From assembly GCA_009694365.1 (NCBI GenBank), contig SHVE01000007.1, forward strand, positions 1-64,000: a stretch of DNA of 64,000 nt, in the 5' to 3' direction. The notes below the pieces were generated by a model. It saw only the letters and a program-made list of their open reading frames with translations, was not told where the DNA came from and made no database searches. Numbering within the stretch: position 1 is the first letter of the stretch; every line of letters starts with the position of its first letter. A program made the position numbers and the translations under genes. Origin of the DNA: Thermoleophilia bacterium (GTDB lineage: Bacteria; Actinomycetota; Thermoleophilia; Miltoncostaeales; Miltoncostaeaceae). Below are positions 1 through 64,000 of this stretch, in pieces.

Positions 1-341
1 CAGCCGCCCGCTGTTCTCACGCGAGGGTCGCGGCGGCAGTGGGGGCAGGCTTGCCGCGCACGAGGAGCCTAACCAGCACACGCGGCGGAGGCCCGTGGCA
101 GGACCGGTGGCGTTTTTTTGATGGCAACCAACCGATGCCCCCGAACCCAGTGATCTCTATATCTCGAAAAGAGAACGCACGGGAGCTGATCCCTGCGGAT
201 ACCGGCGTCGCCCTTCTCGGCAGATTCGCTTACGGAATCCTGAGGTAGCACCGGTGGTAGCACGCGCCGAGCATTCCCGGCACACCTGGCACACCTGACC
301 CGCGCAACTAAGCTGTTTTCGCATGGCTGCGCGGGTCCGAA
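1..341. other. No supported gene at the left edge
   Basis: This stretch holds a somewhat AT-richer patch around positions 110-250 with a run of seven T. One 69-codon frame (39-248, plus strand) is open, but its translation matches no family I recognise and its codon use does not resemble the neighbouring genes. I see no RNA gene or repeat before the tRNA that follows. Confidence 0.4.
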
Positions 342-415
342 TGGGCGCGGCAGGACTCGAACCTGCGACCCAGGGATTATGAGTCCCCTGCTCTAACCAG
401 CTGAGCTACGCGCCC
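342..415 (-). tRNA. tRNA with CAT anticodon (Met elongator or Ile2)
   Basis: Read on the minus strand this folds as a full cloverleaf: 7-bp acceptor GGGCGCG/CGCGCCC, D arm GCTC...GAGC, anticodon loop CTCATAA and T loop TTCGAGT. CCA is not encoded. The anticodon CAT fits either elongator methionine tRNA or the lysidine-modified isoleucine tRNA. The D-arm and anticodon region resemble bacterial Ile2 tRNAs, but the sequence alone does not settle it. It is not the initiator, which lies at 52.4 kb and has an unpaired first position. Confidence 0.93.
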
Positions 416-571
416 GTCTCCCGAGATTGTGGCACTCGCCGGATGGGGCCGGACCGACGGGAGGTCAGGCCTGCTGATCGCGGCATCCTGCTGGCGTCCA
501 TGTGGTGTTCTGGAAACGCACTGGCCTCGTGGAGGCCGGTGACGCGTCTACGACAGCACCTCGCCTCACCA

Positions 572-1539
572 TTGATCGATGGTCGCGGGTCGAACGTTCC
601 CTGCGTAAAAATCCTCCCGGTCACGCTTGTCGTCATGGCCGGTGTCGCCGCCGCGCCGCTGCCCTTTGGGGTCACCGGTTCCGGCGGGCCGGTCCCTATC
701 CCCGTGGCTGCGGTCGCCAGCGTATCGGTGAACACGACCGCGGGACTGAAGACGGCGAAGTGGGCCAAGCGCATCACCGTGACCTACGGCAAGAAGACGG
801 TGCGCATGAGGGCGAGTGGCATCCCCAACCACACTCGGCCGGAGTACTACGCCGTGCCGAAGGGGGGTGTGAAGGTGGTGACAAGGAGACCGCCCAGGTA
901 CTCCAAGATCCGACGGCGGCGCAGGACTACGACTTTACGATCCCCACCAGGGCCACGTACACCACGAGCACCACGGACGCGCCGCTCGGATCCATCGGGA
1001 TCCTGATTTCGGACGCCGTGCTGTTCAATCCCTACGAGGCCGACGGAACCACAGTGGCGATGTCGAGCAACTTCTTCCTTACGGGCCCCGACAGCCAGAA
1101 GGTGTGGTTCGTCGACAGTTGCTCTGGTCATCCGGGAGCCAATGGGCAGTACCACTACCACGCCCTACCGGCCTGCGTGACATCCCAGGTGGACACCGGT
1201 ACCCACCTCTCGCACATCAGCGGCCTCGCCTCCGACGGGTTCCCCATCTACGGCAAGCGCGACCTGCGTGGCAAGGTTGTGAGCGCGGGGAAGCTCGACA
1301 AGTGCAATGGCATCACCAGCGCCACCCCCGAGTTTCCGGATGGCATCTACCACTACGTTCTGCCCGGGACGACGAACCGGACGTCGTCCATCCGGTGCTT
1401 CCACGGTACGGTCGACCCCGACCTCATCGTGCGTATGCCGCCGATGCCGGGGCCGCCAGATACGGGACCGCTAGGTATGGGACCCCCGGGTATGGGACCA
1501 CCACCGCGCGCGATCACCGGGCACGCGAACCATCGGTAG
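572..1539 (+). pseudogene. YHYH-domain secreted protein, frameshifted
   Basis: Two overlapping frames together make one recognisable protein. The first frame (TTG at 572 or ATG at 635) gives a hydrophobic export signal followed by AKWAKRITVTYGKKTVRM and GIPNH. The second, entered near 878-881, continues with DYDFTIP, GILISDAVLFNPY, GQYHYHALPAC, SDGFPIYG and DGIYHYVLPGT. These are hallmarks of the YHYH family of putatively secreted proteins of unknown function. Adding one G in GTGGTGACAAGG would restore a continuous frame, so the lesion is a single-base loss or a sequencing error. The tail is a short Gly-Pro-Met repeat (GMGPPGMGPP). The exact start is uncertain. The gene stands alone between two tRNAs. 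Confidence 0.75.
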
Positions 1540-1733
1540 AACGGGCGCCGTTCGCTGAGGGTCGTCGGGGCTCCGACGGTGAGGTCATTCCGGGCGTGGC
1601 TACCTACTGCGCGCATGCTCACGGCGACGCGTCCGTTGTCCCCTGATCTCGCGCCGTCCCGCGCCGGCTCCGTGTCGGTGCGCACGTTGCGCAGTCGGTG
1701 TGCGGTGGTCGCGACGATCCCCGGATGGTGGCG

Positions 1734-2612
1734 CTACGGGTGAGATGCGCGCAGGCCGTTCGCCAGTGACACGCCCATGAGGGGTGGCACGGAGTCGACG
1801 GTGGCGAATACGCGGTTCTCCGCGACGCTCCGGGTATAGCGGATAGCCCCAGATGGCTGCTGAAGGCCCCGGATGAACCGCAGGGCCACCGCCGGTGAGC
1901 GCCCCGTGGCGATCTCGGCCCGTGCGACGAGGGCCGTGGTGTTGGCGCTCGGGGCCTCACCCCGAGTGGTGCTCCATCCGCCCGCCGTGCGCTGGGACGC
2001 GATCCAAGCCATCGCTGTACGGATGGTGGCGTTTGTGGCCGGAGTTCCTGCCGCACGTAGCGCCACGACTGAGATTGCGGTGCTGTCCACATCGGGGGCG
2101 TCGGTGGGGTCGAGGGCGAATGACCACCCGGCGCCCGAGGTGCGTGCGCGGAGCAGGACGACAGCGGCCGGGGGTATGGAGCGCCCGGCGGTGTGCAGGG
2201 CGATCATCGACAGGGCCTGATCGAAGGCGGTCTCGCCGAAGCGACCACGTGTGAGGTGCCGATTGATGCGGGCGATGTAGTCGGTGCCCCCCAACCGGGC
2301 GGGATTGCCCCCGCCGGCCACTACGCCGATGGCCACCTTGGCGGCGCCTCCCGCGGTGTCGGCGTAAGCGGGGGCGGCGCGGGCGAGCGCCGCCAGGCGC
2401 GATGAGAGCGATGTGACGGTGGCGCCGGAAACCCGGAGCGCGGTGATGATGTCCGCCTGCTGACTGGCAGGCAGACCGGACGTGCGAATGGTGGCGAGCC
2501 ACATCACCGCGCGCGAGGCGGTCCGTAGGTCGGAGGCGCTCCCCCCCGCTGTGAGCGCGACCGGGGGGATGAGGCCGGCGACCACGATGGCCACGACGAT
2601 GTGCCTCGCCAT
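1734..2612 (-). CDS. Secreted protein with prenyltransferase/squalene-cyclase-like toroid repeats
   Basis: The 292-residue protein starts at ATG 2612 with a signal peptide (MARHIVVAIVVAGLIPPVAL). The mature part is a series of alpha-helical repeats with the pattern of the prenyltransferase/squalene oxidase toroid fold: AAKVAIGVVAGGGNP, FDQALSMIALHTAG, AGWSFALDPTDAPDVDSTA, AMAWIASQRTAGGWS and ANTTALVARAEIATG. Proteins of this type in actinobacteria are exported and are usually annotated as terpene cyclase-like or transcobalamin-like. No DxDD cyclase motif is seen, so an enzyme role is doubtful and ligand or cobalamin binding is the alternative. It is divergent from the small gene at 2811. Confidence 0.72.
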   Translation of the reverse strand: MARHIVVAIVVAGLIPPVALTAGGSASDLRTASRAVMWLATIRTSGLPASQQADIITALRVSGATVTSLSSRLAALARAAPAYADTAGGAAKVAIGVVAGGGNPARLGGTDYIARINRHLTRGRFGETAFDQALSMIALHTAGRSIPPAAVVLLRARTSGAGWSFALDPTDAPDVDSTAISVVALRAAGTPATNATIRTAMAWIASQRTAGGWSTTRGEAPSANTTALVARAEIATGRSPAVALRFIRGLQQPSGAIRYTRSVAENRVFATVDSVPPLMGVSLANGLRASHP

Positions 2613-2810
2613 ACGGCCTCCGGCGTTGCCACCGGTGGTGGTCGGCGTCGTGTGGCCCGTGCCATCGCAAGCCGTGGTGGGTGATGGGTACCGCACCGTC
2701 ACACCGCACGGGCTCGGTCGGGTTGCGCGGTCGTTGTCGGGGCTCATCGTTACGGTGACGGTAGCGGCCGCAACGCCAGGAGGGGTGCCTGCGTATCCGC
2801 TAGGTCGCTG

Positions 2811-3086
2811 GTGCCCGTGGTACCACTGCCAGCGCTTACCGGTAGGGCGCGCGAGTCCGGGAGCAGTAGGTCGCACGGGCTCATCGGGGAGATCCGGTTG
2901 GTGCTCGACGACCTCGCCGCCATCGTCACGTCGCACAACGCGCAGGGACCGCAGGTCTACGCCGCCCAGATGCTCCTCGACCATCCCGCGCTCGATGAGG
3001 CACAGGTCTTGGCCGATGCGATCCTCACGGTCGAAGCGTTTCACACAGGCCTGTCCCCTGAACGAGGCTCGGCGACGGCAATCTGA
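2811..3086 (+). CDS. Small hypothetical protein, 91 aa
   Basis: No family is recognised. The GTG-started frame has the strong GC preference at third codon positions seen in the surrounding real genes, and its second half reads as a plausible folded helical protein (LIGEIRLVLDDLAAIV, VYAAQMLLDHPALDEAQV, LADAILTVEAFHTG). The first 25 residues look less convincing, so the true start may be further in, near codon 25. It is divergent from the secreted repeat protein and about 100 bp from tRNA-Lys. Confidence 0.45.
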   Translation: MPVVPLPALTGRARESGSSRSHGLIGEIRLVLDDLAAIVTSHNAQGPQVYAAQMLLDHPALDEAQVLADAILTVEAFHTGLSPERGSATAI

Positions 3087-3186
3087 TCCCGGATCGACAT
3101 CGAATGTCGCGTAGGACGTTGGCGACCGCAACCGGGGGTCATCGCGTGGAGAATCGGCGGGCCCATTGCCCGGGGACTTCGTGTAT

Positions 3187-3259
3187 GGGCCGTCTGGGAT
3201 TCGAACCCAGGACCTTGGGATTAAAAGTCCCCTGCTCTGACCAACTGAGCTAACGGCCC
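3187..3259 (-). tRNA. tRNA-Lys (TTT)
   Basis: On the minus strand this forms a complete cloverleaf: acceptor GGGCCGT/ACGGCCC, D stem GCTC/GAGC, anticodon loop CTTTTAA with anticodon TTT, T arm CTGGG-TTCGAAT-CCCAG and discriminator A. CCA is not encoded. The stop codon of the upstream co-oriented gene (3250-3704) lies inside the 5' acceptor stem, so processing of a joint transcript is likely if that gene is expressed. Confidence 0.95.
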
Positions 3260-3704
3260 GGGGGAAGGCTAGTGGCCCACTCCGCTGTCGCGTGGGCGAG
3301 CGACGCGGTCCCATCGAGCATCGCCGCGAGCCCGTCCACGATGCGAGCCGCTTCGGGGGCCACCTCCCCATCCACTTCGAATTGGTTCCGGGCGAGGGCG
3401 AATGCAGTGGCCGGATCGTCACAGCCGCGGCGGCGATCGCATGGTCCACTGACGCCATCGCCACGGCAACGCTGGCATGTGCGCGGTAGCTCCCGACTGG
3501 CTCGATGAACGCGGGGACGAACGCGGTACGTGTAGCCGTCATCCCGATGGGAGGTCGGCCGATGGCCAGTCCCACCGCGAGGGGCCTGGTGACCGCCCGC
3601 CCCATGCGTATGGCGGCCCGGGAAGAGGGCCATCCCGTTCCGGGGGTCGCAAGGTGCACCGCTCGCCACGTGGTCTCTCCCTGGGTCGGTACGCCCCATG
3701 CCAT
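3250..3704 (-). pseudogene. Unknown protein, frameshifted, running into tRNA-Lys
   Basis: No family is recognised. From ATG 3704 one frame reads as ordinary protein (FVPAFIEPVGSYRAHASVAV, AMASVDHAIAAAAVT). Near 3412-3420 good coding sequence moves to another frame (PATAFALARNQFEVDGEVAP, EAARIVDGLAAMLDGTA) that ends at a TAG inside the 5' end of tRNA-Lys. Inserting one G at ACGAT to give ACGGAT would join the halves into a protein of about 150 residues. This is either a decayed gene or an assembly indel. It is divergent from the pterin dehydratase gene, with about 40 bp between the starts. Confidence 0.5.
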
Positions 3705-3746
3705 TCCCGCCGTCGGGCAACCGGTGGCGGTCGCTAGGGTTGCCCC

Positions 3747-4034
3747 ATGCCACTCCTTGGTGACGACGAGATCTCGATCGCGCTCGCGCTTCTTCCCGGG
3801 TGGGGGCTGGAGGCCGGCGCCCTAGCCAAGGACTACGTCTTCCCCGAGGGCTTTGCCCGTGCCATCGCGTTTGTGGATGCGGTCGCCGCCGCCGCCGAGG
3901 TCGCCGATCATCACCCGGACATCGACGTCCGGTGGAACACCGTCACGCTACGGTGGGTGACGCATTCGGTGGGGGGCATCACCCCGAAGGACACCGCGCT
4001 GGCGGCGGAGTGCGACCGGCTGGCGGTGGTATGA
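3747..4034 (+). CDS. phhB: Pterin-4-alpha-carbinolamine dehydratase
   Basis: The 95-residue protein belongs to the PCD/DCoH family, which dehydrates 4a-hydroxytetrahydropterins. The family signature is intact: ADHHPDIDVRWNTVTLRW followed by the T-H-S-G-G-I-T-x-D segment (THSVGGITPKD). Length is normal. A -10 like box TAGGGT (3735-3740) ends six bases before the ATG and there is no Shine-Dalgarno sequence, so a leaderless transcript is likely. The ATG of pyrD overlaps the stop (ATGA at 4031-4034). No aromatic amino acid hydroxylase is nearby, so a role in pterin recycling or moco-type pterin chemistry is only inferred. Confidence 0.9.
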   Translation: MPLLGDDEISIALALLPGWGLEAGALAKDYVFPEGFARAIAFVDAVAAAAEVADHHPDIDVRWNTVTLRWVTHSVGGITPKDTALAAECDRLAVV

Positions 4035-5149
4035 GCCGCGCCGCATTCCGGGTGGGTCGGACGATCGCCTTCCGCATGGACCCGGAGACGGCGCACGCTG
4101 TGGCGCTCTGTGCCGTGCGGAGTGGGGCACCCCTGCTTGTACCCGGCACGCGGTGGCGTACCCGCCGCGTGCCGTCGGTGACCCAAGATCTGATGGGTCT
4201 GCGCTTCGATGGTCCGGTGGGGCTCGCCGCCGGGTACGACAAGTACGCCCGCGCCGTACGGGCGTGGGGTCGTCTGGGATTCGGATTTGCCGAGATCGGC
4301 ACCGTCACTGCGCACGCTCAACCGGGTAATCCCCGCCCGCGCTTGTTCCGGCTGCCGGACGACGAGGCCATCGTCAACCGGATGGGCTTCAACAACGACG
4401 GTGCTGAGATCACGGCTCGTCGTATCGCGGGCGCACGCCGAGGCAGGGGCGCCGGCATCCCCATCGCCGTGAATATCGGCAAGTCGAAGGTGACCCCGCT
4501 CGCGGACGCCGCCGCCGATCACGTGGCGTCGTTCCGGATTCTGCGCGGCGTAGCCGATCTGGTGGTGGTCAATGTGTCTTCGCCCAACACCCCTGGGCTA
4601 CGCGAGTTGCAGGACCGCGACCACCTGATGTCCATCCTCGGTGCGCTGCGCGATGAGGACGCCGCGATGTGCCGCCGTGACGGCTGTGCGGCGATGCCGT
4701 TGCTGGTGAAGCTGGCCCCCGACCTGCCCGACGCGCAGATCGAGGACGCCGTGGACCTCGCGGGCGAACTGGGGCTTGCCGGCGTGGTGCTCACCAACAC
4801 GACCGTCTCGCGTGAGGGGTTGCGGAACCCCGGGGCCCCCGGTGCGTCGGAGCAGGGTGGCCTCTCGGGTCCACCCCTCCGCCGCCGTGCTGATGAGGCC
4901 GTGCGTATTGCCGCTCGTCGCGCTGCCGGCGACTTGGTCATCGTGGGCGTGGGCGGAATCATGGACTCCGATGATGCGTGGGACCGCATCGCGAGTGGCG
5001 CCGCCCTGGTCGAGGTGTGGACCGGTCTGGTGTACCGCGGCCCGCTCGTCGCTCGCGATATCACCGCCGGGCTGATCCGTCGCATGGCGGCGGAGGGGGT
5101 GGGGCACATCTCCGAACTGCGGGGCACGGCGCTCGGCGCCACCGGATGA
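4031..5149 (+). CDS. pyrD: Dihydroorotate dehydrogenase (quinone), class 2
   Basis: The 372-residue flavoprotein oxidises dihydroorotate to orotate in pyrimidine synthesis and passes electrons to quinone. Class 2 features are present: an N-terminal amphipathic extension, PVGLAAGYDK, EIGTVTAHAQPGNPRPRLFR, NRMGFNNDG, the catalytic-serine segment NVSSPNTPGLR, LVKLAPDLPDAQI, LTNTTVSREG, and the FMN phosphate-binding IVGVGGIMDSDDAW. The start overlaps the phhB stop by four bases, and its own stop overlaps the next start in the same ATGA arrangement. The run of genes is therefore translationally coupled. It sits at the membrane through the N-terminal helices, as in other class 2 enzymes. Confidence 0.96.
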   Translation: MSRAAFRVGRTIAFRMDPETAHAVALCAVRSGAPLLVPGTRWRTRRVPSVTQDLMGLRFDGPVGLAAGYDKYARAVRAWGRLGFGFAEIGTVTAHAQPGNPRPRLFRLPDDEAIVNRMGFNNDGAEITARRIAGARRGRGAGIPIAVNIGKSKVTPLADAAADHVASFRILRGVADLVVVNVSSPNTPGLRELQDRDHLMSILGALRDEDAAMCRRDGCAAMPLLVKLAPDLPDAQIEDAVDLAGELGLAGVVLTNTTVSREGLRNPGAPGASEQGGLSGPPLRRRADEAVRIAARRAAGDLVIVGVGGIMDSDDAWDRIASGAALVEVWTGLVYRGPLVARDITAGLIRRMAAEGVGHISELRGTALGATG

Positions 5150-6330
5150 CACTGATCGCCGAACTGGCGATCATCCTCGCGGCGGTCGCGGCCGCGTCGA
5201 TGATCGGCGCGAGGCTGCGCCTCCCGGCCATCCCCCTCTTCATCCTGGCCGGGATCATCCTCGGGCCGCACGCACCGTTTCCCGCGGTCATCCCGCTGGA
5301 CGAGCCCCTGTTCTTGATCGGGGAGATCGGGATCATCCTGTTGCTGTTCTACCTGGGTCTCGAGTTCAGCCTCGACCGGATCCTGCAGGCGCGGTCGTTG
5401 GTGCTGACCGGCGGGGTGGTGGATCTGCTTATCAACGGCGGGCTGGGTCTGGCGATGGGCCTGTTCCTGCTCGGCCCGGGCCCTGAGGCGATCCTGCTGG
5501 CGGGCATCGTCTACGTGTCGAGCACCGGGATCATCACGCAAGCGCTCTTCGACTTCCGGCGTCTGGCGGACGACGAGACCGACCTCATTCTGGGCGTGTT
5601 GGTGTTCGAAGATCTCGCGGTGGCACTGTTTCTGGGAGTGGCGTCCGGATTGGCGGTGGGCACGGCGGTGGATGCCGGTGGCGTGGCCATCCACACGGCT
5701 GTCGTTGTGGCGTTCGTGGTGCTGTTCCTCCTCGCCAGTCGGTACCTGCCGCGCTACATCGACCGGGTGAGCCCGTTCGTCGAACGCGAACGGCTGGTGT
5801 TCGCATCACTGGCGCTGGTGGTGGGCTCGGCCGCGCTGGCGGAGTGGGCCGGTCTCTCGGCGCCCATCGGGGCGCTGCTCGCGGGGATCCTGCTCTCCGG
5901 CACCGAGGTGCGCGACCGGATCGAGCGGCATCTCTACGGCCTGCGCGACTTTGCCGCCGCCGTCTTCTTCCTCATCGTTGGCCTACAGATCGATATGGGG
6001 TCGCTGGGGAGTGTGTGGGCGTGGCTGGTAATCGCCGTCGTTGTCGCGGTGGTCGGCAAGATCGCGGGCGGCTGGATCGCCGGGCGGGCGACCGGATTCA
6101 GCAAGCGGCAGTCGCTGGTGGTGGGCACGAGTCTCATCGCGCGGGGCGAGTTCACGTTGGTGTTGGCCCAGTTGGCGGTACTCGGTACGGCGCTCGCGCC
6201 GGAGTTCCGGGAGCGAATCCTCTCGTTCGCCGGGCTGTTCGTGTTGGTAACGGCGGTGGTCGGGGTGATACTTATGCGTGAGTCCCGGACGGTGGGACGC
6301 GCCATCTTCGCGAGGAGGGCACGGTCGTGA
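5146..6330 (+). CDS. CPA2-family K+(Na+)/H+ antiporter, KhtU/KefB-like
   Basis: This 394-residue integral membrane protein has about 12 hydrophobic segments. It shows the family hallmarks GIILGPHAPF, GIILLLFYLGLEFSLD, the unwound-helix region VYVSSTGIITQAL, GVLVFEDLAVALFLG, SAPIGALLAGILLSGT and LIARGEFTLVLAQLA. It lacks the cytosolic TrkA-N domain of KefB/KefC. Instead the next gene, overlapping by four bases, encodes a separate regulatory subunit with a TrkA-C domain. That two-gene layout matches the B. subtilis KhtTU (YhaTU) system, so potassium/proton antiport is the best guess. Ion specificity cannot be read from the sequence. Confidence 0.9.
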   Translation: MTLIAELAIILAAVAAASMIGARLRLPAIPLFILAGIILGPHAPFPAVIPLDEPLFLIGEIGIILLLFYLGLEFSLDRILQARSLVLTGGVVDLLINGGLGLAMGLFLLGPGPEAILLAGIVYVSSTGIITQALFDFRRLADDETDLILGVLVFEDLAVALFLGVASGLAVGTAVDAGGVAIHTAVVVAFVVLFLLASRYLPRYIDRVSPFVERERLVFASLALVVGSAALAEWAGLSAPIGALLAGILLSGTEVRDRIERHLYGLRDFAAAVFFLIVGLQIDMGSLGSVWAWLVIAVVVAVVGKIAGGWIAGRATGFSKRQSLVVGTSLIARGEFTLVLAQLAVLGTALAPEFRERILSFAGLFVLVTAVVGVILMRESRTVGRAIFARRARS

Positions 6331-6830
6331 TCGAGGTCCGAGAGACGCGCCTTCCCGGCGTGGGCAAGAAGTTCACGATGCGCACCTCGCGGGGCGAGGA
6401 TGTGTGCGCCGTGGTGCACACCGACGGCCGTCGCGAGCTGTACCACCGCGTCGACCCGGACGAGGACCCCGACACGGTCATCGTGATGACCGACGACGAG
6501 GCGCGGCAACTGGGGTCCATACTCGGAGGCGTCGTCTACCGCCCGGAGTTGGTGCAGCAGTTGGACGTCGCCCTTAAGGATCTGGCGATCGAGTGGGTGG
6601 ACATTCCGGACAGCAGCCCGCTGGTGGGACGGTCGGTGGCCACCTCTCGTATCCGTCACACCACCGGTGGCACGATCGTGGCGATCATCCGGGACGGGGG
6701 GGCGATCCCCATGCCCCACTCGACCGAGGCGATCCGTGCGGGCGACACGCTCGTGATCCTCACAAGCCCGGATACGTTCGGAGACATCCAGCGACTCGTG
6801 GCGGAAGGGCCGCCGCCGGACATTGCCTGA
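6327..6830 (+). CDS. KhtT-like regulatory subunit with TrkA-C domain
   Basis: The 167-residue cytosolic protein begins at GTG 6327, overlapping the antiporter stop (GTGA). The N-terminal part (IEVRETRLPGVGKKFTMRT) is the conserved KhtT N-terminal domain. The C-terminal 85 residues form a TrkA-C (RCK-C) ligand-binding domain: VDIPDSSPLVGRSVA, GGTIVAIIRDGGAIPMP, IRAGDTLVILTSPD. In KhtTU the RCK-C subunit gates the antiporter in response to c-di-AMP and pH. By analogy this protein should gate the upstream transporter. The transcript continues into the SpoIIE-like phosphatase gene. Confidence 0.88.
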   Translation: MIEVRETRLPGVGKKFTMRTSRGEDVCAVVHTDGRRELYHRVDPDEDPDTVIVMTDDEARQLGSILGGVVYRPELVQQLDVALKDLAIEWVDIPDSSPLVGRSVATSRIRHTTGGTIVAIIRDGGAIPMPHSTEAIRAGDTLVILTSPDTFGDIQRLVAEGPPPDIA

Positions 6831-8457
6831 CCCCCTCGGGGGCCCGTCGCCCCTGAGGGATCCGGATCGCCGGGACCTGTGGTCGGTGCTTCGCGGGAGG
6901 GGCACTCCGTCGCTACGCGGCCTGCTCACGCGCGTGGTGGTGGGCGTGGGCCTCGTTTTTGGAGTGTTGATGGCCCTCGCGATCGTCGGTGTCGTCGCAT
7001 CCACGTCGTCGTATCGCGACGACCAACAGGCCGCCGTGGACCGTGCCCAGGTTTCCGAGGCGATCCTCGTCAACCTGCTCAACGCCGAGACCGGTGTGAG
7101 CGGGTACACGCTCACCGGCCGGCGCACGTACCTCGTTCCGTACGTTGATGCCGAGGACTCCCACCCGCGCAATATCACGCGCCTGCGCGGCCTCGTGAGG
7201 GGCAACAATGGGCTCGAGGACGCCGTGAACACAATCGATCAGGCGGCGAGCCTCTGGTTTGCTGAGGCCCGGACTCTGGTGGAACTGCGGACACGAGGTG
7301 ACATCACCGGCGCCGTGGAACGGATCGGCGAGGGGATCACCACGGTACGCCTCGACGCCGTGCGTGCGGAACAGGCCGCCCTCCGGCAACTGGTGGAGAA
7401 CGAGCGCATTCGGGCGCTCCGGGCGGCCGACCGCCGACGGCTACTGGCGATCCTGGCCATTGTCGGTGGCGCGATCCTCGCCGTGCTCACGGTGGTTGCG
7501 GCCACCCGGTTGCTGTGGCGGCGCGTGGGCGGACCGCTCGGTGCTCTCGCCCAGGGCGTGCGGCGCGTCGGCGCCGGTGAGACGGGGCAGACGGTCCCGC
7601 CGCCCGAGAACGCCGCCCGCGAGGTGGTGTCGCTGGTCAACTCGTTCAATGAGATGCAGGGGCAGGTCGTGGCGCAGCGCGATGCCGCCGAGAGCAGTGC
7701 TCGTCGCTCGGAGGCCGCACGCGCCGAGCGGCGCCTCTGGCGCATGGTCGAGAAGGGGCTGCTGCCCGAGAACCTTCCAAGCGTTCCCGGCCTACGTTTG
7801 GCCGCCCGCTATCTGCCCACGAGCCCCGGGCTTGCGATCGGTGGCGACTTCTACGACGCGCGCATGCTGCCCGACGGACGTCTGGTGGCCGTAATGGGCG
7901 ATGTGGTGGGACACGGTGCCGAGTCGGCGGCCCGGGCGGCGCGGATGCGGTTCGGCTGGAGCGCGCTGGTGGCGGTGGACCCGGACCCCGCGCGGGTGTT
8001 CGGCGTGCTCAACACCCATATTGCGGAGCCCCATGAGCGCGGCCAAGGGATCTTCGCCACCATGTGCCAGTGCATCGTGCACCCCGACGGTCGGGCTCAG
8101 GTGGCGCTGGCCGGGCACCCACGCCCCATCATCATCGACGGCGAGTCGGCGTCCTTGGTCGAGGTGGATGCCCGCGGACCCATCCTCGGACTGCTCGACG
8201 AGGTGGAGTGGCCGGTGACCGAAGTGCAGATCCCGGAGGGGGGGTTGCTCGTCATCTACACGGACGGCCTAATTGAGGCGCGTCGTGACGACGAGATCTT
8301 TGGATGGGCGCGTGTGGCCGAGACGCTCATCTCGATGCGGCACGTGCCGCTTGAGGAGCGCATCGCGTACCTCACCGACGCGGCGCGGCGGTTTGACGAT
8401 GGCAACCTGCGCGACGACGTGGCGGTGCTCGTCGTGCAGAGGGTCGCCCTGATCTAG
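6823..8457 (+). CDS. Membrane PP2C (SpoIIE/RsbU-type) phosphatase with CHASE3-like and HAMP regions
   Basis: The 544-residue sensor phosphatase has an N-terminal transmembrane helix (about residues 40-62) and an extracellular helical CHASE3-like region containing ETGVSGYTLTGRRTYL. A second membrane helix (about 207-228), a HAMP linker and a C-terminal SpoIIE domain (about 320-540) follow. The SpoIIE metal-binding motifs are intact: IGGDFYDA, VMGDVVGHG, YTDGLIEAR and DDVAVLVV. Such enzymes dephosphorylate anti-sigma-factor antagonists in partner-switching cascades. No partner kinase or antagonist is in the window. The TTG start at 6823 overlaps the KhtT-like gene by eight bases; a later start is possible. 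Coupling to the antiporter operon suggests an envelope or ion-stress input (inference). Confidence 0.88.
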   Translation: MPDPLGGPSPLRDPDRRDLWSVLRGRGTPSLRGLLTRVVVGVGLVFGVLMALAIVGVVASTSSYRDDQQAAVDRAQVSEAILVNLLNAETGVSGYTLTGRRTYLVPYVDAEDSHPRNITRLRGLVRGNNGLEDAVNTIDQAASLWFAEARTLVELRTRGDITGAVERIGEGITTVRLDAVRAEQAALRQLVENERIRALRAADRRRLLAILAIVGGAILAVLTVVAATRLLWRRVGGPLGALAQGVRRVGAGETGQTVPPPENAAREVVSLVNSFNEMQGQVVAQRDAAESSARRSEAARAERRLWRMVEKGLLPENLPSVPGLRLAARYLPTSPGLAIGGDFYDARMLPDGRLVAVMGDVVGHGAESAARAARMRFGWSALVAVDPDPARVFGVLNTHIAEPHERGQGIFATMCQCIVHPDGRAQVALAGHPRPIIIDGESASLVEVDARGPILGLLDEVEWPVTEVQIPEGGLLVIYTDGLIEARRDDEIFGWARVAETLISMRHVPLEERIAYLTDAARRFDDGNLRDDVAVLVVQRVALI

Positions 8458-8625
8458 GCCGGGCGGACCCCCACGAGGACACCGCGGGGGATGGACTCAG
8501 GCTCACGTCACGCCCCCCGGATTTCGCGGGGCACCTCACGGGAACACCGCGGGAACACGGTCCACGAGATTCACCTAAGGCCACCACGGATCTCGCGACG
8601 GCGCCCGACGATCCGTGGGCGTGCC

Positions 8626-9012
8626 CTAGTCCCCATGGACCCCGCAGCAGCGCCCCACGGGGAAGGCCCGGGAGATGGCTGCGAGTCGGTACCCCTGCGT
8701 GTGCTCGGTCGGCACATAGGTGTCGAGGCCGGGTTCTTCATCCACCGTGTGACGGAGGCGGCGTACGAGGACGTCCACGAACCGGTCGCCCTCGCAGCGA
8801 CCTCCTCCCCTCACGCGGGCGAGGAGGTCGCTGCGCGTGAGGGTGTGCCCTGTCGCATTGGTGAGGGTCCCCAGACGACGCGCGTCGAGTCGGTGGTCAC
8901 GTACTTCTTGGGTACGTAGGCGCAGGCGCAACGGGCGGGGTACGGCTTCGTGCCTCTTCCGGGAGCACTGCGGACACTCGCGAACCGGCAGTTGTCGATG
9001 GCGTAGCAGCAA
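8626..9012 (-). CDS. Orphan PhoB/OmpR-type winged-helix domain, no receiver
   Basis: The C-terminal 85 residues match the trans_reg_C DNA-binding domain of PhoB/OmpR regulators: TLTRSDLLARVRGG, the recognition-helix segment FVDVLVRRLRHTVDEEPG, and YRLAAI after the wing. The N-terminal 40 residues include CPQC and are not a receiver domain; no phosphoacceptor aspartate region exists. The gene lies immediately upstream of, and divergent from, the pst genes, where a phosphate regulator would be expected. It could be the remnant of a phoB whose receiver was lost, or a constitutively DNA-binding regulator. Start and functionality are uncertain. Confidence 0.6.
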   Translation of the reverse strand: MLLRHRQLPVRECPQCSRKRHEAVPRPLRLRLRTQEVRDHRLDARRLGTLTNATGHTLTRSDLLARVRGGGRCEGDRFVDVLVRRLRHTVDEEPGLDTYVPTEHTQGYRLAAISRAFPVGRCCGVHGD

Positions 9013-9098
9013 CGCGCGTCTCAGCGCGTTTCACACGATGTTCACATTAGGCACGGCAGGATTCATGTCGTGTCTGATGTCGTCTCCGAGGGCGTCCG

Positions 9099-11144
9099 TT
9101 GACGCCCCCACCACCTCCGCCTGCCGCGGTGGCTGATCCGCGCGGACCCGCACCGCGCCTGAGGAGGCCGCGCGGGAGCGTACTGGCCGATCGCGGCTAC
9201 GCGATCCTCGCCGCCGCCGCCAGTGTGGTGGCGGTGGTGTTCGTGGCGTACCTGCTCATCGTCACCATGGCCAACACGGGCGATCTGTGGTCCACCTATG
9301 GGGTGTGGGGATTTGTCACCGGCACCCAGTGGATGCCCACACCCGCCACCGGTGAGGCCCTATACGGCGCGCTCCCGTTCGTCTACGGCACCCTGATGAC
9401 GTCGTTCATCGCCCTGGCGATCGCCGTCCCGGTATCGGTGGGGATCGCGCTCGCCACGGTGGTGTTCCTGCCGCGGCGGCTCCGTGGACTTGCCGGGGGC
9501 TTCATCAACCTGCTCGCCGCCGTCCCGTCGGTCATCTTCGGATTGTGGGGCGTGACCATTCTGGTGCCCTTCCTGCGACCCGTCCTCGACTGGGTCTCCG
9601 GGACCTTCGGCGGTCTCAACCTCTTCGGATGGCACCCGTTCGAGGGGCCGGTGACGTCGGGCTCGTATTTGGTATCCGGTCTGGTACTGGCCATCATGGT
9701 GCTGCCGATCATCACGGCGATCTCGCGGGAGGTTCTCCTCACGGTGCCGCGTGACCAGTCCGAAGCCGCCTATGCACTCGGTGCTACTCGCTGGGAGATG
9801 GTGCGCCACTCGATGCTGCCGTGGGCGCGGTCGGGGATCGTGGGGGCATCAGCCCTCGGACTCGGCCGTGCGGTGGGGGAAACCATCGCCATCGTCATGC
9901 TGCTCGGAAACACGCCCGGTATCTTCACGCCGCTCGTCGGACCCGGTGCGACGCTGTCGAGCGTCATCGCCCTGCAGACCGGTGAGGCGAGCGGAATGCA
10001 GTTGTCGGCGCTCACCGGGCTCGCGGTCGTGCTCTTCGTTATCGCGTTCCTCATCAACGCCGCCGCTCGTCTGCTCGTGCGCCGCGCCGAGGCGGGGCAG
10101 ACCCGGCGCGGTGGGATCCTCCGACGCGGCCGCGCGTGGGTGACGGGTGTGGTACGCGGGCCGGTGGTGCCGAGTGCACCGCCCCCGCCCCCCGTGAGCG
10201 CGGCTCCCGCTGGTGGCCTCCCCGTCGACCGGGTGGCCCCCCTGCGCCGCGCGCCGTCGATCATTCGCGGGCCCGGAGCGGTGTCGGGGTCACGCGTCGT
10301 ACGCTCGCGCATCGCCGAGGGGTTCGTGTGGTTCAGCCTGCTCTTTGGACTCGTTCCCCTCATCGCGGTACTCACGGAGATGCTTCTGAAGGGCCTCCCG
10401 GCGATCGCACCCGGGTTCTTCACCCAGTTGCCACCACTCGACCCGTCGAGTTACGGCGGGGGCATCTCCAGTGCGCTCGTGGGCACGCTCATCCTCATGG
10501 CCATCGCGCTCCTCGTGGCGGCACCCCTCGGCGTGCTCACGGCGTTGTATATCCGTGATGTGGCCCGGCCCGGGCGCTGGAGCGGTCGCGCGGGGTCGGC
10601 CGTGGGATTTGTGGTGGACATCCTGCTCGGCGTGCCGTCGGTCGTGGTGGGCCTCATCGTGTATCTCGGCATCGTGGTGGTGCAAGGGCACTTCTCCGCC
10701 CTGGCCGGTGGTGTCGCCCTCGGCGTCATCATGTTCCCCATTGTCGTGCGCGCGGCGGATGAGGTACTCCGGCTCGTGCCCCGGGGCCAGACCGAGGCGG
10801 CGCTGGCATTGGGAGCACCCAAGTGGCGCACCACTGCGTCGGTGGTGCTCCCGATCGCCGGGCCCGGGATACTCACCGGGATTCTGCTGGGCCTCGCCCG
10901 TGCATCGGGTGAGACCGCCCCGCTGCTCTTCACATCGCTCGGAAACCAGTTCCTCTCGACGGACCTCACCGCGCCGATCGCCGCCATCCCGCAACTCATC
11001 TTCAACAACACGATTCTCACTCAGACGCCGGCATCGCTACAACTTGCGTGGGGCGCCGCCTTGGTGCTGGTTGCGATCATTCTCGCGCTCAACCTCGGAG
11101 CATCCGTACTCTCGCGCACGTCGCGTCGGATGGAAGGGCGATGA
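9099..11144 (+). CDS. pstCA: Phosphate ABC transporter permease, PstC-PstA fusion
   Basis: A single 681-residue polypeptide carries both permease halves of the phosphate transporter. The PstC half (about 25-335) contains [19 protein letters not shown] and the EAA loop [20 protein letters not shown], then [16 protein letters not shown] Pro/Arg-rich linker (about 335-405) leads to the PstA half (about 410-675), with [20 protein letters not shown], the EAA loop [20 protein letters not shown] and [15 protein letters not shown]. Normally these are two genes. TTG 9099 is the likely start. pstB follows with an ATGA overlap. No pstS or phoU is present in the window, so the binding protein must be encoded elsewhere. 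It acts in the cytoplasmic membrane. Confidence 0.93.
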
Positions 11145-12046
11145 CTAGTGCACCCACGACGACGACCCCGACCACGAAGGGGCCATCTGTGACATCGGAC
11201 ACGTCACCGACCACATCGGTGGTCACCGCCCCGACGGCGCCCACCACGCCCACCCGCGACATCACCGGGCCATTCCCGATGGAGGTACGCGCCCTGTCGG
11301 CGTTCTTCGGATCGCACCACGTGGTGCAGGACGTTCACATCGCGTTCCCCACGAACTCCGTGACGGCGATAATTGGGCCGTCGGGGTGTGGCAAATCCAC
11401 GTTCATCCGGTGTCTCAACCGTATGCACGAGCTGATCCCGAACGCTCGCGTGGAGGGGGATGTGCTGCTGCACGGGCAGGACATTTACGGGAAGGATGCC
11501 GATCCGGTCGCGGTGCGGCGCGCCGTGGGGATGGTGTTTCAGCGCCCGAACCCGTTCCCCACCAAGTCCGTCGCCGACAACGTCCTCGCGGGTCCCACGT
11601 TCCTGCGGATCAAGGCCGGCCGCGACGAGCGGGCCGCCCTCGTCGAGAAGACCCTCCGGGCGGCAGGTCTCTGGGACGAGGTCAAGAATCGTCTCGACGC
11701 TCCCGCTGGTGGTCTGTCGGGTGGTCAGCAGCAGCGCCTGTGCATTGCCCGCGCCCTCGCCGTGGAGCCCGACGTGCTGCTCATGGACGAGCCCTGCTCG
11801 GCACTCGACCCGCATTCGACGCTCCGTATCGAAGAGCTCATCCGCGAGTTACGTGAGCGCCTCACCATCGTCATCGTCACGCACAACATGCAGCAGGCCG
11901 CCCGCGTGTCGCAGTACACCGCCTTCTTCACAATCGAGGAGGAGGGGCGGCCGGGCCGCCTCATCGAGACCGGCCCCACCCGCGAAATCTTCGGCAACCC
12001 GCAGAACCCACGGACCGAGGAATACGTCACCGGGCGGTTCGGCTGA
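11141..12046 (+). CDS. pstB: Phosphate ABC transporter ATP-binding protein PstB
   Basis: The 301-residue ATPase powers phosphate import by the fused permease. Walker A is [10 protein letters not shown], followed by the PstB-typical [18 protein letters not shown]. The Q-loop is [13 protein letters not shown], the signature [16 protein letters not shown], Walker [14 protein letters not shown], and the switch histidine [13 protein letters not shown]. The first 45 residues are an unusual low-complexity Thr/Pro/Ser tract before the ABC domain, so a later start (for example the Met before EVRALSAFF) cannot be excluded. The start overlaps the permease stop (ATGA). A palindromic repeat element follows the gene. 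Confidence 0.95.
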
Positions 12047-12073
12047 GCAGTGCGACGACCACCGGGGACGACG

Positions 12074-12260
12074 CCCCCGGTGTGTGACACCTAGGACTTA
12101 TCCCACTTGGGCTGAGTCAAGTCGTCTGAAGTGGTGTAACCGACTCGTCGGCGTTAGGCAGCAGCCTGCAGCGTGGCCACCTCCTTGCTCTCCTCGCTGC
12201 GCGTTACACCACTTCTACCGACGTGACCGGAGTGTCCGGTGTCCGACACCGGGGTGTGGG
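12074..12260. repeat. Composite palindromic repeat element (REP/MITE-like)
   Basis: This 187-bp intergenic block is bounded by two copies of the dispersed palindromic motif, GGTGTGTGACACC (12079-12091) and GGTGTCCGACACC (12238-12250). Inside is a perfect 13-bp inverted repeat, GAAGTGGTGTAAC at 12128-12140 and its complement at 12203-12215, separated by 62 bp. There is no coding potential. The layout resembles a non-autonomous element or a REP doublet between two convergent genes, and the hairpins could also end transcription from both sides. Confidence 0.7.
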
Positions 12261-12261
12261 G

Positions 12262-13365
12262 TCAGGCTCCTCCCGGGGCCTCTCCGTGTGGGGTGGGCTC
12301 GTCCTCCAGCGCCCGCTCCTCGTTTTCGGCGTCTCTACGCAACTGCTTGAAGCTGACGCCCTCAAACAGCAGGAAGATGAAGCCGATGACCACGCCCACG
12401 ATCATCTCCGTGGCCTGCAGCACGATGGAAAAGGCGAGCGCGTCGGCCGCACTCACTCCGTAGGAAGCGGTCAGGGGCACCACGGCGGCGGCTTGGAATA
12501 CCACGAGGTTGCCCGGGAGGATTGGGAAGCTCTGGGCCACCGTGATGGTGACGAGAAGTAATCCGGCTCCGCCCCAGCCGACATGGCCGAGGCCGAAGGC
12601 GACGAGGGTGGCGTAGATCCCGGCCCACTGCGCCAGCCAGGTGCCGAAGCTCGGGACCGCCACCAGGCTCATCCGCCGTGGGTTCCGCAGACTGGCGTGG
12701 CTCTCGTGAACCGCCGCCCACAGGCGCTGGAAGGCTCGGGTCACTCGGCGCCAGATAGACCCGGTGGACAGCCACGGCGACACTTGGCGCTTGGGATTCT
12801 GGAGGAGCGCGGCTCCCACCACGACCACGCAGATGACACCCAGCACCGTGGTGATGATCCACGCGTACGACGGCAGCGGGAGGACGAGGCCGATGAGGAT
12901 GACGAGGAACACCCACGCGATGGTGGTGATGATGTTCTCCACCACCACGGTCCCGAGCAGTACGGTCGTGGTGACGGTTTCGTGGCGCTTGACGAGACGT
13001 CGTCTGGCCAGGAGCACTTTGGCGATCTCACCGACTCGCGCCGCGAGGATCGTGTTGAAGAGAAATCCGACCATGAGCGGACTGAGCAGGTCGAAGAATC
13101 GCGTCGGCCGCTTGAGGATGGCAAGCCCGTCGACCACGCCCTTCCACGCCAGACCTTTCAGCAGCACGGACGCGAAGTTGAGGAGCACGGCAACCGCCAA
13201 CAGCCAGACATTGTCGAGGCGGAATGCCGACAAGATGACATTCCAGTCCACGCGCCAGATGATCAGCAGGATGATGAGAGTGACGACCCCGATCCGGATC
13301 GCGTGCCAGCCCCACGGCGGAATACGCCGACGGCCGGGTGCCGGATCGGCCGTCTCGCCACTCAT
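12262..13365 (-). CDS. Lysylphosphatidylglycerol-synthase-TM/flippase-like membrane protein (UPF0104)
   Basis: This 367-residue polytopic membrane protein has about eight hydrophobic helices and the family motifs FNTILAARVGEIAKVLLARRR, TVVVENIITTIAW and AQSFPILPGNLVVFQAAAVV. It matches the transmembrane domain of MprF-type enzymes (LPG_synthase_TM) without the C-terminal aminoacyltransferase part. Stand-alone members are thought to move lipids or lipid-linked intermediates across the membrane. The start overlaps the stop of the polysaccharide deacetylase gene upstream by four bases, pointing to joint work on the envelope. The charged C-terminal tail faces the cytoplasm (inferred). Confidence 0.82.
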   Translation of the reverse strand: MSGETADPAPGRRRIPPWGWHAIRIGVVTLIILLIIWRVDWNVILSAFRLDNVWLLAVAVLLNFASVLLKGLAWKGVVDGLAILKRPTRFFDLLSPLMVGFLFNTILAARVGEIAKVLLARRRLVKRHETVTTTVLLGTVVVENIITTIAWVFLVILIGLVLPLPSYAWIITTVLGVICVVVVGAALLQNPKRQVSPWLSTGSIWRRVTRAFQRLWAAVHESHASLRNPRRMSLVAVPSFGTWLAQWAGIYATLVAFGLGHVGWGGAGLLLVTITVAQSFPILPGNLVVFQAAAVVPLTASYGVSAADALAFSIVLQATEMIVGVVIGFIFLLFEGVSFKQLRRDAENEERALEDEPTPHGEAPGGA

Positions 13366-14153
13366 CGGGTCAGTTCGTCCAGCGTCACGAGGTCCAACCC
13401 CTTGCTGCGGGCGGCGGCACAGATGTCGGGGATCGCAGCGACCGTGTGCGCGCGCTGGCGTTCCGGATCCCAGCCATCGGCATCGTGCAACAGGAGGATG
13501 CAACCTGGCTCGAGTGCATCGGCGGATCGCTTCGCCACCACATCCGGCCCGGGGTCGGCGGAATCGAACACCCCCCTCGTCCAGCCGATCATCTGATACC
13601 CCGCCGATCTGACGGTGGCCCACGTTGTCGGGCCACGGAATCCATGGGGGGCACGAAAGATCGGCGAGAGCGCATCGGGACCGGCGGCGTCGGTGATCGC
13701 CTGTTCGGTCCGCGCGAGTTGGTCGCGCAGATAGCCGGGGCCACGGAAGACGAGGATCCCGTGGTCGTATCCGTGGCTCCCGATCTGGTGGCCTTCCTCA
13801 TGGATGCGTCGCACCATCTGGGGGTGGCGCCGTGCCTGGCGCCCGAGGATGAAGAAGGTGGCCGTGACGTTCTCATCGGCCAGCGCATCGAGGATCGCCG
13901 GCGTTGAGGGCCCGGGGCCGTCGTCGAAGGTGAGAGCGGCTCGCGGTGACGCCGCGGGACCTCGTGACAGGACCCGTCCGAAGACGGGTGATGCCGGCCG
14001 GAACGACGCCCATGCCCCCACCGCTCCTGCCCCCAAAATCACGGCGGACACCATGGGGCTGTGCCGGGCCGCCAGTACCGCCCCCGCCACGATGGCGGAC
14101 TCGATGGCGACGACACGACGGATCGTCCGGGTCTTGGTCATCGGATCGGTCAT
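13362..14153 (-). CDS. Membrane-anchored polysaccharide deacetylase
   Basis: The 263-residue protein starts at ATG 14153 (a second in-frame ATG follows four codons later). It has an N-terminal hydrophobic region of one or two helices, then a NodB-homology domain. The domain has ALTFDDGPGP (catalytic Asp and first metal Asp), the metal-binding histidines in HQIGSHGYDH, RAPHGFRG and a late LLLHDADGW. Members of carbohydrate esterase family 4 remove N- or O-acetyl groups from peptidoglycan or other glycans. It overlaps the flippase-like gene downstream, so the pair is likely one operon acting on a cell-surface polymer. Confidence 0.88.
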   Translation of the reverse strand: MTDPMTKTRTIRRVVAIESAIVAGAVLAARHSPMVSAVILGAGAVGAWASFRPASPVFGRVLSRGPAASPRAALTFDDGPGPSTPAILDALADENVTATFFILGRQARRHPQMVRRIHEEGHQIGSHGYDHGILVFRGPGYLRDQLARTEQAITDAAGPDALSPIFRAPHGFRGPTTWATVRSAGYQMIGWTRGVFDSADPGPDVVAKRSADALEPGCILLLHDADGWDPERQRAHTVAAIPDICAAARSKGLDLVTLDELTR

Positions 14154-14245
14154 TGAGGAATCGCTCCGAGGGTAGCAAGGGCGCACGGGGCGTCGGTGCG
14201 GCTGGCACCCACCCGCACCGAGTGCCAGACGGACCGCTACCGGTC

Positions 14246-14251
14246 TATACT
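14246..14251 (+). promoter_or_regulatory. -10 box for the FmdB-like gene
   Basis: TATACT is the best -10 hexamer in this gap. It lies 30 bp before the GTG at 14281, with an AGGAG ribosome-binding site at 14271-14275. The -35 region (around 14223) is weak. Confidence 0.5.
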
Positions 14252-14280
14252 CGCGCGCGTTCACCGTTCCAGGAGCCCCC

Positions 14281-14553
14281 GTGCCGGTCTACGACTACCG
14301 CTGTGAAAAGGGGCATCGCTTCGATGCCTTCCAAGGCATGACCGAGAAACCCTTGAAGAAGTGCGAGGAGTGTGGCGCCAAGGTTGAGCGCGTGCTGCAT
14401 GCGCCGGCCATCCACTTCAAGGGCAGTGGTTTTCACAACACTGACTACAACACGAAGCCTCGGCCTGTCGAATCGGGTAGCGCCCCCTCGGATGGCGCGA
14501 AGCCCGCGTCCGACAGCGGCGGCCAAAAGACCGTGGGCCTCGACAAGATCTGA
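14281..14553 (+). CDS. FmdB-family zinc-ribbon protein
   Basis: The 90-residue protein has the FmdB regulatory-protein zinc ribbon at its N terminus: MPVYDYRCEKGHRFDAFQ followed by KKCEECG. One cysteine is in the first knuckle (YRCEKGH, with His in place of the usual second Cys) and two are in the second. The motif VLHAPAIHFKGSGFHNTDY is typical of the family, and the C-terminal tail is Ser/Gly/Pro-rich and disordered. Function is poorly known; members were linked to formamidase regulation and are widespread in actinobacteria. GTG start with AGGAG spacing of about six bases. Confidence 0.85.
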   Translation: MPVYDYRCEKGHRFDAFQGMTEKPLKKCEECGAKVERVLHAPAIHFKGSGFHNTDYNTKPRPVESGSAPSDGAKPASDSGGQKTVGLDKI

Positions 14554-14663
14554 GCGCAGGACGGGCGTCCCGGCAGGAGCGGCACCGGCAGGCCGACCGC
14601 TCGCCAGTCGGGGGTCGACAGACCGCCTCGGGGACGACGGGCACCGGACAGCCCACGCCCCGG

Positions 14664-14810
14664 CGCTGGTCCGACCTTCCGAATTGTTACGTGTCAGACA
14701 CCGGGGATGACGTCGGGGGGACGCGGAGCGCGGGAGAATTCACGCGCCCGCGCTGATCCGACCCTCCGAAGTGGTAAGTGTCAGACACCGGTGTCAGACA
14801 CCGGTGGGGT
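14664..14810. repeat. Duplicated unit carrying the GTGTCAGACAC palindrome
   Basis: Two related units of about 45 bp lie 87 bp apart. Each has a GCTGrTCCGACCyTCCGAA block followed by a short AT-richer stretch and the palindromic core. The first core is GTGTCAGACACCGG (14691-14704). The second is doubled, with GTGTCAGACACCGG at 14779-14792 and again from 14791. The remaining part of the gap between the FmdB-like gene and the LCP gene holds no gene. The motif is the same as at 39.1-39.3 kb and 43.0 kb. Confidence 0.75.
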
Positions 14811-14875
14811 CGGTCGGCCCGTGGGGGGATCGCAATCGCCTCCTCGGAGGCCACAACGTGGGTCGGTAGGAACCG

Positions 14876-15961
14876 CTAGGGCCGCACGAAGTCGGTGAGT
14901 TGTTTCTCGTCGAGGTCGGGTTCCCCGATGACGTATGAGACGCCACCCACGGTGCGGGGCATTCCGGCCAGCACGATGCGGTCGTTGGGGTCGGACCGGA
15001 GGCGCCACTGGAGCCACCCGAGTTTCATCACATCGCTGATGCCCATGTCGGTGCCGAGCGCGCGGATAACGCCGGCACCACGCCAGGGCGAGAAGGGGAT
15101 GGCCGTCAGGGATGCCAGTTTCGCCTTGAGGCCCGTGACGAACGCCTGCTGGCGCGCGGCGCGGTGGAGGTCGTTGTCGCATTTGCGCACGCGCACGAAC
15201 TGCAGGGCCGTTTCACCATCGAGATCGATCGGCCCCTGTACGAACGAGACCCTGATGCCGCCGGCGTACGGGCAGTTCTCCAGCGCGGTCGGGTTGTTGA
15301 CGGTGACGCCACCCACATCGTCCACCATGCGCGTCACACCGTTGAAGCGGATGACGATGAGGTGATGGATCGGGAGGCCCGTGAGGTTACGGACGGCGTC
15401 GATGACCCCCTTCTGTCCGGAGAAGTAATGCGCGGCGTTGATCTTCTGAGTGCCATTGCCCGGGAGGTCCACTCGGAAGTCGCGCGGGATCGAGAGCCAC
15501 TTGACCTTGCCCGCGCCGGGATCGGTGCGCATGACCATGATGGTGTCGGTGCGCGAACGTGTCTCACCCGGCCGGGCGTCCACACCGATCACGAGCGTGT
15601 TCTGCGGAGATGACAGGAGCGGGCCGGCCGGGGACAGTGCCGTCTGGGCGGTGGCGGTGACCCGGCGGTGCGCATCCGACACCGCGTCCCGGATACTGAT
15701 GAATCCGAACACGCCCCAGGTGACGATTCCGAGTATCGCCACGATTCCGACGCGCCAGATCCATCCCCACGCGCCGAGGGTGCGGAACGACCACCACCGG
15801 CGCTCGGGTCCGGGGGTCCATGGGTCAGGCACGGGGTCACCGCCCGCGGGCGCGCGCTCTACGGCGCTCGTGCCCTGGGTCAGCTGTTGCAGGCCATCAA
15901 GCCCTACGGCCGACTTCCCGCGCGCGATGAAACGGCGATAGGGCTTTTGCTGGGGCGGCAT
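14876..15961 (-). CDS. LytR-CpsA-Psr (LCP) family cell-wall glycopolymer ligase
   Basis: The 361-residue type II membrane protein has a proline-rich cytoplasmic N terminus, one transmembrane helix (IWRVGIVAILGIVTWGVFGF, about residues 68-90) and an extracellular LCP domain. The conserved LCP segments are NTLVIGVDARPGETRSRTDT, KWLSIPRDFRVDLPG, KINAAHYFSG, DVGGVTVNNP and LDGETALQFVRVRK. They contain the Arg and Asp residues that bind the polyprenyl pyrophosphate and metal. LCP enzymes attach wall polymers such as teichoic acids or arabinogalactan to peptidoglycan. The upstream end faces the ROK kinase gene, which is divergent. Confidence 0.93.
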   Translation of the reverse strand: MPPQQKPYRRFIARGKSAVGLDGLQQLTQGTSAVERAPAGGDPVPDPWTPGPERRWWSFRTLGAWGWIWRVGIVAILGIVTWGVFGFISIRDAVSDAHRRVTATAQTALSPAGPLLSSPQNTLVIGVDARPGETRSRTDTIMVMRTDPGAGKVKWLSIPRDFRVDLPGNGTQKINAAHYFSGQKGVIDAVRNLTGLPIHHLIVIRFNGVTRMVDDVGGVTVNNPTALENCPYAGGIRVSFVQGPIDLDGETALQFVRVRKCDNDLHRAARQQAFVTGLKAKLASLTAIPFSPWRGAGVIRALGTDMGISDVMKLGWLQWRLRSDPNDRIVLAGMPRTVGGVSYVIGEPDLDEKQLTDFVRP

Positions 15962-16011
15962 CGGCTGGCGATGGTACCGTCGCCCACGGTGTTTCGGTCT
16001 TCGGAGGGTGT

Positions 16012-16697
16012 ATGAGCGTCATCGGCGTCGACCTCGGCGGCACCACGATCGCTGCGGGTCGGCTCGATGCGGATCTCCATCTGACCGCATCGACCGTCAT
16101 TGCCACTCCCGCCGTAACCCCGGCCATCATCACCGCGATCGCGTCGCTTGCCGCCGCCCTCGCCATCGGCGCACCCGACCCCGACTCCGTCGTCGGCCTC
16201 CCCGCCACGTTCGACTCGCTGACGGGGCGTATGGGTGGGTCCCACCACACCCTACGGGCCGGGGTCGACGTGGCAGCCCTCCTCGGCGCGCGGACCTCGA
16301 TACCGGCGTGTGTGGACAACGACGCGAACCTGGCAGCCCTCGCGGAACATCGTCGGGGTGCGGCGCGCGGCTACGATCACGTGGTCATGCTCACCCTCGG
16401 AACGGGTGTCGGTGGCGGCGTCATCATCATCGGCCGGGTGGACCGGGGCGGTCGTGGTCATGGCGCCGAACTCGGGCACATCACAGTGGATGCCGATGGC
16501 CTCCGTGTTCGGGGGCATGCCCGAACCGGGGTGGTCTCTCGGCGGCCGGCGACCATCTCCTCGCCCCGGTGCGCGAGGAGTACCGGGGCCGGGCTCTCGC
16601 GCCCACGCGTCGCGCCCCACTCGGGGCGGCGTACGTCCGGAACGACACCGGGATGATCGGCGGTGGCATCATGGCCGCCGAGGGCGGGGGCGTGTGA
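16012..16697 (+). pseudogene. ROK-family glucokinase-like gene with frameshift and internal deletion
   Basis: The 5' part is a clear ROK kinase: VIGVDLGGTTIAAGRL (phosphate-binding loop), CVDNDANLAALAEHRRGAA, LTLGTGVGGGVII and HGAELGHITVDADG. Good coding then shifts frame at 16499-16502 (one C missing) into PPCSGACPNRG, the zinc-binding motif of the family. That motif is joined directly to GGLSAAGDHLLAPVREEYRG, which belongs some 90 residues later. The C-terminal GMIGGGIMAAEG follows normally. The segment between the zinc motif and the GG of the C-terminal domain is absent, and the junction lies in a G-rich run (about 16527-16533). The product cannot be a normal kinase. rsmI overlaps the end (GTGA). 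Confidence 0.8.
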
Positions 16698-17536
16698 GCG
16701 GGCGCCTCATCGTGGTCGCCACGCCCATTGGGACCCTTGACGACCTCTCGCCGCGGGCGGCCGAGGCCCTACGGCAGGCCGACGTGATCGCCTGCGAAGA
16801 CACCCGGCGCACGGCCACGCTCCTGCGTCACGCGGGGTCGGCCGCCCGCATGGTTCCCACGCACCAGCACAATGAGGCGTCCCGCGCCGCCGATCTCGTG
16901 CGGCGCATGGGCGAGGGCGCCACTGTCGTCTTAGTGAGTGACGCCGGCATGCCGGGCGTCAGCGATCCGGGTTCTCGCGTGGTTACGGCGGCGATCGAGG
17001 CCGACCTGCCGGTCACGGTCATTCCCGGCCCCGGGGCGGTCGAGACGGCCCTCGTGGCCTCGGGTCTGTCCACCGGCACGGGTTACGCCTTCGCGGGTTT
17101 CGCCCCCCGCAAGGCGTTGGACATGCGTCGGTTCATTGAGGGGCTCGACCAGTGGGCGGGTCCGGTGGTCGTGTTTGAGGGTCCCACGCGTGTCGCCACG
17201 TTGCTCGCAGCGATCGCTGCGCACGATCCCGAGCGGAGGGTGGCGGTGTGCCGCGAACTCACCAAGGTGCACGAGGAGATCCTCCGTGGATCGGCGCGCG
17301 ATCTCGCGGAGCGGGTCACCGAGCCGTTACGCGGTGAGGTTACCGTGGTCATCGCCGCACCAGCCGAGGCACCCGCCACCGACGAGGGCGCCCTCGTCGC
17401 GGCCATCGTTCCCATGCTCGATGCCGGCATGAGCCCGGCCCGCGCGGCCGATGTGGTGGCCGCGCTCGGTGCGGCCCCGCGCAACGCGGCCTACCGCGCG
17501 GCATTGGCCGCTGCGGCGACGCGGGACTCCGCGTAG
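16694..17536 (+). CDS. rsmI: 16S rRNA (cytidine1402-2'-O)-methyltransferase RsmI
   Basis: The 280-residue SAM-dependent enzyme of the tetrapyrrole-methylase superfamily 2'-O-methylates C1402 of 16S rRNA in the decoding centre. Diagnostic segments are LIVVATPIGTLDDLSPRA, ADVIACEDTRRTATLL, HNEASRAADLV, VLVSDAGMPGVSDPG, VIPGPGAVETALVASGL, FEGPTRVATLLAAI and CRELTKVHEE. Start GTG 16694 overlaps the stop of the broken ROK gene by four bases. The last 46 bases overlap, in antisense, the 3' end of the minus-strand gene at 17491. Confidence 0.95.
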   Translation: MSGRLIVVATPIGTLDDLSPRAAEALRQADVIACEDTRRTATLLRHAGSAARMVPTHQHNEASRAADLVRRMGEGATVVLVSDAGMPGVSDPGSRVVTAAIEADLPVTVIPGPGAVETALVASGLSTGTGYAFAGFAPRKALDMRRFIEGLDQWAGPVVVFEGPTRVATLLAAIAAHDPERRVAVCRELTKVHEEILRGSARDLAERVTEPLRGEVTVVIAAPAEAPATDEGALVAAIVPMLDAGMSPARAADVVAALGAAPRNAAYRAALAAAATRDSA

Positions 17537-17979
17537 CGCAGCGCAGGCGCCGGATCGGCGGGCAGGGCGGCCCTCGCCGTGCGCTCCCGTGCGCCATCCC
17601 CACCCACCACGGCGCGGGCCACGGATTCGCCTGGGGCCACCACGGCGACGGTGTGCCCCAGAATCCGGGTGCTGACCGTGGCGGCGTCGCCCGCACGCAG
17701 TACGCCGCCGGGGCCCCGCACCTCGAGCCCACCCGACAGGTCGACATACACGCCCATCAGACGCCCTTCCGACCTGAGTGACGACCATCCGGAGTTGTGC
17801 TGAGCCTTGGGGGCGGGGAGGCCCAGCGCCGCGGCGGCTCGTCCGGCATCGGCCCCGTCAACCTCCACGTCCACGTCGGCCGGTCGCGTGGACATGCCGA
17901 GCAGCAGGCGACCGGCACTGCCCGAGAGGCGCCACGACACGCCGCCACGGTCGAGGCGTGCGGCCACCGCCCCGACCAC
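17491..17979 (-). CDS. Hypothetical nucleotidyltransferase-like protein
   Basis: No firm family is recognised. The 162-residue frame has good codon use. It contains SWRLSGSAGRLLLG followed by RPADVDVEVDG, which resembles the glycine-serine and D-x-D core of minimal nucleotidyltransferase folds. The middle (GWSSLRSEGRLMGVYVDLSG) and the C terminus, ending ALRYAESRVAAAANAAR, show no known motif. The start is uncertain; GTG 17979 is the first suitable codon, and an upstream in-frame start would overlap the divergent metG promoter. It converges on rsmI with a 46-bp overlap. Confidence 0.5.
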   Translation of the reverse strand: MVGAVAARLDRGGVSWRLSGSAGRLLLGMSTRPADVDVEVDGADAGRAAAALGLPAPKAQHNSGWSSLRSEGRLMGVYVDLSGGLEVRGPGGVLRAGDAATVSTRILGHTVAVVAPGESVARAVVGGDGARERTARAALPADPAPALRYAESRVAAAANAAR

Positions 17980-18030
17980 GGCAAGGATGCGCGCGGGGGA
18001 TGGGGACCCCGTCGCTATGCTGCTTCCCCC

Positions 18031-19569
18031 GTGCCTGGCCGCTTCTTCATCACGACGCCGATCTATTACGTGAATGCGGACCCCCATGTGGGGCACGCGT
18101 ACACCACGATCATGGCCGACGTGTTCGCGCGTCACCACCGCCAGCGCGGTGAGGACGTGTTTTTCCTCACCGGTACCGACGAGCACGGAGCGAAGATCGC
18201 TCGATCCGCCGAGGACACGGGGCGCACCCCCCGTGAGCACGCGGACGAACTGTCGCGGCGTTTCCGCGAGATGGCCGGCGTGCTCGGCGCGAGCAACGAC
18301 TTCTTCATTCGCACTACGGACACCCCGCATATGAGCGTCGTGCAGCAGCTCATCCAGCGCATGCACGACACGGGGGACATCTACAAGGGCTCGTACGGAG
18401 GGTGGTACTGCACCTCGTGCGAGGCCTTCTACACCGAGGGTGATCTGGCCGAGGGCCAGACCTGCCCCGCCCACCAGCGGCCGGTGGAGTGGATCGAGGA
18501 GGACAACTGGTTCTTCCGCCTTTCCGCCTATCGCGACCGGCTCCTCGCGCACTACGACGCCACCCCCGATTTCGTGCGGCCTTCGTCGCGTATGAATGAG
18601 GCACGCCGGATGGTGGAGGACGGCCTCGACGACCTCTCGATTAGCCGCGCCCACGTGGAGTGGGGCGTCGCGGTCCCTTGGGACCCGTCGAACACCGTGT
18701 ACGTGTGGGTGGACGCCCTCTTCAACTACTACACGGCCCTCACCTACGCGGGCGACGGGGGTGCCGACCTCGTCGAGCGGTTTTGGCCGCCCACCCTGCA
18801 GTTGATGGCCAAGGACATCCTCAGGTTCCACGCCGTTATCTGGCCCGCCCTGCTCATGAGCGCCGACCTCACGCTCCCCGAGCGCCTCGTCGTGCACGGG
18901 TACATCCTCAAGGGTGGTGAGCGCCTGTCCAAGACCACGGGCAACGTCGTGGACCCGTTTCCGTACATCGAGCGGTACGGCCTCGACGCGCTGCGGTACT
19001 ACCTGTGCCGCGAGATTCAGTTTGGCGAGGACGGAACCTTCACCGATGAGGGCTTCCACACCCGCTACACGAGCGAACTCGCCAACGACTTCGGCAACCT
19101 GCTCTCGCGCACGGCCACGATGATCGCGCGCTTCTCGGGCGGCGTCGTTCCTCTCAACCCTGGGGGCGACCTCGAACTCGCCGCCGAGTGCGATGTCGCA
19201 CGGACCGCCGTGGTGGACGCGTTCTCGCGCGAGGATGTGACCGGAGCTGTCGAGGCCGCGTGGACATGGGTGCGCCGTCTCAATCGCTTGGTCGAGGAGC
19301 GCGAACCGTGGGTGCTCGCGAAGGACCACGCTCGCGCACCCGAACTGGACCAAGCGCTCTTCAGCCTTGCCAGCGGCCTCCGTGTCGCCGCCATCCTGTT
19401 GTGGCCGGTACTGCCCACCTCATGCGAAACGGTGCTCGTGGCGCTCGGCGAGCCGACCGATCGTGTGGCACTCTTCGACGCGGCGTGGGGCGGCGGCGCA
19501 CCCGGCGCCCGTGTCGTCATCGGCCCCCCACTGTTCCCGCGCATCGAGGTCGTGGAGGTGGCGACGTAG
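18031..19569 (+). CDS. metG: Methionyl-tRNA synthetase
   Basis: The 512-residue class I synthetase charges tRNA-Met. The HIGH-like motif is HVGHAY within ITTPIYYVNADPHVGHAYTT, and the KMSKS loop appears as RLSKT in LKGGERLSKTTGNVVDP. Other landmarks are FFLTGTDEHGAKI, GWYCTSCEAFY, VYVWVDALFNYYT and the anticodon-domain motif ANDFGNLLSRT. Only one Cys pair is seen in the connective-peptide region, and the C-terminal dimerisation domain is absent, as in many actinobacteria. A -10 like TATGCT (18016-18021) ends nine bases before GTG 18031, suggesting a very short leader. It heads the run metG, tatD, rsmA, ispE. Confidence 0.96.
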   Translation: MPGRFFITTPIYYVNADPHVGHAYTTIMADVFARHHRQRGEDVFFLTGTDEHGAKIARSAEDTGRTPREHADELSRRFREMAGVLGASNDFFIRTTDTPHMSVVQQLIQRMHDTGDIYKGSYGGWYCTSCEAFYTEGDLAEGQTCPAHQRPVEWIEEDNWFFRLSAYRDRLLAHYDATPDFVRPSSRMNEARRMVEDGLDDLSISRAHVEWGVAVPWDPSNTVYVWVDALFNYYTALTYAGDGGADLVERFWPPTLQLMAKDILRFHAVIWPALLMSADLTLPERLVVHGYILKGGERLSKTTGNVVDPFPYIERYGLDALRYYLCREIQFGEDGTFTDEGFHTRYTSELANDFGNLLSRTATMIARFSGGVVPLNPGGDLELAAECDVARTAVVDAFSREDVTGAVEAAWTWVRRLNRLVEEREPWVLAKDHARAPELDQALFSLASGLRVAAILLWPVLPTSCETVLVALGEPTDRVALFDAAWGGGAPGARVVIGPPLFPRIEVVEVAT

Positions 19570-20318
19570 TCGACTCCCACTGCCATCTTTCCTCGTGCGA
19601 CGGCCCGGTCGCCGATCTCATCGCCGCCGCACTGGATGCGGGAGTGGCGCGGATGGTCACGATCGGCTGCGGCCGTGAGTCGTCCGAGCAGGTGGTAGCG
19701 CTCGCCGAGCGGCACCCCGAGGTGTATGCGGCGGTGGGAGTACATCCGGTGGATGCCGGCCGGGGCAACTGGCGCGACAACGACGTCGACTGGATTCGGG
19801 ACCTCGCGGCCCACGAGCGGGTGGTGGCGATCGGTGAGTGCGGTTTGGATCATTTTCATCCGCGTACCACGCCGGATGCACAGGAGCGTGCGTTCCGCAT
19901 GCAGGGCGACATCGCCGGCGATCTCGCCCTGCCGCTCATCATCCACACCCGTGATGCCGCCGACGACACCATGGCCGTCCTCCGCGACCTCGACCTTCCG
20001 CGCGTGGTGCTGCACTGCTTCTCGATCCCCCAGTATCTCGACGAGGCCGTCGGGCGGGGATGGGTGATCAGCCTCGCGGGACCGGTGACCTACCCAGCGA
20101 ACGTCGAACTGCGGTCGGCCGTGGCCCGGATCCCGGAGGCCAACCTCATGGTCGAGACCGACGCGCCCTACCTTGCCCCCGTGCCGATGCGCGGCAAGCG
20201 CAATCAGCCGGCGTTCGTGGCCCACACGCTCGCGTGCGTGGCGGTGTTGCGCGGGGACGACCTCGCCCATCTCGATCGCGCCACTACGGCCACTGCCGCG
20301 CGCGTCTTCGGCTGGTGA
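19485..20318 (+). CDS. tatD: TatD-family metal-dependent DNase/hydrolase
   Basis: The TatD family core begins at VVDSHCHLSS (metal-binding H-x-H) and continues with TIGCGRESSEQVVALAERHP, AAVGVHPVD, VVAIGECGLDHF (metal-bridging Glu), LPLIIHTRDA, VVLHCFS and MVETDAPYLAP. No ATG, GTG or TTG lies at the expected position; the family start would fall on GTA 19566, overlapping the metG stop. The nearest in-frame start is GTG 19485, which would add about 27 unlikely residues. A point change at the start, or a non-canonical start coupled to metG termination, is possible. The stop overlaps the rsmA start (GTGA). Confidence 0.9.
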   Translation: MGRRRTRRPCRHRPPTVPAHRGRGGGDVVDSHCHLSSCDGPVADLIAAALDAGVARMVTIGCGRESSEQVVALAERHPEVYAAVGVHPVDAGRGNWRDNDVDWIRDLAAHERVVAIGECGLDHFHPRTTPDAQERAFRMQGDIAGDLALPLIIHTRDAADDTMAVLRDLDLPRVVLHCFSIPQYLDEAVGRGWVISLAGPVTYPANVELRSAVARIPEANLMVETDAPYLAPVPMRGKRNQPAFVAHTLACVAVLRGDDLAHLDRATTATAARVFGW

Positions 20319-21142
20319 GCCCTCCCCCGGAGCGTGTGGGCACCCAGCGCCTCATGGAGCGCCACGGCATTCGGCCGGACACCGACCTGGGCCAGCACTT
20401 CCTGCTCGACGAGAACCTTGTGGACCTCGCCATTCGCATGGCCGAGGTGGGGCCCGACGACGTGGTGCTGGAGATCGGCGCCGGGCTCGGAACGCTCACC
20501 GCCGCACTGGCGCGCGGGGCCCGGACGGTTCATGCGCTCGAGATGGACCGACGTCTGGAGGCCCCGCTCATGGAGAGCACGGCCGGCACGGGCGACGTCC
20601 GCATCGTCTGGGGCGATTGCATGAAGATGGACCTCGCGGCGCTCGATCCTGCCCCGACGTGCGTGGTGAGCAACCTGCCGTACCACGTGGCCACCCCCGT
20701 GCTCATCGAGACCATCGCGTGTCTCCCCCACGTGCAGAGATGGGCGCTCATGACCCAGCGGGAGGTCGCGGACCGGTGGCTGGCGGATCCGGGGTCACGC
20801 CTGTACGGCGGGCCGTCGGTCGTGATCCAACTCGCCGCCATGAGCACTGGACGCCGGTCGGTGTCGCGCACGGTCTTTACGCCTCGGCCTCGTGTCGACT
20901 CGGCGCTCGTTTCGCTCCGGCGCACCGGTCCGGCGGCCTCGCGCAATGTACAGGCGCTCGTTCGCGCGGCGTTCGCGGTGCGCCGCAAAACTCTGGTCAA
21001 CGCCCTCGGGAACGCCGGTGCCGATCGCGATGCGGTGCGTGCGGCCATCGAGCAGTTCGGTCTCTCGCCGTCGGTACGCCCCGAGCAGATCGCGCCCCCC
21101 ATATACCCGCGGCTCGCAGAGGTGCTCGCATGGACCGTGTGA
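20315..21142 (+). CDS. rsmA: 16S rRNA dimethyladenosine transferase RsmA (KsgA)
   Basis: The 275-residue enzyme dimethylates A1518 and A1519 of 16S rRNA late in 30S assembly. Family motifs are DTDLGQHFLLDENLVDLAI, VLEIGAGLGTLTAALA (SAM site), the acidic loop ALEMDRRLEAPL, the catalytic NLPYHV in SNLPYHVATPVLIE, and FTPRPRVDSALVSLRR in the C-terminal domain. GTG 20315 overlaps the tatD stop by four bases, and the 3' end overlaps ispE by 13 bases. The order metG-tatD-rsmA-ispE is a common actinobacterial arrangement. Confidence 0.96.
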   Translation: MSPPPERVGTQRLMERHGIRPDTDLGQHFLLDENLVDLAIRMAEVGPDDVVLEIGAGLGTLTAALARGARTVHALEMDRRLEAPLMESTAGTGDVRIVWGDCMKMDLAALDPAPTCVVSNLPYHVATPVLIETIACLPHVQRWALMTQREVADRWLADPGSRLYGGPSVVIQLAAMSTGRRSVSRTVFTPRPRVDSALVSLRRTGPAASRNVQALVRAAFAVRRKTLVNALGNAGADRDAVRAAIEQFGLSPSVRPEQIAPPIYPRLAEVLAWTV

Positions 21143-21975
21143 GCCTGCCCGCCCGCCCGAAGCTCAATCTGCGGCTGCTGGTGGGTCCGGTGTCCGCCGA
21201 CGGCTATCACCCGCTGCAGTCACTCATGGTGGCGCTCGACGGCCTCGCCGATCAGGTAACCGTGCAGCGCGCCGACGTCCGCGTTCTTGAGTGTCCCGGA
21301 GTGGAGGGACCCGACCACCGCAACCTCGCGTGGGCCGCGCTCGACGCTCTGGCGGACGAGGTGGGGGAGTCGCTCCCCGCGCTGGCGATCACCATCGACA
21401 AGGTACTGCCAACCCAAGCGGGGATGGGCGGTGGGTCGAGCGACGCTGCGGCCACTCTGCTCGCTGCTGATCAGTTGCTGGGACTGGGCCTCGGCCACGA
21501 TCGTCTGGAACGCGCGGCCGCGGCCGTGGGTTCGGACGTGCCCTTCTTCATCCGCGGCGGTGCACAGTGGGCCACCGGTCGCGGAGAGGTGTTGGAGCCC
21601 GCGAGGTGCCCCGGGTTTGAGGCGGTCATCGTGGCCCCTGAGAGGGGCCTGTCCACTCGCACGGTCTACGCCGCGTTCGATGCGCTGCCCGCACCCCCGT
21701 CTGACAGTGGGGGTCCCCCGCCCGCCGACGCGGCGGGCCTTGCGGCTTGGTGCCGCAACGACCTCTGGCCCGCCGCGCGCAGGCTGGCGCCCGATCTTGC
21801 GGTGATCCACGACGCGTTGGTGAGCGCCGGAGCGGCTACGCCGCTCCTCTGTGGCAGCGGATCGGCCATGTGCGGTATCACCATCACGGCCGACGCGGCC
21901 GATGCGATGGCCGAGCGGCTGCGCCACGCAGTACCCGGTGCGCGGGTGATGCGTGTGAGGTTCCCCGGGGCCTAG
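21130..21975 (+). CDS. ispE: 4-diphosphocytidyl-2-C-methyl-D-erythritol kinase
   Basis: The 281-residue GHMP kinase phosphorylates CDP-ME in the non-mevalonate isoprenoid pathway. Seen are the substrate motif RPKLNLRLLVGPVSADGYHPL, the ATP loop LPTQAGMGGGSSDAAATL, SDVPFFIRGGAQWATGRGE and the C-terminal LLCGSGSAMCGIT. The length is typical. ATG 21130 lies inside the end of rsmA. The stop TAG is shared palindromically with a stop of the degenerate minus-strand fragment that follows. Confidence 0.95.
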   Translation: MDRVSLPARPKLNLRLLVGPVSADGYHPLQSLMVALDGLADQVTVQRADVRVLECPGVEGPDHRNLAWAALDALADEVGESLPALAITIDKVLPTQAGMGGGSSDAAATLLAADQLLGLGLGHDRLERAAAAVGSDVPFFIRGGAQWATGRGEVLEPARCPGFEAVIVAPERGLSTRTVYAAFDALPAPPSDSGGPPPADAAGLAAWCRNDLWPAARRLAPDLAVIHDALVSAGAATPLLCGSGSAMCGITITADAADAMAERLRHAVPGARVMRVRFPGA

Positions 21976-22240
21976 GCCCCGATGGGCAGTGTCGCCGTGA
22001 GGGTGCTGACCGTGCCGTCCCCGTTGGCGCCCAGAGATCAGGCGCTCGGGGCGATTTCGGTGATGAACGCCGGTCCGAGGCCCGGTGCGCCGGCCGTGGG
22101 TCCCCCACCGTCATCGGTGATCATCACGCGTGCGGTACTTCGGCGCGCTCCGGGTGGGCAGCGGTTGTCCAGCCCCGGTAACGATCCGGCCGCGGAGTCA
22201 ATCAATTCGCCCGCGGGACTTTGGCCACTCGTGTGCTGAG
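21972..22240 (-). pseudogene. Degenerate GHKL ATPase fragment (histidine-kinase or anti-sigma type)
   Basis: The minus strand carries VMITDDGGGPTAGAPGLGPA, then FITEIA. This is the D-x-G-x-G and G-x-G ATP-lid region of a histidine-kinase-like ATPase domain. After a frame break near 22030-22038 it continues as NGDGTVSTLTATLPIGA. Upstream similarity fades within 120 bp and no complete gene can be built. It is probably the decayed 3' end of a sensor kinase or RsbW-like gene. No other gene is seen between ispE and the deacetylase. Confidence 0.5.
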
Positions 22241-22291
22241 GTCCCCGGTCTCCCCGTCGGGCGGCCACGCACCGGCCGTCCGTGGTCATCC

Positions 22292-23071
22292 TCAGCGGAA
22301 GCCGATGCCCGAACCGGCCCTCGCTCGCACGGCGGCGAGGTCGGGCGGGTTGAGCGCAAGGAGTTCCGGAACCGTTACGGCGATGAATCCCTGAGAGCGG
22401 ATGTACGGCAACAGGCGGTTGACAGCCCAGTAGGTCTGCCCCCGGTTCTCGTGGAGCAGGATGATGCCGCCCGGCACCACACCGGCCTTCGACGTGGCGA
22501 GGATTGCCTCCTTGGGGGCGCCGAGGGAGTCGGCTGAGTCTGCCGACCAGAGCACGGGGAGCACTCCGCGGTTCCGGAGCCAGACGTTCAACTCCGTCGT
22601 GGCGGATCCGTACGGTGGTCGGAAGAGGGTGACGGGCTTCCCGGTGAGACGGCGGACCCCGGCGATGCTGCGTGCCACCTCGGATCGTTGCCTCGCTACC
22701 GACATGCGGGGCAGGTAGCCATGGGACCACGTGTGGTCGCCCACGGCACCCTCGCGCGCCTGACGTGAGAGCGTGCCGCCCCACTGGCTCAGGTTCTTCC
22801 CGTTGACGAACCACGTGGCACGGAACCCGTACCGGGCAAGTTCATCGAGCACCTTGGTCGTGTAGGGCCCCGGTCCGTCGTCGAAGGTTAACGCGACGTA
22901 CTTGCCCTGGTCGCCCGCGCGGTAGATCGGCAGGCCGAGTGCGGCCACACGGGCGACCGCCGCCTGCTGGGCGGCCGCCGTGGGCATTGCGATTTTCGCC
23001 ACGGCGGGCACTACCACCGGGGACCCGGCGACGGCGACGGCAACGAGCATGACGGAGATGCGTCTGCGCAT
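22292..23071 (-). CDS. Secreted polysaccharide deacetylase
   Basis: The 259-residue protein from ATG 23071 has an Arg-led signal peptide (MRRRISVMLVAVAVAG) and a NodB-homology domain. Motifs are YVALTFDDGPGPYTTKVLDE, TWFVNGKN, the metal-binding His pair in GDHTWSHGYL, FRPPYGSA and the late IILLHENRGQT. The HTWSH variant and the RPPYG motif fit carbohydrate esterase family 4. It should act outside the cell on peptidoglycan or an exopolysaccharide. It is a separate paralogue of the membrane-anchored deacetylase at 13.4 kb. It is divergent from the small membrane protein at 23164. Confidence 0.9.
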   Translation of the reverse strand: MRRRISVMLVAVAVAGSPVVVPAVAKIAMPTAAAQQAAVARVAALGLPIYRAGDQGKYVALTFDDGPGPYTTKVLDELARYGFRATWFVNGKNLSQWGGTLSRQAREGAVGDHTWSHGYLPRMSVARQRSEVARSIAGVRRLTGKPVTLFRPPYGSATTELNVWLRNRGVLPVLWSADSADSLGAPKEAILATSKAGVVPGGIILLHENRGQTYWAVNRLLPYIRSQGFIAVTVPELLALNPPDLAAVRARAGSGIGFR

Positions 23072-23163
23072 GCGGGTAATGATGCCACCGGTCGCCACTG
23101 TCAGAGCGTTGCGGTGTGCCACACATGGCCAGAACCGGTCACGACCGCTGTTACTGTCGCCGC

Positions 23164-23535
23164 GTGCGGGGACTCGAGCCGATCATCGATGAGGAGCCCC
23201 CGGGCCCCGGAGCACGGTGGCACCAGATCATGCACGGACGCCGCCTCCTTCTGGCCGTCAGTCTCGCGGCCACCGAGGCCGTTCTCATGCTCGCGTGGCG
23301 CCCGGGATTCCTCTGGGTCGTACTCGGAGCGGCGGGGGTTCTCGCCCTGGCCATCGGTCTGGTGGGTCGTACTCCGGCGGGCACCCGTCGTGACGCACTC
23401 ATCGTCGTGGGCGGCGCCCAGGCGATCCTCATCCTTCTGCCACTCGTTATCGGCTTCGGCGTCGTCGTCGCGGTGGTCGTGGGTGTTCTGCTCGTGGTCG
23501 GGGTGGTATCCGTCGTGGTCGCGAAACGTCGGTGA
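23164..23535 (+). CDS. Small membrane protein, 123 aa
   Basis: No family is recognised. From GTG 23164 the protein has a short charged N terminus, then three or four hydrophobic helices: LLLAVSLAATEAVLMLAW, FLWVVLGAAGVLALAIGLV and ILILLPLVIGFGVVVAVVVG with VLLVVGVVSVVV. A TACTGT box at 23152-23157 ends six bases upstream of the start, suggesting a leaderless transcript. The stop overlaps the start of the subtilase gene (GTGA at 23532-23535), so the two may work together. Confidence 0.65.
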   Translation: MRGLEPIIDEEPPGPGARWHQIMHGRRLLLAVSLAATEAVLMLAWRPGFLWVVLGAAGVLALAIGLVGRTPAGTRRDALIVVGGAQAILILLPLVIGFGVVVAVVVGVLLVVGVVSVVVAKRR

Positions 23536-24872
23536 TCGCTGTGCCCGCCACTCCGCCGCCGGCGATTGTGGCCCCCATGCGCACATCCGCAACTCCGCAT
23601 CAAGCCGACCCCGATCAGGTCACGCTCACGAGTCAGGCCTACCTCCGGCGGATCGGGTGGAAGGCCGTCGCACGGCCGCTCAATCGGCCGCTGGTGGCGG
23701 TGCTCGACACGGGTGTCGCTCCTAGCGCCGCCGGCCTCACCAACCGCATCGACACCCAATCCGCTAAGTCGTTCGTGATGGGCGGCGATCCACTCACCGA
23801 CCCCGAGGGTCATGGCACCGTGGTGAGCGGGATCATCGTTACGGTTGCATCGGGAACGTCCACGGTCCCGGGCGTGCGCATTCTCCCGGTGCAGATCGTC
23901 AGCCCGACGGGGGAGACTTCGCCACGGGCGGTGGCCGCCGGAATCCACTACGCGGTGTCGCGGGGCGCACGGATCATCAATCTCAGCCTTGGGGGTACGG
24001 GGTTCTCCACGATTGAGCAGGACGCCATCAACGATGCCGTTCGGGCGGGGGTGCTGGTGGTGGCGGCATCGGGAAACGCCGGTACCGATCGGCGGGAGTA
24101 CCCCGGTGCCTATCGCCACGTCCTCGCCGTGGGTGCGACCGACGACGATGGCGTGTCTCTTGTGACCTCGACCCGTGGTATGCAGGTGGCCGTGGCGGCC
24201 CCTGGTCGGGATATCTCGGCCGGTAGTGCTCGTGGACCCGAGGGCGGCCCGCGATTCGAGGTGCGTACGGGCACCTCGATGGCTGCCGCCGTGGTCACCG
24301 GCGCCGCCGCCCGGATCCTTCAGACGCGACCCACACTGACCGCCACGCAGGTGACCGAGCTACTCATGGCCACGGCGCGCGGAACGGGCGATGGTTTGGA
24401 TCGCGCGCGCGGCACGGGAGTGATCGACCTCACGCGGGCGCTTAAGGTCACGCCCCCACCGGTTGATCTGCCCGAGCCGGACGATGACCCACCGAACGCA
24501 CGCCGGCTCCCCCCGCTCGTGCCCAAGGGGTTCTCGTACGGGCAGCGCACGGGTCTGCTCCGCACATGGGCTGACCTGCGCGACGGGTCGGTGGTGCATC
24601 TGGAGACGGGGCAGAGGCTCACCGCCGAGGCCACTGTGGGCCGGAAGGCCGACGTCGACCTGTACCTATGGAAGCCGGATGCCCCGGTGTATCGACAGGG
24701 TGCGGCGTTCGCGCGTCGGTGGCTGGCGGTCGGGGCGGTAACCAAGGGGTCCGTCGAGATGCTCACCTACCGCGCATCCATCGCCGGCGACTACGTGCTG
24801 GAGGTGCGGCTCGCCGGTGCCGTGCGCCTCGTCCGGCCCCGGTACACGGTGACCGGGACCGTCACCCGCTGA
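23532..24872 (+). CDS. Subtilisin-like serine protease (S8 family)
   Basis: The 446-residue protein has a full S8 catalytic set: Asp in VAVLDTGVAP, His in GHGTVVSGII, the oxyanion Asn in VVAASGNAGTD and Ser in GTSMAAAVVTGAAARIL. After the protease domain (about residues 40-315) comes a Pro-rich linker and a beta-rich C-terminal domain of about 110 residues (WADLRDGSVVHLETGQRL to the end) resembling a pre-peptidase C-terminal type domain. No clear signal peptide is seen at the GTG 23532 start, so export is uncertain. The start overlaps the small membrane protein gene. Confidence 0.9.
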   Translation: MIAVPATPPPAIVAPMRTSATPHQADPDQVTLTSQAYLRRIGWKAVARPLNRPLVAVLDTGVAPSAAGLTNRIDTQSAKSFVMGGDPLTDPEGHGTVVSGIIVTVASGTSTVPGVRILPVQIVSPTGETSPRAVAAGIHYAVSRGARIINLSLGGTGFSTIEQDAINDAVRAGVLVVAASGNAGTDRREYPGAYRHVLAVGATDDDGVSLVTSTRGMQVAVAAPGRDISAGSARGPEGGPRFEVRTGTSMAAAVVTGAAARILQTRPTLTATQVTELLMATARGTGDGLDRARGTGVIDLTRALKVTPPPVDLPEPDDDPPNARRLPPLVPKGFSYGQRTGLLRTWADLRDGSVVHLETGQRLTAEATVGRKADVDLYLWKPDAPVYRQGAAFARRWLAVGAVTKGSVEMLTYRASIAGDYVLEVRLAGAVRLVRPRYTVTGTVTR

Positions 24873-24921
24873 CCGCCGCGGTCCCGCTCGTGTTGCGGGA
24901 TCGCCCGATCGGCTGGTATGG

Positions 24922-27042
24922 GTGCCCGAAAACGGCTTTCATAGCCCGATGACCACGGTGGGACAGCCAGTGCGCGATCTCACGGATCCCGCGCTGTACG
25001 TGAATCGTGAGCTCTCCTGGCTCGATTTCAACGCGCGCGTGCTCGCTCTGGCGGCCGACCACTCGCAGCCGCTTCTGGAGCGCTGCAAGTTCCTGTCGAT
25101 CTTCTCGAGGAATCTTGATGAGTTCTTCATGGTGCGCGTGGCCGGACTCATGCATGCCATCGCTGCTGGGCGGGCGTCGTCCACGCCGGACCAACTTCCC
25201 CGCGCGGAGGTGCTCGAGGGGGTCCGTGAGCGAGTACTCGAGATGGTGGCGCTCCAGGCATCGGTGTGGCGCGATGACGTACGCCCCACGCTTGCCGCCG
25301 AGGGCATCGTGGTGGCCAACGTCAGTGACATGCCCCGCGCGGTCCTCGACGAACTGGACGTTCTGTTCACGCGCGAGGTTGAGCCCATGCTCATCCCGCT
25401 GGCGGTGGGTCCGGGACTGCCCTTCCCGTACGTCAGCGGTCTGTCACTCAACCTCGGGCTGACCGTGCGGGACCCCTCCAGTGGGGAATCCCGCTTCGCC
25501 CGCGTCAAGGTGCCACCCATGTTGCCTCGCCTCGTACGCGCGGGCGACGTTCTGGTGCCCGTGGAGCAGGCCATCGCGGCCAACCTCGGCCACCTCTTCC
25601 CGGGAATGGAGATCACGCGTCGTGTGCTCTTCCGGGTCACGCGCGATGCCGATCTCTCGATCTCTGATGAAGCTGACGATCTGCTCAACGCGGTGGAGCA
25701 CGAACTCAGTCGACGTCGGTTCGGCGAGGCCGTACGCGTGGAGGTTGAGGCGAGGAGCAGTAACACCTTGCTCGAGGAGATCAAGGAGGGGCTTGGGGTC
25801 ACCGACGATCAGGTGTACCCCATCTCGAGTCTGCTCGATCACACGGCCCTCAGCGAGATCGCTGCCATCGATCGCCCCGACCTGAAAGACGCGCCGTGGG
25901 AGCCGCGCGTGCCCGCCCGCCTCATTGACGGCGGCGAGGAGGGTGGGATGTTCGCCGAGATCCGTCGCGGCGACATCTTGGTGCACCACCCGTACGACTC
26001 GTTTGAGGCGAGCGTGGAGCGGTTCGTGCACGAGGCCGCCGACGACCCAGACGTGGTGGCCATCGAGCAGACTCTCTATCGCACGAGTGGTGACACCCCC
26101 ATCGTGCCGGCGCTCATACGGGCGGCCGAGCGGGGCAAGGGCACGGTGTGCCTCGTGGAGTTGACGGCCCGTTTCGACGAGGCCCGCAACATCCGATGGG
26201 CCAAGGCCCTCGAGCACGCCGGCGTTCACGTCGTGTATGGCCTCCCGGGGCTCAAGACCCACGCCAAGTTGTGTCTGGTGGTGCGCCGCGAAGGCAACCG
26301 TCTGCGTCGTTATGCACACATCGGTACCGGGAACTACCACCCCACAACGGCGCGCCTCTACACAGATGTGGGCATCTTCACGTGCCGGGAGGAGATCGTC
26401 GACGACGTCGCCGATCTGTTCAACTACCTCACGGGGTTCTCGCGCGCACCCGAGTACCGACGGGCCCTTGTGGCTCCCGCGCACCTGCGCGATCAACTCA
26501 TCACGTGCATCGATCGGCTGACCGAACGGCATGTGGCGGGCCATCCGGGGCGCATCCGCATGAATCTCAACTCGCTGGTTGACGGGCGTGTGATTCAGGC
26601 GCTCTTCCGCGCATCATGCGCGGGCGTGCCCGTGGACCTGGTGTTGCGGGGCGTCTGCGGGTTCCTCCCGGGAATCCCCGGGGCGAGTGAAAATATCCGC
26701 GTCACCTCGGTGGTGGGACGCTTTCTCGAGCACACACGCATCTTCGTGTTCACCAGCGGGGACGAGCGCCACGTGCTCACCGGATCGGCCGACATCATGG
26801 CCCGCAACCTCGACGACCGCGTGGAACTCATCATTCCGGTGGAGGATGAGGGCATCGCGGACCACCTCGTGGAGATCGTCGACATCATGCGCGCCGACAC
26901 CTCTTTCGCGTGGTCGCTGCAGTCCGATGGCACGTGGACCCGGGTGGCACCGATCGACGGCCAACTGCCATTCTCGTCCCAGCAGGCGCTCATGGAGCGC
27001 GCGGCACCGCGTCCGGAGGCGGGCCCGAGGGACGACGCCTGA
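24922..27042 (+). CDS. ppk1: Polyphosphate kinase 1
   Basis: The 706-residue enzyme reversibly makes polyphosphate from ATP. N-terminal YVNRELSWLDFNARVLALA and FSRNLDEFFMVRVAGL are hallmarks. The two phosphohistidine-type regions are intact: GLKTHAKLCLVVRREG (autophosphorylated His) and LEHTRIFVFTSGDERHVL. LTARFDEARNIRWAKALEHAG and AHIGTGNYHPTTARLYTD are also diagnostic. Start GTG 24922, or ATG 24949 nine codons later, cannot be separated; a TATGGG box abuts the first. Together with the pst genes at 9-12 kb it points to active phosphate storage. Confidence 0.96.
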   Translation: MPENGFHSPMTTVGQPVRDLTDPALYVNRELSWLDFNARVLALAADHSQPLLERCKFLSIFSRNLDEFFMVRVAGLMHAIAAGRASSTPDQLPRAEVLEGVRERVLEMVALQASVWRDDVRPTLAAEGIVVANVSDMPRAVLDELDVLFTREVEPMLIPLAVGPGLPFPYVSGLSLNLGLTVRDPSSGESRFARVKVPPMLPRLVRAGDVLVPVEQAIAANLGHLFPGMEITRRVLFRVTRDADLSISDEADDLLNAVEHELSRRRFGEAVRVEVEARSSNTLLEEIKEGLGVTDDQVYPISSLLDHTALSEIAAIDRPDLKDAPWEPRVPARLIDGGEEGGMFAEIRRGDILVHHPYDSFEASVERFVHEAADDPDVVAIEQTLYRTSGDTPIVPALIRAAERGKGTVCLVELTARFDEARNIRWAKALEHAGVHVVYGLPGLKTHAKLCLVVRREGNRLRRYAHIGTGNYHPTTARLYTDVGIFTCREEIVDDVADLFNYLTGFSRAPEYRRALVAPAHLRDQLITCIDRLTERHVAGHPGRIRMNLNSLVDGRVIQALFRASCAGVPVDLVLRGVCGFLPGIPGASENIRVTSVVGRFLEHTRIFVFTSGDERHVLTGSADIMARNLDDRVELIIPVEDEGIADHLVEIVDIMRADTSFAWSLQSDGTWTRVAPIDGQLPFSSQQALMERAAPRPEAGPRDDA

Positions 27043-27070
27043 CTTCCGGTGACGCGCTATTGTGGTCCGC

Positions 27071-27355
27071 GTGAGTACCGAGAATCCAGTGACCACCGCG
27101 GATGCCGGGGCGGAGACACCGTCGTGGGCGCTGGCCGAGAAGCCGTCGTTCAACTCACCGGCCGCCGACCTCAATCAGCTCCGCAATGAGGCCAAGCGCA
27201 TCGCGGACGCCGCACCGGGACAGTCGGTGCACGATGCCGTGCTCATCCGGGCACGGTTCCTTGCGGAGGCTCTCGGTCACGATCTGGGCCTGCCCACGAC
27301 GTCGACCGGATTGGCATACGCCGACCTCGCCGTGCTGCTCTCGCAGTCGCGGTAG
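27071..27355 (+). CDS. Small hypothetical protein, 94 aa
   Basis: The function is unknown. The protein is soluble, acidic and helical, with NQLRNEAKRIADAAPGQSV and AVLIRARFLAEALGHDLGL. TATTGT at 27058-27063 ends seven bases before GTG 27071, favouring this start over GTG 27062. It lies 28 bp downstream of ppk1 and 24 bp before the BrkB-like gene. Confidence 0.6.
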   Translation: MSTENPVTTADAGAETPSWALAEKPSFNSPAADLNQLRNEAKRIADAAPGQSVHDAVLIRARFLAEALGHDLGLPTTSTGLAYADLAVLLSQSR

Positions 27356-27379
27356 GGACTCCGGGCCCGCCGCCCGCCG

Positions 27380-28225
27380 ATGGATCATCTTCGTACGGTC
27401 TGGGGTCTTACTACGGCGGTCGCGGAACGCGTGGTGCGTCACGGCCAAGCCCCGCGGGCGAGCCAGTTCGCCTATGTCGCGTTCCTCGCGTCTCTTCCGT
27501 TCATCTTCGTCCTTGTGTCGATCATCGGCCTTGTGGGCAGCCCGGCGGATTACACGCGAATCGTGGACAACGTCCGGGGCACGATCCCCGATCAACTGGC
27601 CGACCTCCTCGATCAGATGCTCCAGTCGGCATCGTCCAGTGAGTCGCAGTCGATTCTGTTCTTGCTGGTCGGTCTTCTCACCGGTCTCTGGATGGCGGGA
27701 AACGTGGTGGGGTGTATGACTGACGGCTTCAACGACGCCCTCGGGCGGCCGCATCGTCCGTGGTTACGTGGCAAGGCGCGAGGAATCGCGTTCGCAGTAG
27801 TCACCGCGCTGGTGTTCGTTCTCGCCACGTTTCTCGCCGTGGTGGGCCCGGGGGTCGTGCGATGGGCCCTGGACCATGTGGGGGCCTCCCGATGGAGTCA
27901 GATCCTGGTTCAGATTGCCGCCGCCCTCGTCGGTGCGGCCATCTTCTGGGGCTTCCTCATCATGTTTTACCGCTACGCATCCAACGAGCGGCGGGTCCCG
28001 GTGCGCGCCGTCCTTGTCGGGGCGGGCGTTGGGGTGGTGGGGTGGTTCATCGTGGCCAACCTGTTCCGCATCTACGTGGACAACTTCGATTCCTACAACC
28101 GGGTGTACGGCGGCCTCGGCGTGGTGGTGGTCCTCCTCGTCTCCCTGTTTCTCACTGGCCTCATGATCCTCGTGGGCGGCGAGACGATCGCGGAACTTCA
28201 CGATCGCGGGGAGCAGGTCGCCTAG
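27380..28225 (+). CDS. YihY/BrkB-family membrane protein
   Basis: This 281-residue integral membrane protein has about six helices and the family features RASQFAYVAFLASLPFIFVL (usually A-AAL-Y, S-P), LTGLWMAGNVVGCMTDGFN, RYASNERRVPVRAVLVGAG and YNRVYGGLGVVVVLLVSLFL, with the C-terminal GGETIAELHDR. YihY proteins have no established transport substrate; the older RNase BN label is wrong. The gene is followed by a strong perfect hairpin that probably ends the transcript. Confidence 0.87.
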   Translation: MDHLRTVWGLTTAVAERVVRHGQAPRASQFAYVAFLASLPFIFVLVSIIGLVGSPADYTRIVDNVRGTIPDQLADLLDQMLQSASSSESQSILFLLVGLLTGLWMAGNVVGCMTDGFNDALGRPHRPWLRGKARGIAFAVVTALVFVLATFLAVVGPGVVRWALDHVGASRWSQILVQIAAALVGAAIFWGFLIMFYRYASNERRVPVRAVLVGAGVGVVGWFIVANLFRIYVDNFDSYNRVYGGLGVVVVLLVSLFLTGLMILVGGETIAELHDRGEQVA

Positions 28226-28228
28226 CCG

Positions 28229-28279
28229 CACGTCCCCATGATCGGTCTGCTCCGCAGGCGGACCGATCATGGGGACGTG
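28229..28279. terminator. 19-bp perfect hairpin after the BrkB-like gene
   Basis: CACGTCCCCATGATCGGTC (28229-28247) is followed, after a 13-base loop, by its exact complement (28261-28279). It starts four bases after the BrkB-like stop and is not followed by a T run. A bare GC-rich hairpin like this is usual for high-GC actinobacterial termination. Confidence 0.7.
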
Positions 28280-28398
28280 GGCGACGGCCATCGGCCCGGT
28301 GGACGCCCCGATCGTTACGACCGGGATCGTCCCATCGGTGCCGTCGGGCGTCGCCCCGGGCTGCCGGAGATGGGGCGGTACCCCCACGGGGCACACGC

Positions 28399-28404
28399 TA
28401 CAAT
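28399..28404 (+). promoter_or_regulatory. -10 box for clpS
   Basis: TACAAT ends seven bases before the GTG at 28412, implying a leaderless clpS mRNA. No clear -35 hexamer is seen at the expected distance. Confidence 0.5.
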
Positions 28405-28411
28405 CGAATGC

Positions 28412-28720
28412 GTGGGTTCCGATGTCATCACGCCGCCTCGGGTGGCGCCGGGTGAAGCGGGGACCGGCCCGGGAAGCGGTCTCGGCCGTCCCATGTCGGT
28501 CATCGTCCTGAACGACAACCGCAATACCTTCGAGAGCGTCGCGACGATCCTGTCGCATTTCGTCCAAGGCGTGGACTACGCGAAGGGCATGGCGCTCGCG
28601 GCCATCATCCATACGATGGGGCAAGCGATGGTGTGGAGGGGCGACGCCGAGCGCGCGGAACTCATCTGGGAGCAGCTCAAGGGTGCAGGCCTCACCATGG
28701 CCCCGCTCATCGATGGTTGA
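28412..28720 (+). CDS. clpS: ATP-dependent Clp protease adaptor ClpS
   Basis: The 102-residue adaptor delivers N-degron substrates to the ClpAP/ClpCP protease. It has a disordered Pro/Gly N-terminal tail of about 30 residues and then the core MSVIVLNDNRNTFESVATIL, where ND-x-N-T-F forms the substrate and ClpA interface. The helical part includes GMALAAIIHTMGQAMVWRGD. Length and order fit the family. The start GTG 28412 follows the -10 box closely. The Bax-inhibitor-1-like gene comes 17 bp later, with its own Shine-Dalgarno sequence. Confidence 0.93.
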   Translation: MGSDVITPPRVAPGEAGTGPGSGLGRPMSVIVLNDNRNTFESVATILSHFVQGVDYAKGMALAAIIHTMGQAMVWRGDAERAELIWEQLKGAGLTMAPLIDG

Positions 28721-28737
28721 CGGATAGGAGAGGCCGA

Positions 28738-29436
28738 GTGGCCGAGGGTTCCCGACCGTCCGCGTGGTACGACCGAACCCGTGCCGCGACGGACGCGCAG
28801 TCCGCCGAGGGCGATCAGGTCACGCAGAGGGCGCTGTTCGCCCGCGTCATGTTCCTCGTGGCCATGACCTGCGGCTTCGCCGCCGCCGGCGCGTTCATCG
28901 CCCGCGACTTCACGGGCGGTTGGATGATCGGCGCGTGGGTGTTCGCCCTCGCCCTCGTCCTCGCCAGCGCATTCATCCGTCGGCAGAGCGGCGCGCTGGG
29001 CATGACGTTCCTGTTCGTGATCGGCCTCGCTCTCGGGATGGCCGTGGGGCCTGCGCTTCAGGCGTACGCGAGCCAGAGCGGTGCAGCGACCCTGTGGCAG
29101 GCCGCCGGAGCCACCGCGCTCTTCGTGGCGGGCTTCGGTGCCTGGGGCTACGCCACGCGGCGTGACCTTGCCCCGCTCGCCCGCATCGCGTTCTTCGCAC
29201 TGCTCGGGCTGATCGTCTTCGGCATCGTGCTCATCTTCGTCGCTATCCCGAACGGGCACCTGATCTACGCGATCGCCGGTCTCGTCATCTTCGCGGTCTG
29301 GACCATGTTCGACTTCCAGCGTTTGCGTCGCTCCACGGCGGGCGCGGCGGCGGTGCCGATCGCGCTCGGCATCTTCCTTGACGTTTTCAACGTGTTCCTG
29401 TTCTTCCTTCAGATCTTCGGTGGGGGCGGCAGGTAG
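28738..29436 (+). CDS. Bax inhibitor-1 / YccA-family membrane protein
   Basis: The 232-residue protein has seven predicted membrane helices typical of the BI-1 superfamily. Motifs include RALFARVMFLVAMTCGFAAAG, FGAWGYATRRDLAPLAR (the conserved G-Y-x-T-x-x-D-L-s) and FDFQRLRRSTAG. The last helix, FLDVFNVFLFFLQIFGGGGR, is a conserved C-terminal signature. A good ribosome-binding site AGGAG (28726-28730) fixes the GTG 28738 start. Bacterial members are pH-sensitive calcium-leak channels or regulate FtsH. Confidence 0.9.
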   Translation: MAEGSRPSAWYDRTRAATDAQSAEGDQVTQRALFARVMFLVAMTCGFAAAGAFIARDFTGGWMIGAWVFALALVLASAFIRRQSGALGMTFLFVIGLALGMAVGPALQAYASQSGAATLWQAAGATALFVAGFGAWGYATRRDLAPLARIAFFALLGLIVFGIVLIFVAIPNGHLIYAIAGLVIFAVWTMFDFQRLRRSTAGAAAVPIALGIFLDVFNVFLFFLQIFGGGGR

Positions 29437-29440
29437 CCGT

Positions 29441-31123
29441 TTGACCGGGTCCGACGCTCTGCTCCATGCGCTCGTCGCGCAGGGCGTCCGGGTTATCTTC
29501 GGCAATCCCGGGAGCACTGAACTACCGCTGATGAACGCGCTGGCCGCCCCCGGGTCGCCGCGCTTCGTCCTCGGACTCACGGAGCCCGTGGTCATGGGAA
29601 TGGCCGACGGCTACGCGCAGGCCACGGGGCGTCTGGGCGTGGCTCTGGTCCATGTGCAGCCGGGGATGGCCAACGCCATGTCCGGTGTGCTGAACGCCCA
29701 CCGGGCACGTGTGCCGCTGCTCGTCCTCGTGGGGCAGCAGGTGTCGTCCATGCTTCCGGGCGCGCCCTTTCTCGGCGGTGAGATCGTGGCGATGGCCCGG
29801 CCCATCGCGCGGTTCGCCGCCGAGGTGCATACACCGGACGATTTGGACCGGGTGCTCTCGGACGCGGTACGGGCAGCGTTCGGACCTCCGGCCGGCCCGG
29901 CCGTCATCAGCATCCCTCTCGAGTCGCAGGCGGGTCCGAGTGGCCCACTCGCTGCGCTCCCGGTGGGCGGGCGCGATCTGCCACCCCCCGACCCCGCCGC
30001 GCTCGATGCCGCCGTGGCCCTGCTGGCGGCCGCCCGCGCACCCATCATCCTGGCGGGCGATGGCGTGGTGCATGCGGGAGCGAGTGCACTCCTGTCGGCC
30101 CTCGCCACGCGTCTCGGTGCACCGATTATGGGAGAGCCGTTCGCGTCACGGCTCCCGGTCGATACCGACGACCCTATGGCAGCGGTCGCGCTCCCCCGAA
30201 CGGCGGCCTCCATTCGCACGACGCTCTCTCACCACGATGTGGTTCTCGCGATCGGCATGCCCGTGTTTCGCCTGTTCGGCTGGAGTCCCGGGCCGGCCCT
30301 GCCGCCCCGCACCCGCCTCATCCATGTGGACGTGGACCCTGAGGAGATCGGGCGCCTGCATGTGCCGGAGGTGGGAATGGTCGCCGATCCGGGCGTCGTT
30401 CTCGCGGGCCTTCGGGACCGACTGGGACCGGCGGATGCCCCGGCGCGTGCGCGGCGCGACGTGGTTGCCGCCGCCATCCAAGCGGCGCGAGCGGACGCGC
30501 ACGCCGAGGTCATGGCCCGTGTGGCCAACCGGGGTCCGATCACCGGGGCGGCGCTGTCACGGGCCCTCGGGTCGGCCGTTCGCCCGGACGATCTGCTGGT
30601 GGATGAGGGCATTACGGCCACCCGGGACCTGCGAACGCAGATGGGGGTGCGACCGGTGGGGTCGTGCCTCTGGCACCGCGGCAGTGCGCTCGGGTGGGGC
30701 CTGCCCGCTGCCGTGGGGGCGTCCATCGCGCACCCGGACCGCCGCGTGGTGTGCGCGCAGGGAGATGGCTCTCTCATGTTCGGGGTGCCCGCCCTCTGGA
30801 CCGCCGCCGGCGAGGGATCGCGCCTCGCCCTCGTGGTGGCGGACAACGCGGGATATGAGATCCTCCGGGCCGGCCTAGAGGGGATCACGGGCGTTGCGGA
30901 CGGGGGGTGGCCGGGTCTGGCTGTTACCGCACCCACGCTGGACATCGTCGGCATCTGTCGCGGGTTCGGCGCCAGTGCCGCGAGGGTGGATGACGCCGCC
31001 GAACTGGACGCGGCGATGGCGGATCTCATGGACCGCTCGGATCGGGGGCCGGCGGTGTTGGTCGCGGCCGTCTCGGGTCGCACTCCCGCGGTCGGTGGAC
31101 CGTTGGACGGCGCTCTCGGCTGA
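29441..31123 (+). CDS. Thiamine-diphosphate enzyme, benzoylformate-decarboxylase-like
   Basis: The 560-residue ThDP enzyme has the three-domain decarboxylase/acetolactate-synthase layout. The N terminus reads VIFGNPGSTELPLM (active-site Ser position of benzoylformate decarboxylase) and FVLGLTEPVVMGMADGYAQA (cofactor-activating Glu). VALVHVQPGMANAMSG places a His where the first catalytic His sits. The cofactor motif is GDGSLMFGVPALWTAA then VVADNAGYEIL. The second catalytic His region reads GMPVFRLFGWSPG, with Phe where the enzyme has His, so the substrate may differ. Start TTG 29441, four bases after the upstream stop, is probable; an earlier ATG (29378) would overlap that gene. Confidence 0.85.
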   Translation: MTGSDALLHALVAQGVRVIFGNPGSTELPLMNALAAPGSPRFVLGLTEPVVMGMADGYAQATGRLGVALVHVQPGMANAMSGVLNAHRARVPLLVLVGQQVSSMLPGAPFLGGEIVAMARPIARFAAEVHTPDDLDRVLSDAVRAAFGPPAGPAVISIPLESQAGPSGPLAALPVGGRDLPPPDPAALDAAVALLAAARAPIILAGDGVVHAGASALLSALATRLGAPIMGEPFASRLPVDTDDPMAAVALPRTAASIRTTLSHHDVVLAIGMPVFRLFGWSPGPALPPRTRLIHVDVDPEEIGRLHVPEVGMVADPGVVLAGLRDRLGPADAPARARRDVVAAAIQAARADAHAEVMARVANRGPITGAALSRALGSAVRPDDLLVDEGITATRDLRTQMGVRPVGSCLWHRGSALGWGLPAAVGASIAHPDRRVVCAQGDGSLMFGVPALWTAAGEGSRLALVVADNAGYEILRAGLEGITGVADGGWPGLAVTAPTLDIVGICRGFGASAARVDDAAELDAAMADLMDRSDRGPAVLVAAVSGRTPAVGGPLDGALG

Positions 31124-31137
31124 CCTGCCCGCGGCCC

Positions 31138-32352
31138 TCAGGGCGCGGTGATGGTCCCGTTCGACGACACGCGTGCGGCCGAGTGGCCGAAGTCGTGGTG
31201 CGAGAGCCGGGCGACGTCGGTGGCGGTGGACCCGCCTGCGGAGGGGATGCCGTCGCCGTTCATACGTGTGGGGACGATGCGGCCCGATTCGAATGTGCCA
31301 TCGGAGTGGAGCCTGACCTTGAGTACGCCGGCCATCCCGGAGTAGCCGGAGGTCGCGAACGTCTTGTAGCCGAGGAAGTTTCCGAGGCTGTACGCGATGA
31401 GGCGGCCCTTCCGGAACTCCATGCCGCGCATCACGTGCGGCCCGTGGCCCACGAAGAGGTCGGCCCCGGCGTCGATGACGCTGCGGGCGAGCGCGCGGGT
31501 CTGGCCGCGGGGCTCGCCCAGGTACGTCTCGCTGCCCTGAGGCACGTTGCGATACGCCGCGCCTTCGGCGCCCACGTGTGCCGTGACCACCACGATGGGT
31601 GCGAGCCGCTCCGCCGTCTTCACGAGCGCGATCGCACCGGGGATGTTGAGGGCGTTCTGCGCCCACGAGTACGGGGCGAGTCCGATGAGTGCCACCTTCG
31701 TCCCGCCCGGGGTGGTCTGGACGGCGATCTCACCCGGGCGCCCTGTGTGGAGGATTCCCACGGAGTCGAGAGCCCGTATCGTGGAGCGGACTCCGGCGCC
31801 ACCCCAGTCGTACGCGTGGTTGTTGGCGGTGTTCATCACCGTGAACCCCGCGTTCTTCAGGTTGCGTGCGTAGGACGGCGGGCTGGCGAACGCGAAGCAG
31901 GTGCCGCCGCTCCCGGTTCCGCATTTCGCGCTCGATCCGGTGGCGAGGGCCTCCTCGAGGTTGCCCAGAACGACGTCGCCCGTGAGCAGGGACCGGACGT
32001 TCGTAAAGAGCGTGGAACCCCCGGCCGGGGGCAGGCCGAACTCGGCCGTGCCCATAACGGTGTCACCGACCGCTGTCAGCGAGATGCCAGCCGGGGCGGG
32101 TGTCGCCGCCCGGGGCTCGGGGGCGACCGCGGCCGCGGCATCGACCCGCTCGACCGCGGGGCCGCCCGGTGTTCCCTCCCGTGGGTCGCCCCGACCTGAC
32201 GCGATGACGGCGACGATCCCGAGAGTCGCGACGGCGCACATGACCGCCAGCGCACGGTTCTGCGTGGTGCGCGTTGAGGTCGGTCGACGGCGGGGCGACG
32301 GGGACGTGGGGCGGTTACGGGATGTTCCCACGGGGATGACGTTAGTCCGCAT
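31138..32352 (-). CDS. CapA-family metallophosphatase-like protein
   Basis: The 404-residue protein has a basic cytoplasmic N terminus, one transmembrane or signal-anchor helix (RALAVMCAVATLGIVAVIAS) and an extracellular PGA_cap domain. Diagnostic segments are ISLTAVGDTVMG, GDVVLGNLEEALAT, VMNTANNHAYDWG, VVVTAHVGAEG, VIDAGADLFVGHGPHVMRGM and LIAYSLGNFLGY. CapA-like enzymes take part in poly-gamma-glutamate capsule or other surface-polymer synthesis. No capBC genes are nearby, so the substrate is open. It converges on the ThDP-enzyme gene with only 14 bp between the stops. Confidence 0.88.
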   Translation of the reverse strand: MRTNVIPVGTSRNRPTSPSPRRRPTSTRTTQNRALAVMCAVATLGIVAVIASGRGDPREGTPGGPAVERVDAAAAVAPEPRAATPAPAGISLTAVGDTVMGTAEFGLPPAGGSTLFTNVRSLLTGDVVLGNLEEALATGSSAKCGTGSGGTCFAFASPPSYARNLKNAGFTVMNTANNHAYDWGGAGVRSTIRALDSVGILHTGRPGEIAVQTTPGGTKVALIGLAPYSWAQNALNIPGAIALVKTAERLAPIVVVTAHVGAEGAAYRNVPQGSETYLGEPRGQTRALARSVIDAGADLFVGHGPHVMRGMEFRKGRLIAYSLGNFLGYKTFATSGYSGMAGVLKVRLHSDGTFESGRIVPTRMNGDGIPSAGGSTATDVARLSHHDFGHSAARVSSNGTITAP

Positions 32353-32671
32353 GCCCTGAACCACTGCCCGGGCTCGGACGACCGGTCACCGGGACGGGAC
32401 TACCACCGGTAGCGATCCGACGACCGGTACGGGCCACCGGCGCCCCCGACTCCCCGTCGGGCGTCCTCCTCGGGGGTACTTCATTCAGCCCCGCCGGTAT
32501 CTCCGTAACAGGCGGCACCACGCTCAGTATCTCGGCACGGCACAACTGAGGCCGAGAGGGTCGGACCCGGCGGTGAGGTGCTCGTACCGTTGGGAGCATG
32601 GGGCACCCTCAGGAGATCATCGAGAACGGTGCACACGGTTCTCCCGATCCATTGCCACCAGGCTCCGGTTG
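32353..32671. other. Gene-free stretch between CapA-like gene and lipM-like gene
   Basis: This 319-bp region separates the 5' end of the CapA-like gene from the 3' end of the lipoyl-transfer gene, both on the minus strand. It should contain the CapA-like promoter and a terminator for the dehydrogenase cluster. I see only short imperfect GC hairpins, such as CCCGAC/GTCGGG around 32446-32461, and no convincing gene. Confidence 0.4.
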
Positions 32672-33361
32672 TTAGAGCAGGGCGGCCACCAGCACGTCGG
32701 TGACTCGCTCCCGGGTGACCCCGGGGACGAGAGCGGCGACTCCTGTTGTGCGGGTAACGAGGTCGGCCACCGCCTCGGGGCCCGCACCCACCGCGCGCGC
32801 CAGTCGATCGTGGTCGAGGCGCATGGGGACGCCCACCTGAATGATGCCGCCCGCCTGTCGGCGTACCTGCGCGAGGCCGACGATCTTGCGGTCGTCCACG
32901 ACCACCTCCCACGGGGAGACACCGCCGAAGCAGAGTCCGGATGCGGGTCCCGTCGGCCAGGCGCGGGCCTCCTCGGGCGGGAGGGCGCGCACGCCGTTGA
33001 TACCGAGGGCGATGAGGGCGCTGGCCATGGCCTCGCCTACCCAGCGGTAGGCCTCCACAACATCTACCGGGAGCAGGGGGTGGCCGGTGGGCAGAACGAT
33101 GTCGATGGCGATCAGGTCATCGTCCCAGAGGACGGGACCGCCGCCCGACGGGCGGATGATCACCTGGAGCCCGTCGGCCGCCGCGCCCGCCGGGTGGATG
33201 CCCGCGGCCTGGGCGCGGCCGACCGTTATCGCGGGCGGAGACACGTGGTGCACCACGATCGCCGGGCAGTCACCACGGGCGAGGAGGGTTTCCGAGCGCA
33301 GAAGCGCCTCTGCCACCGGGCATGGGTCGGGGCGGATGTGCCGCCATTGAGTGGGCGGCAT
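32672..33361 (-). CDS. Lipoate-protein ligase / octanoyltransferase (LplA-LipM family)
   Basis: The 229-residue protein belongs to the BPL_LplA_LipB fold that transfers lipoyl or octanoyl groups to E2 lipoyl domains. The substrate loop is IIRPSGGGPVLWDDD (family R-x-x-G-G-G), and DRKIVGLAQVRRQAGGIIQ holds the conserved lysine. A cysteine in SGLCFGGVSPWEVVV sits where LipM has its catalytic Cys, so LipM-type octanoyl transfer is favoured over ATP-dependent ligation. It follows lpd by 11 bp. This is the last gene of the cluster that encodes the lipoylated E2-E1 protein and E3. Confidence 0.85.
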   Translation of the reverse strand: MPPTQWRHIRPDPCPVAEALLRSETLLARGDCPAIVVHHVSPPAITVGRAQAAGIHPAGAAADGLQVIIRPSGGGPVLWDDDLIAIDIVLPTGHPLLPVDVVEAYRWVGEAMASALIALGINGVRALPPEEARAWPTGPASGLCFGGVSPWEVVVDDRKIVGLAQVRRQAGGIIQVGVPMRLDHDRLARAVGAGPEAVADLVTRTTGVAALVPGVTRERVTDVLVAALL

Positions 33362-33372
33362 CGCAGGCCCTC

Positions 33373-34749
33373 CTACGAGAGGTAGGGCGCGACGCCCTCG
33401 CCCTGCTGGGCGGCGTCCATCACCATCTCGCTGATGGTGGGGTGCGCGTGGATGATCTCGCCGAGGTCGCGCATGGTGTAGCCGTCGCTCATCGCGACCC
33501 CCACCTCGTGGATCATCTCCACCGCATGGGCGCCCATGATGGTGGCACCCAGCAGCAGGTCCGTATCGGCATCTGCGATGAGCTGGGCGAAGCCGTCGCG
33601 CTCGCCCTCGCCGAGTGCCTTGCCCGATCCGGCGAAACGGGCTTGACCGACCTTGATTGCGATGCCCATCTCGGCGGCGGTGTCGCGGTTGAGCCCGACG
33701 GTGGCGATCTCGGGGTGCGTGTAGATACAGGAGGGAACCACGGTGCGGTCCATCGGCACGAGGTGTGGTCCGAGGATGTTTTCGGCGGCGCGGGCTCCCT
33801 CCGCGGATGCCAGATGCGCCAGTTGCAGGCCGCCGATGCAGTCGCCGACACCCCACACCGCCGGGTTGGCGGTACGGAGGAAGTCGTCCACCACGAGATA
33901 TCCACGATCGTTCACCTCGACCCCCACGGTGTCGAGGCCGATGTCGCGGGTCTGGGGCGTGCGACCGATGGATACCAACAGCGCCGCGGCGGAAATCTCG
34001 GTGCCGTCGTCCAGCGTCACGGTGACGCCGGCGTCGGAGTACGCGGTGACCTCCGCGAGCTTGCGCCCGAGGTGGATCTGGGCGCCGTCCGTCTCGAGGT
34101 GCTTCTGGAACTGCTTGGCGGTACGGCTGTCGATCCCGGCGAGGATCCGCGGAAGCATCTCCACCATCGTCACCGTCACGCCGAGCGGCTGGAAGAGGCT
34201 GGCGAACTCACAGCCGATGACTCCCGCGCCCAAAATGATCATGCTCTCGGGTACCTCGGGCAGCACCAAGACGTCGTTGGAGGTGAGTACCGCGGGGTGG
34301 TCCATGTCGATTCCCGGGATGCCCGCGGGCTCGGTGCCTGTGGCCACCACGAGGTGGTCGTAGGGGTAGCGGGTGCCGTCCACCACTACCCCGTCGCCGT
34401 CGATCACTCCCTGCCCCCGTACCACCATCACACCCTTGCGCTTGCAGGCGGCCTCGACCCCCCCGCGCATCGTGCCCACGATGTCGTCCTTGCGGCGCAT
34501 CATGGCGGCGAAGTCGTAGCCCACCTCGCCAACGATGATTCCGAACTGCTTGGCCTCGCGGATCTTCCGAAGCAGGTCGCTCGCGGCGAGCAGCGCCTTG
34601 GTGGGGATGCAGCCCCAGTTGAGGCATGTCCCACCGAGTTCGGCACGCTCCACCAGAACCACTTGGGCGCCCAACTGGGCGGCACGCAGCGCAGCGACAT
34701 CGCCACCGGGGCCGCCGCCGAGCACGACCACGCGCGGCCCATCGCTCAT
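33373..34749 (-). CDS. lpd: Dihydrolipoyl dehydrogenase (E3)
   Basis: The 458-residue flavoenzyme reoxidises the lipoyl groups of 2-oxoacid dehydrogenases with NAD+. It has the FAD fold VVVLGGGPGGDVAALRA, the redox disulphide GGTCLNWGCIPTKAL, the NAD site MIILGAGVIGCEFASLF, the second FAD motif AVWGVGDCIGG and the C-terminal catalytic His-Glu pair in EIIHAHPTISEMV. Its ATG overlaps the stop of the E2-E1 gene by four bases, so the E3 is translated with its own complex. Confidence 0.96.
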   Translation of the reverse strand: MSDGPRVVVLGGGPGGDVAALRAAQLGAQVVLVERAELGGTCLNWGCIPTKALLAASDLLRKIREAKQFGIIVGEVGYDFAAMMRRKDDIVGTMRGGVEAACKRKGVMVVRGQGVIDGDGVVVDGTRYPYDHLVVATGTEPAGIPGIDMDHPAVLTSNDVLVLPEVPESMIILGAGVIGCEFASLFQPLGVTVTMVEMLPRILAGIDSRTAKQFQKHLETDGAQIHLGRKLAEVTAYSDAGVTVTLDDGTEISAAALLVSIGRTPQTRDIGLDTVGVEVNDRGYLVVDDFLRTANPAVWGVGDCIGGLQLAHLASAEGARAAENILGPHLVPMDRTVVPSCIYTHPEIATVGLNRDTAAEMGIAIKVGQARFAGSGKALGEGERDGFAQLIADADTDLLLGATIMGAHAVEMIHEVGVAMSDGYTMRDLGEIIHAHPTISEMVMDAAQQGEGVAPYLS

Positions 34750-37700
34750 GAGAAGGTCATCTCCCGGCCCACAAGGGCGTCCTCGAGAACCCGCTGCTGT
34801 TCGAGCTGGTGGGTCTGCGGATAGCCCTCACTCACCGATGCGCGCGCCGGGCGGCCGACGTATCCGAACGCCGTGATGGGCAACAGACGCTCGATGCGGC
34901 GGGTCACGAACGACCACGCGCCCATGTTCCGCGGCTCTTCCTGCACCCACTGGACGGTCTCGAGGCCCGGGTAGCTCTCGTACAGGGCGAGGAGTTCCTC
35001 GCGGGGGAACGGGTAGAGCTGTTCGATACGGCCGATCGCGAGTTCGGGGTGGTTCTCTCGATCGGCGTGTGCGTCAAGCTCATGGAAGATCTTGCCGGTG
35101 CAGAGCATGAGGCGGGTGACCTTCGATTCGTGGCCGACGGCGCGCGGATCGGGGATGACCGGCTGGAACCGGCCCTTCGTGAGGTCCTCAAGGCTGCACG
35201 ATGCCGCCTTGGCACGCAGGAGGCTCTTGGGCGTGAACACCACGAGCGGGCGAATTTCGTCGAGCAGGCCCTGGCGCCGGAGCAGGTGGAAGTAGTTGTC
35301 GGCCGTGGAGCAGTTGGCGATGCGCATGTTGCCCTCGGCGGCGAGGCGCAAGAAGCGTTCGGGACGACCGGACGAGTGCTCCGGGCCGTTGCCCTCGTAG
35401 CCGTGCGGCAGCAGCAGGGTGAGCCGCGAATGCACGCCCCACTTGGCCTGGCCGGCCGAAATGAACTGGTCGATCATGATCTGCGCGCCGTTGGCGAAGT
35501 CCCCGTACTGGGCCTCCCAGAGCACCAATGCCTCGGGGGCCTGGGTGGAGTAGCCGTACTCGAAGCCCACGCACGCGGATTCTGACAGTGGGCTGTTGTG
35601 GATCTCGAACGACGCCTTGGCGCGCAGGAGGTGTTGCAGGGGCACGTACACCTCGCCCTTGTGCGCGATGTACGACTCGTTATGGCTGATCTCGTGCAGC
35701 TCGACATGGCGCTGGCTGAAGGTCCCCCGCGCCACGTCCTGACCCGTGAGGCGGATCGGCACGCCATCGGTGAGGAGCGATGCGAACGCCAGCGCCTCGG
35801 CGTGGGCCCATGTGATGGCGCTGTCCTGACTGAGGGCGGCGCGACGGCGGTCCAACTGCGGCGTGAGCTTCGCGTGGACCTCGAAGCCGTCGGGCGGGAG
35901 GTGCAACTGCTCGTTGAGGCTGCGCAGGGAGGTGGCCGAGACGGCGGTCTTGACCTGGCTCGTGCGCGCGCGACGCCGCTTGTCGGACGAGGTGTCGTGA
36001 TCGGACCCCTGCTCCAGACCCGACACCACGCGCTTGTGGGCCGCCGCCATCCGGTTCTCGGCGGCCTGCGTCATGGTGGTGTAGTCGCCGTCGGTTATCA
36101 CGCCGTCCGCAATGAGGCGGTCGGCGTAGAGGCGGGCCACGGTGGGGTGGTCCTTGATGGTGCGCGCCATGACCGGCTGGGTGTACGCGGGCTCGTCCAG
36201 TTCGTTGTGACCGAGGCGCCGGTAGCCGATGAGATCGATGAGGACGTCGTCCTGGAACCGCTCGCGATACGTCACCGCGAGCCGGACTGCGGCCATACAG
36301 GCGTCGATGTCGTCGGCGTTCACGTGCACGATGGGCATGTCGAAGCCCTTGGCGAGGTCGCTCGCATAGCGCGTGGAGCGGCTGTCCTCGGGATCAGTGG
36401 TAAACCCGACCTGGTTGTTGACGATGACGTGGATGGTGCCGCCGGTGGTGTACCCGGCGAGGTCCTGCAGGTTGAGGGTCTCCGCCACGACGCCCTGCCC
36501 GGGGAACGCAGCGTCGCCATGTATGAGCACGGCGACGGCACGGGAGGCATCGTGGGTGGCGATGGGCTCGGCGCGGAGTGTCTGCCGGGCGCGGGTGCGA
36601 CCCTCGGTGACGGCGTTGACCTGCTCGAGGTGGCTGGGGTTGGCGGCAAGGGTCACGTGCACGGTCTTGCCCGTACGCGAGGCGAAGGTTCCCTCGGCGC
36701 CCAGGTGGTACTTCACATCGCCCGCTGCGGCGTAGGGCTCGCCGTCGGGGTGCTCGTCGTTGGCGTCCTCGACGTGGCCCTCGAACTCGGCCAGGACCGA
36801 CTCGGGTGGGCGCCCCACGGTGTGGGTGATGCTCGCGAGACGACCGCGGTGGGCCATGCCGATGATGACCTCGGGAACACCGTTGGCGGCGAGCATCTCG
36901 ATGGTCTCGTCCATCATCGGGATGAGGGCGTCACAGCCCTCGAGCGAGAAGGTCTTCTGCCCGATGTAGGTACGGCGCAGGAAGCGCTCGAAGACTTCGA
37001 CGGAGATGAGGCGGTCGAGCACGGCGGTGCGCCCGCCGGGCGGGAGGGGAGTCCTCACTTGGCCGCTCTCAATGAATTCGCGCAGCCACTGGCGCTGGTC
37101 GTGATCGGAGATGTGCTCGAGTTCGTACGCGATGGTGCTGCAATAGGTGGCCGTGAGCGCGGGGTACGCGTCGGCGAACGTGATCCCGGGTACGGCGACG
37201 CCGAGCAGCGAGGCGGGCACCATCGCCATCATTTCGTGCGTCAGGCCCACCCATGCCGGGTCGAGCGACGGGTCGCCCGGCGGTGCGGATCCGAGCGGGT
37301 CGAGATGCGCGGCGAGATGGCCGTAGGTGCGGAACGAGCGCAGGAGCGACATGGCCCCGGCCAGCGACCGCAGCGTCTCCTCGTCGGCGGTGGCGGGCAT
37401 GTCCGGCGCAGCGGGCGAGGAGGCGTCGGCGGTGTGATCGAGCGTGAGCGGGGGCAGGGAGGGAAGGCTCAGTTGGGTGCGGATCTCGTCGTAGAAGGCG
37501 TCGTCGCCCGCCAGCAGGCCGGCGATATCGCGCAGGAAGGCGCCGCTCTCCGCACCTTGGATCACCCGGTGGTCGTAGGTAGAGGTCACGGTCACCACCT
37601 TCGACACGCCCCACTGGGCCAGCAACGCGCCGGGAACGTCCTCGAGCCCGCTGGGCCACGTGATGCCCCCCGTGGCAACGATCGTTCCCTGGCCGCTCAT

Positions 37701-38996
37701 GAGTCGCGGTACCGATGCGGTCGTGCCGAAGCCCCCCGGGTTTGTGAGTGTGACGCCCGCACCCCGCAACTCGTCGGGGCTGATCTTCCCCACTCGCGAG
37801 CGCTGGATCAGATCGTCGAACGCCGCGCGAAACTCTTGGAACCCCAGCGCCGTGCAGTCACGGATGACCGGCACGAGTAGCGAGTGGCTGCCGTCCTTGC
37901 GCTCCACATCCACCGCGATGCCCAGATCGATCGTGTCGCGCGGAACCTTGTGTGGGCTGCCGTCCACACGGGCAAAGGCCGTGGCCATCACCGGTGTCTG
38001 TTCGATTGCTCGGACGATGGCCCACGCGACGATGTGGGTGAACGACAACTTGCCGCCACCGGCCACGGCGAGGGCTTCGTTCAGCCGCCGGCGCTCGGCA
38101 TCGAGCATGGCCACCGAGATGGTGCGGAATGTGGTGGCGGTGGGGATGGAGCGGCTCTCGTCCATGTACTCGGCCAGTGCGGCGGCCGGCCCCGTGAGCT
38201 TGACCAGAGCCTCCCCCGGGGGTGGTGCGGGGACGGGTATCCCGCCGCTTCCCACCTCGCCCTGTCCCGCGTGCTCAACGTCGGCGCGACGGATGAGCCC
38301 GCCGGGGCCGGTGCCGTCGACGGTGTCGAGGTCGATGCCCTGTTCAAACGCCACGCGGCGGGCGATGGGTGACGCGGCCACATCACGGAGCGGGGGCGGA
38401 GGGGCGGACGCGGCAGCAGGTGGGGTGTGGGCGGTCGGAGCGCCGTTGGTGGCCGCGATTCCCACGGCGATCGTGCCGAGGGGCCTCGTCACATCGAACA
38501 CCGCGCCGTCGGGTGCGGCGATCTCGGCCAGCGTGCCGGTGGCGGGGGAGGGGACCTCAAGATCCACCTTGTCCGTGGAGACCTCCACCACGATCTCGTC
38601 ACGGGCCACCGGGTCGCCAACGGCCTTCTTCCACGCCACCACGGTGCCCTCGGTCACCGACTCCATGTCGGGGAGTTGGATGGGCACCAGCGTGGCGGGA
38701 CCCGCATCCGTGCGGGGCGCGGCAGCGACGGGGGATGTGCCGTTGTTGGACACCATCTCGCCGAGAAGGGCACCCACCGCAACGGCGACCCCGGCCGCGG
38801 CGCTGATGCTCTGCAAGACACCCGACGCCGGCGCCGGGATCTCCACGTCCACCTTGTCCGTGGTTACCTCGAGAAGGGTCTCGCCCTCCTCGACCGTGTC
38901 ACCGATGGACTTCTTCCACTCGATCACGGTTCCCTCGGTCACCGATTCGCCGAGGACCGGAAGGAGGATATGGATTGTCGTTCCCGCAGTTGTCAC
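34746..38996 (-). CDS. kgd: Self-contained 2-oxoglutarate dehydrogenase E2-E1 fusion with two lipoyl domains
   Basis: One 1416-residue protein spans most of the complex that turns 2-oxoglutarate into succinyl-CoA. From GTG 38996 the order is: lipoyl domain 1 (about 7-82, lipoyl Lys 48 in TDKVDVE), lipoyl domain 2 (about 102-178, Lys 143 in TDKVDLE), a Pro/Ala linker, and a peripheral-subunit-binding domain (about 207-241, SPIARRVAFEQGIDL). The E2 acyltransferase follows (about 270-510, ending STYDHRVIQGAESG, with Gln at the HxxxD Asp as in mycobacterial KGD). Then comes E1 (about 540-1410, with FSLEGCDALIPMMDETIE, GMAHRGRLASI, LHGDAAF-type IHGDAAFPGQGVVAETLNL, FEYGYSTQAPEALVLWEAQ and LLLPHGYEGNGPEHSSGRPE). 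Mycobacterial KGD and corynebacterial OdhA match E2 core plus E1 but have no lipoyl domain. An in-frame ATG 39209 exists, but the extra 71 codons come from repeat DNA. Confidence 0.93.
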   Translation of the reverse strand: MTTAGTTIHILLPVLGESVTEGTVIEWKKSIGDTVEEGETLLEVTTDKVDVEIPAPASGVLQSISAAAGVAVAVGALLGEMVSNNGTSPVAAAPRTDAGPATLVPIQLPDMESVTEGTVVAWKKAVGDPVARDEIVVEVSTDKVDLEVPSPATGTLAEIAAPDGAVFDVTRPLGTIAVGIAATNGAPTAHTPPAAASAPPPPLRDVAASPIARRVAFEQGIDLDTVDGTGPGGLIRRADVEHAGQGEVGSGGIPVPAPPPGEALVKLTGPAAALAEYMDESRSIPTATTFRTISVAMLDAERRRLNEALAVAGGGKLSFTHIVAWAIVRAIEQTPVMATAFARVDGSPHKVPRDTIDLGIAVDVERKDGSHSLLVPVIRDCTALGFQEFRAAFDDLIQRSRVGKISPDELRGAGVTLTNPGGFGTTASVPRLMSGQGTIVATGGITWPSGLEDVPGALLAQWGVSKVVTVTSTYDHRVIQGAESGAFLRDIAGLLAGDDAFYDEIRTQLSLPSLPPLTLDHTADASSPAAPDMPATADEETLRSLAGAMSLLRSFRTYGHLAAHLDPLGSAPPGDPSLDPAWVGLTHEMMAMVPASLLGVAVPGITFADAYPALTATYCSTIAYELEHISDHDQRQWLREFIESGQVRTPLPPGGRTAVLDRLISVEVFERFLRRTYIGQKTFSLEGCDALIPMMDETIEMLAANGVPEVIIGMAHRGRLASITHTVGRPPESVLAEFEGHVEDANDEHPDGEPYAAAGDVKYHLGAEGTFASRTGKTVHVTLAANPSHLEQVNAVTEGRTRARQTLRAEPIATHDASRAVAVLIHGDAAFPGQGVVAETLNLQDLAGYTTGGTIHVIVNNQVGFTTDPEDSRSTRYASDLAKGFDMPIVHVNADDIDACMAAVRLAVTYRERFQDDVLIDLIGYRRLGHNELDEPAYTQPVMARTIKDHPTVARLYADRLIADGVITDGDYTTMTQAAENRMAAAHKRVVSGLEQGSDHDTSSDKRRRARTSQVKTAVSATSLRSLNEQLHLPPDGFEVHAKLTPQLDRRRAALSQDSAITWAHAEALAFASLLTDGVPIRLTGQDVARGTFSQRHVELHEISHNESYIAHKGEVYVPLQHLLRAKASFEIHNSPLSESACVGFEYGYSTQAPEALVLWEAQYGDFANGAQIMIDQFISAGQAKWGVHSRLTLLLPHGYEGNGPEHSSGRPERFLRLAAEGNMRIANCSTADNYFHLLRRQGLLDEIRPLVVFTPKSLLRAKAASCSLEDLTKGRFQPVIPDPRAVGHESKVTRLMLCTGKIFHELDAHADRENHPELAIGRIEQLYPFPREELLALYESYPGLETVQWVQEEPRNMGAWSFVTRRIERLLPITAFGYVGRPARASVSEGYPQTHQLEQQRVLEDALVGREMTFS

Positions 38997-39111
38997 GTTC
39001 GGCACCCGAGGATACGCCGGCACACGGGGGATGGCCCGTGCCTCGGCCACCATGAAACACCGGGGTTCACATGCGATCCCGAGCGGCGCGGGCGGAGACC
39101 GGTGCCCGGCC

Positions 39112-39319
39112 CGTAACAATTCCTCGGACCCTTGCCACCCCCGAGACCCCGGTGTCTGACACTTAACAATTATTGACGGCACGGGCACATGGGCGCCAGT
39201 ACCGGACACCCGACATCGGTCTCAGGCACGTCACAATTCCTCGCACCCCTGCCACTCCCGAGACCCCGGTGTCTGACACTTAACAATTGAGAACACCGGT
39301 GTCCGGCACGTAACAATCG
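39112..39319. repeat. Tandem 60-bp repeat with GTGTCTGACACTTAACAATT palindrome
   Basis: Two 60-bp units, 39112-39171 and 39229-39288, match at all but about four positions. Each runs from CGTmACAATTCCTCG through CCGAGACCCCGGTGTCTGACAC to TTAACAATT. A third partial motif (ACCGGTGTCCGGCACGTAACAAT) lies at 39295-39317. The region fills the gap between the E2-E1 gene and nadC, both on the minus strand. Otherwise 38997-39392 has no gene. The repeat belongs to the same family as at 12.1, 14.7, 43.0 and probably 53.2-53.4 kb. Confidence 0.85.
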
Positions 39320-39392
39320 GCCCCCGATGCGCCTCCCCGGCGGTCGCGACGAAATGGCGACGGGATGTCGTCATTCGCCGGTCCGTGGGCGG

Positions 39393-40205
39393 TCAGTCCA
39401 GATCGAGCGCGAGGTCCAGGACGGGCGCGGAGTGAGTGAGAGCGCCCACGCTTACGAAGTCCACGCCACACGCGGCCGCGCGTGCCACCCCACCTAAGTC
39501 CATGCCACCCGACGCTTCGGTCAGTGCCCGTCCCCTGCACATGGCGACGGCTTCGCGCATGGTCGCGTCGTCCATGTTGTCGAGCAGAACCCGGTCGGCT
39601 CCGGCGTCGAGGGCCCGCCGCACTCCGTCGAGGTCGTCGGCCTCCACTTCGACGGGCACGCCGGGAAGTTCCTCGCGCGCGCGGGCGACCGCGACGAGCA
39701 GGTCAACGCGGCCCACGGCCAAGTGGTTGTCCTTGATCAGCACCATGTCGAATAGGCCCATACGGTGATTGGTACCGCCGCCGGCCACCACCGCCCGTTT
39801 CTCGAGCACCCGCCAACCCGGGGTGGTCTTGCGTGTGTCGAGGACGGTCGCGGGATGCGCGGCATCCACGAAGCGAGCCGTCATCGTGGCGATTCCCGAG
39901 AGGTGTGACAGTCCGTTGAGGAGGGTGCGCTCGGCCGACAACACCGCACGTGCGGTGCCGTCCACGCCCAGCACACTCTCGCCGGGCACAATCTGCGCAC
40001 CGTCGACGGCCTGCCAGATCCCCTCCACTCCCGTCTGGCGCAGCACCTCCTCGCCGAACGCGCGTCCGGCCAGAACGCCACTCGACCGTGCGACCACCCG
40101 GCCGCGGGCGCGAGCCCCGTCGGGGATGATGACCAGCGATGTGACGTCGCCGCGCTCGCCCAGGTCCTCGGCCAGAGCCGCCGCGACGAGGTCGGCCACG
40201 TGCAT
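39393..40205 (-). CDS. nadC: Quinolinate phosphoribosyltransferase (nicotinate-nucleotide pyrophosphorylase)
   Basis: The 270-residue enzyme makes nicotinate mononucleotide from quinolinate and PRPP in de novo NAD synthesis. Family landmarks are LAEDLGERGDVTS, LNGLSHLSGIATMTARFVDA, TRKTTPGWRVLEKRAVVAGG with the following GGTNHRMGLFDMVLIKDNH, VEVEADDLDGVRRAL, LLDNMDD and EASGGMDLGGV. The ATG overlaps the nadA stop by one base. It is the last gene of nadB-nadA-nadC. Confidence 0.96.
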   Translation of the reverse strand: MHVADLVAAALAEDLGERGDVTSLVIIPDGARARGRVVARSSGVLAGRAFGEEVLRQTGVEGIWQAVDGAQIVPGESVLGVDGTARAVLSAERTLLNGLSHLSGIATMTARFVDAAHPATVLDTRKTTPGWRVLEKRAVVAGGGTNHRMGLFDMVLIKDNHLAVGRVDLLVAVARAREELPGVPVEVEADDLDGVRRALDAGADRVLLDNMDDATMREAVAMCRGRALTEASGGMDLGGVARAAACGVDFVSVGALTHSAPVLDLALDLD

Positions 40206-41305
40206 CAGAGCACGAGCATCCGGTCGAGCGCCAGACGGGCGTCGGCGGCCATGTCGTCGTCTACCGTCACGACGTTCGGCACCTCACCGGCGGCGAGGTT
40301 CTCGAGCGCCCAGGTCAACGCGGGGAGCGTGATGCGGTTCATCGTCACGCACGGGCACAGGTCCTCCTTGAGACAGATGACCGTCTTGTCGGGGTGCTGG
40401 ATGCGCAGGCGATCCACCAAGTTCCAATCGGTGCCAATCGCGACGACCGAACCGGCCGGCATCTCATCCAGGCGCCCGATGATGTACTCGGTGCTGCCGT
40501 CCTCGTCGGCGGCCTGCACCACGGGATATGGGCACTCCGGATGCACGATCACCGTCACGTCCGGATGAGCAGCGCGGGTCGCGGCGATCTGCTCGACGGT
40601 GAAGGCGGTGTGCACGTTGCAAAAGCCCTTCCAGAGAACGATCTCGCTGGCGGCGAGGTCGTCGGCGCCGATGCCACCGAGAACGGCCTGTCGCGGATCC
40701 CACACCACGGGATCGGTGGGGGCCATGCCGAGTCGGCAGGCGGTGTTACGCCCGAGGTGCTCGTCGGGGAAGAAAAAGATCATGTCCCCCTGATCCCGCG
40801 CCCAGCGGAACGCCCGCTCGGCATTGCCCGAGGTACACACGGCTCCGCCGTTGCGTCCCACGAACGCCTTGAGGTCGGCGCCGGAGTTCATGTAGGTGAG
40901 TGGCACGATCACGCGGTCGGGGAAGGCGTCGGTGATCTGGCGCCATGCGTCGTCCACCGTGAAGATGTCCGCGCACTCGGCGAGGTGGCACCCGGCGCCG
41001 AGGTCGGGGAGGATCACCCGCTGGTGCGGTTGGGCCAGGATGTCCGCCGCTTCGGCCATGAAGTAGACGCCGAGGAACAGAATGAGGTCCGCACCGGTGG
41101 CCTCGGCGCCGCGACGGGCGAGGCGGAACGAGTCGCCCGTGATGTCGGCGAATCGGATGACCTCGTGCTTCTGGTAGTGGTGTCCGAGAATGACCAGCCG
41201 GTCACCGAGGGTGGCCCGTGCGGCGGTGGCCCGGGCGATGAGCTCGGCCTCGGTGGTCGTTGTCTCGGGCGCCGGGATGCCGCACACCGGGGAACTGGTG
41301 GTCAC
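40205..41305 (-). CDS. nadA: Quinolinate synthase A
   Basis: The 366-residue 4Fe-4S enzyme condenses iminoaspartate with DHAP to give quinolinate. Family features are VILGHHYQKHEVIRFADITG, GADLILFLGVYFMAEAADIL, GCHLAECADIFT (Cys ligand), TYMNSGADLKAFVG, CTSGNAERAF (Cys), FFPDEHLGRNTA, HPECPYPVV (Cys) and CLKEDLCPCVTMNRITL near the C terminus. The start overlaps the nadB stop (ATGA) and the stop overlaps the nadC start, so the three genes are coupled. Confidence 0.96.
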   Translation of the reverse strand: MTTSSPVCGIPAPETTTTEAELIARATAARATLGDRLVILGHHYQKHEVIRFADITGDSFRLARRGAEATGADLILFLGVYFMAEAADILAQPHQRVILPDLGAGCHLAECADIFTVDDAWRQITDAFPDRVIVPLTYMNSGADLKAFVGRNGGAVCTSGNAERAFRWARDQGDMIFFFPDEHLGRNTACRLGMAPTDPVVWDPRQAVLGGIGADDLAASEIVLWKGFCNVHTAFTVEQIAATRAAHPDVTVIVHPECPYPVVQAADEDGSTEYIIGRLDEMPAGSVVAIGTDWNLVDRLRIQHPDKTVICLKEDLCPCVTMNRITLPALTWALENLAAGEVPNVVTVDDDMAADARLALDRMLVL

Positions 41306-42858
41306 GCTGCCTCCGTGAGGGTTGGTGAGCGGACGCCGTCGGTCGCGGGGTGGAGTTCGTAGACCGTCTGGCCGGCGCGGGCGATCCTCACCGCACCCCG
41401 TGGGTCGGTGTCGGGGAAGTCAGATCGGAAGTGGGCGCCGCGGCTCTCCTGACGCTCGGCGGCCGCACGCACCACGTGCCGGGCCACCTCGACCATACCG
41501 ACCGTCTCGGCATCGGCGGGCGTGGGGAGACCGTCGAGGGCCGCGGCAGCAGTCGCCAGTCCGTCGGCGTCGCGTTCCAGGCCGCAGCCGGTCCACATGA
41601 TGCGTGCCACCGCGGAGCGCACCTCCCGTCCATCCGCGTCGCCGACCACGAGGGGGGAGGGATCGATTCGCGGACCATCAACCGGGCCGCCACCGGCGAT
41701 CACATCGGCAGCAGCTCGCTCTCCCAGCACTGCGGCTTCCAACAACCCGTTGCTCGCCAAGCGGTTGGCGCCGTGCAGCCCGGTGCTGGCGCACTCGCCC
41801 ACGGCCCAGAGCCCCGGGACGGTGGCGCGGCCCGACAGATCGGTGAGCACTCCGCCCATCGCGTAGTGCTGGGCGGGGGTGACGGGGATGAGGTCGCGGG
41901 CCAAGTCGAGTCCCTGTGCGCGGCAGAGTGCCGCCACCTCGGGGAAGCGGGCGTGGACGCGCTCGGGGTTGAGGTGATTGAGGCTCATCACCACGTCGTG
42001 GCCGGTCTCACGTGCGCGGCGCCACACGGCACGGGCCACTACGTCGCGCGGACCGAGGTCCCCCATCGGGTGCACGCCCGTCATCACCGCCTCGCCGTGG
42101 ACATCGAACAGCATCCCGCCTGCTCCGCGTATGGCCTCGCTGATCAGCCCCAGTGGGCTCGTGCCCACTGCGAGCGCCGTGGGGTGGAACTGGATCATCT
42201 CCATGTCACACAGCGCCGCTCCGGCTCGGAGTGCGAGGGCGGGCCCATCGGCGGTGGCTCCGAGGGGGTTGGTGGTGCGCGCGAAGAGGTGTCCGGATCC
42301 TCCCGTCGCGAGGATCACGGCATCCGCAGCGATGACCGTGCCATCGTCAAGGCGCACCCCACGTACGCCGTGGTCGTCTACGACGAGGTCGATCACCCGG
42401 GTTCGCTCCCTCACGGTTACTCGCGGGTGACGCCGTACCTGCGTGGCCAGCGCAGCGGTCACATGACGTCCGGTCGCGTCACCCCCGGCGTGCACCACAC
42501 GAGGGTATGAGTGGGCGCCTTCACGAGCCAGTGCCAACTGGCCGTGCGTGGTGTCGAACCGCACGCCGAGGAGCGCCAGATCGTCTACCAGACGCGGCGC
42601 ATCGCCGCATACCGCCTGCGCGGCGGTGGCCACGCCGATTCCTGCCGCAGCCTCCAGCGTGTCGGCGATGTGCGCGTCCACGCTGTCGTCGGGTCCCACG
42701 GCGGCGGCGATGCCCCCCTGGGCCCAGGCGGTGCTGCCGTCGCCGAGGGCGGCCTTGGTCACCAAGGTCACGTCGCTGGCATCGGCGATGCGCAGGGTGG
42801 CGAGCATCCCGCCCAGCCCGGAGCCAACGACGACTATTTTACGTCGGAATGACGACAT
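41302..42858 (-). CDS. nadB: L-aspartate oxidase
   Basis: The 518-residue FAD enzyme oxidises L-aspartate to iminoaspartate, the first step of de novo NAD synthesis. Seen are the FAD fold KIVVVGSGLGGMLATLRIA, STAWAQGGIAAAVGPDDSVD, ATGGSGHLFARTTNPLGATAD, MIQFHPTAL, HYAMGGVLTDLSGRATVPGL and ANRLASNGLLEAAVLGERAA. The C-terminal helical domain holds ESRGAHFRSDFP. It starts the nadBAC operon, and a palindromic repeat lies about 120 bp upstream. Confidence 0.95.
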   Translation of the reverse strand: MSSFRRKIVVVGSGLGGMLATLRIADASDVTLVTKAALGDGSTAWAQGGIAAAVGPDDSVDAHIADTLEAAAGIGVATAAQAVCGDAPRLVDDLALLGVRFDTTHGQLALAREGAHSYPRVVHAGGDATGRHVTAALATQVRRHPRVTVRERTRVIDLVVDDHGVRGVRLDDGTVIAADAVILATGGSGHLFARTTNPLGATADGPALALRAGAALCDMEMIQFHPTALAVGTSPLGLISEAIRGAGGMLFDVHGEAVMTGVHPMGDLGPRDVVARAVWRRARETGHDVVMSLNHLNPERVHARFPEVAALCRAQGLDLARDLIPVTPAQHYAMGGVLTDLSGRATVPGLWAVGECASTGLHGANRLASNGLLEAAVLGERAAADVIAGGGPVDGPRIDPSPLVVGDADGREVRSAVARIMWTGCGLERDADGLATAAAALDGLPTPADAETVGMVEVARHVVRAAAERQESRGAHFRSDFPDTDPRGAVRIARAGQTVYELHPATDGVRSPTLTEAA

Positions 42859-42975
42859 ATCCCCGGGGAGTTTACGTCAGACCGACGGATGCGCAAGGGC
42901 GGAATGTCATGCATCCACCCGGGCGGCGTACGGCCAGCACCGGTCAGGAGCCCAGGTTCGGGATTACGTGCCGGG

Positions 42976-43001
42976 CAATTGTTAAGTGTCAGACACCGGC
43001 G
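42976..43001. repeat. Single copy of the AATTGTTAAGTGTCAGACACCGG repeat
   Basis: CAATTGTTAAGTGTCAGACA (42976-42995) followed by CCGGCGG is an inverted copy of the unit at 39.1-39.3 kb. It supplies the stop codon (TAA) and the last four codons (Val-Ser-Asp-Thr) of the small minus-strand gene at 42982. Confidence 0.8.
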
Positions 43002-43215
43002 GATGCCTGCGGACGGCATGCACGACAACCGAGTGGAGGCGCTCCCACGCACGCTCCTCGGCGGCGAGGTAATCATCGGTACGGGCGTACGTCCCCGAGT
43101 TGCGCGATATGGCCAAGTAGTCCGACATCACCCGATCGCGGAGGCGGTCGAGGGCGCCGGGGGTGTCCGGTGTCTCAGCGGCTTTAGTGCTCATGTCGTC
43201 TCCTGGGATTGGCAC
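42982..43215 (-). CDS. Small hypothetical protein, 77 aa, ending inside a repeat
   Basis: The function is unknown. The soluble helical core is ALDRLRDRVMSDYLAISRNS, GTYARTDDYLAAEERAWERL and HSVVVHAVRRHPP. The C-terminal VSDT and the stop are encoded by the dispersed palindromic repeat, which has evidently inserted at or replaced the original 3' end. ATG 43215 or ATG 43194 (MSTKAAETPD) could be the start. Confidence 0.6.
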   Translation of the reverse strand: MPIPGDDMSTKAAETPDTPGALDRLRDRVMSDYLAISRNSGTYARTDDYLAAEERAWERLHSVVVHAVRRHPPVSDT

Positions 43216-43304
43216 GTCGATCGGGAGCAGTCGGTCGGAATCAGACCAACGGTGCGTGGGTACCGGTCGAGGTGGGGCCGTGTCGGCACGTCGTCACCCC
43301 GTGC

Positions 43305-43877
43305 TTAGCGCCGAGCGGCAGGGTGCGCACTCCGCGCACCGCCGATCAGTTCGCGTGTGAGGTCGTCACGGTCCCACAGCACGACCCCGGTGCTGCTTGC
43401 CAACTCACCGGCGGCGGGGGTGAAGGTGGTGTTGGTGACGACCATGGCCGCGTCGGCGCCGTAGTGCAAGCGGGCAGTCGCCACCTGCTGGACAGCGGCC
43501 ACGCCCACCGGGCGGCCCTGCCGCTTGGCCTGCACCACCACCTCTTCGTCATCGCGTCCGAGGATGAGGTCGGCGCCAAAGTCACCGGTCGCCCGAGTGT
43601 GCCGCACTCGCCAGCCGGCCGCACGGAAGAGAATGGCGAGCCAGTCCTCGAACTCCTCACCCGTCATGTGGTCGGCGTTGCCGAGTCCCCTGCGACGGGC
43701 GATGCCCTCCCGGCCGCGACGGCTCCAGCTGCCGACCGCCAGCACCACGGTGATGGCCACACCCACCATGACGGCCGCGACCGGCGGGGCGACGAGTGCC
43801 AGCACCACGACCACCACGGTACCGATGATGAGCCACGTGGTCAGTTCGGTTCCGAGCCATCGTAGGAGGGAACGCAT
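43305..43877 (-). CDS. Membrane-anchored Mrr-like restriction endonuclease domain protein
   Basis: The 190-residue protein has two N-terminal transmembrane helices (LTTWLIIGTVVVVVLALVAP and AAVMVGVAITVVLAVGSW). A cytosolic Mrr_cat domain of the PD-(D/E)xK fold follows: MTGEEFEDWLAILFRAAGWR, GDFGADLILGRDDEEVVVQA with the catalytic Asp and Q-A-K, then VGVAAVQQVATARLHYGAD and AMVVTNTTFTPAA. Stand-alone Mrr-like proteins of this type occur as general DNA-processing or defence factors; the membrane anchor is a known variant. No methyltransferase partner is nearby. It is divergent from the gene at 43937. Confidence 0.85.
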   Translation of the reverse strand: MRSLLRWLGTELTTWLIIGTVVVVVLALVAPPVAAVMVGVAITVVLAVGSWSRRGREGIARRRGLGNADHMTGEEFEDWLAILFRAAGWRVRHTRATGDFGADLILGRDDEEVVVQAKRQGRPVGVAAVQQVATARLHYGADAAMVVTNTTFTPAAGELASSTGVVLWDRDDLTRELIGGARSAHPAARR

Positions 43878-43936
43878 GAAGCGGTGTTCGCCCCGACACG
43901 GCGGTGCCCTTCCGTGTCCGGCGGTACCATTCGGGC

Positions 43937-44392
43937 ATGGTCGTGACGCGCATCCACGACGGCCTCTGGCGGTGGGCGGTCCCGGGAGCGGATGGCGAGG
44001 ACCGCGCGTCGGTGTATCTCGAGCACGGTCGCTCCATGCTGCTCGTGGACCCGGTGCTGCCGCCGGCTGGTGAGGACCGCCTACGTTTTGAGCGCGCGAT
44101 CGCCCACGATGTGACGCGCCTCGGCGGCCCGGTGTACGTCATGGTCACGTGCGCTCGCTGCCCCCGTGACGCGGATTCCCTCATCGCGATGACCGGCGGT
44201 GTGTCGTGGCAGCCTCGTGACGATGCCCCGCCGGGTATCCAGGTGATTGCCGTCGGAGAGGACGTGGCGCTGTGGTCGGCGGAACACGGTGCACTCATGC
44301 CGGGCCGCGCCGGAATCGCCCCCGACGGTCCCCTCGCCGCCCTGCCGGCGGCGGTGGTCATCCCTTCGCGTGGTCCGATGACCCTGCGCTGA
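43937..44392 (+). CDS. Degenerate metallo-beta-lactamase-fold protein, 151 aa
   Basis: The start VVTRIHDGLWRWAVPGADGE and SVYLEHGRSMLLVDPVLPPA resemble the first two strands of an MBL-fold hydrolase. The HxHxDH metal motif that should follow is missing (VYVMVTCARCPRDAD stands in its place), and the protein is little over half the usual length. It therefore probably lacks hydrolase activity. TACCAT at 43925-43930 ends six bases before the ATG. Downstream, 44393-44751 holds no supported gene. Confidence 0.6.
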   Translation: MVVTRIHDGLWRWAVPGADGEDRASVYLEHGRSMLLVDPVLPPAGEDRLRFERAIAHDVTRLGGPVYVMVTCARCPRDADSLIAMTGGVSWQPRDDAPPGIQVIAVGEDVALWSAEHGALMPGRAGIAPDGPLAALPAAVVIPSRGPMTLR

Positions 44393-44751
44393 CGACGCGA
44401 CCGCGCGGCCCTCTACACCGTAGTCGGCTGTCTGGTCGTGCCACGGGGCACGGCGTTACCACCGCATCGGTCCCTGCGCACGTGCCGCCCATCGGTGGCC
44501 CCCGGAGGCGATGCGGGCGGCCGTGATGGGGACGGCGCGCAACGCCCGTACAGGTATCGTGATGGGGACGTCGGGACGGGAGGAGGTGCTGGGGCCGCGC
44601 CGCACCCGAGTCGTGCCGATGGCAATCCGCCGCCGCACCGCCCCCCGGCCGCCCCTCACGGCGCACGCCGTCCGAGCCGACGAAGTCGCCCATTCGGCCC
44701 CGTCAGGCAGATGGGGATCGGGGAACCCGCGGGTCGCTACCGTTCGTCGTC
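44393..44751. other. Gene-free stretch upstream of the DHPS-like gene
   Basis: All six frames here translate to Arg/Pro/Gly-rich low-complexity sequence with no family match. The block GTGATGGGGAC occurs twice about 37 bp apart (around 44525 and 44561). TACCGT at 44738-44743, eight bases before the ATG of the next gene, is a probable -10 box. Confidence 0.4.
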
Positions 44752-45675
44752 ATGCCGGATCCCGCTCCCCTCCTCGCCGAGATGGCCGCCCTCGCGGCCG
44801 AGCACGCCGCCGCCCTCGTCGCGCCAGTACGCGCGTTCGACATCGCGGGGCATGTGGTCAACTGCGACGTCGCCCCCGAGGTCATGGGTGTGGTCAACCT
44901 CTCGCGTGACTCCTGGTACCGGGAGTCGGTCGTCCCGGATACCAACTCTGCGGTCCGTCGGGGCCGGGTGCTGGTCGCCCAGGGTGCGCTGCTGGTAGAC
45001 ATCGGGGCGGAGAGCACACTCGCGGGTTCCACCCGAGTACCACCCGGGGACCAACTCGCCCAGTTGCTGCCCGTGGTCAGTGCCCTCGCCGCGGAGGGCA
45101 TCCGAACGTCGGTGGAGACCTACTCGCCAGAGGTGGCGCACGCCGTCCTTCGGCACGGTGCGAACGTGCTCAACGTCACCGGCATCCGGCGCGAGGACGA
45201 GATCTACGCCGCCGCCGCCGAGCATGACGCCGCCATCATCATGAACTTCGTGCAGGGGGCCAATGTGCGCGAGGTACGTGACGTGGTTCTGGGCGCCGAC
45301 CCCATCCCCGCGCTCATCGATCACTTCGGTCCGCGGCTCGATCGCGCGGTGGCGGAGGGCGTCACGCGGATCTTCATCGACCCGGGTCTCGGCTTCTACT
45401 ACGACAACCTGCGGGACGGTTCCGAACGCGTGCGCTATCAGGTGACGGTGTTCCTCAACACGTTCCGTCTGCGCGTGCTCGGATGGCCGGTGTGCCATGC
45501 CCTGCCGCACGCGGTCGACTACTTCGGGGACGAGGTGAGGTCGGCCGAGCCGTTCTTCGCTGTCCTCGCCATCCTCGGTCGCACCGGTCTCTACCGCACT
45601 CATGAGGTACCGCGCGTGCGGGCCGTGCTCGCGACCCTCGGGGCAATCGAACCGGGGGACATCTACCCGACCTAG
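44752..45675 (+). CDS. Dihydropteroate-synthase-like (pterin-binding) protein, divergent
   Basis: This 307-residue TIM-barrel protein has the order of DHPS motifs: EVMGVVNLSRDSWY (for N-x-T-P-D-S-F), LVDIGAESTLAGSTRVPPGD, SVETYSPEVAHAVLRHGANV with LNVTG, and IDPGLGFYYDN. The pterin and PABA segments differ: the usual Thr-Pro of the first loop is Ser-Arg. The C-terminal S-R-K-S segment is replaced by HALPHAVDYFGDEVR, so the key Lys and Arg are not evident. It may be a paralogue with another substrate rather than the folate enzyme. The stop overlaps the stop of the convergent methyltransferase gene. Confidence 0.7.
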   Translation: MPDPAPLLAEMAALAAEHAAALVAPVRAFDIAGHVVNCDVAPEVMGVVNLSRDSWYRESVVPDTNSAVRRGRVLVAQGALLVDIGAESTLAGSTRVPPGDQLAQLLPVVSALAAEGIRTSVETYSPEVAHAVLRHGANVLNVTGIRREDEIYAAAAEHDAAIIMNFVQGANVREVRDVVLGADPIPALIDHFGPRLDRAVAEGVTRIFIDPGLGFYYDNLRDGSERVRYQVTVFLNTFRLRVLGWPVCHALPHAVDYFGDEVRSAEPFFAVLAILGRTGLYRTHEVPRVRAVLATLGAIEPGDIYPT

Positions 45676-46628
45676 GCCGGGGTCGCCACCACCACGCCCT
45701 CTTCACCGCTCGGGGAGATGGCCATGTGCACCACGCGGAGGCCCTGCTCCGCCAGGGTCACACGGAGGTCATCGGGCGTGTGGCGGTACGACACAAATAC
45801 GCGGACCGGCGCGCCCGCGAGCAGTGTCACGGTCACGTCACCGACGTTCGCCACCACCGAGTGCTGGGGGGTGATCTCGCCCACGATTCCGAGGGCGTCC
45901 CCCGTGTCGTCCCACCGGAACACGATGTCACCGGCCGCGGTCATGTCGATGTCGTCCTGTACGGCCTGGAGCCAGTGGCGCGTGGCCGCGTTGTCGTACT
46001 GGGCTATCACGTCACCTCGTGCCCCGGGGCGCCCGGGCAACAGGTTGCCGCTCACGATCAGCAGATCGCCCGGGGCGAGCAGGGACACCGCCGGGCCGAT
46101 CGCACCGGACCCGAGGGTGGCGATGGCCCCGAACAGCGTGACCACACGCATTCCGGGCCGTCGATCCACGAGGGGGGAGAGGTCCGGGGTTACGCTGATG
46201 TCCACCGCCACGGCGTGGGTGACCGCCACCCCGGGCACGGCGGCCATGGCGCCGGCCGCGATGCCCACAAGCGGAATGCTCACATCCACCGGGGTCGCCA
46301 CGAGGTGGGGCACGCCGGCGCCACGAAGCGCGCCGAGCAGCCGCTGTTCCTTGACACCGTTCCCACAGGCCACACCCACCACGTGCACGGTCGAAACGCG
46401 CCCGGCGAGCTCCGCGATCACAGACCGGGCGGCCTCGTCGTAGGCCCGGAGACCATCACACTCGTCGGCCGTCGGGGAGTGCGCGGCAGCGAGGTCGCGC
46501 CACCGGCCTGAGGCGCGCTCGCTCAGGTAGTGAGCGCGGTTGTCCACCCGACCCGATTCCAGCCCGGCAACCAGCCATGCGTGCTGCGCCGCCGGGGTCA
46601 CGCTCTCGTGGACACGTATTTCCGGCAC
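45672..46628 (-). CDS. EgtD-superfamily SAM-dependent methyltransferase
   Basis: The 318-residue protein resembles histidine N-alpha-methyltransferase-type enzymes (Methyltransf_33). The SAM loop is VVGVACGNGVKEQRLLGALR, followed by PHLVATPVDVSIPLVGIAAG. Other landmarks are RVVTLFGAIATLGSGAIG, LLAPGDLLIVSGNLLPG, QYDNAATRHWLQAV and a C-terminal sheet with RVFVSYRHTPDDL. No ergothioneine partner (EgtB, C, E) is in the window, so the substrate is unknown. Start GTG 46628 is preferred over upstream in-frame codons. It converges with the DHPS-like gene, with a four-base overlap of stops. Confidence 0.72.
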   Translation of the reverse strand: MPEIRVHESVTPAAQHAWLVAGLESGRVDNRAHYLSERASGRWRDLAAAHSPTADECDGLRAYDEAARSVIAELAGRVSTVHVVGVACGNGVKEQRLLGALRGAGVPHLVATPVDVSIPLVGIAAGAMAAVPGVAVTHAVAVDISVTPDLSPLVDRRPGMRVVTLFGAIATLGSGAIGPAVSLLAPGDLLIVSGNLLPGRPGARGDVIAQYDNAATRHWLQAVQDDIDMTAAGDIVFRWDDTGDALGIVGEITPQHSVVANVGDVTVTLLAGAPVRVFVSYRHTPDDLRVTLAEQGLRVVHMAISPSGEEGVVVATPA

Positions 46629-46690
46629 CGGGCCGATGGTACGTCGGGTGTGCGCGTCGTGCCGATCCCGCACGCACACCTCACACCTCT

Positions 46691-46736
46691 CCGGGGCACC
46701 GCGGGGTCATGGTCACCCCGTAGGGGGTGGCCCCGG
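46691..46736 (-). terminator. Nested hairpin after typA
   Basis: An outer stem (CCGGGGCACC at 46691-46700 against GGTGGCCCCGG at 46726-46736, one bulge) encloses an inner stem (CGGGGT/ACCCCG, 46702-46707 and 46715-46720). It begins just after the typA stop and probably ends that transcript. Confidence 0.55.
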
Positions 46737-46739
46737 TCG

Positions 46740-48572
46740 TTAGGCGGGCGCCGCGTCCTTGCGCCGGGCGTTCTTGGCGCGCACCGTGGCGTCGAGGTGG
46801 ACCTTGCGCATGCGTACGGTCTTGGGGGTGACCTCCACGCACTCGTCGTCGCGCACCCATTCGAGAGCCTGCTCCAGCGAGAGTTTCCGCGGCGGGATGA
46901 GCTTTTCGAAGTCGTCGGAACTCGCTGCGCGCATGTTGGTGAGCTTCTTTTCCTTTGTGGGGTTCACGTCCATGTCCTCGGTGCGGGCGTTCTCGCCCAC
47001 AATCATGCCCTCGTAGACGGTCTCACCCGGACCCACGAAGAGCACGCCGCGTTCCTGCAGGGTGGTCATGGCGAACGAGGTGACCGGTCCCCGGCGATCG
47101 GCGACCAGGCTGCCGCGCTGACGGGTGCGGATCTCACCCACCCACGGTTCCCAACGCTCGAACACATGGTGCAGGAGGCCGGTTCCGCGCGTCTCGGTGA
47201 GGAACTCGGTGCGGAACCCCACGAGGCCACGGGCGGGCACCAGGTAGTCCATGCGCGCCCAGCCGGTCCCGTGGTTCACAACCTGCTCCATGCGACCCTT
47301 GCGCAGCGCGAGCAACTGCGTGACTACGCCCATCATCTCTTCGGGGGCGTCGATGGTCACGCGCTCGATCGGCTCGTGCTTCACGCCGTCGATCTCGTTG
47401 ATGAGGACCTCGGGCTTGCCCACGGTCAACTCGAATCCTTCGCGGCGCATCGTCTCCACCAGAATTGCCAGCTGCAACTCCCCGCGGCCCTGAACTTCCC
47501 ACGCGTCCGAGCGGTCGGTGTCCACCACGCGCAGCGACACGTTGCCGACGAGTTCCGTGTCGAGGCGATCCTTGATCATGCGACTGGTCAACCTCGTGCC
47601 CTCCGTGCCGGCGAGGGGGCCGCTGTTCATTCCGATGGTCAGACCGAGGCTCGGCTCGTCCACCGTGATAACCGGCAGCGCCACCGGGTTGTCCGGATCG
47701 GCCAACGTCTCGCCGATGGTGATCCCGGTGATCCCCGCCACGGCGATGATGTCGCCCGGCCCGGCGTACTCCACCGGTACGCGGTCGAGCTCCTTGGTCA
47801 CGAAGAGCTCCACGACCTTGGCGGGCGCGATGGTCCCGTCGGCCTTGCACCACGCAACCGGTTGCCCCTGCCGAATGGTGCCCTCCTGCACGCGGCAGAT
47901 GGCCAAGCGGCCGAGGTAGGCGTCGGCGGCGAGGTTGGTCACCAGCGCCTGCAGTGGCGCACCCTCGGTAAACGACGGCGCCGGGATGTGCTTTTCGAGC
48001 ACGTCGAACAGTACCGAGAGGTCGGCGTTCTGGGTCTCGGGATCGAGCGACGCCGTTCCCGCCTTGGCGTTGGTGTAAACGATGGGGAAGTCGATCTGGC
48101 TCTCATCGGCGCCGAGATCGAGGAATAGTTCGTAGACCTCGTCCAGCACCTCGGCCACGCGGGCGTCGGCGCGGTCGATCTTGTTGATGACCAGCACGAC
48201 GGGCAACGAGGCGGCCAGCGCCTTGCGCAGCACGAAGCGCGTCTGGGGGAGGGGCCCCTCTGAGGCATCCACCAGCAGCAACACGCCGTCCACCATGAAC
48301 AGGCCGCGCTCCACCTCGCCACCGAAGTCCGCATGGCCCGGCGTGTCGATGATGTTGATGGTCATACCCCCGCGGTGAACGGCCGTGTTCTTGGCGAGGA
48401 TCGTGATGCCCTTTTCCCGCTCGAGATCCCCGGAGTCCATCACGCGGGTCTGCACGGTCTGGTTCTTGCGGAAGGCGCCGTTCTGCCAGAGCATGGCGTC
48501 TACAAGGGTCGTCTTGCCGTGGTCCACGTGGGCCACGATTGCGACATTTCTAAGATCGTCCCGGAGAGTCAC
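46740..48572 (-). CDS. typA: Ribosome-associated GTPase TypA/BipA
   Basis: The 610-residue translational GTPase helps 50S assembly and stress adaptation. G motifs are [20 protein letters not shown] (G1), [12 protein letters not shown] (G2), [17 protein letters not shown] (G3) and [14 protein letters not shown] (G4). After the elongation-factor-like domains comes the BipA-specific C-terminal domain with [20 protein letters not shown] and the signature [20 protein letters not shown]. Start GTG 48572 directly precedes [20 protein letters not shown]; earlier in-frame codons overlap the divergent gene at 48591. Confidence 0.96.
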
Positions 48573-48590
48573 GGCGCGGGACACTAGTGC

Positions 48591-49298
48591 ATGGACGCCG
48601 TCACGCCGGTCTCTGACGGAGGGGAGGACCTCGTCCCCGTCGAGTGCGATGATCACCGTGTGATCACGTCCTCGGACCCACAGGAGTCCCGTTGGCCGCC
48701 GCTCATCGCGCTCATCGCGGCGGCGGCGCTCTATGCGACGTTGCCCCCGGGACTCATCCTCGGCGGCGGGTGGATGCGGTTTGTCGTCCCGGCCCTCGAG
48801 GTGGGTCTGGTCGTCGTGGCCGCAGTGCCACCGGTGGCCGAGAGCAATCGACGTCGGCACCTTGGGATTGCCCTGGCGGCGATCATCACCGTCGCAAACG
48901 CGTCCGCCATCGGGCTGCTCGTCACCGGCATCGCCACGGGGTCGGGCTTTGAGGGAAAGCACCTCATGGTCGCGGCGCTACAGGTGTGGGCCACCAACGT
49001 CATCATCTTCGGGTTGTGGTACTGGGAGGCAGACGGAGGAGGCCCCCGGCAGCGGGCGCTGGGCGTTACCGGACCCGGCGACCTCCTGTTCGCCCAACAC
49101 ACGTTGCCCGGCCCCTGGACGTGGCGCCCGGTGTTCTTCGACTACCTGTATCTGTCGTTCACCAACTCCACATCGTTCGCGCCGGCCGACGTGATGCCGC
49201 TGAGTCACCGGATGAAGGCCCTCATGGCGCTGGAGTCGCTTCTCTCGCTTCTCACCATCTTGGTGGTTGCCTCGCGTGCGGTGAACATCCTCCTCTAG
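48591..49298 (+). CDS. DUF1345-like integral membrane protein
   Basis: The 235-residue protein has an acidic N terminus and about five helices. The most conserved-looking part is DYLYLSFTNSTSFAPADVMP followed by LSHRMKALMALESLLSLLTI, with VVASRAVNILL at the end, a pattern seen in DUF1345-type predicted membrane proteins. Helix 4 contains VWATNVIIFGLWYWEADGGG. The function is unknown. It is divergent from typA with only 18 bp between the starts, so the two promoters must overlap the coding ends. The N-terminal 30 residues may not be translated. Confidence 0.7.
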   Translation: MDAVTPVSDGGEDLVPVECDDHRVITSSDPQESRWPPLIALIAAAALYATLPPGLILGGGWMRFVVPALEVGLVVVAAVPPVAESNRRRHLGIALAAIITVANASAIGLLVTGIATGSGFEGKHLMVAALQVWATNVIIFGLWYWEADGGGPRQRALGVTGPGDLLFAQHTLPGPWTWRPVFFDYLYLSFTNSTSFAPADVMPLSHRMKALMALESLLSLLTILVVASRAVNILL

Positions 49299-49362
49299 GG
49301 AGCGTTCCCCGATACGGATCCGTGGGCGCCGTTCGCCCCCAACCCCTACCGTTGGCGCCCAT

Positions 49363-50457
49363 ATGGGATCTCACGCTGGGTTGTTCAAGGGCGGAGGGGC
49401 CTTCCAGAGAGACGTTCGCGCCCTCGTGGCCTCCACGCTCACCTCGGATGACATCCGCCGGGGTCGCCGCCGCTTTCACCTGAAGGCGGTGACCATCGCC
49501 CTATGGGCCGCCGCGACCTACGTCTGGCTCGTGTGGTTCGCCGCCGGTCCGGTGGGTCTTGTCGTCGGCTGTGTGTCGATGGGGTTTGCACTGGGCGGTG
49601 TGGGTTTCTGTATCCAGCACGACGCCAACCATGGCGCGGTCGGCCCGCGCTCGCGCATCTTGGGCTACTCCCTTGACCTCGTCGGGGTCTCCTCGTACTT
49701 CTGGCGCGAACGCCACAATCACCTGCACCACACGTTCACCAACATCGTGGACGCGGACGGCGACATCGACCAACTACCGTTCGCGCGCCTCGCTCCCGAG
49801 CAGCGCTGGATGTGGAACCACCAGGGGCAGCACGTGTACATGTGGTTCCTGTACGGCATGTACGCCGTGAAGAGCGTGTTGCTCGCTGATGTCCTCTCGA
49901 TGGTCATGGGGATGAAGCACACCAGCGCTCCGACGCCGCGTCCTCGTGGTGGCACGCTCGCCGGGTTCATCGTTGCCAAGGTGCTGTTCATCGGATGGGC
50001 ATTGGTGCTGCCGTTCGTTTTCCGCCCGGCTTGGTTGGTGGTCGTGGCTGCGTTCGCCGTCCTCTGGCTGCTGGGAATCTTGCTTGCCGTCGTGTTCCAG
50101 CTCGCGCACTGCGTCGAGGAGGTCTCGTTCTCGTCCACGCGCGAGATCCGCGAGACGGGTGCGCCGATGGAATGGGCACGCCACCAGGTCGAGACCACCG
50201 CAGACTTCGCCCAGGGCAATCGGTTGGTCACCTGGTACCTCGGCGGCCTGAACTACCAGATCGAGCACCATGTGTTCTCAAATGTGTGCCACCTGCACTA
50301 TCCGAAGCTCGCGCCGGGGCTCCGGGAGGTCTGCGAGCGCCACGGGGTGGACTACTTCGCGCACCCCTCACTGGGCTCGGCGCTCGCGTCGCACGGGCGA
50401 TGGCTGCACATGATGGGCCGCCGGCCCACCGCGGACCCCGTGCCGGTCAGCGCCTAG
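49363..50457 (+). CDS. Membrane fatty-acid desaturase (acyl-CoA/front-end type)
   Basis: The 364-residue enzyme carries the three histidine boxes of membrane di-iron desaturases: HDANH (in CIQHDANHGAVGPRSR), HNHLHH (in WRERHNHLHHTFTN) and QIEHH (in NYQIEHHVFSNVCH). Gln at the start of the third box is typical of front-end and linoleoyl-CoA desaturase-like proteins. Four helices fit the fold. Such enzymes adjust membrane fluidity. A TACCGT box (49347-49352) ends ten bases before the ATG. Confidence 0.92.
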   Translation: MGSHAGLFKGGGAFQRDVRALVASTLTSDDIRRGRRRFHLKAVTIALWAAATYVWLVWFAAGPVGLVVGCVSMGFALGGVGFCIQHDANHGAVGPRSRILGYSLDLVGVSSYFWRERHNHLHHTFTNIVDADGDIDQLPFARLAPEQRWMWNHQGQHVYMWFLYGMYAVKSVLLADVLSMVMGMKHTSAPTPRPRGGTLAGFIVAKVLFIGWALVLPFVFRPAWLVVVAAFAVLWLLGILLAVVFQLAHCVEEVSFSSTREIRETGAPMEWARHQVETTADFAQGNRLVTWYLGGLNYQIEHHVFSNVCHLHYPKLAPGLREVCERHGVDYFAHPSLGSALASHGRWLHMMGRRPTADPVPVSA

Positions 50458-50468
50458 GCGCGAGGCGA

Positions 50469-50828
50469 TCAGGTCTGGTCAAGCGCGTCCCACAAATGCT
50501 TGCCCACTGTTCCGTTCAGGACTGGATCGAGGAATGCTCGGCCGACGTGAAGCGCCTGCTCGAAGTCGACGGGCGGCTGGCGAATCAGGGTCGTCCACCT
50601 CCGGCTCCAGTCCGCGGCCTGATCGGACTCGAGTTCGAAGGTCGTCGGTAGCCCGTCGGGCAGCGTCTCGGATCGGCGCTGCCCCTCCCTTCGCAGGGCG
50701 TCGATTACGGCGTTGCCGTCGATCCCGTCAACTTGGAGGGCGATGGCGGCGATGTCGGCGAGGTCGCGTGCTCGCGAGGAGTGCGTGTCTCCGCGCCCGC
50801 CAATGGAGCGCCCTAGAGTTCCTCGCAT
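50469..50828 (-). pseudogene. C-terminal remnant of an AbiEii-type nucleotidyltransferase toxin
   Basis: The 119-codon frame ends with ARDLADIAAIALQVDGIDGN, a LRREGQRRSETLPDGLP region and FEQALHVGRAFLDPVLNG. This is the layout of the C-terminal helical part of AbiEii/AbiGii toxins (R-x-x-D-L-x-D-I, then W...F-L-x-P-V-L). The N-terminal nucleotidyltransferase core with its G-S and D-x-D motif is absent, and upstream sequence to about 51.0 kb has no readable continuation. No AbiEi antitoxin is present. It is a decayed toxin gene at the edge of a small accessory patch next to tRNA-fMet. Confidence 0.6.
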
Positions 50829-51269
50829 TCGTAACCAATGCGCCCGCCGTAGAGGTCGGCGACTGGAACGGGGCCGGTCCCTCCGGCGGCGAGCCTCTAG
50901 TCCTTGTGTCCCGAGCCGAAGCGGTAGCGGTCGCCGAGACCGCGCTCGCCTGGGACCTACAGCTGTCCCGATAGGGGCTGACATCGGGGCCGGGCCGGAC
51001 GGGTTTGACCTCCTGACGTCCGCGCTCGGCTCCTAGCCGTCGGTGATTCGGTCGCCGACTTCTATCTCCGCGACATCGAGGACAGAACGCGCAACGATTC
51101 CGCAAGCTCCGGTGTTTCCGTCCGGCTGCCCAGGCATTGTGCCGGTTGCGACCCGGGAGAGGGTCGTGCGTAGCTGTGTCCTGACCCGCTTCCGCCGGTC
51201 CGACTGGTAACACATGTCCGAGCGGGCATCTCGCCTGCTCTTGTAACCAATCGAGCCAAAGGAGCTCAC

Positions 51270-51392
51270 ATGGCATCAGCCAGGAAGAAGCCCACGACCC
51301 CGCCGAAGTTCCGGCGCGCGGACACGGGTCGCTACACGACGCCGGGGTATGCGAAGAAGCATCCCAAGACCACGGTCAAGGAGTCGAAGTAG
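51270..51392 (+). CDS. 40-aa Lys-rich peptide
   Basis: ATG 51270 follows a strong AAAGGAG ribosome-binding site (51258-51264). The peptide MASARKKPTTPPKFRRADTG continues RYTTPGYAKKHPKTTVKESK. Its second half matches a widespread small-protein pattern (S-G-x-F/Y-x-x-x-x-Y-A-x-K-H-P-x-T-T-V-K-E) common near mobile and accessory genes. The function is unknown. It is strongly basic and likely binds nucleic acid or a ribosomal partner (inference). Confidence 0.7.
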   Translation: MASARKKPTTPPKFRRADTGRYTTPGYAKKHPKTTVKESK

Positions 51393-51540
51393 CAATAGCC
51401 GGACGAGCAACTCAGCGCGTACAACGCTGAGCTACTCGCCCTAGAAGGAAGGCACCGCTTCTGGAGTTAACCGGGGCGCGGTGTCCCTCCTCTTCTTCTA
51501 TCAGGAAGCACGATTCCCTCGCGCCGGGAGGAGAATCCAT

Positions 51541-52032
51541 TTACTCCGACCACTCGTTGAGTCGAGTGTAGGCATCGGAGAGGTCGACCCTCTCGACGCG
51601 CGGGTCGGTCCGCAGGCGGTTGAGGTAGAGGACGTGTCCGTTGATGTGCGGTTTGTAGGTCGCGATTTCCTCGGCGACCTTCCGGCTCAGCTTCAGTGCT
51701 TCGGTGACTTGGAACTCCTCATCGAAGATCACGGCGATCACGCTGTCGTACTCGCGGTCGCGGATCGGCGAGAGGTTCGTCCGCTTGTTGGTGCTCGTGT
51801 TGCGCGCGGCCTTGACCTGGATGCGCTCGCCGCCGGGAGCAAGAACGTCCCATCCGGCCTGCGCGAAGGAGCCGCGCTCCCCGCCGTAGTGACCGTGGAC
51901 AATCGCCTCGGCAATGTCACCGACCGGGTTGTTGTTCGACCGGACCACGTCCCGGCGGCGAAGCTCGCGCATGACCGCTGTCCAGTCACGAAGGAGGTCG
52001 CCGGTGGATCGGGCGGTCGGATCGTACTTCAT
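51541..52032 (-). CDS. PD-(D/E)xK nuclease-like protein, DUF6998-type
   Basis: The 163-residue protein from ATG 52032 has GDLLRDWTAVMRELRRRDVV, RSNNNPVGDIAEAIVHGHYG and ERIQVKAARNTSTNKRTNLS. The spacing of Glu in G-D-x-A-E and the Q-V-K suggests a restriction-endonuclease-like core. IRDREYDSVIAVIFDEEFQV follows, and then a helical end. Related proteins are accessory-genome hypothetical proteins. The gene lies between the AbiEii remnant and tRNA-fMet. Codon use is less GC-biased at third positions than in the neighbouring core genes, which fits acquisition. Confidence 0.65.
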   Translation of the reverse strand: MKYDPTARSTGDLLRDWTAVMRELRRRDVVRSNNNPVGDIAEAIVHGHYGGERGSFAQAGWDVLAPGGERIQVKAARNTSTNKRTNLSPIRDREYDSVIAVIFDEEFQVTEALKLSRKVAEEIATYKPHINGHVLYLNRLRTDPRVERVDLSDAYTRLNEWSE

Positions 52033-52330
52033 CTTGCCACGGTACCGACCGTGGTGCCGGACACCCGACCAGACGGCCCTCCGGGACCCGACGGTGTTCG
52101 GAATGCCCCAAAACGCGCAAACCCCGCGCACTTTCGTTTCGAGTCCGTGACACACTCGCCGAGTCCCGGGTCCAACGAGACCAACGCAGGCCTCTCAGCG
52201 CCCGACGGCTCCCCTTGCGTCGCCCTTATCGCCCTTACGAACGACAGCTATCGACGGGTTTCGACGGAGTTCGCCGGGCGTCGCCGTGACGGGCTCGAAC
52301 GGGCCTCAAACCACGCATACGCCCTGTAGA

Positions 52331-52364
52331 CAAAGAGAAGGGCCCGATTTCTCGGGCCTTTCTG
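52331..52364 (-). terminator. Terminator of tRNA-fMet
   Basis: On the minus strand a stem of about ten pairs (AGAAAGGCCCGA against TCGGGCCCTTCT) with a four-base GAAA loop is followed by CTCTTTGTC. This is the best classical terminator in the window, directly downstream of the initiator tRNA. Confidence 0.8.
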
Positions 52365-52369
52365 AGGAG

Positions 52370-52443
<74 letters not shown>

Positions 52444-52644
52444 GCGGTTCGTGAAATGTAGCACCGCCGGGAGCTCCTCCGAGGCGGTGCAGGGGGCGAA
52501 CGGCCATGAGGCCGTTCGGATTCCGTGAACTGTGGCCCGATCGCTGACACATGGTGTGGAGATGGGCCGCAGGCGACCTATGGTGGGTGCGTGGCCACTA
52601 CGGCCGGTTTCGCCCACGCACGACCGGATGGAGATAGGTTGACG

Positions 52645-53109
52645 ATGAAATCACGCAAGCGCATCGTGATGATCGCGCACGACAACCGGAAGCGGGACAT
52701 GCTCGACTGGGCGCGTGCCAACTACCCGGTGTTGCGCCACCACGAGCTGTACGCCACGGGCACCACTGGGGGCCTCATCGCCGACGACCTCGGGCTCCCG
52801 GTGCACCGCTTCCTCTCCGGACCGCTGGGTGGTGACCAGCAGGTCGGCGCTGCCCTTGCCGAGGGCCGACTCGACGTGGTCATCTTCTTCTGGGATCCGC
52901 TCGAGCCGCAACCTCACGATGTGGACGTGAAGGCGTTGCTGCGGATCGCCGTCGTGCACAACAGTCCGATGGCATGCAACCGGGCGACCGCCGACGTCCT
53001 GCTCACCAGCCCCCTGCTCGGCGAGGACTACACGCGGGCGGCGTCACCGGGCGATCTGGCCCCACCGGAGCGGGAGATCCCTGATGTCGGGATGGCTCTG
53101 AGGTCGTGA
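52645..53109 (+). CDS. mgsA: Methylglyoxal synthase
   Basis: The 154-residue enzyme converts dihydroxyacetone phosphate to methylglyoxal and phosphate, a bypass that frees phosphate when glycolysis is unbalanced. Motifs: RIVMIAHDNRKRDMLDWARA, ATGTTGGLIADDLGLPVHRF, SGPLGGDQQVGAALAEGRLD with catalytic Asp, and FFWDPLEPQPHDVDVKALLR with NSPMACNRATADVLL. ATG 52645 has GGAGATAGG upstream. An upstream in-frame GTG (52591) would add 18 unlikely residues. A strong hairpin overlaps the stop. Confidence 0.95.
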   Translation: MKSRKRIVMIAHDNRKRDMLDWARANYPVLRHHELYATGTTGGLIADDLGLPVHRFLSGPLGGDQQVGAALAEGRLDVVIFFWDPLEPQPHDVDVKALLRIAVVHNSPMACNRATADVLLTSPLLGEDYTRAASPGDLAPPEREIPDVGMALRS

Positions 53110-53147
53110 GGGTGAATGGGGGGCCACACGGCCCCCCATTCACCCTC
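53108..53147. terminator. 17-bp perfect hairpin after mgsA
   Basis: GAGGGTGAATGGGGGGC (53108-53124) pairs exactly with GCCCCCCATTCACCCTC (53131-53147) around a six-base loop. It begins within the mgsA stop codon. It lacks a T run, as does the hairpin at 28.2 kb. Confidence 0.75.
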
Positions 53148-53219
53148 GGTCGTGGGGCAGGCGACGCCAAAGCGGTTCGCGCTCGGAGTGGCGATCCCCC
53201 GGTGCCCCGGTTGCCCTAG

Positions 53220-53394
53220 TGACTGACGCCTTTTCCCACAGGCTGCGCGTCATCGGCGTATAGCGCTGCAATGGGCGCGATTCACCCCCTTCACCCGGAA
53301 GCCGCGCGGTTGGCCGCACATATCCGTAACGCAGGTAACGAACCCGCATACCCGGGTGACTGACACCTTGTCTACAGGCTGTGCGGCGTCGGCG
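53220..53394. repeat. Pair of diverged direct repeats related to the GTGTCTGACAC family
   Basis: TGACTGACGCCTTTTCCCAC followed by AGGCTGCGCGTCATCGGCG (53220-53258) recurs in diverged form as TGACTGACACCTTGTCTACA then GGCTGTGCGGCGTCGGCG (53357-53394). Both begin with a TGACTGACrCC core close to the repeat seen elsewhere. The gap between mgsA and the small gene at 53450 holds no other feature. Confidence 0.6.
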
Positions 53395-53449
53395 GTGACG
53401 TCTCGGGACTCTGGGGTGCCGGTGTCCGGGGCGGGGGTGGGTCCGGCGG

Positions 53450-53638
53450 CTAGGTGAGGACGATCGCCAAGACGATGACGAAGATTAGGAGCAGGGCGAG
53501 GAAGGCGTAGACGAGGCGCACGGCACGATTGGCCCCCGTGGCCACTACCCGGGCGTTCTCCCTCTTCGTTGCGATGACATCGGGATCGGTCTCTCGCTCC
53601 GGCCAGTCCTCCTCGTCGGTGTTGTCATCCCATCCCAT
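53450..53638 (-). CDS. Small single-pass membrane protein, 62 aa
   Basis: The function is unknown. A strongly acidic N terminus (MGWDDNTDEEDWPERETDPD) is followed by a basic stretch and one C-terminal transmembrane helix (LVYAFLALLLIFVIVLAIVL). It lies 77 bp downstream of the sigma factor gene on the same strand, beyond the sigA hairpin. Such tail-anchored small proteins are common but uncharacterised. Confidence 0.6.
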   Translation of the reverse strand: MGWDDNTDEEDWPERETDPDVIATKRENARVVATGANRAVRLVYAFLALLLIFVIVLAIVLT

Positions 53639-53656
53639 GTCTGCAGCCTAGAACGA

Positions 53657-53683
53657 CGAAGGGTCCGCAGCGCGGACCCTTCG
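53657..53683. terminator. Hairpin after the primary sigma factor gene
   Basis: CGAAGGGTCCGC (53657-53668) pairs perfectly with GCGGACCCTTCG (53672-53683) around a three-base loop, about 30 bp past the sigA stop. Confidence 0.75.
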
Positions 53684-53715
53684 GTGACTCGTGATCGGCG
53701 TCGCGCCGGGTCGGG

Positions 53716-54798
53716 CTATGCGACCTCGGCCAGCCCGCGTACGTCCACCATGCCTGCGAGCTTCTGAAGTGCCTGGTTCTCGATCTGGCGGATGCGCTCG
53801 CGCGTGACGTTGAACGTACGCCCCACCTCGTCAAGAGTGCGAGGCTGCTCGCCGCCAAGCCCGTAGCGGAGTTCGAGCACGCGGCGCTCGCGGTATGACA
53901 ATGAGTTGAGCACGTCATGGAGCGCCTCGTTGCGAAGCGTCTCGGCGGCGGCCGCCTCGGGCGAGATCGCCTTCTCGTCCGCGATGAACTGGCCGAACTC
54001 CGATTCCTCCTCGTCGCCCACCGGCTTCTCGAGCGAGATCGGGGTCTGGGCGCTGCGGCGGATCGACTCGACCTCCTGCTCGGTGAGGCCGATCGAGGCA
54101 CCGATTTCGGCGTTCCCCGGATCGCGGCCGAGCTCGGCCAGCAGTTTGCGCTCGGTCCGGTTGATCTTGTTGAGCTTCTCCACCACGTGCACGGGCATCC
54201 GGATTGTGCGGCCCTTGTCGGCGATCGCGCGGGCGACGGCCTGGCGGATCCACCAGGTGGCGTACGTCGAGAACTTGTACCCCCGGCGGTAGTCGAACTT
54301 CTCCGCGGCACGCACCAGCCCGAGAGTGCCCTCCTGAATCAGGTCGAGGAAGGCCAGCCCCTGATTCCGGTAGTTCTTCGCGATCGAGACGACGAGGCGG
54401 AGGTTGCTCTCCACCATCGTCTGCTTGGCCCCGAGGTCACCCTCCTCGATCCGCTTGGCCAGATCCACTTCCTGACGTGCGGTGAGCAGCGGAATCCGAC
54501 CAATGTCCCGGAGGAAGAGTTGCAGCAGATCGGTGGTGCTCTCGGCCTTGGCGGCGACGCGGCGCGGTCGCTCGGACTCCTCGGCCAGCTTGGTGCGACG
54601 CTCCTGCGCCTCGGGCTCTTCGAGGAGTTCGATGCCCATCTCGTCGATGTGCGTGTAGATCTCCTCGGGGTCCTCGGGCACGAGGTCGAAGCCGGCGATG
54701 ACCGTGGCAACCTCCTCGATGCCGAGGAAGCCCTGCTCCTGCCCTCGGGTGAGGAGGATCTGCATCTCCTCGTTCCCCATGATTTCCTTCAGCGTCAT
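53716..54798 (-). CDS. sigA: Primary RNA polymerase sigma factor
   Basis: The 360-residue sigma-70 factor has a region 1.1-like N terminus ([20 protein letters not shown] and [20 protein letters not shown]). Region 1.2 is [20 protein letters not shown]. Region 2 reads [20 protein letters not shown], then [20 protein letters not shown]. Region 3 is [19 protein letters not shown], and region 4.2 is [20 protein letters not shown]. These mark it as the housekeeping sigma rather than an ECF or flagellar type. ATG 54798 has GGGGAG eight bases upstream; an in-frame ATG 54840 is less likely. Confidence 0.95.
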
Positions 54799-55088
54799 CT
54801 GTCTCCCCGTCTCCGCTTGACCGGACCCTGCCGGATGCATCAGCCCGATACCGCGCGCGGTGCGCCTCCATCGAACAGTTCGAGGCCGATCACGACCTCG
54901 ATGCGCTCGGCGGGCGGGTATGTGCACCCACGTTCCGAGCACTTCGCCTGCTCACCCACGGTCCGAAGAGCGCGCGGGGATCCAACGTGATCGGTAGTCT
55001 CGCCACCGGCCCTTATGGATCGGTTAAGTGGTTCTCTGCCCAGCGTAAACATCCTGCCGCCGGTTTTCCATGATGAACGGTCAAATCG

Positions 55089-55769
55089 TTACGGGTTGGT
55101 CGTCCGCGTGGTGGACGTCGTGGTACCTGCGATGCCCTTGAGAAGGGCGATTGCGGCCCTGCCGAGAGGGGTTGCAGGGTCGATGGCCACGACGCGCGTC
55201 CACGCGGTGATGAGCGTCGGTGCGTCACGGGAATAGGTGGCCACCCACCCGCGGTTGAACCAGGCCAACTGGCTGTCGGGGTGGGTAGCGACGAGAGACT
55301 GGAAGAAATCGGCGGCGCGGGCGAGCCCGGCGTCGCCACTCGCCCCGTCCACGAGCGCGAGTCCCGCCTCGGCGGCGATCGATTCCGAGTCGGCCGCAAG
55401 CGCCGTGCGGTACGCCGTCTCGGCACCGGCCTGATCGTCTGCGCGCTGCAGGGCCGCGCCGTAGCGGATGTACGTACGGGCGTCACCGGGCTTCAGTTGG
55501 GTCGCGAAGGCCCGTGCTTGGTCGTCGGCGCTGAGGTCGGCGATCGCTGGGGGCACGGCCTCATCTGTCACCAGCGCGAGCGGGGGCAGGCTCGCGTTGC
55601 CCGTGAGCTCTTCTCCGGGGACCGCCACGATGCCCGCAACGATGGGCTGCGCGGGGTCCGGTGAGGCAATCTCGCTCGTTCCACCGAGGGCGAACGCCCC
55701 GCCGATGACGGCGACGGCGAGAACGAGGCCCGTGACGGCCACGCCGATGAGGGCCACGGGACGCGTCAT
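55089..55769 (-). CDS. Membrane-anchored TPR-like protein
   Basis: The 226-residue protein has an N-terminal transmembrane or signal-anchor helix (VALIGVAVTGLVLAVAVIGG). An extracytoplasmic helical region with tetratricopeptide-like spacing follows: ARTYIRYGAALQRADDQAGA, ETAYRTALAADSESIAAEAG, ARAADFFQSLVATHPDSQLA and AWFNRGWVATYSRD. No enzymatic motif is present. It begins four bases after the DUF1116 gene stop, so the two are probably one transcript. The Thr-rich C terminus is disordered. Confidence 0.7.
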   Translation of the reverse strand: MTRPVALIGVAVTGLVLAVAVIGGAFALGGTSEIASPDPAQPIVAGIVAVPGEELTGNASLPPLALVTDEAVPPAIADLSADDQARAFATQLKPGDARTYIRYGAALQRADDQAGAETAYRTALAADSESIAAEAGLALVDGASGDAGLARAADFFQSLVATHPDSQLAWFNRGWVATYSRDAPTLITAWTRVVAIDPATPLGRAAIALLKGIAGTTTSTTRTTNP

Positions 55770-55773
55770 GGGG

Positions 55774-56988
55774 CTACGGGGTGAGCGCGTTCAGCGCGTC
55801 ACGAATGGGCACGAGGGGCACGCGGGCCGTCCCGGTGCCGATCTGGACGCCATCGGTGCGCGAGGTGATACCGAGGTGGATCGCCGGGGCCTCACCGGCA
55901 TCGAGGCACAGGCGAGCGTCAATGGCGAGGTGGGCACAGGCGATGACGGCCTGATCCCCGGTCCACGGCGCCGCGTCGGCAGCGGAGTAGCCGTCGTTGT
56001 AGGCGTCGGCGTCGATCATGGGCGCGGGTGCGGTGAACCAGACATCGGGCAACCCTGACAGCATCACCGCTACGTCGGTGCCGTTGCCCGTGATCTCGGC
56101 GACCAGGCTCGATCGCGGAACGCCGAGGGTCGCCTGAAGGGCGGCCCGCGACGCGGCGGCGATGAGGGGGAGGGCCAACAAGTCGGACGATCGGGTGACA
56201 CGGGTAATCGCGGGAAGGGAATCGAGGGCATGGTCCGCCAGACCCGCGAGCAGGATGTCTTGCAGCAGGATGAGTGCGACCCGCGGGTGCGCCGAGGGAT
56301 CGCCGCCCATCGTCCGGGCCGAATCGAGGAGCGCCCCGATGTCGAGGGGTCCGGTGGCGTTGAGAGCCCGGGCGATACCCGGGGCCACGCGATCGGCCAG
56401 TAATCGCTCGCGTGCGAGGACGTCGCGAGTGCGGGGGGAGCGGCCAAGGCCATTGTGGGCTCCGTCGGAGATCGGCGCCCACGCCTCGGCGCCCGTCTCT
56501 TCGTCCCGCACGGCCCATATGGCCATGGAGGGCGATACCACGCCGCACATCGTCGCCGCCACACCACGGCTATGGGTGGGGGCGATCGCAATGTGGCCCC
56601 GCACGATCATGTCGGCGGCCCCATCCGAGTCGGCGGCCCACCCTTCGAGCATGGCGGCACGCGCGATCTGTCCGCGCAGGGCAGGACCCAGATGGTCCCA
56701 GTCGCAAGGGGGGCCCACGTGCAGGATGATGCGCTCGTCCATTCCTGGGACGAGGTCGGCCGCGAGGCCCGCGCCCACCAGATGAGGTCGGGCGGAGTCG
56801 AGATGCGAGAGTGCGTGCCGGTTACCGGCCTCCACGTCGTCGTCGGCGTACGAGCGTACGAGCAGCGCCACGTCGCTCACGTCGCCACGGGCCGGCGGGG
56901 ACCAGTCGATGACCAGTGGTTCGACGCCTTGGGAGCGCAGCCCCGTCTCTACGTGGGGAGCACCGATGGTGGCGATGGCCAGACGCAT
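55774..56988 (-). CDS. DUF1116 (YlbE/AllG-like) protein, oxamate carbamoyltransferase subunit family
   Basis: The 404-residue protein matches the DUF1116 family. The N terminus gives VETGLRSQGVEPLVIDWSPP. Later come HVGPPCDWDHLGPALRGQIA, RGHIAIAPTHSRGVAATMCG, LIAAASRAALQATLGVPRS, the signature ITGNGTDVAVMLSGLPDVWF then TAPAPMIDADAYNDGYSAAD, and IDARLCLDAGEAPAIHLGIT. In E. coli the DUF1116 protein AllG works with AllF (FdrA) and AllH in oxamate carbamoyltransferase. Here an FdrA homologue lies 3.3 kb away on the other strand, and no AllH or carbamate kinase gene is seen. Confidence 0.8.
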   Translation of the reverse strand: MRLAIATIGAPHVETGLRSQGVEPLVIDWSPPARGDVSDVALLVRSYADDDVEAGNRHALSHLDSARPHLVGAGLAADLVPGMDERIILHVGPPCDWDHLGPALRGQIARAAMLEGWAADSDGAADMIVRGHIAIAPTHSRGVAATMCGVVSPSMAIWAVRDEETGAEAWAPISDGAHNGLGRSPRTRDVLARERLLADRVAPGIARALNATGPLDIGALLDSARTMGGDPSAHPRVALILLQDILLAGLADHALDSLPAITRVTRSSDLLALPLIAAASRAALQATLGVPRSSLVAEITGNGTDVAVMLSGLPDVWFTAPAPMIDADAYNDGYSAADAAPWTGDQAVIACAHLAIDARLCLDAGEAPAIHLGITSRTDGVQIGTGTARVPLVPIRDALNALTP

Positions 56989-57028
56989 GTGTCCATCGTA
57001 GGCGTCTCCCCGGCCGCGTCAATACGGA

Positions 57029-57799
57029 TCAGGTAATGAGGAAGAGGGTCGCCACCGTGAGTCCGACGACCACGATGACGATACGGAACAGCAGTTCGTT
57101 CACGTGCCGCACCGACTTGCCGCCGATCCAGCCCCCTCCCCAGGCACCGATTCCCATGAGGAGTCCCGCGATCCAATAGACATGGCCCGAGAACGCGAAC
57201 AGGGCGGCGGCAGCCCCGTTGGCGCACAGGGACATGAGCAGTTTGAGCGCGTTGAGTCGGTTGAGCGTGTCCGTGAGGAGGAGGCCCATGATGGCCATCG
57301 TCACGATTCCGAGGCCGGCTCCGAAGTAGCCGCCATACACGGTGGCGAGGAACAGGGATGCCACCAAGGGCACCCTCCCTCCCTCTCCCTCGTCGTTGCG
57401 CACCCCCATGGTCATGCGCCGGAGTGGCGTCTGCAGCGCGAGAGCGGCGGTTGCACCAAAGAGGAGCCACGGCACGAGTTGCTCGAAGAGGTCCTGGCTG
57501 GTGGTCAGCAGGAGGGCCGCGCCGGTGATCCCCCCCGCCATCGACGTGACGGCGAGCGTTCGGGAGAGGTGTCGGCGCCCGGCGAAGTCGCCGCGCTGGG
57601 CATACACACCGCCCGCATAGCCCGGCGAGAGCGCGACCGCGTTCGTGATGTTGGCATCGAACGCCGGGATTCCCACCGCCGTGAGTACCGGGAAGGTGAC
57701 GAGCGTGCCACCGCCGGCGATCGAGTTGACGAAGCCGCCGGCGAGGCCACCGAGGAACGCGACGACAAGTGCCCAGGTTCCGATGTCCGCCACGGCCAC
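57029..57799 (-). CDS. TauE/SafE-family membrane permease
   Basis: The 256-residue protein has about eight helices and the two TauE/SafE repeat motifs: GGLAGGFVNSIAGGGTLVTF with PVLTAVGIPAFDANITNAVA in the first half, and ATVYGGYFGAGLGIVTMAIM in the second. The family exports or imports sulfite, sulfoacetate and related organic anions; the substrate here is unknown. GTG 57799 (or 57793) starts the gene, divergent from the MMPL transporter with 49 bp between. It lies 40 bp upstream of the DUF1116 gene on the same strand and could be its transporter (inference). Confidence 0.87.
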   Translation of the reverse strand: MAVADIGTWALVVAFLGGLAGGFVNSIAGGGTLVTFPVLTAVGIPAFDANITNAVALSPGYAGGVYAQRGDFAGRRHLSRTLAVTSMAGGITGAALLLTTSQDLFEQLVPWLLFGATAALALQTPLRRMTMGVRNDEGEGGRVPLVASLFLATVYGGYFGAGLGIVTMAIMGLLLTDTLNRLNALKLLMSLCANGAAAALFAFSGHVYWIAGLLMGIGAWGGGWIGGKSVRHVNELLFRIVIVVVGLTVATLFLIT

Positions 57800-57848
57800 G
57801 AGAATGTCATGGTGCGCGGTCGGCAGTCCGGTACGGTGCCCGCGCACC

Positions 57849-60020
57849 ATGGAACCCCACGATGAGTCCGCGATCCGCCTCGGCCGCTTCGGCCGCCTCG
57901 GTCGCGCATGCGCACGCCACCGGTGGTGGGTGCTCGGCGCATGGGTGGCGGTACTCGTGGGCCTCTCCGTCTTCGGTCTGGCTCTCGGCGGGGTGCCCAC
58001 CGACAATGTGACCGTCCCGGGTCTGCCCGCCGCCGAGGGCGCGTCCGTGCTGCAACGCTCGTTCCCATCGCAGGGAGCGGCGGATGGGCAGGTCGTGGTG
58101 AGGTCCGAGCACGGTGCGCTGCTCCACGGGAGGAACGGCGAGGCCCTACTCGATGGCATCCGCCGCCTACGTGATGTGCCCGGTGTCATCGCGGTGATGG
58201 CACCCGGCCCCCCCGGCACCGTGTCGCCCGATGACCGGACCGCGCTGATCACGGTGGAGTGGTCCACCCCGCCGGAGGAACTGGGTCCGACGAATCTCCA
58301 GCACCTTCAGGCGGCCGCGCGTCCGCTGGTGGATGCCGGGCTGACGGTGGCCTACGCCGGCGCCCCGGCTATTCGGGCCGAGGCGCCGGGTGCCGGCTGG
58401 TCGGTGGCGATCGGGATCACCGCGGCAATTCTCATCCTGCTGCTGACGTTCGGCTCGGTCGTGACCATGGCCATCCCAGTGATCGGATCGCTGGTGGCAG
58501 TCGGCACGGCGGTCAGTCTGTTGACCGTGCTCGAGGCGTTCACCGACATCAGCGCAGTGGGACGGACCCTTGCGGTGATGATCGGGCTCGGCGTAACGGT
58601 GAACTACGCGCTGTGTGTGGTCACACGCCATACGCAGCGGATGTCCGAGGGCGCCGACGTGGAGGATTCGATCGCGCACGCCACGGCGACGGCGGGCCGG
58701 GCCGTGGTCATTGCGGGGGGGACGGTGGCGGTGGCAGTACTCGGTGTGGCCATCGCCGACATCCCCTTCGTCACACGCCTCGGCCAGACCATGGCCATCG
58801 CCGTCATCGTGTCGGTGTGCGCGGTACTCACGTTGCTCCCGGCGGCGCTGGCGATCGCTGGGACGGGGATCGGCCGCGGGCGGCTGCCGTTCATCTCGGG
58901 GCCACGGACCATGGAGCCTGGGGACCCCGTCGGACGGCCTCGCGGCGGGGCGCGCTGGTTCCTCTCGGTCACCCGTCGGCCGTGGCCCTACCTGCTGTCC
59001 GCGCTAGTAATCCTCGTGGGCCTCGCCGTTCCCACGGTGTGGATGGAGTTCGGGCGGGTGGATTCGGGGAGCGATCCCCCGGGGTCCACCACACGTGAGG
59101 CGTACCACCTCATCGAGACCGGGTTCGGGCCCGGGTTCAACGGACCGGTGCAGGTGGTGCTGGAGGGGCCGCTCGCGAAGGCCCGTGCGCGGGACGTGGC
59201 CGATCGTGCGCGCGATCTCGCCGGTGTGGTGGAGGTCTCGCCACCGGTGAGGTCGGCCACCTATCCCGTGGCGTTCATCACCGTCATCCCGGCGACTGCC
59301 CCGGCCAATCCGACGACCACCGACGTGGTGGAGAAACTCGGCGGCCGATTGAAACCGGTGGCCGGGGCGGGAACGCGGGTGTACGTGACCGGTGCCACCG
59401 CAGTGGGTGTGGACCTCTCACAGCGGGTGGCATCGCGCCTGCCGTGGTTCATCGGCGCGGTCGTTCTCATCTCGTTCGTGCTCCTGATGATCGAGTTCAA
59501 GTCGCTGCTCGTGCCGTTGCAGGCGGCGGTCATGAACCTGCTGTCGGTGGCCGCCGCATTCGGCGTGCTCGTGACCATCTTCCAAGGTGGCATCCTGCGC
59601 ACGCAGATCGGCGTGCCCGAGGCAGTGGCCATCGAGGCATGGATACCGATGATGATGTTCGCCATCCTGTTCGGGATCTCGATGGCCGACGAGGTGCTCC
59701 TTCTCTCCCGCGTGCGGGAGGCGTGGCGGAGGACCGGCGATCCGCACCGCTCGGTGGCGGTTGGTCTGGCGGACACGACGCGCGTCATCAGTGCTGCGGC
59801 GCTCATCATGGTGAGTGTGTTCCTCGCGTTTGTGCTCACCGACAACGCCATCGTGAAGATGCTCGGAATTGGTCTCGCGACCGCGGTGGTGGTGGATGCC
59901 ACGATCATTCGCCTGATGCTGCTCCCTGCGGTGCTCGGCCTGGGCGGGAAGTGGAACTGGTGGTTTCCGGGCCGACGGTCGGATGCCGCGACAGGCACGG
60001 AATCGGACTATCACGGATGA
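57849..60020 (+). CDS. MMPL/RND-family transporter with altered proton-relay motifs
   Basis: The 723-residue protein shows the duplicated MMPL layout: helix 1 (HRWWVLGAWVAVLVGLSVFG), a periplasmic loop, a five-helix bundle, then a second half of the same order. Expected conserved sites are changed. The first DY of helix 4 is NY (LGVTVNYALCVVTRHTQRMS). In the second half, where D-Y-E-V-F-L-L-S-R is usual, it reads ISMADEVLLLSRVREAWRRT. GRAVVIAGGTVAVAVLGVAI is typical of the family. Such transporters use proton flux to export lipids. Loss of the relay Asp/Tyr suggests different coupling or a non-transport role. ATG 57849 is preferred. Confidence 0.85.
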   Translation: MEPHDESAIRLGRFGRLGRACARHRWWVLGAWVAVLVGLSVFGLALGGVPTDNVTVPGLPAAEGASVLQRSFPSQGAADGQVVVRSEHGALLHGRNGEALLDGIRRLRDVPGVIAVMAPGPPGTVSPDDRTALITVEWSTPPEELGPTNLQHLQAAARPLVDAGLTVAYAGAPAIRAEAPGAGWSVAIGITAAILILLLTFGSVVTMAIPVIGSLVAVGTAVSLLTVLEAFTDISAVGRTLAVMIGLGVTVNYALCVVTRHTQRMSEGADVEDSIAHATATAGRAVVIAGGTVAVAVLGVAIADIPFVTRLGQTMAIAVIVSVCAVLTLLPAALAIAGTGIGRGRLPFISGPRTMEPGDPVGRPRGGARWFLSVTRRPWPYLLSALVILVGLAVPTVWMEFGRVDSGSDPPGSTTREAYHLIETGFGPGFNGPVQVVLEGPLAKARARDVADRARDLAGVVEVSPPVRSATYPVAFITVIPATAPANPTTTDVVEKLGGRLKPVAGAGTRVYVTGATAVGVDLSQRVASRLPWFIGAVVLISFVLLMIEFKSLLVPLQAAVMNLLSVAAAFGVLVTIFQGGILRTQIGVPEAVAIEAWIPMMMFAILFGISMADEVLLLSRVREAWRRTGDPHRSVAVGLADTTRVISAAALIMVSVFLAFVLTDNAIVKMLGIGLATAVVVDATIIRLMLLPAVLGLGGKWNWWFPGRRSDAATGTESDYHG

Positions 60021-60266
60021 CCCGGACCTCGGGCGATGCGAGCGGTCTGCCCATGCACACCACCCCCCGGTCGCGTGATGCAACGGACCGGCGCGCTGCT
60101 CTCGCCGGAACCGAGGCGGCGCTCAGGTGGTGCCCCCGGTGAGGCCCGCGGGTTCCGTCCCCGCCTAGTCCCGCCCGTCACCGCTGGATGCCACGGTGGG
60201 CGATCCCCACTGCACCGCGCGGCGTAACCGACGGGGTACCCGGCCCGCCCGGTAGCGTCCCCGGGG

Positions 60267-61517
60267 ATGGACGCCAATACGCCCGACGACGTGGTCGTGG
60301 ATCTGCCCCTCGCGCGGGACGCCAGCGAACGTGATGATGAGCCAACCGGCGGAGAGGCCGGGGTCGCTGGGCTTATCGTTATCGGGGTACCCGGTGCCTA
60401 TGCCGTACTCGAGGCCCACCGCGCGGTGGCCGCCGGTAGCGATGTCATGCTCATTACCGCCGACGTGTCGCTGGCTGATGAGGTGGCGCTGAAGCGTCGG
60501 GCCCGAAGCGCGGGGCGACTTGTGATGGGGCCCGGGTGCGACACCATGATTATCGATGGCATCGCCATTGGGGTGGCGAACGTGGTCACCCCCGGTCGCG
60601 TCGGGGTCATCGCCACCTCGGGGTCGGCGGCACAGGAAGCCTCCGTACTTCTCGATCGCTTCGGGGTCGGGGTGAGCCAGTGCATGGTCACGGGTGGTCG
60701 CGACCTGAGCGACGATGTGGGGGGGATCACGACGCTCACCGCGCTGGAGCGACTTGGGAGCGACCCGACGACGGAGGCCATCGTGCTGGTGGCCGATGCG
60801 TATTCGGTACCCACGGCCCAGGCCGTCATGACCGCAGTCGCATCCGCCGGGCGCCCTGCGGTCGTCTGCCTGATCGGCAACACCATGTCGCCCCCGGATG
60901 GCGTGGACCTGTACTCCGACATCGACCAGGCCGTTCTTGGCGTGGCGCGGATCGCCGGAGCGCGGCCGGTCATCCCCGCCGCCGAGCCCACCGGCTGGGT
61001 GAGCGCCGGCCATGTGCGGGGCATCTTCTCGGGCACCGCCCTCTGCGCCGAGGCATCGGCGATCCTCGCCGAGCGTCTGGGGCGCGTGGTTTCCAACTCG
61101 CCGGCCGGCGCGGCCGAGGCACTTGATCCGCGCGACGTGGTGCGCGGCAATGCCTGCCTCGATCTCGCCGCCGAGAGCGTCGCCCATGGCACCGCACATC
61201 CGATCCTCGATCCGACACGCCGCGCCGATCTCATCGTGGAGACGGTGTCCGACCACACCGTCGCGGTCATCCTCATCGATGTCATCCTCGGTCTCGGGGC
61301 GCATCCCGACCCGGCGGGCGCCCTGGCGCCGGTCCTTGCACGGGCCTTGCAGGCCCGCCCGTCACTTCAGGTCGTTGCGCATGTGTGCGGTACCGCCGCG
61401 GATCCCCAGTCGCTTGCACGGCAGGAGGAGGAACTGACGCGGGTGGGGGTGCGCCTCGCTCCGACCAGCGGGCAGGCCGCGCGGCTCGCCGCCGCGCTTG
61501 TGCGATCCGGTCGGTGA
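60267..61517 (+). CDS. FdrA/AllF-like succinyl-CoA-synthetase-fold protein
   Basis: The 416-residue protein matches FdrA, a two-domain relative of succinyl-CoA synthetase alpha and beta subunits. Seen are a CoA-binding-like first part (VMLITADVSLADEVALKRRA, GRLVMGPGCDTMIIDGIAIG, VANVVTPGRVGVIATSGSAA) and the conserved CMVTGGRDLSDDVGGITTLT. The second domain carries VRGIFSGTALCAEASAILAE and VILIDVILGLGAHPDPAGAL. In E. coli FdrA (AllF) is a subunit of oxamate carbamoyltransferase with DUF1116 and DUF2877 proteins. TAGCGT (60253-60258) ends eight bases before the ATG. The stop overlaps the glycosyltransferase start. Confidence 0.87.
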   Translation: MDANTPDDVVVDLPLARDASERDDEPTGGEAGVAGLIVIGVPGAYAVLEAHRAVAAGSDVMLITADVSLADEVALKRRARSAGRLVMGPGCDTMIIDGIAIGVANVVTPGRVGVIATSGSAAQEASVLLDRFGVGVSQCMVTGGRDLSDDVGGITTLTALERLGSDPTTEAIVLVADAYSVPTAQAVMTAVASAGRPAVVCLIGNTMSPPDGVDLYSDIDQAVLGVARIAGARPVIPAAEPTGWVSAGHVRGIFSGTALCAEASAILAERLGRVVSNSPAGAAEALDPRDVVRGNACLDLAAESVAHGTAHPILDPTRRADLIVETVSDHTVAVILIDVILGLGAHPDPAGALAPVLARALQARPSLQVVAHVCGTAADPQSLARQEEELTRVGVRLAPTSGQAARLAAALVRSGR

Positions 61518-62680
61518 GGATCCGCGTGGTCACCTACTCGGCGATGCCGCGCGGCGGAGCCGTGCATGCGCGCCGCCTGGCGGAGGAATTGGCGGAGCGC
61601 GGGCACGACGTGGAACTCTGGGTGCTCATGCTGGACGGCACGGGGCTGAGCGTGGGGTCGGCGGTCGACATGCATGAGGTGTCCGTGCCCCGAGTGGACG
61701 CTGAGACCGCGCCGGCACGCGTGGATCGTGCCGCGCGGTATTTGGCCGGCGCACTGCGGACTGCGCCCCCGGCGGATATCCACCATGCCCACGACCTGCT
61801 GGCGGCGCGGGCACTGCTGACGCTGCGGGCCGAGGGCGTGGTGCCGCACGTGGTGCGCACCGTGCACCACGTGGAGATGTTCGAGGACCGGTTCCTCGAG
61901 GAGTGCCAGCGGGCATCCATCCAGGACGTCGATTCCTGCACCGCGGTGTCGGCGTTTTGGGCCGACCGACTGGCCGACGAATTCGGGGTGGATGCGGCGG
62001 TGGTTCCCAATGGCGTCGATGCGCATCGGTTTGCGGCGTGTCCGCTCGACCGCGCGGCCGCGGGTACGCGCATGGGCTGGGGTGGGCGACCGGTGGTTCT
62101 GGCCGTGGGCGGGGTGCAGTCACGAAAGGGTGGTCGCGTACTTCTGGAAGCGTTCGCCCGTGCACGCGGGCGCCTCGGTGAGGGGGCGCTCTTGGTGATC
62201 GCGGGAGCCGCCGGCATCTACGCTGATCCGGCCTACGTCACCGCGTGGACGGACGACGCCGCGCGTCTCGGGCTTCGCGTACACGACGGGCCCCTGCCCC
62301 CGGCCGATGCGCATGTCGCGCGCATCGGCATCGTCGATGAAGATTTGATGCCGACGCTCTACCGCGCGGCCGACGTTCTGGCATTCCCGTCAACCCGTGA
62401 GGGCTTCGGCCTGGTGGTGGTCGAGGCCATGGCGGCCGGGATTCCGGTGGTCGCCAGCGACATCCCGGTGCTCGCCGAGTTCCTGGTCCACGACGAGGAC
62501 TGCCTCATGGTTCCCGTGGGTGACTCACGCGCTCTCGCCGAGGCGATAACCCGTCTGGTGAACGACCACGACCTGACGACGCGCCTTACGGAGCGTGCGC
62601 GCGAGACCGTGGCCCGGTACCCATGGACCGATACCGCTGCACGCGCGGAGGCCGTCTACACGGCGTTTGCGCGGGGATGA
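61514..62680 (+). CDS. Glycosyltransferase family 4 protein
   Basis: The 388-residue GT-B enzyme begins with RIRVVTYSAMPRGGAVHARR and AEELAERGHDVELWVL, the acceptor domain of GT4 enzymes. The donor domain has VVLAVGGVQSRKGGRVLLEA, VIAGAAGIYADPAY, the nucleotide-sugar site VLAFPSTREGFGLVVVEAMA with E-x7-E, and AGIPVVASDIPVLAEF. The layout suits retaining transfer of a sugar to lipid or protein; the variant MSMEG_0565-type actinobacterial GT4 family is a possible close match. GTG 61514 overlaps the FdrA-like stop (GTGA), so the two are cotranscribed. Confidence 0.88.
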   Translation: MRIRVVTYSAMPRGGAVHARRLAEELAERGHDVELWVLMLDGTGLSVGSAVDMHEVSVPRVDAETAPARVDRAARYLAGALRTAPPADIHHAHDLLAARALLTLRAEGVVPHVVRTVHHVEMFEDRFLEECQRASIQDVDSCTAVSAFWADRLADEFGVDAAVVPNGVDAHRFAACPLDRAAAGTRMGWGGRPVVLAVGGVQSRKGGRVLLEAFARARGRLGEGALLVIAGAAGIYADPAYVTAWTDDAARLGLRVHDGPLPPADAHVARIGIVDEDLMPTLYRAADVLAFPSTREGFGLVVVEAMAAGIPVVASDIPVLAEFLVHDEDCLMVPVGDSRALAEAITRLVNDHDLTTRLTERARETVARYPWTDTAARAEAVYTAFARG

Positions 62681-62852
62681 CTGAACTAGGGTCATGATGT
62701 GGTGGTGTCGGGCGCTCTGACCATGGTCGCGGCGCGGTCGTCGCCCGGGTTTGCCATTACCGTGTCACCGGACGGCGGATGGACCGCGATGCCACTATCC
62801 GGGCGGGTAGTGGCATCACTCCCCGATATCAGTACGCACCGGCGGGGTCGAG

Positions 62853-63639
62853 TCATTCCGCGAGGAGACCCCCGCGGAGACCCCCGGTCATCACGGGGAC
62901 GACGGGTCCACCGATCTCCACGCGCGTGGGAATCCCCGGTGGGGCCATCACGTGTATGTGCACCACGCCGGGACGACCCATGTGATGCCCCTGCCGGATG
63001 ATGAGCTCGAGCACCCCGTCGTCCCCGTGGCTTAGGCCCGCGAGGGCCGCGCCCAGTGCCGCCGCTGCCCGTGACCGGGTCCTCCGAGATTCCGATGGGC
63101 GCGGCGAAATGGCGCACATCGGCGTATGTGATGCCGTCCTCGCGACCGGTGACGCGGTAGGCGCTGACGCCCGCCCATCCCCTCGCCTCCCCGAGGGCGC
63201 GGAGGGCGACGTCATCCGGCCTGAGGGGGGAGAGGTCCGCCACCGGTGCGGCAGCCACATCACGGATGTGGCGTGGCTCTGCCATGACGACCCATGCGCC
63301 GGTGTCATCAGCTCGTACGGTGATGTCCCCGACGGTCGTGCGGATGACGGCCTCGTCCAAGGTCCACCCCGCACGCCGGAGCACCCATGCCGCCCCGACC
63401 ATGGGGTGCCCGGCCAGCGGAACCTCCGTCGTGGGTGTGAAGATACGCACCGCCGGTGGGGGACCCGGTTCTACAAAGACGGTCTCCGACAGCCCGATCT
63501 CGGCCGCTATCGCCTGCATGTGACGGGAGGCGGGCATGGTGGGGCACAGGATGACGGCGAGTGGGTTCCCGGTGAGGGGGTCCGACGCGAACACGTCCAC
63601 CCAGTGCACGGTGGCGTCGGCAGTCGGTGTGGCGTCCAT
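62853..63639 (-). pseudogene. PhzF-family epimerase/isomerase, frameshifted
   Basis: From ATG 63639 one frame gives a normal PhzF N-terminal half: VHWVDVFASDPLTGNPLAVI, AAEIGLSETVFVEPG (with the catalytic Glu region), RIFTPTTEVPLAGHPMVGAA and HFAAPIGISEDPVTGS. At 63056-63067, a GCGGCGGC tract, coding sequence moves to another frame and continues ALGAALAGLSHGDDGVLELI, then PGVVHIHVMAPPGIPTRVEI and GGPVVPVMTGGLRGGLLAE. Relative to family members about two to five bases are missing after the GS of EDPVTGS. The function of this subgroup is unknown. It is either a decayed gene or an assembly error in a GC repeat. Confidence 0.8.
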
Positions 63640-63715
63640 GGCGGTAGTGTCCCCGCTCGTGACGTCGAACGCCGTGATCACCATCACCGGCCACCGCGAG
63701 GCGGAGGTCTAACCC

Positions 63716-64000
63716 ATGGGCTGGGTGGGCTGGATCGTTATCGGTGCCCTCATCACGATGGGTGTACTCACCGTCGCGGGTGCCGCGATCGCGGTGGTTC
63801 GTGGCGTGCGCCTGCGGCGTCGCATCGCGCAGACCTCGGTGATCGTCACCCCGCTCACGTCGGGGATCGCGGCGGGGGTGGACGACATTGGCACTGGTGT
63901 CGCCCGCGCCCAGACGGCCGCCGCCAACCTCTCGTCCAAGATTGAGGAGCTGCGGGTGCCGCTCGCGGAACTCCGGGTGATCGGTCGCTACGCATCTGTC
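63716..64000 (+). CDS. Membrane-anchored protein, truncated by the window edge
   Basis: ATG 63716 follows a GGAGG ribosome-binding site. The 95 codons seen begin with one transmembrane helix (WIVIGALITMGVLTVAGAAI), then a basic stop-transfer (RGVRLRRRIAQ). The start of a helical, probably coiled-coil cytosolic region follows (VDDIGTGVARAQTAAANLSS, KIEELRVPLAELRVI). The pattern recalls DUF948/YtxH-type small membrane proteins. The frame is open at the window end, so the true length is unknown. Confidence 0.65.
   Translation, partial: MGWVGWIVIGALITMGVLTVAGAAIAVVRGVRLRRRIAQTSVIVTPLTSGIAAGVDDIGTGVARAQTAAANLSSKIEELRVPLAELRVIGRYASV

Follow-up and report, generated by a model that had tools for sequence, protein, structure and literature searches.

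The window analysed here, a 64,000-nt stretch of DNA from a small actinobacterial genome (1.50 Mb in 19 contigs, 98.1% complete), contains a cluster of short repeats at 39.1–39.3 kb, flanked on one side by nadC and on the other by a kgd-like gene for 2-oxoglutarate dehydrogenase on the minus strand, whose start we place near 38996 by comparison with congeners. The dehydrogenase gene itself contains a 122-nt stretch twice (38542–38663 and 38827–38948, 74% identity), corresponding to its two lipoyl domains. The cluster consists of five direct copies of a 23-nt unit, CCGGTGTCTGACAC[T/G]TAACAATT, all in one direction: two match the consensus, one is close to it and two are degenerate, and no inverted REPIN arrangement is found among them. 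A sequence-only reading had described two 60-bp units with about four mismatches, and both its coordinates and its description hold: the units, at 39112–39171 and 39229–39288, differ at exactly 4 of 60 bases. A repeat search of the window shows that these units are part of a 77-nt repeat with 87% identity and a spacing of 117 nt.

Repeat copies and related features in the window and in its genome of origin (contig handles are given for genome positions)
Feature	Position	Strand	Basis
Degenerate repeat copy CCGGTGCCCGGCCCGTAACAATT, first in cluster	39099–39121	+	matrix score 19.3 (control maximum 14.4)
Tandem duplication	39112–39288	+	each 60-bp unit combines the tail of one copy with a further, complete copy; 4/60 mismatches
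Consensus repeat copy CCGGTGTCTGACACTTAACAATT	39149–39171	+	exact match
Degenerate repeat copy TCGGTCTCAGGCACGTCACAATT	39216–39238	+	matrix score 21.8
Consensus repeat copy CCGGTGTCTGACACTTAACAATT	39266–39288	+	exact match
Variant repeat copy CCGGTGTCCGGCACGTAACAATC	39296–39318	+	matrix score 27.3; also found by the GGTGNCNGNCACKTAAC search
Degenerate repeat copy	12077–12099	+	matrix score 19.6
Palindromic copy without TTAAC tail, CCGGTGTCGGACACCGG	12230–12252	-	matrix score 16.5
Repeat copy CCGGTGTCTGACACGTAACAATT	14682–14704	-	1 mismatch to consensus
Repeat copy CCGGTGTCTGACACTTACCACTT with a second core immediately abutting	14769–14803	-	12-mer and 23-mer searches
Consensus repeat copy CCGGTGTCTGACACTTAACAATT	42977–42999	-	exact match
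Second-subfamily sites, window	53219, 53356		
Second-subfamily sites, genome	C1:80296, C2:145168, C2:157381, C3:64863, C8:65670		

The repeat is real, and it is a short palindrome with an AT-rich tail. Its exact 12-mer core, GGTGTCTGACAC, occurs 46 times genome-wide (24 forward and 22 reverse), compared with 0.35 occurrences expected under a first-order Markov model and none for the reversed-pattern control, while the 23-mer CCGGTGTCTGACACTTAACAATT with up to three mismatches occurs 26 times, again with a control count of 0. In all copies read, the conserved neighbour of the palindrome is TTAAC, which reads GTTAA on the opposite strand. According to a simple codon-based gene caller, which assigns approximately 86% of the window to coding sequence, 38 of the 46 cores are strictly intergenic and one lies at a gene edge; nine non-coding copies fall between convergent genes and eight between divergent genes. 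One 'internal' copy (L016), which has no tail and sits deep inside a long coding ORF, was taken as a chance match. An Rfam search returned tRNA matches only. The motif thus neither occurs at chance frequency nor sits mainly inside genes, and the dispersed, intergenic, palindromic and clustered character proposed from the window alone agrees with the genome-wide counts and placement.

We scanned the window with a position matrix trained on the 26 genome copies of the 23-mer, which detected ten copies; the five in the cluster score 19–46, compared with a best score of 14.4 in five resampled control windows. The matrix copies starting at 12077, 12230, 14682, 14769 and 42977 correspond to the recurrences of the core that had been noted at 12.1/12.2, 14.7/14.8 and 43.0 kb. 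Within the window by itself, an 11-mer with up to two mismatches is not significantly enriched (26 occurrences against 23.5 expected); hence, the significance of the repeat rests on the 12-mer and the 23-mer. The sites at 53.2–53.4 kb, previously taken for a diverged form, belong to a second subfamily in which the palindrome is followed by a different flank, CCTTNTCCACAGG. Read on the other strand, this flank gives CTGTGG, closer to the classical GTGG tag, and the second subfamily adjoins another type of RAYT gene in G002, G003, G004 and G017.

The surroundings of the cluster were compared with those in seven congeners where nadC and kgd adjoin each other. The distance between the nadC stop and the lipoyl motif is 429 nt in the window's genome versus 112–204 nt in the seven congeners, and the array was not found in any of their nadC-kgd gaps, indicating that it is lineage-specific among the genomes compared. 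The block TATCCTCGG, or a close form of it, is retained ahead of kgd in most of the seven. Within the array the layout of a degenerate copy followed by a consensus copy is itself repeated, which suggests that the array was enlarged by tandem duplication after its arrival. Scanning the array for promoters and terminators gave no hits, with no terminator-like site in 38990–39420.

The absence of a transposase from the window holds for the whole assembled genome. A PF01797 search of this genome gave no match, whereas 18 of the 41 genomes searched have one, and a profile built from 11 RAYTs of relatives detected neither a gene nor a gene fragment here at E≤10, while recovering 15 genes in 11 congeners. 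The REP-associated tyrosine transposase that a REP interpretation would call for is therefore not found, as no Y1/RAYT gene is present in the 98%-complete assembly, and any mobilisation here must be either in the past or due to an unassembled gene. Of seven proteins tested from the relatives, three reach the cut-off of the NCBI REP-associated tyrosine transposase model, and four score below it with E-values of 1e-17 or better. Among solved structures, E. coli TnpA-REP (4er8) is the nearest in sequence. The genus RAYTs measure approximately 180–220 aa, and the three scanned (L054, L058 and L066) lack a C-terminal HTH; a scan of four long proteins (L046, L064, L153 and L200) gave weak to clear matches to it. 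The nearest transposases in GTDB are mostly of approximately 280 aa, with repeats such as GGGGTCAGGTC recurring on both sides; an 11-mer shared across both flanks was present at 50 of 67 of these loci, compared with 12 of 134 controls.

In the congeners, the repeats are physically linked to RAYT genes. In G005, G010 and G018, copies of CCCCGGTGYCAGGCACTTAACC, that is, CCCCGGTG[T/C]CAGGCACTTAACC, lie on both sides of the RAYT gene; elsewhere in the genus, RAYTs are enclosed by related palindromes that have a different flank (TCCACAGG) or no tail. G031, from another family of the class, contains 32 cores identical to those of the window's genome, and one of its RAYT genes is placed between two of these cores, with its stop codon inside the downstream core. 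A degenerate search with GGTGNCNGNCACKTAAC across 25 relatives gave 16 copies in G005, 25 in G007, 21 in G010, 27 in G013, 71 in G014 and 12 in G015, next to 23 in the window's genome, with control counts of 0 in all seven. The dominant palindrome differs between species groups, with the same layout, and the form of the window's genome is nearly absent from its congeners. In a protein tree that took in the nearest GTDB matches, class-level relatives and E. coli, one supported clade (100/97) unites the RAYTs flanked by TTAAC and another (100/96) the tail-less ones, within a clade of the whole genus (99/95); the protein clades thus correspond to the types of repeat.

The proposal that the palindrome forms a hairpin stands for two inverted copies and is weak for a single one. 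A single TTAAC-form copy folds poorly as DNA (-1.8 kcal/mol, z -0.5), and compensatory change was seen in just one of five stem pairs, which is weak as proof of a single-copy hairpin; the solo palindrome form reaches -10 kcal/mol (z -4.9). Hairpins of REPIN type, built from two inverted repeats, were observed in G007, G010 and G013. In these genomes +/- pairs at most 65 nt apart number 11 in G007, 7 in G013 and 5 in G010, with no other order present, and the 20 pairs that we read are built, with minor variation, as CCCCGGTGTCAGGCACTTAACCG - spacer - CGGTTAAGTGCCTGACACCGGGG, spanning 46–82 nt with a mode of 61 nt. Three of these REPINs were folded and gave DNA hairpins of 24–32 bp (z -10 to -14). 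Such pairs are nearly absent from the window's genome, where close neighbours are direct in seven cases and inverted in four and where one perfect inverted TTAAC-form dimer was found (C1:38342-38379, z -11.6). Given the bracketing of RAYT genes and the hairpin pairs in sister species, the repeats of the window's genome look like the leftover of that system.

Further comparison is afforded by the mrp-fdxA locus, where a RAYT gene is present in 8 of 18 genomes and absent from the remaining readable ones. The REP-RAYT-REP unit behaves here as a presence/absence unit: G010 and G013 differ by a segment of approximately 690 nt, whose flanks share an overlap of approximately 12 nt where the site is empty, and the ends of the G010 unit are the same as REPIN ends. 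A similar empty site is found in the early-branching G008. The window's genome is likewise empty at mrp-fdxA, and a search there for the scar of a lost transposase found none. Because this genome is the deepest branch of a two-gene species tree with midpoint rooting, the tree is compatible equally with loss of a RAYT from this locus and with its never having been there. Depending on the species, this intergenic site (L230–L247) is taken by RAYTs of one or the other of two flank types, which may reflect a hot spot or else an ancient inherited position with diverged repeats.

Together, these observations make it highly probable that the cluster belongs to an orphan REP-like family descended from a RAYT transposase system of the genus. 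The REP/RAYT interpretation first drawn from the window is upheld as to the kind of element, which is tied to RAYT genes in sister species, and needs qualification in three respects: the family is an orphan in this assembly, it has no GT[AG]G foot, and its single-copy hairpin is weak. The nearest competing explanation accepts the same REP system and places a cognate RAYT in the cell, missing only from the assembly, so that the family would not be an orphan. Repeats are points at which assemblies break, and RAYT genes sit between them; a repeat is located 194 nt from the start of a contig (C14); and several repeat-rich congeners with fragmented assemblies likewise have no RAYT found. Against this, the genome is nearly complete in only 19 contigs and yields not even a fragment at E≤10, and REPIN pairs are frequent in G007, G010 and G013 and nearly absent here, as loss predicts. 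We therefore regard an assembly gap as unlikely and loss of the transposase as the likely course of events.

Explanations that dispense with a transposase fare worse. If the palindrome were a transcription-factor operator, its copies would form a regulon, and an inverted repeat of the form GTGTC-N-GACAC that often lies upstream of genes, at times in clusters, is what one would look for; but nine non-coding copies between convergent genes, a conserved 23-mer with a one-sided tail, a dominant palindrome that varies among congeners (with the local form nearly absent from them) and related repeats that flank RAYT genes and make REPINs render this very improbable. Equally slight is the chance that the repeats are retained because they act as terminators or as hairpins affecting mRNA stability: the well-folding solo palindrome and the intergenic placement would suit them, but the TTAAC-form hairpins are weak, eight non-coding copies lie between divergent genes, and neither the terminator scan of 38990–39420 nor the Rfam search points to such elements. 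A side role in termination or stability would be compatible with a REP origin and would not exclude it. A purely local tandem repeat, with dispersed matches due to chance, would agree with the 11-mer count within the window, but the 46 exact 12-mers and 26 23-mers found genome-wide, against control counts of 0, reduce the probability of this reading to almost nothing.

For the favoured explanation, descent from a RAYT system, the following course may be envisaged. In sister species the unit CCCCGGTGYCAGGCACTTAACCG terminates a short RAYT gene on either side, and in inverted orientation it likewise terminates the non-autonomous REPINs of 46–82 nt. By homology with HUH enzymes, the RAYT would recognise the hairpin and the TTAAC-side flank on single-stranded DNA, and presumably by the same cutting chemistry would cut and rejoin it, such that pairs spread into intergenic DNA. 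Mobility of the repeats, including past mobility in the window's own genome, would follow from this scheme. The RAYT would then have been lost from this genome, with nearly all pairs gone and the solitary copies drifting, while direct arrays such as that at 39.1–39.3 kb would have persisted, enlarged by tandem duplication.

REP/RAYT systems are known mostly from Proteobacteria, with a GTAG guide. As in the canonical GTAG/GTGG REPs associated with TnpA-REP in E. coli and in the REPtrons of Stenotrophomonas (PMC2817692, PMC6006769, PMC8266576), the repeats described here are short, palindromic, intergenic and present in many copies, occur in clusters and inverted pairs, and, in the relatives, bracket a RAYT gene with its own repeat type. 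Canonical REPs, however, carry GT[AG]G beside the hairpin and a basal stem of at least 7 bp (PMC6006769, PMC3733652), whereas here the GTAG/GTGG foot is absent from the copies in the window's genome, which carry TTAAC instead, the single-copy stem is 4–5 bp, no RAYT is present in the genome, the RAYTs of the relatives come from another branch and the host is actinobacterial. The GTAG motif is crucial to the binding and cutting of single-stranded REPs by E. coli TnpA-REP (PMC8266576); by analogy, a TTAAC-side guide with the same chemistry acting on REPIN hairpins would be the simplest reading. The pairs in the congeners resemble described REPINs (PMC3116915, PMC8049555) in that inverted repeats with a variable spacer form one long, dispersed, non-autonomous hairpin, and differ from them in sequence, host phylum and nearly perfect 24–32 bp stems; in the window's genome, moreover, the repeats left are mostly single or direct.

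The closest parallel to the transposases themselves is found in the TIRtrons and their TIRYT proteins (PMC3733652; subclass 2.1 of PMC6006769). The GTDB proteins nearest to the genus RAYTs have features that fit this group: they are long, HTH-bearing where scanned and flanked by inverted repeats of the GGGGTCAGGTC type. In contrast to TIRYTs, the genus RAYTs are short and lack the HTH where scanned, their terminal repeats consist of an internal palindrome plus TTAAC, and these repeats reach 12–71 copies per genome in several species. The features of the relatives fit the genus RAYTs being short relatives of HTH-bearing, TIR-flanked RAYTs (TIRYT or subclass 2.1). No REP-like sequences were found for subclass 2.1 RAYTs (PMC6006769), and moderately abundant TIR families organised like REPs were noted earlier (PMC3733652), a precedent because of which the TTAAC system does not count as a new kind. 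A search confined to the open-access literature, with subscription papers outside its scope, found no actinobacterial REP/RAYT case. We tentatively propose, with confidence falling slightly short of even, that a RAYT branch akin to HTH-bearing, TIR-flanked transposases shed its HTH while its terminal repeats became a true REP/REPIN system, guided by TTAAC rather than GTAG, and that the repeats outlive repeated loss of the transposase in the genus, leaving live, recently orphaned and decaying populations. The large RAYT subclass that the genus proteins resemble most was reported to be without REPs (PMC6006769); here, relatives of that branch have both REPs and REPINs, with a different flank. 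The approximately twenty sister species, with the transposase present or not, thus allow a test of how a TIR-type transposon becomes a REP system, and also of how a repeat population decays once its transposase is gone.

A third type of repeat, consisting of tail-less palindrome clusters (GGTGYCWGRCACC, GGTGACTGTCACC), flanks both sides of the RAYT genes of a separate clade: L059 in G016, L061 in G014 and L062 in G009. In G014, whose 71 GGTGNCNGNCACKTAAC copies are the most TTAAC-form repeats in the genus, the sole RAYT found is of this tail-less type, and its TTAAC-form repeats are likely a second orphan population.
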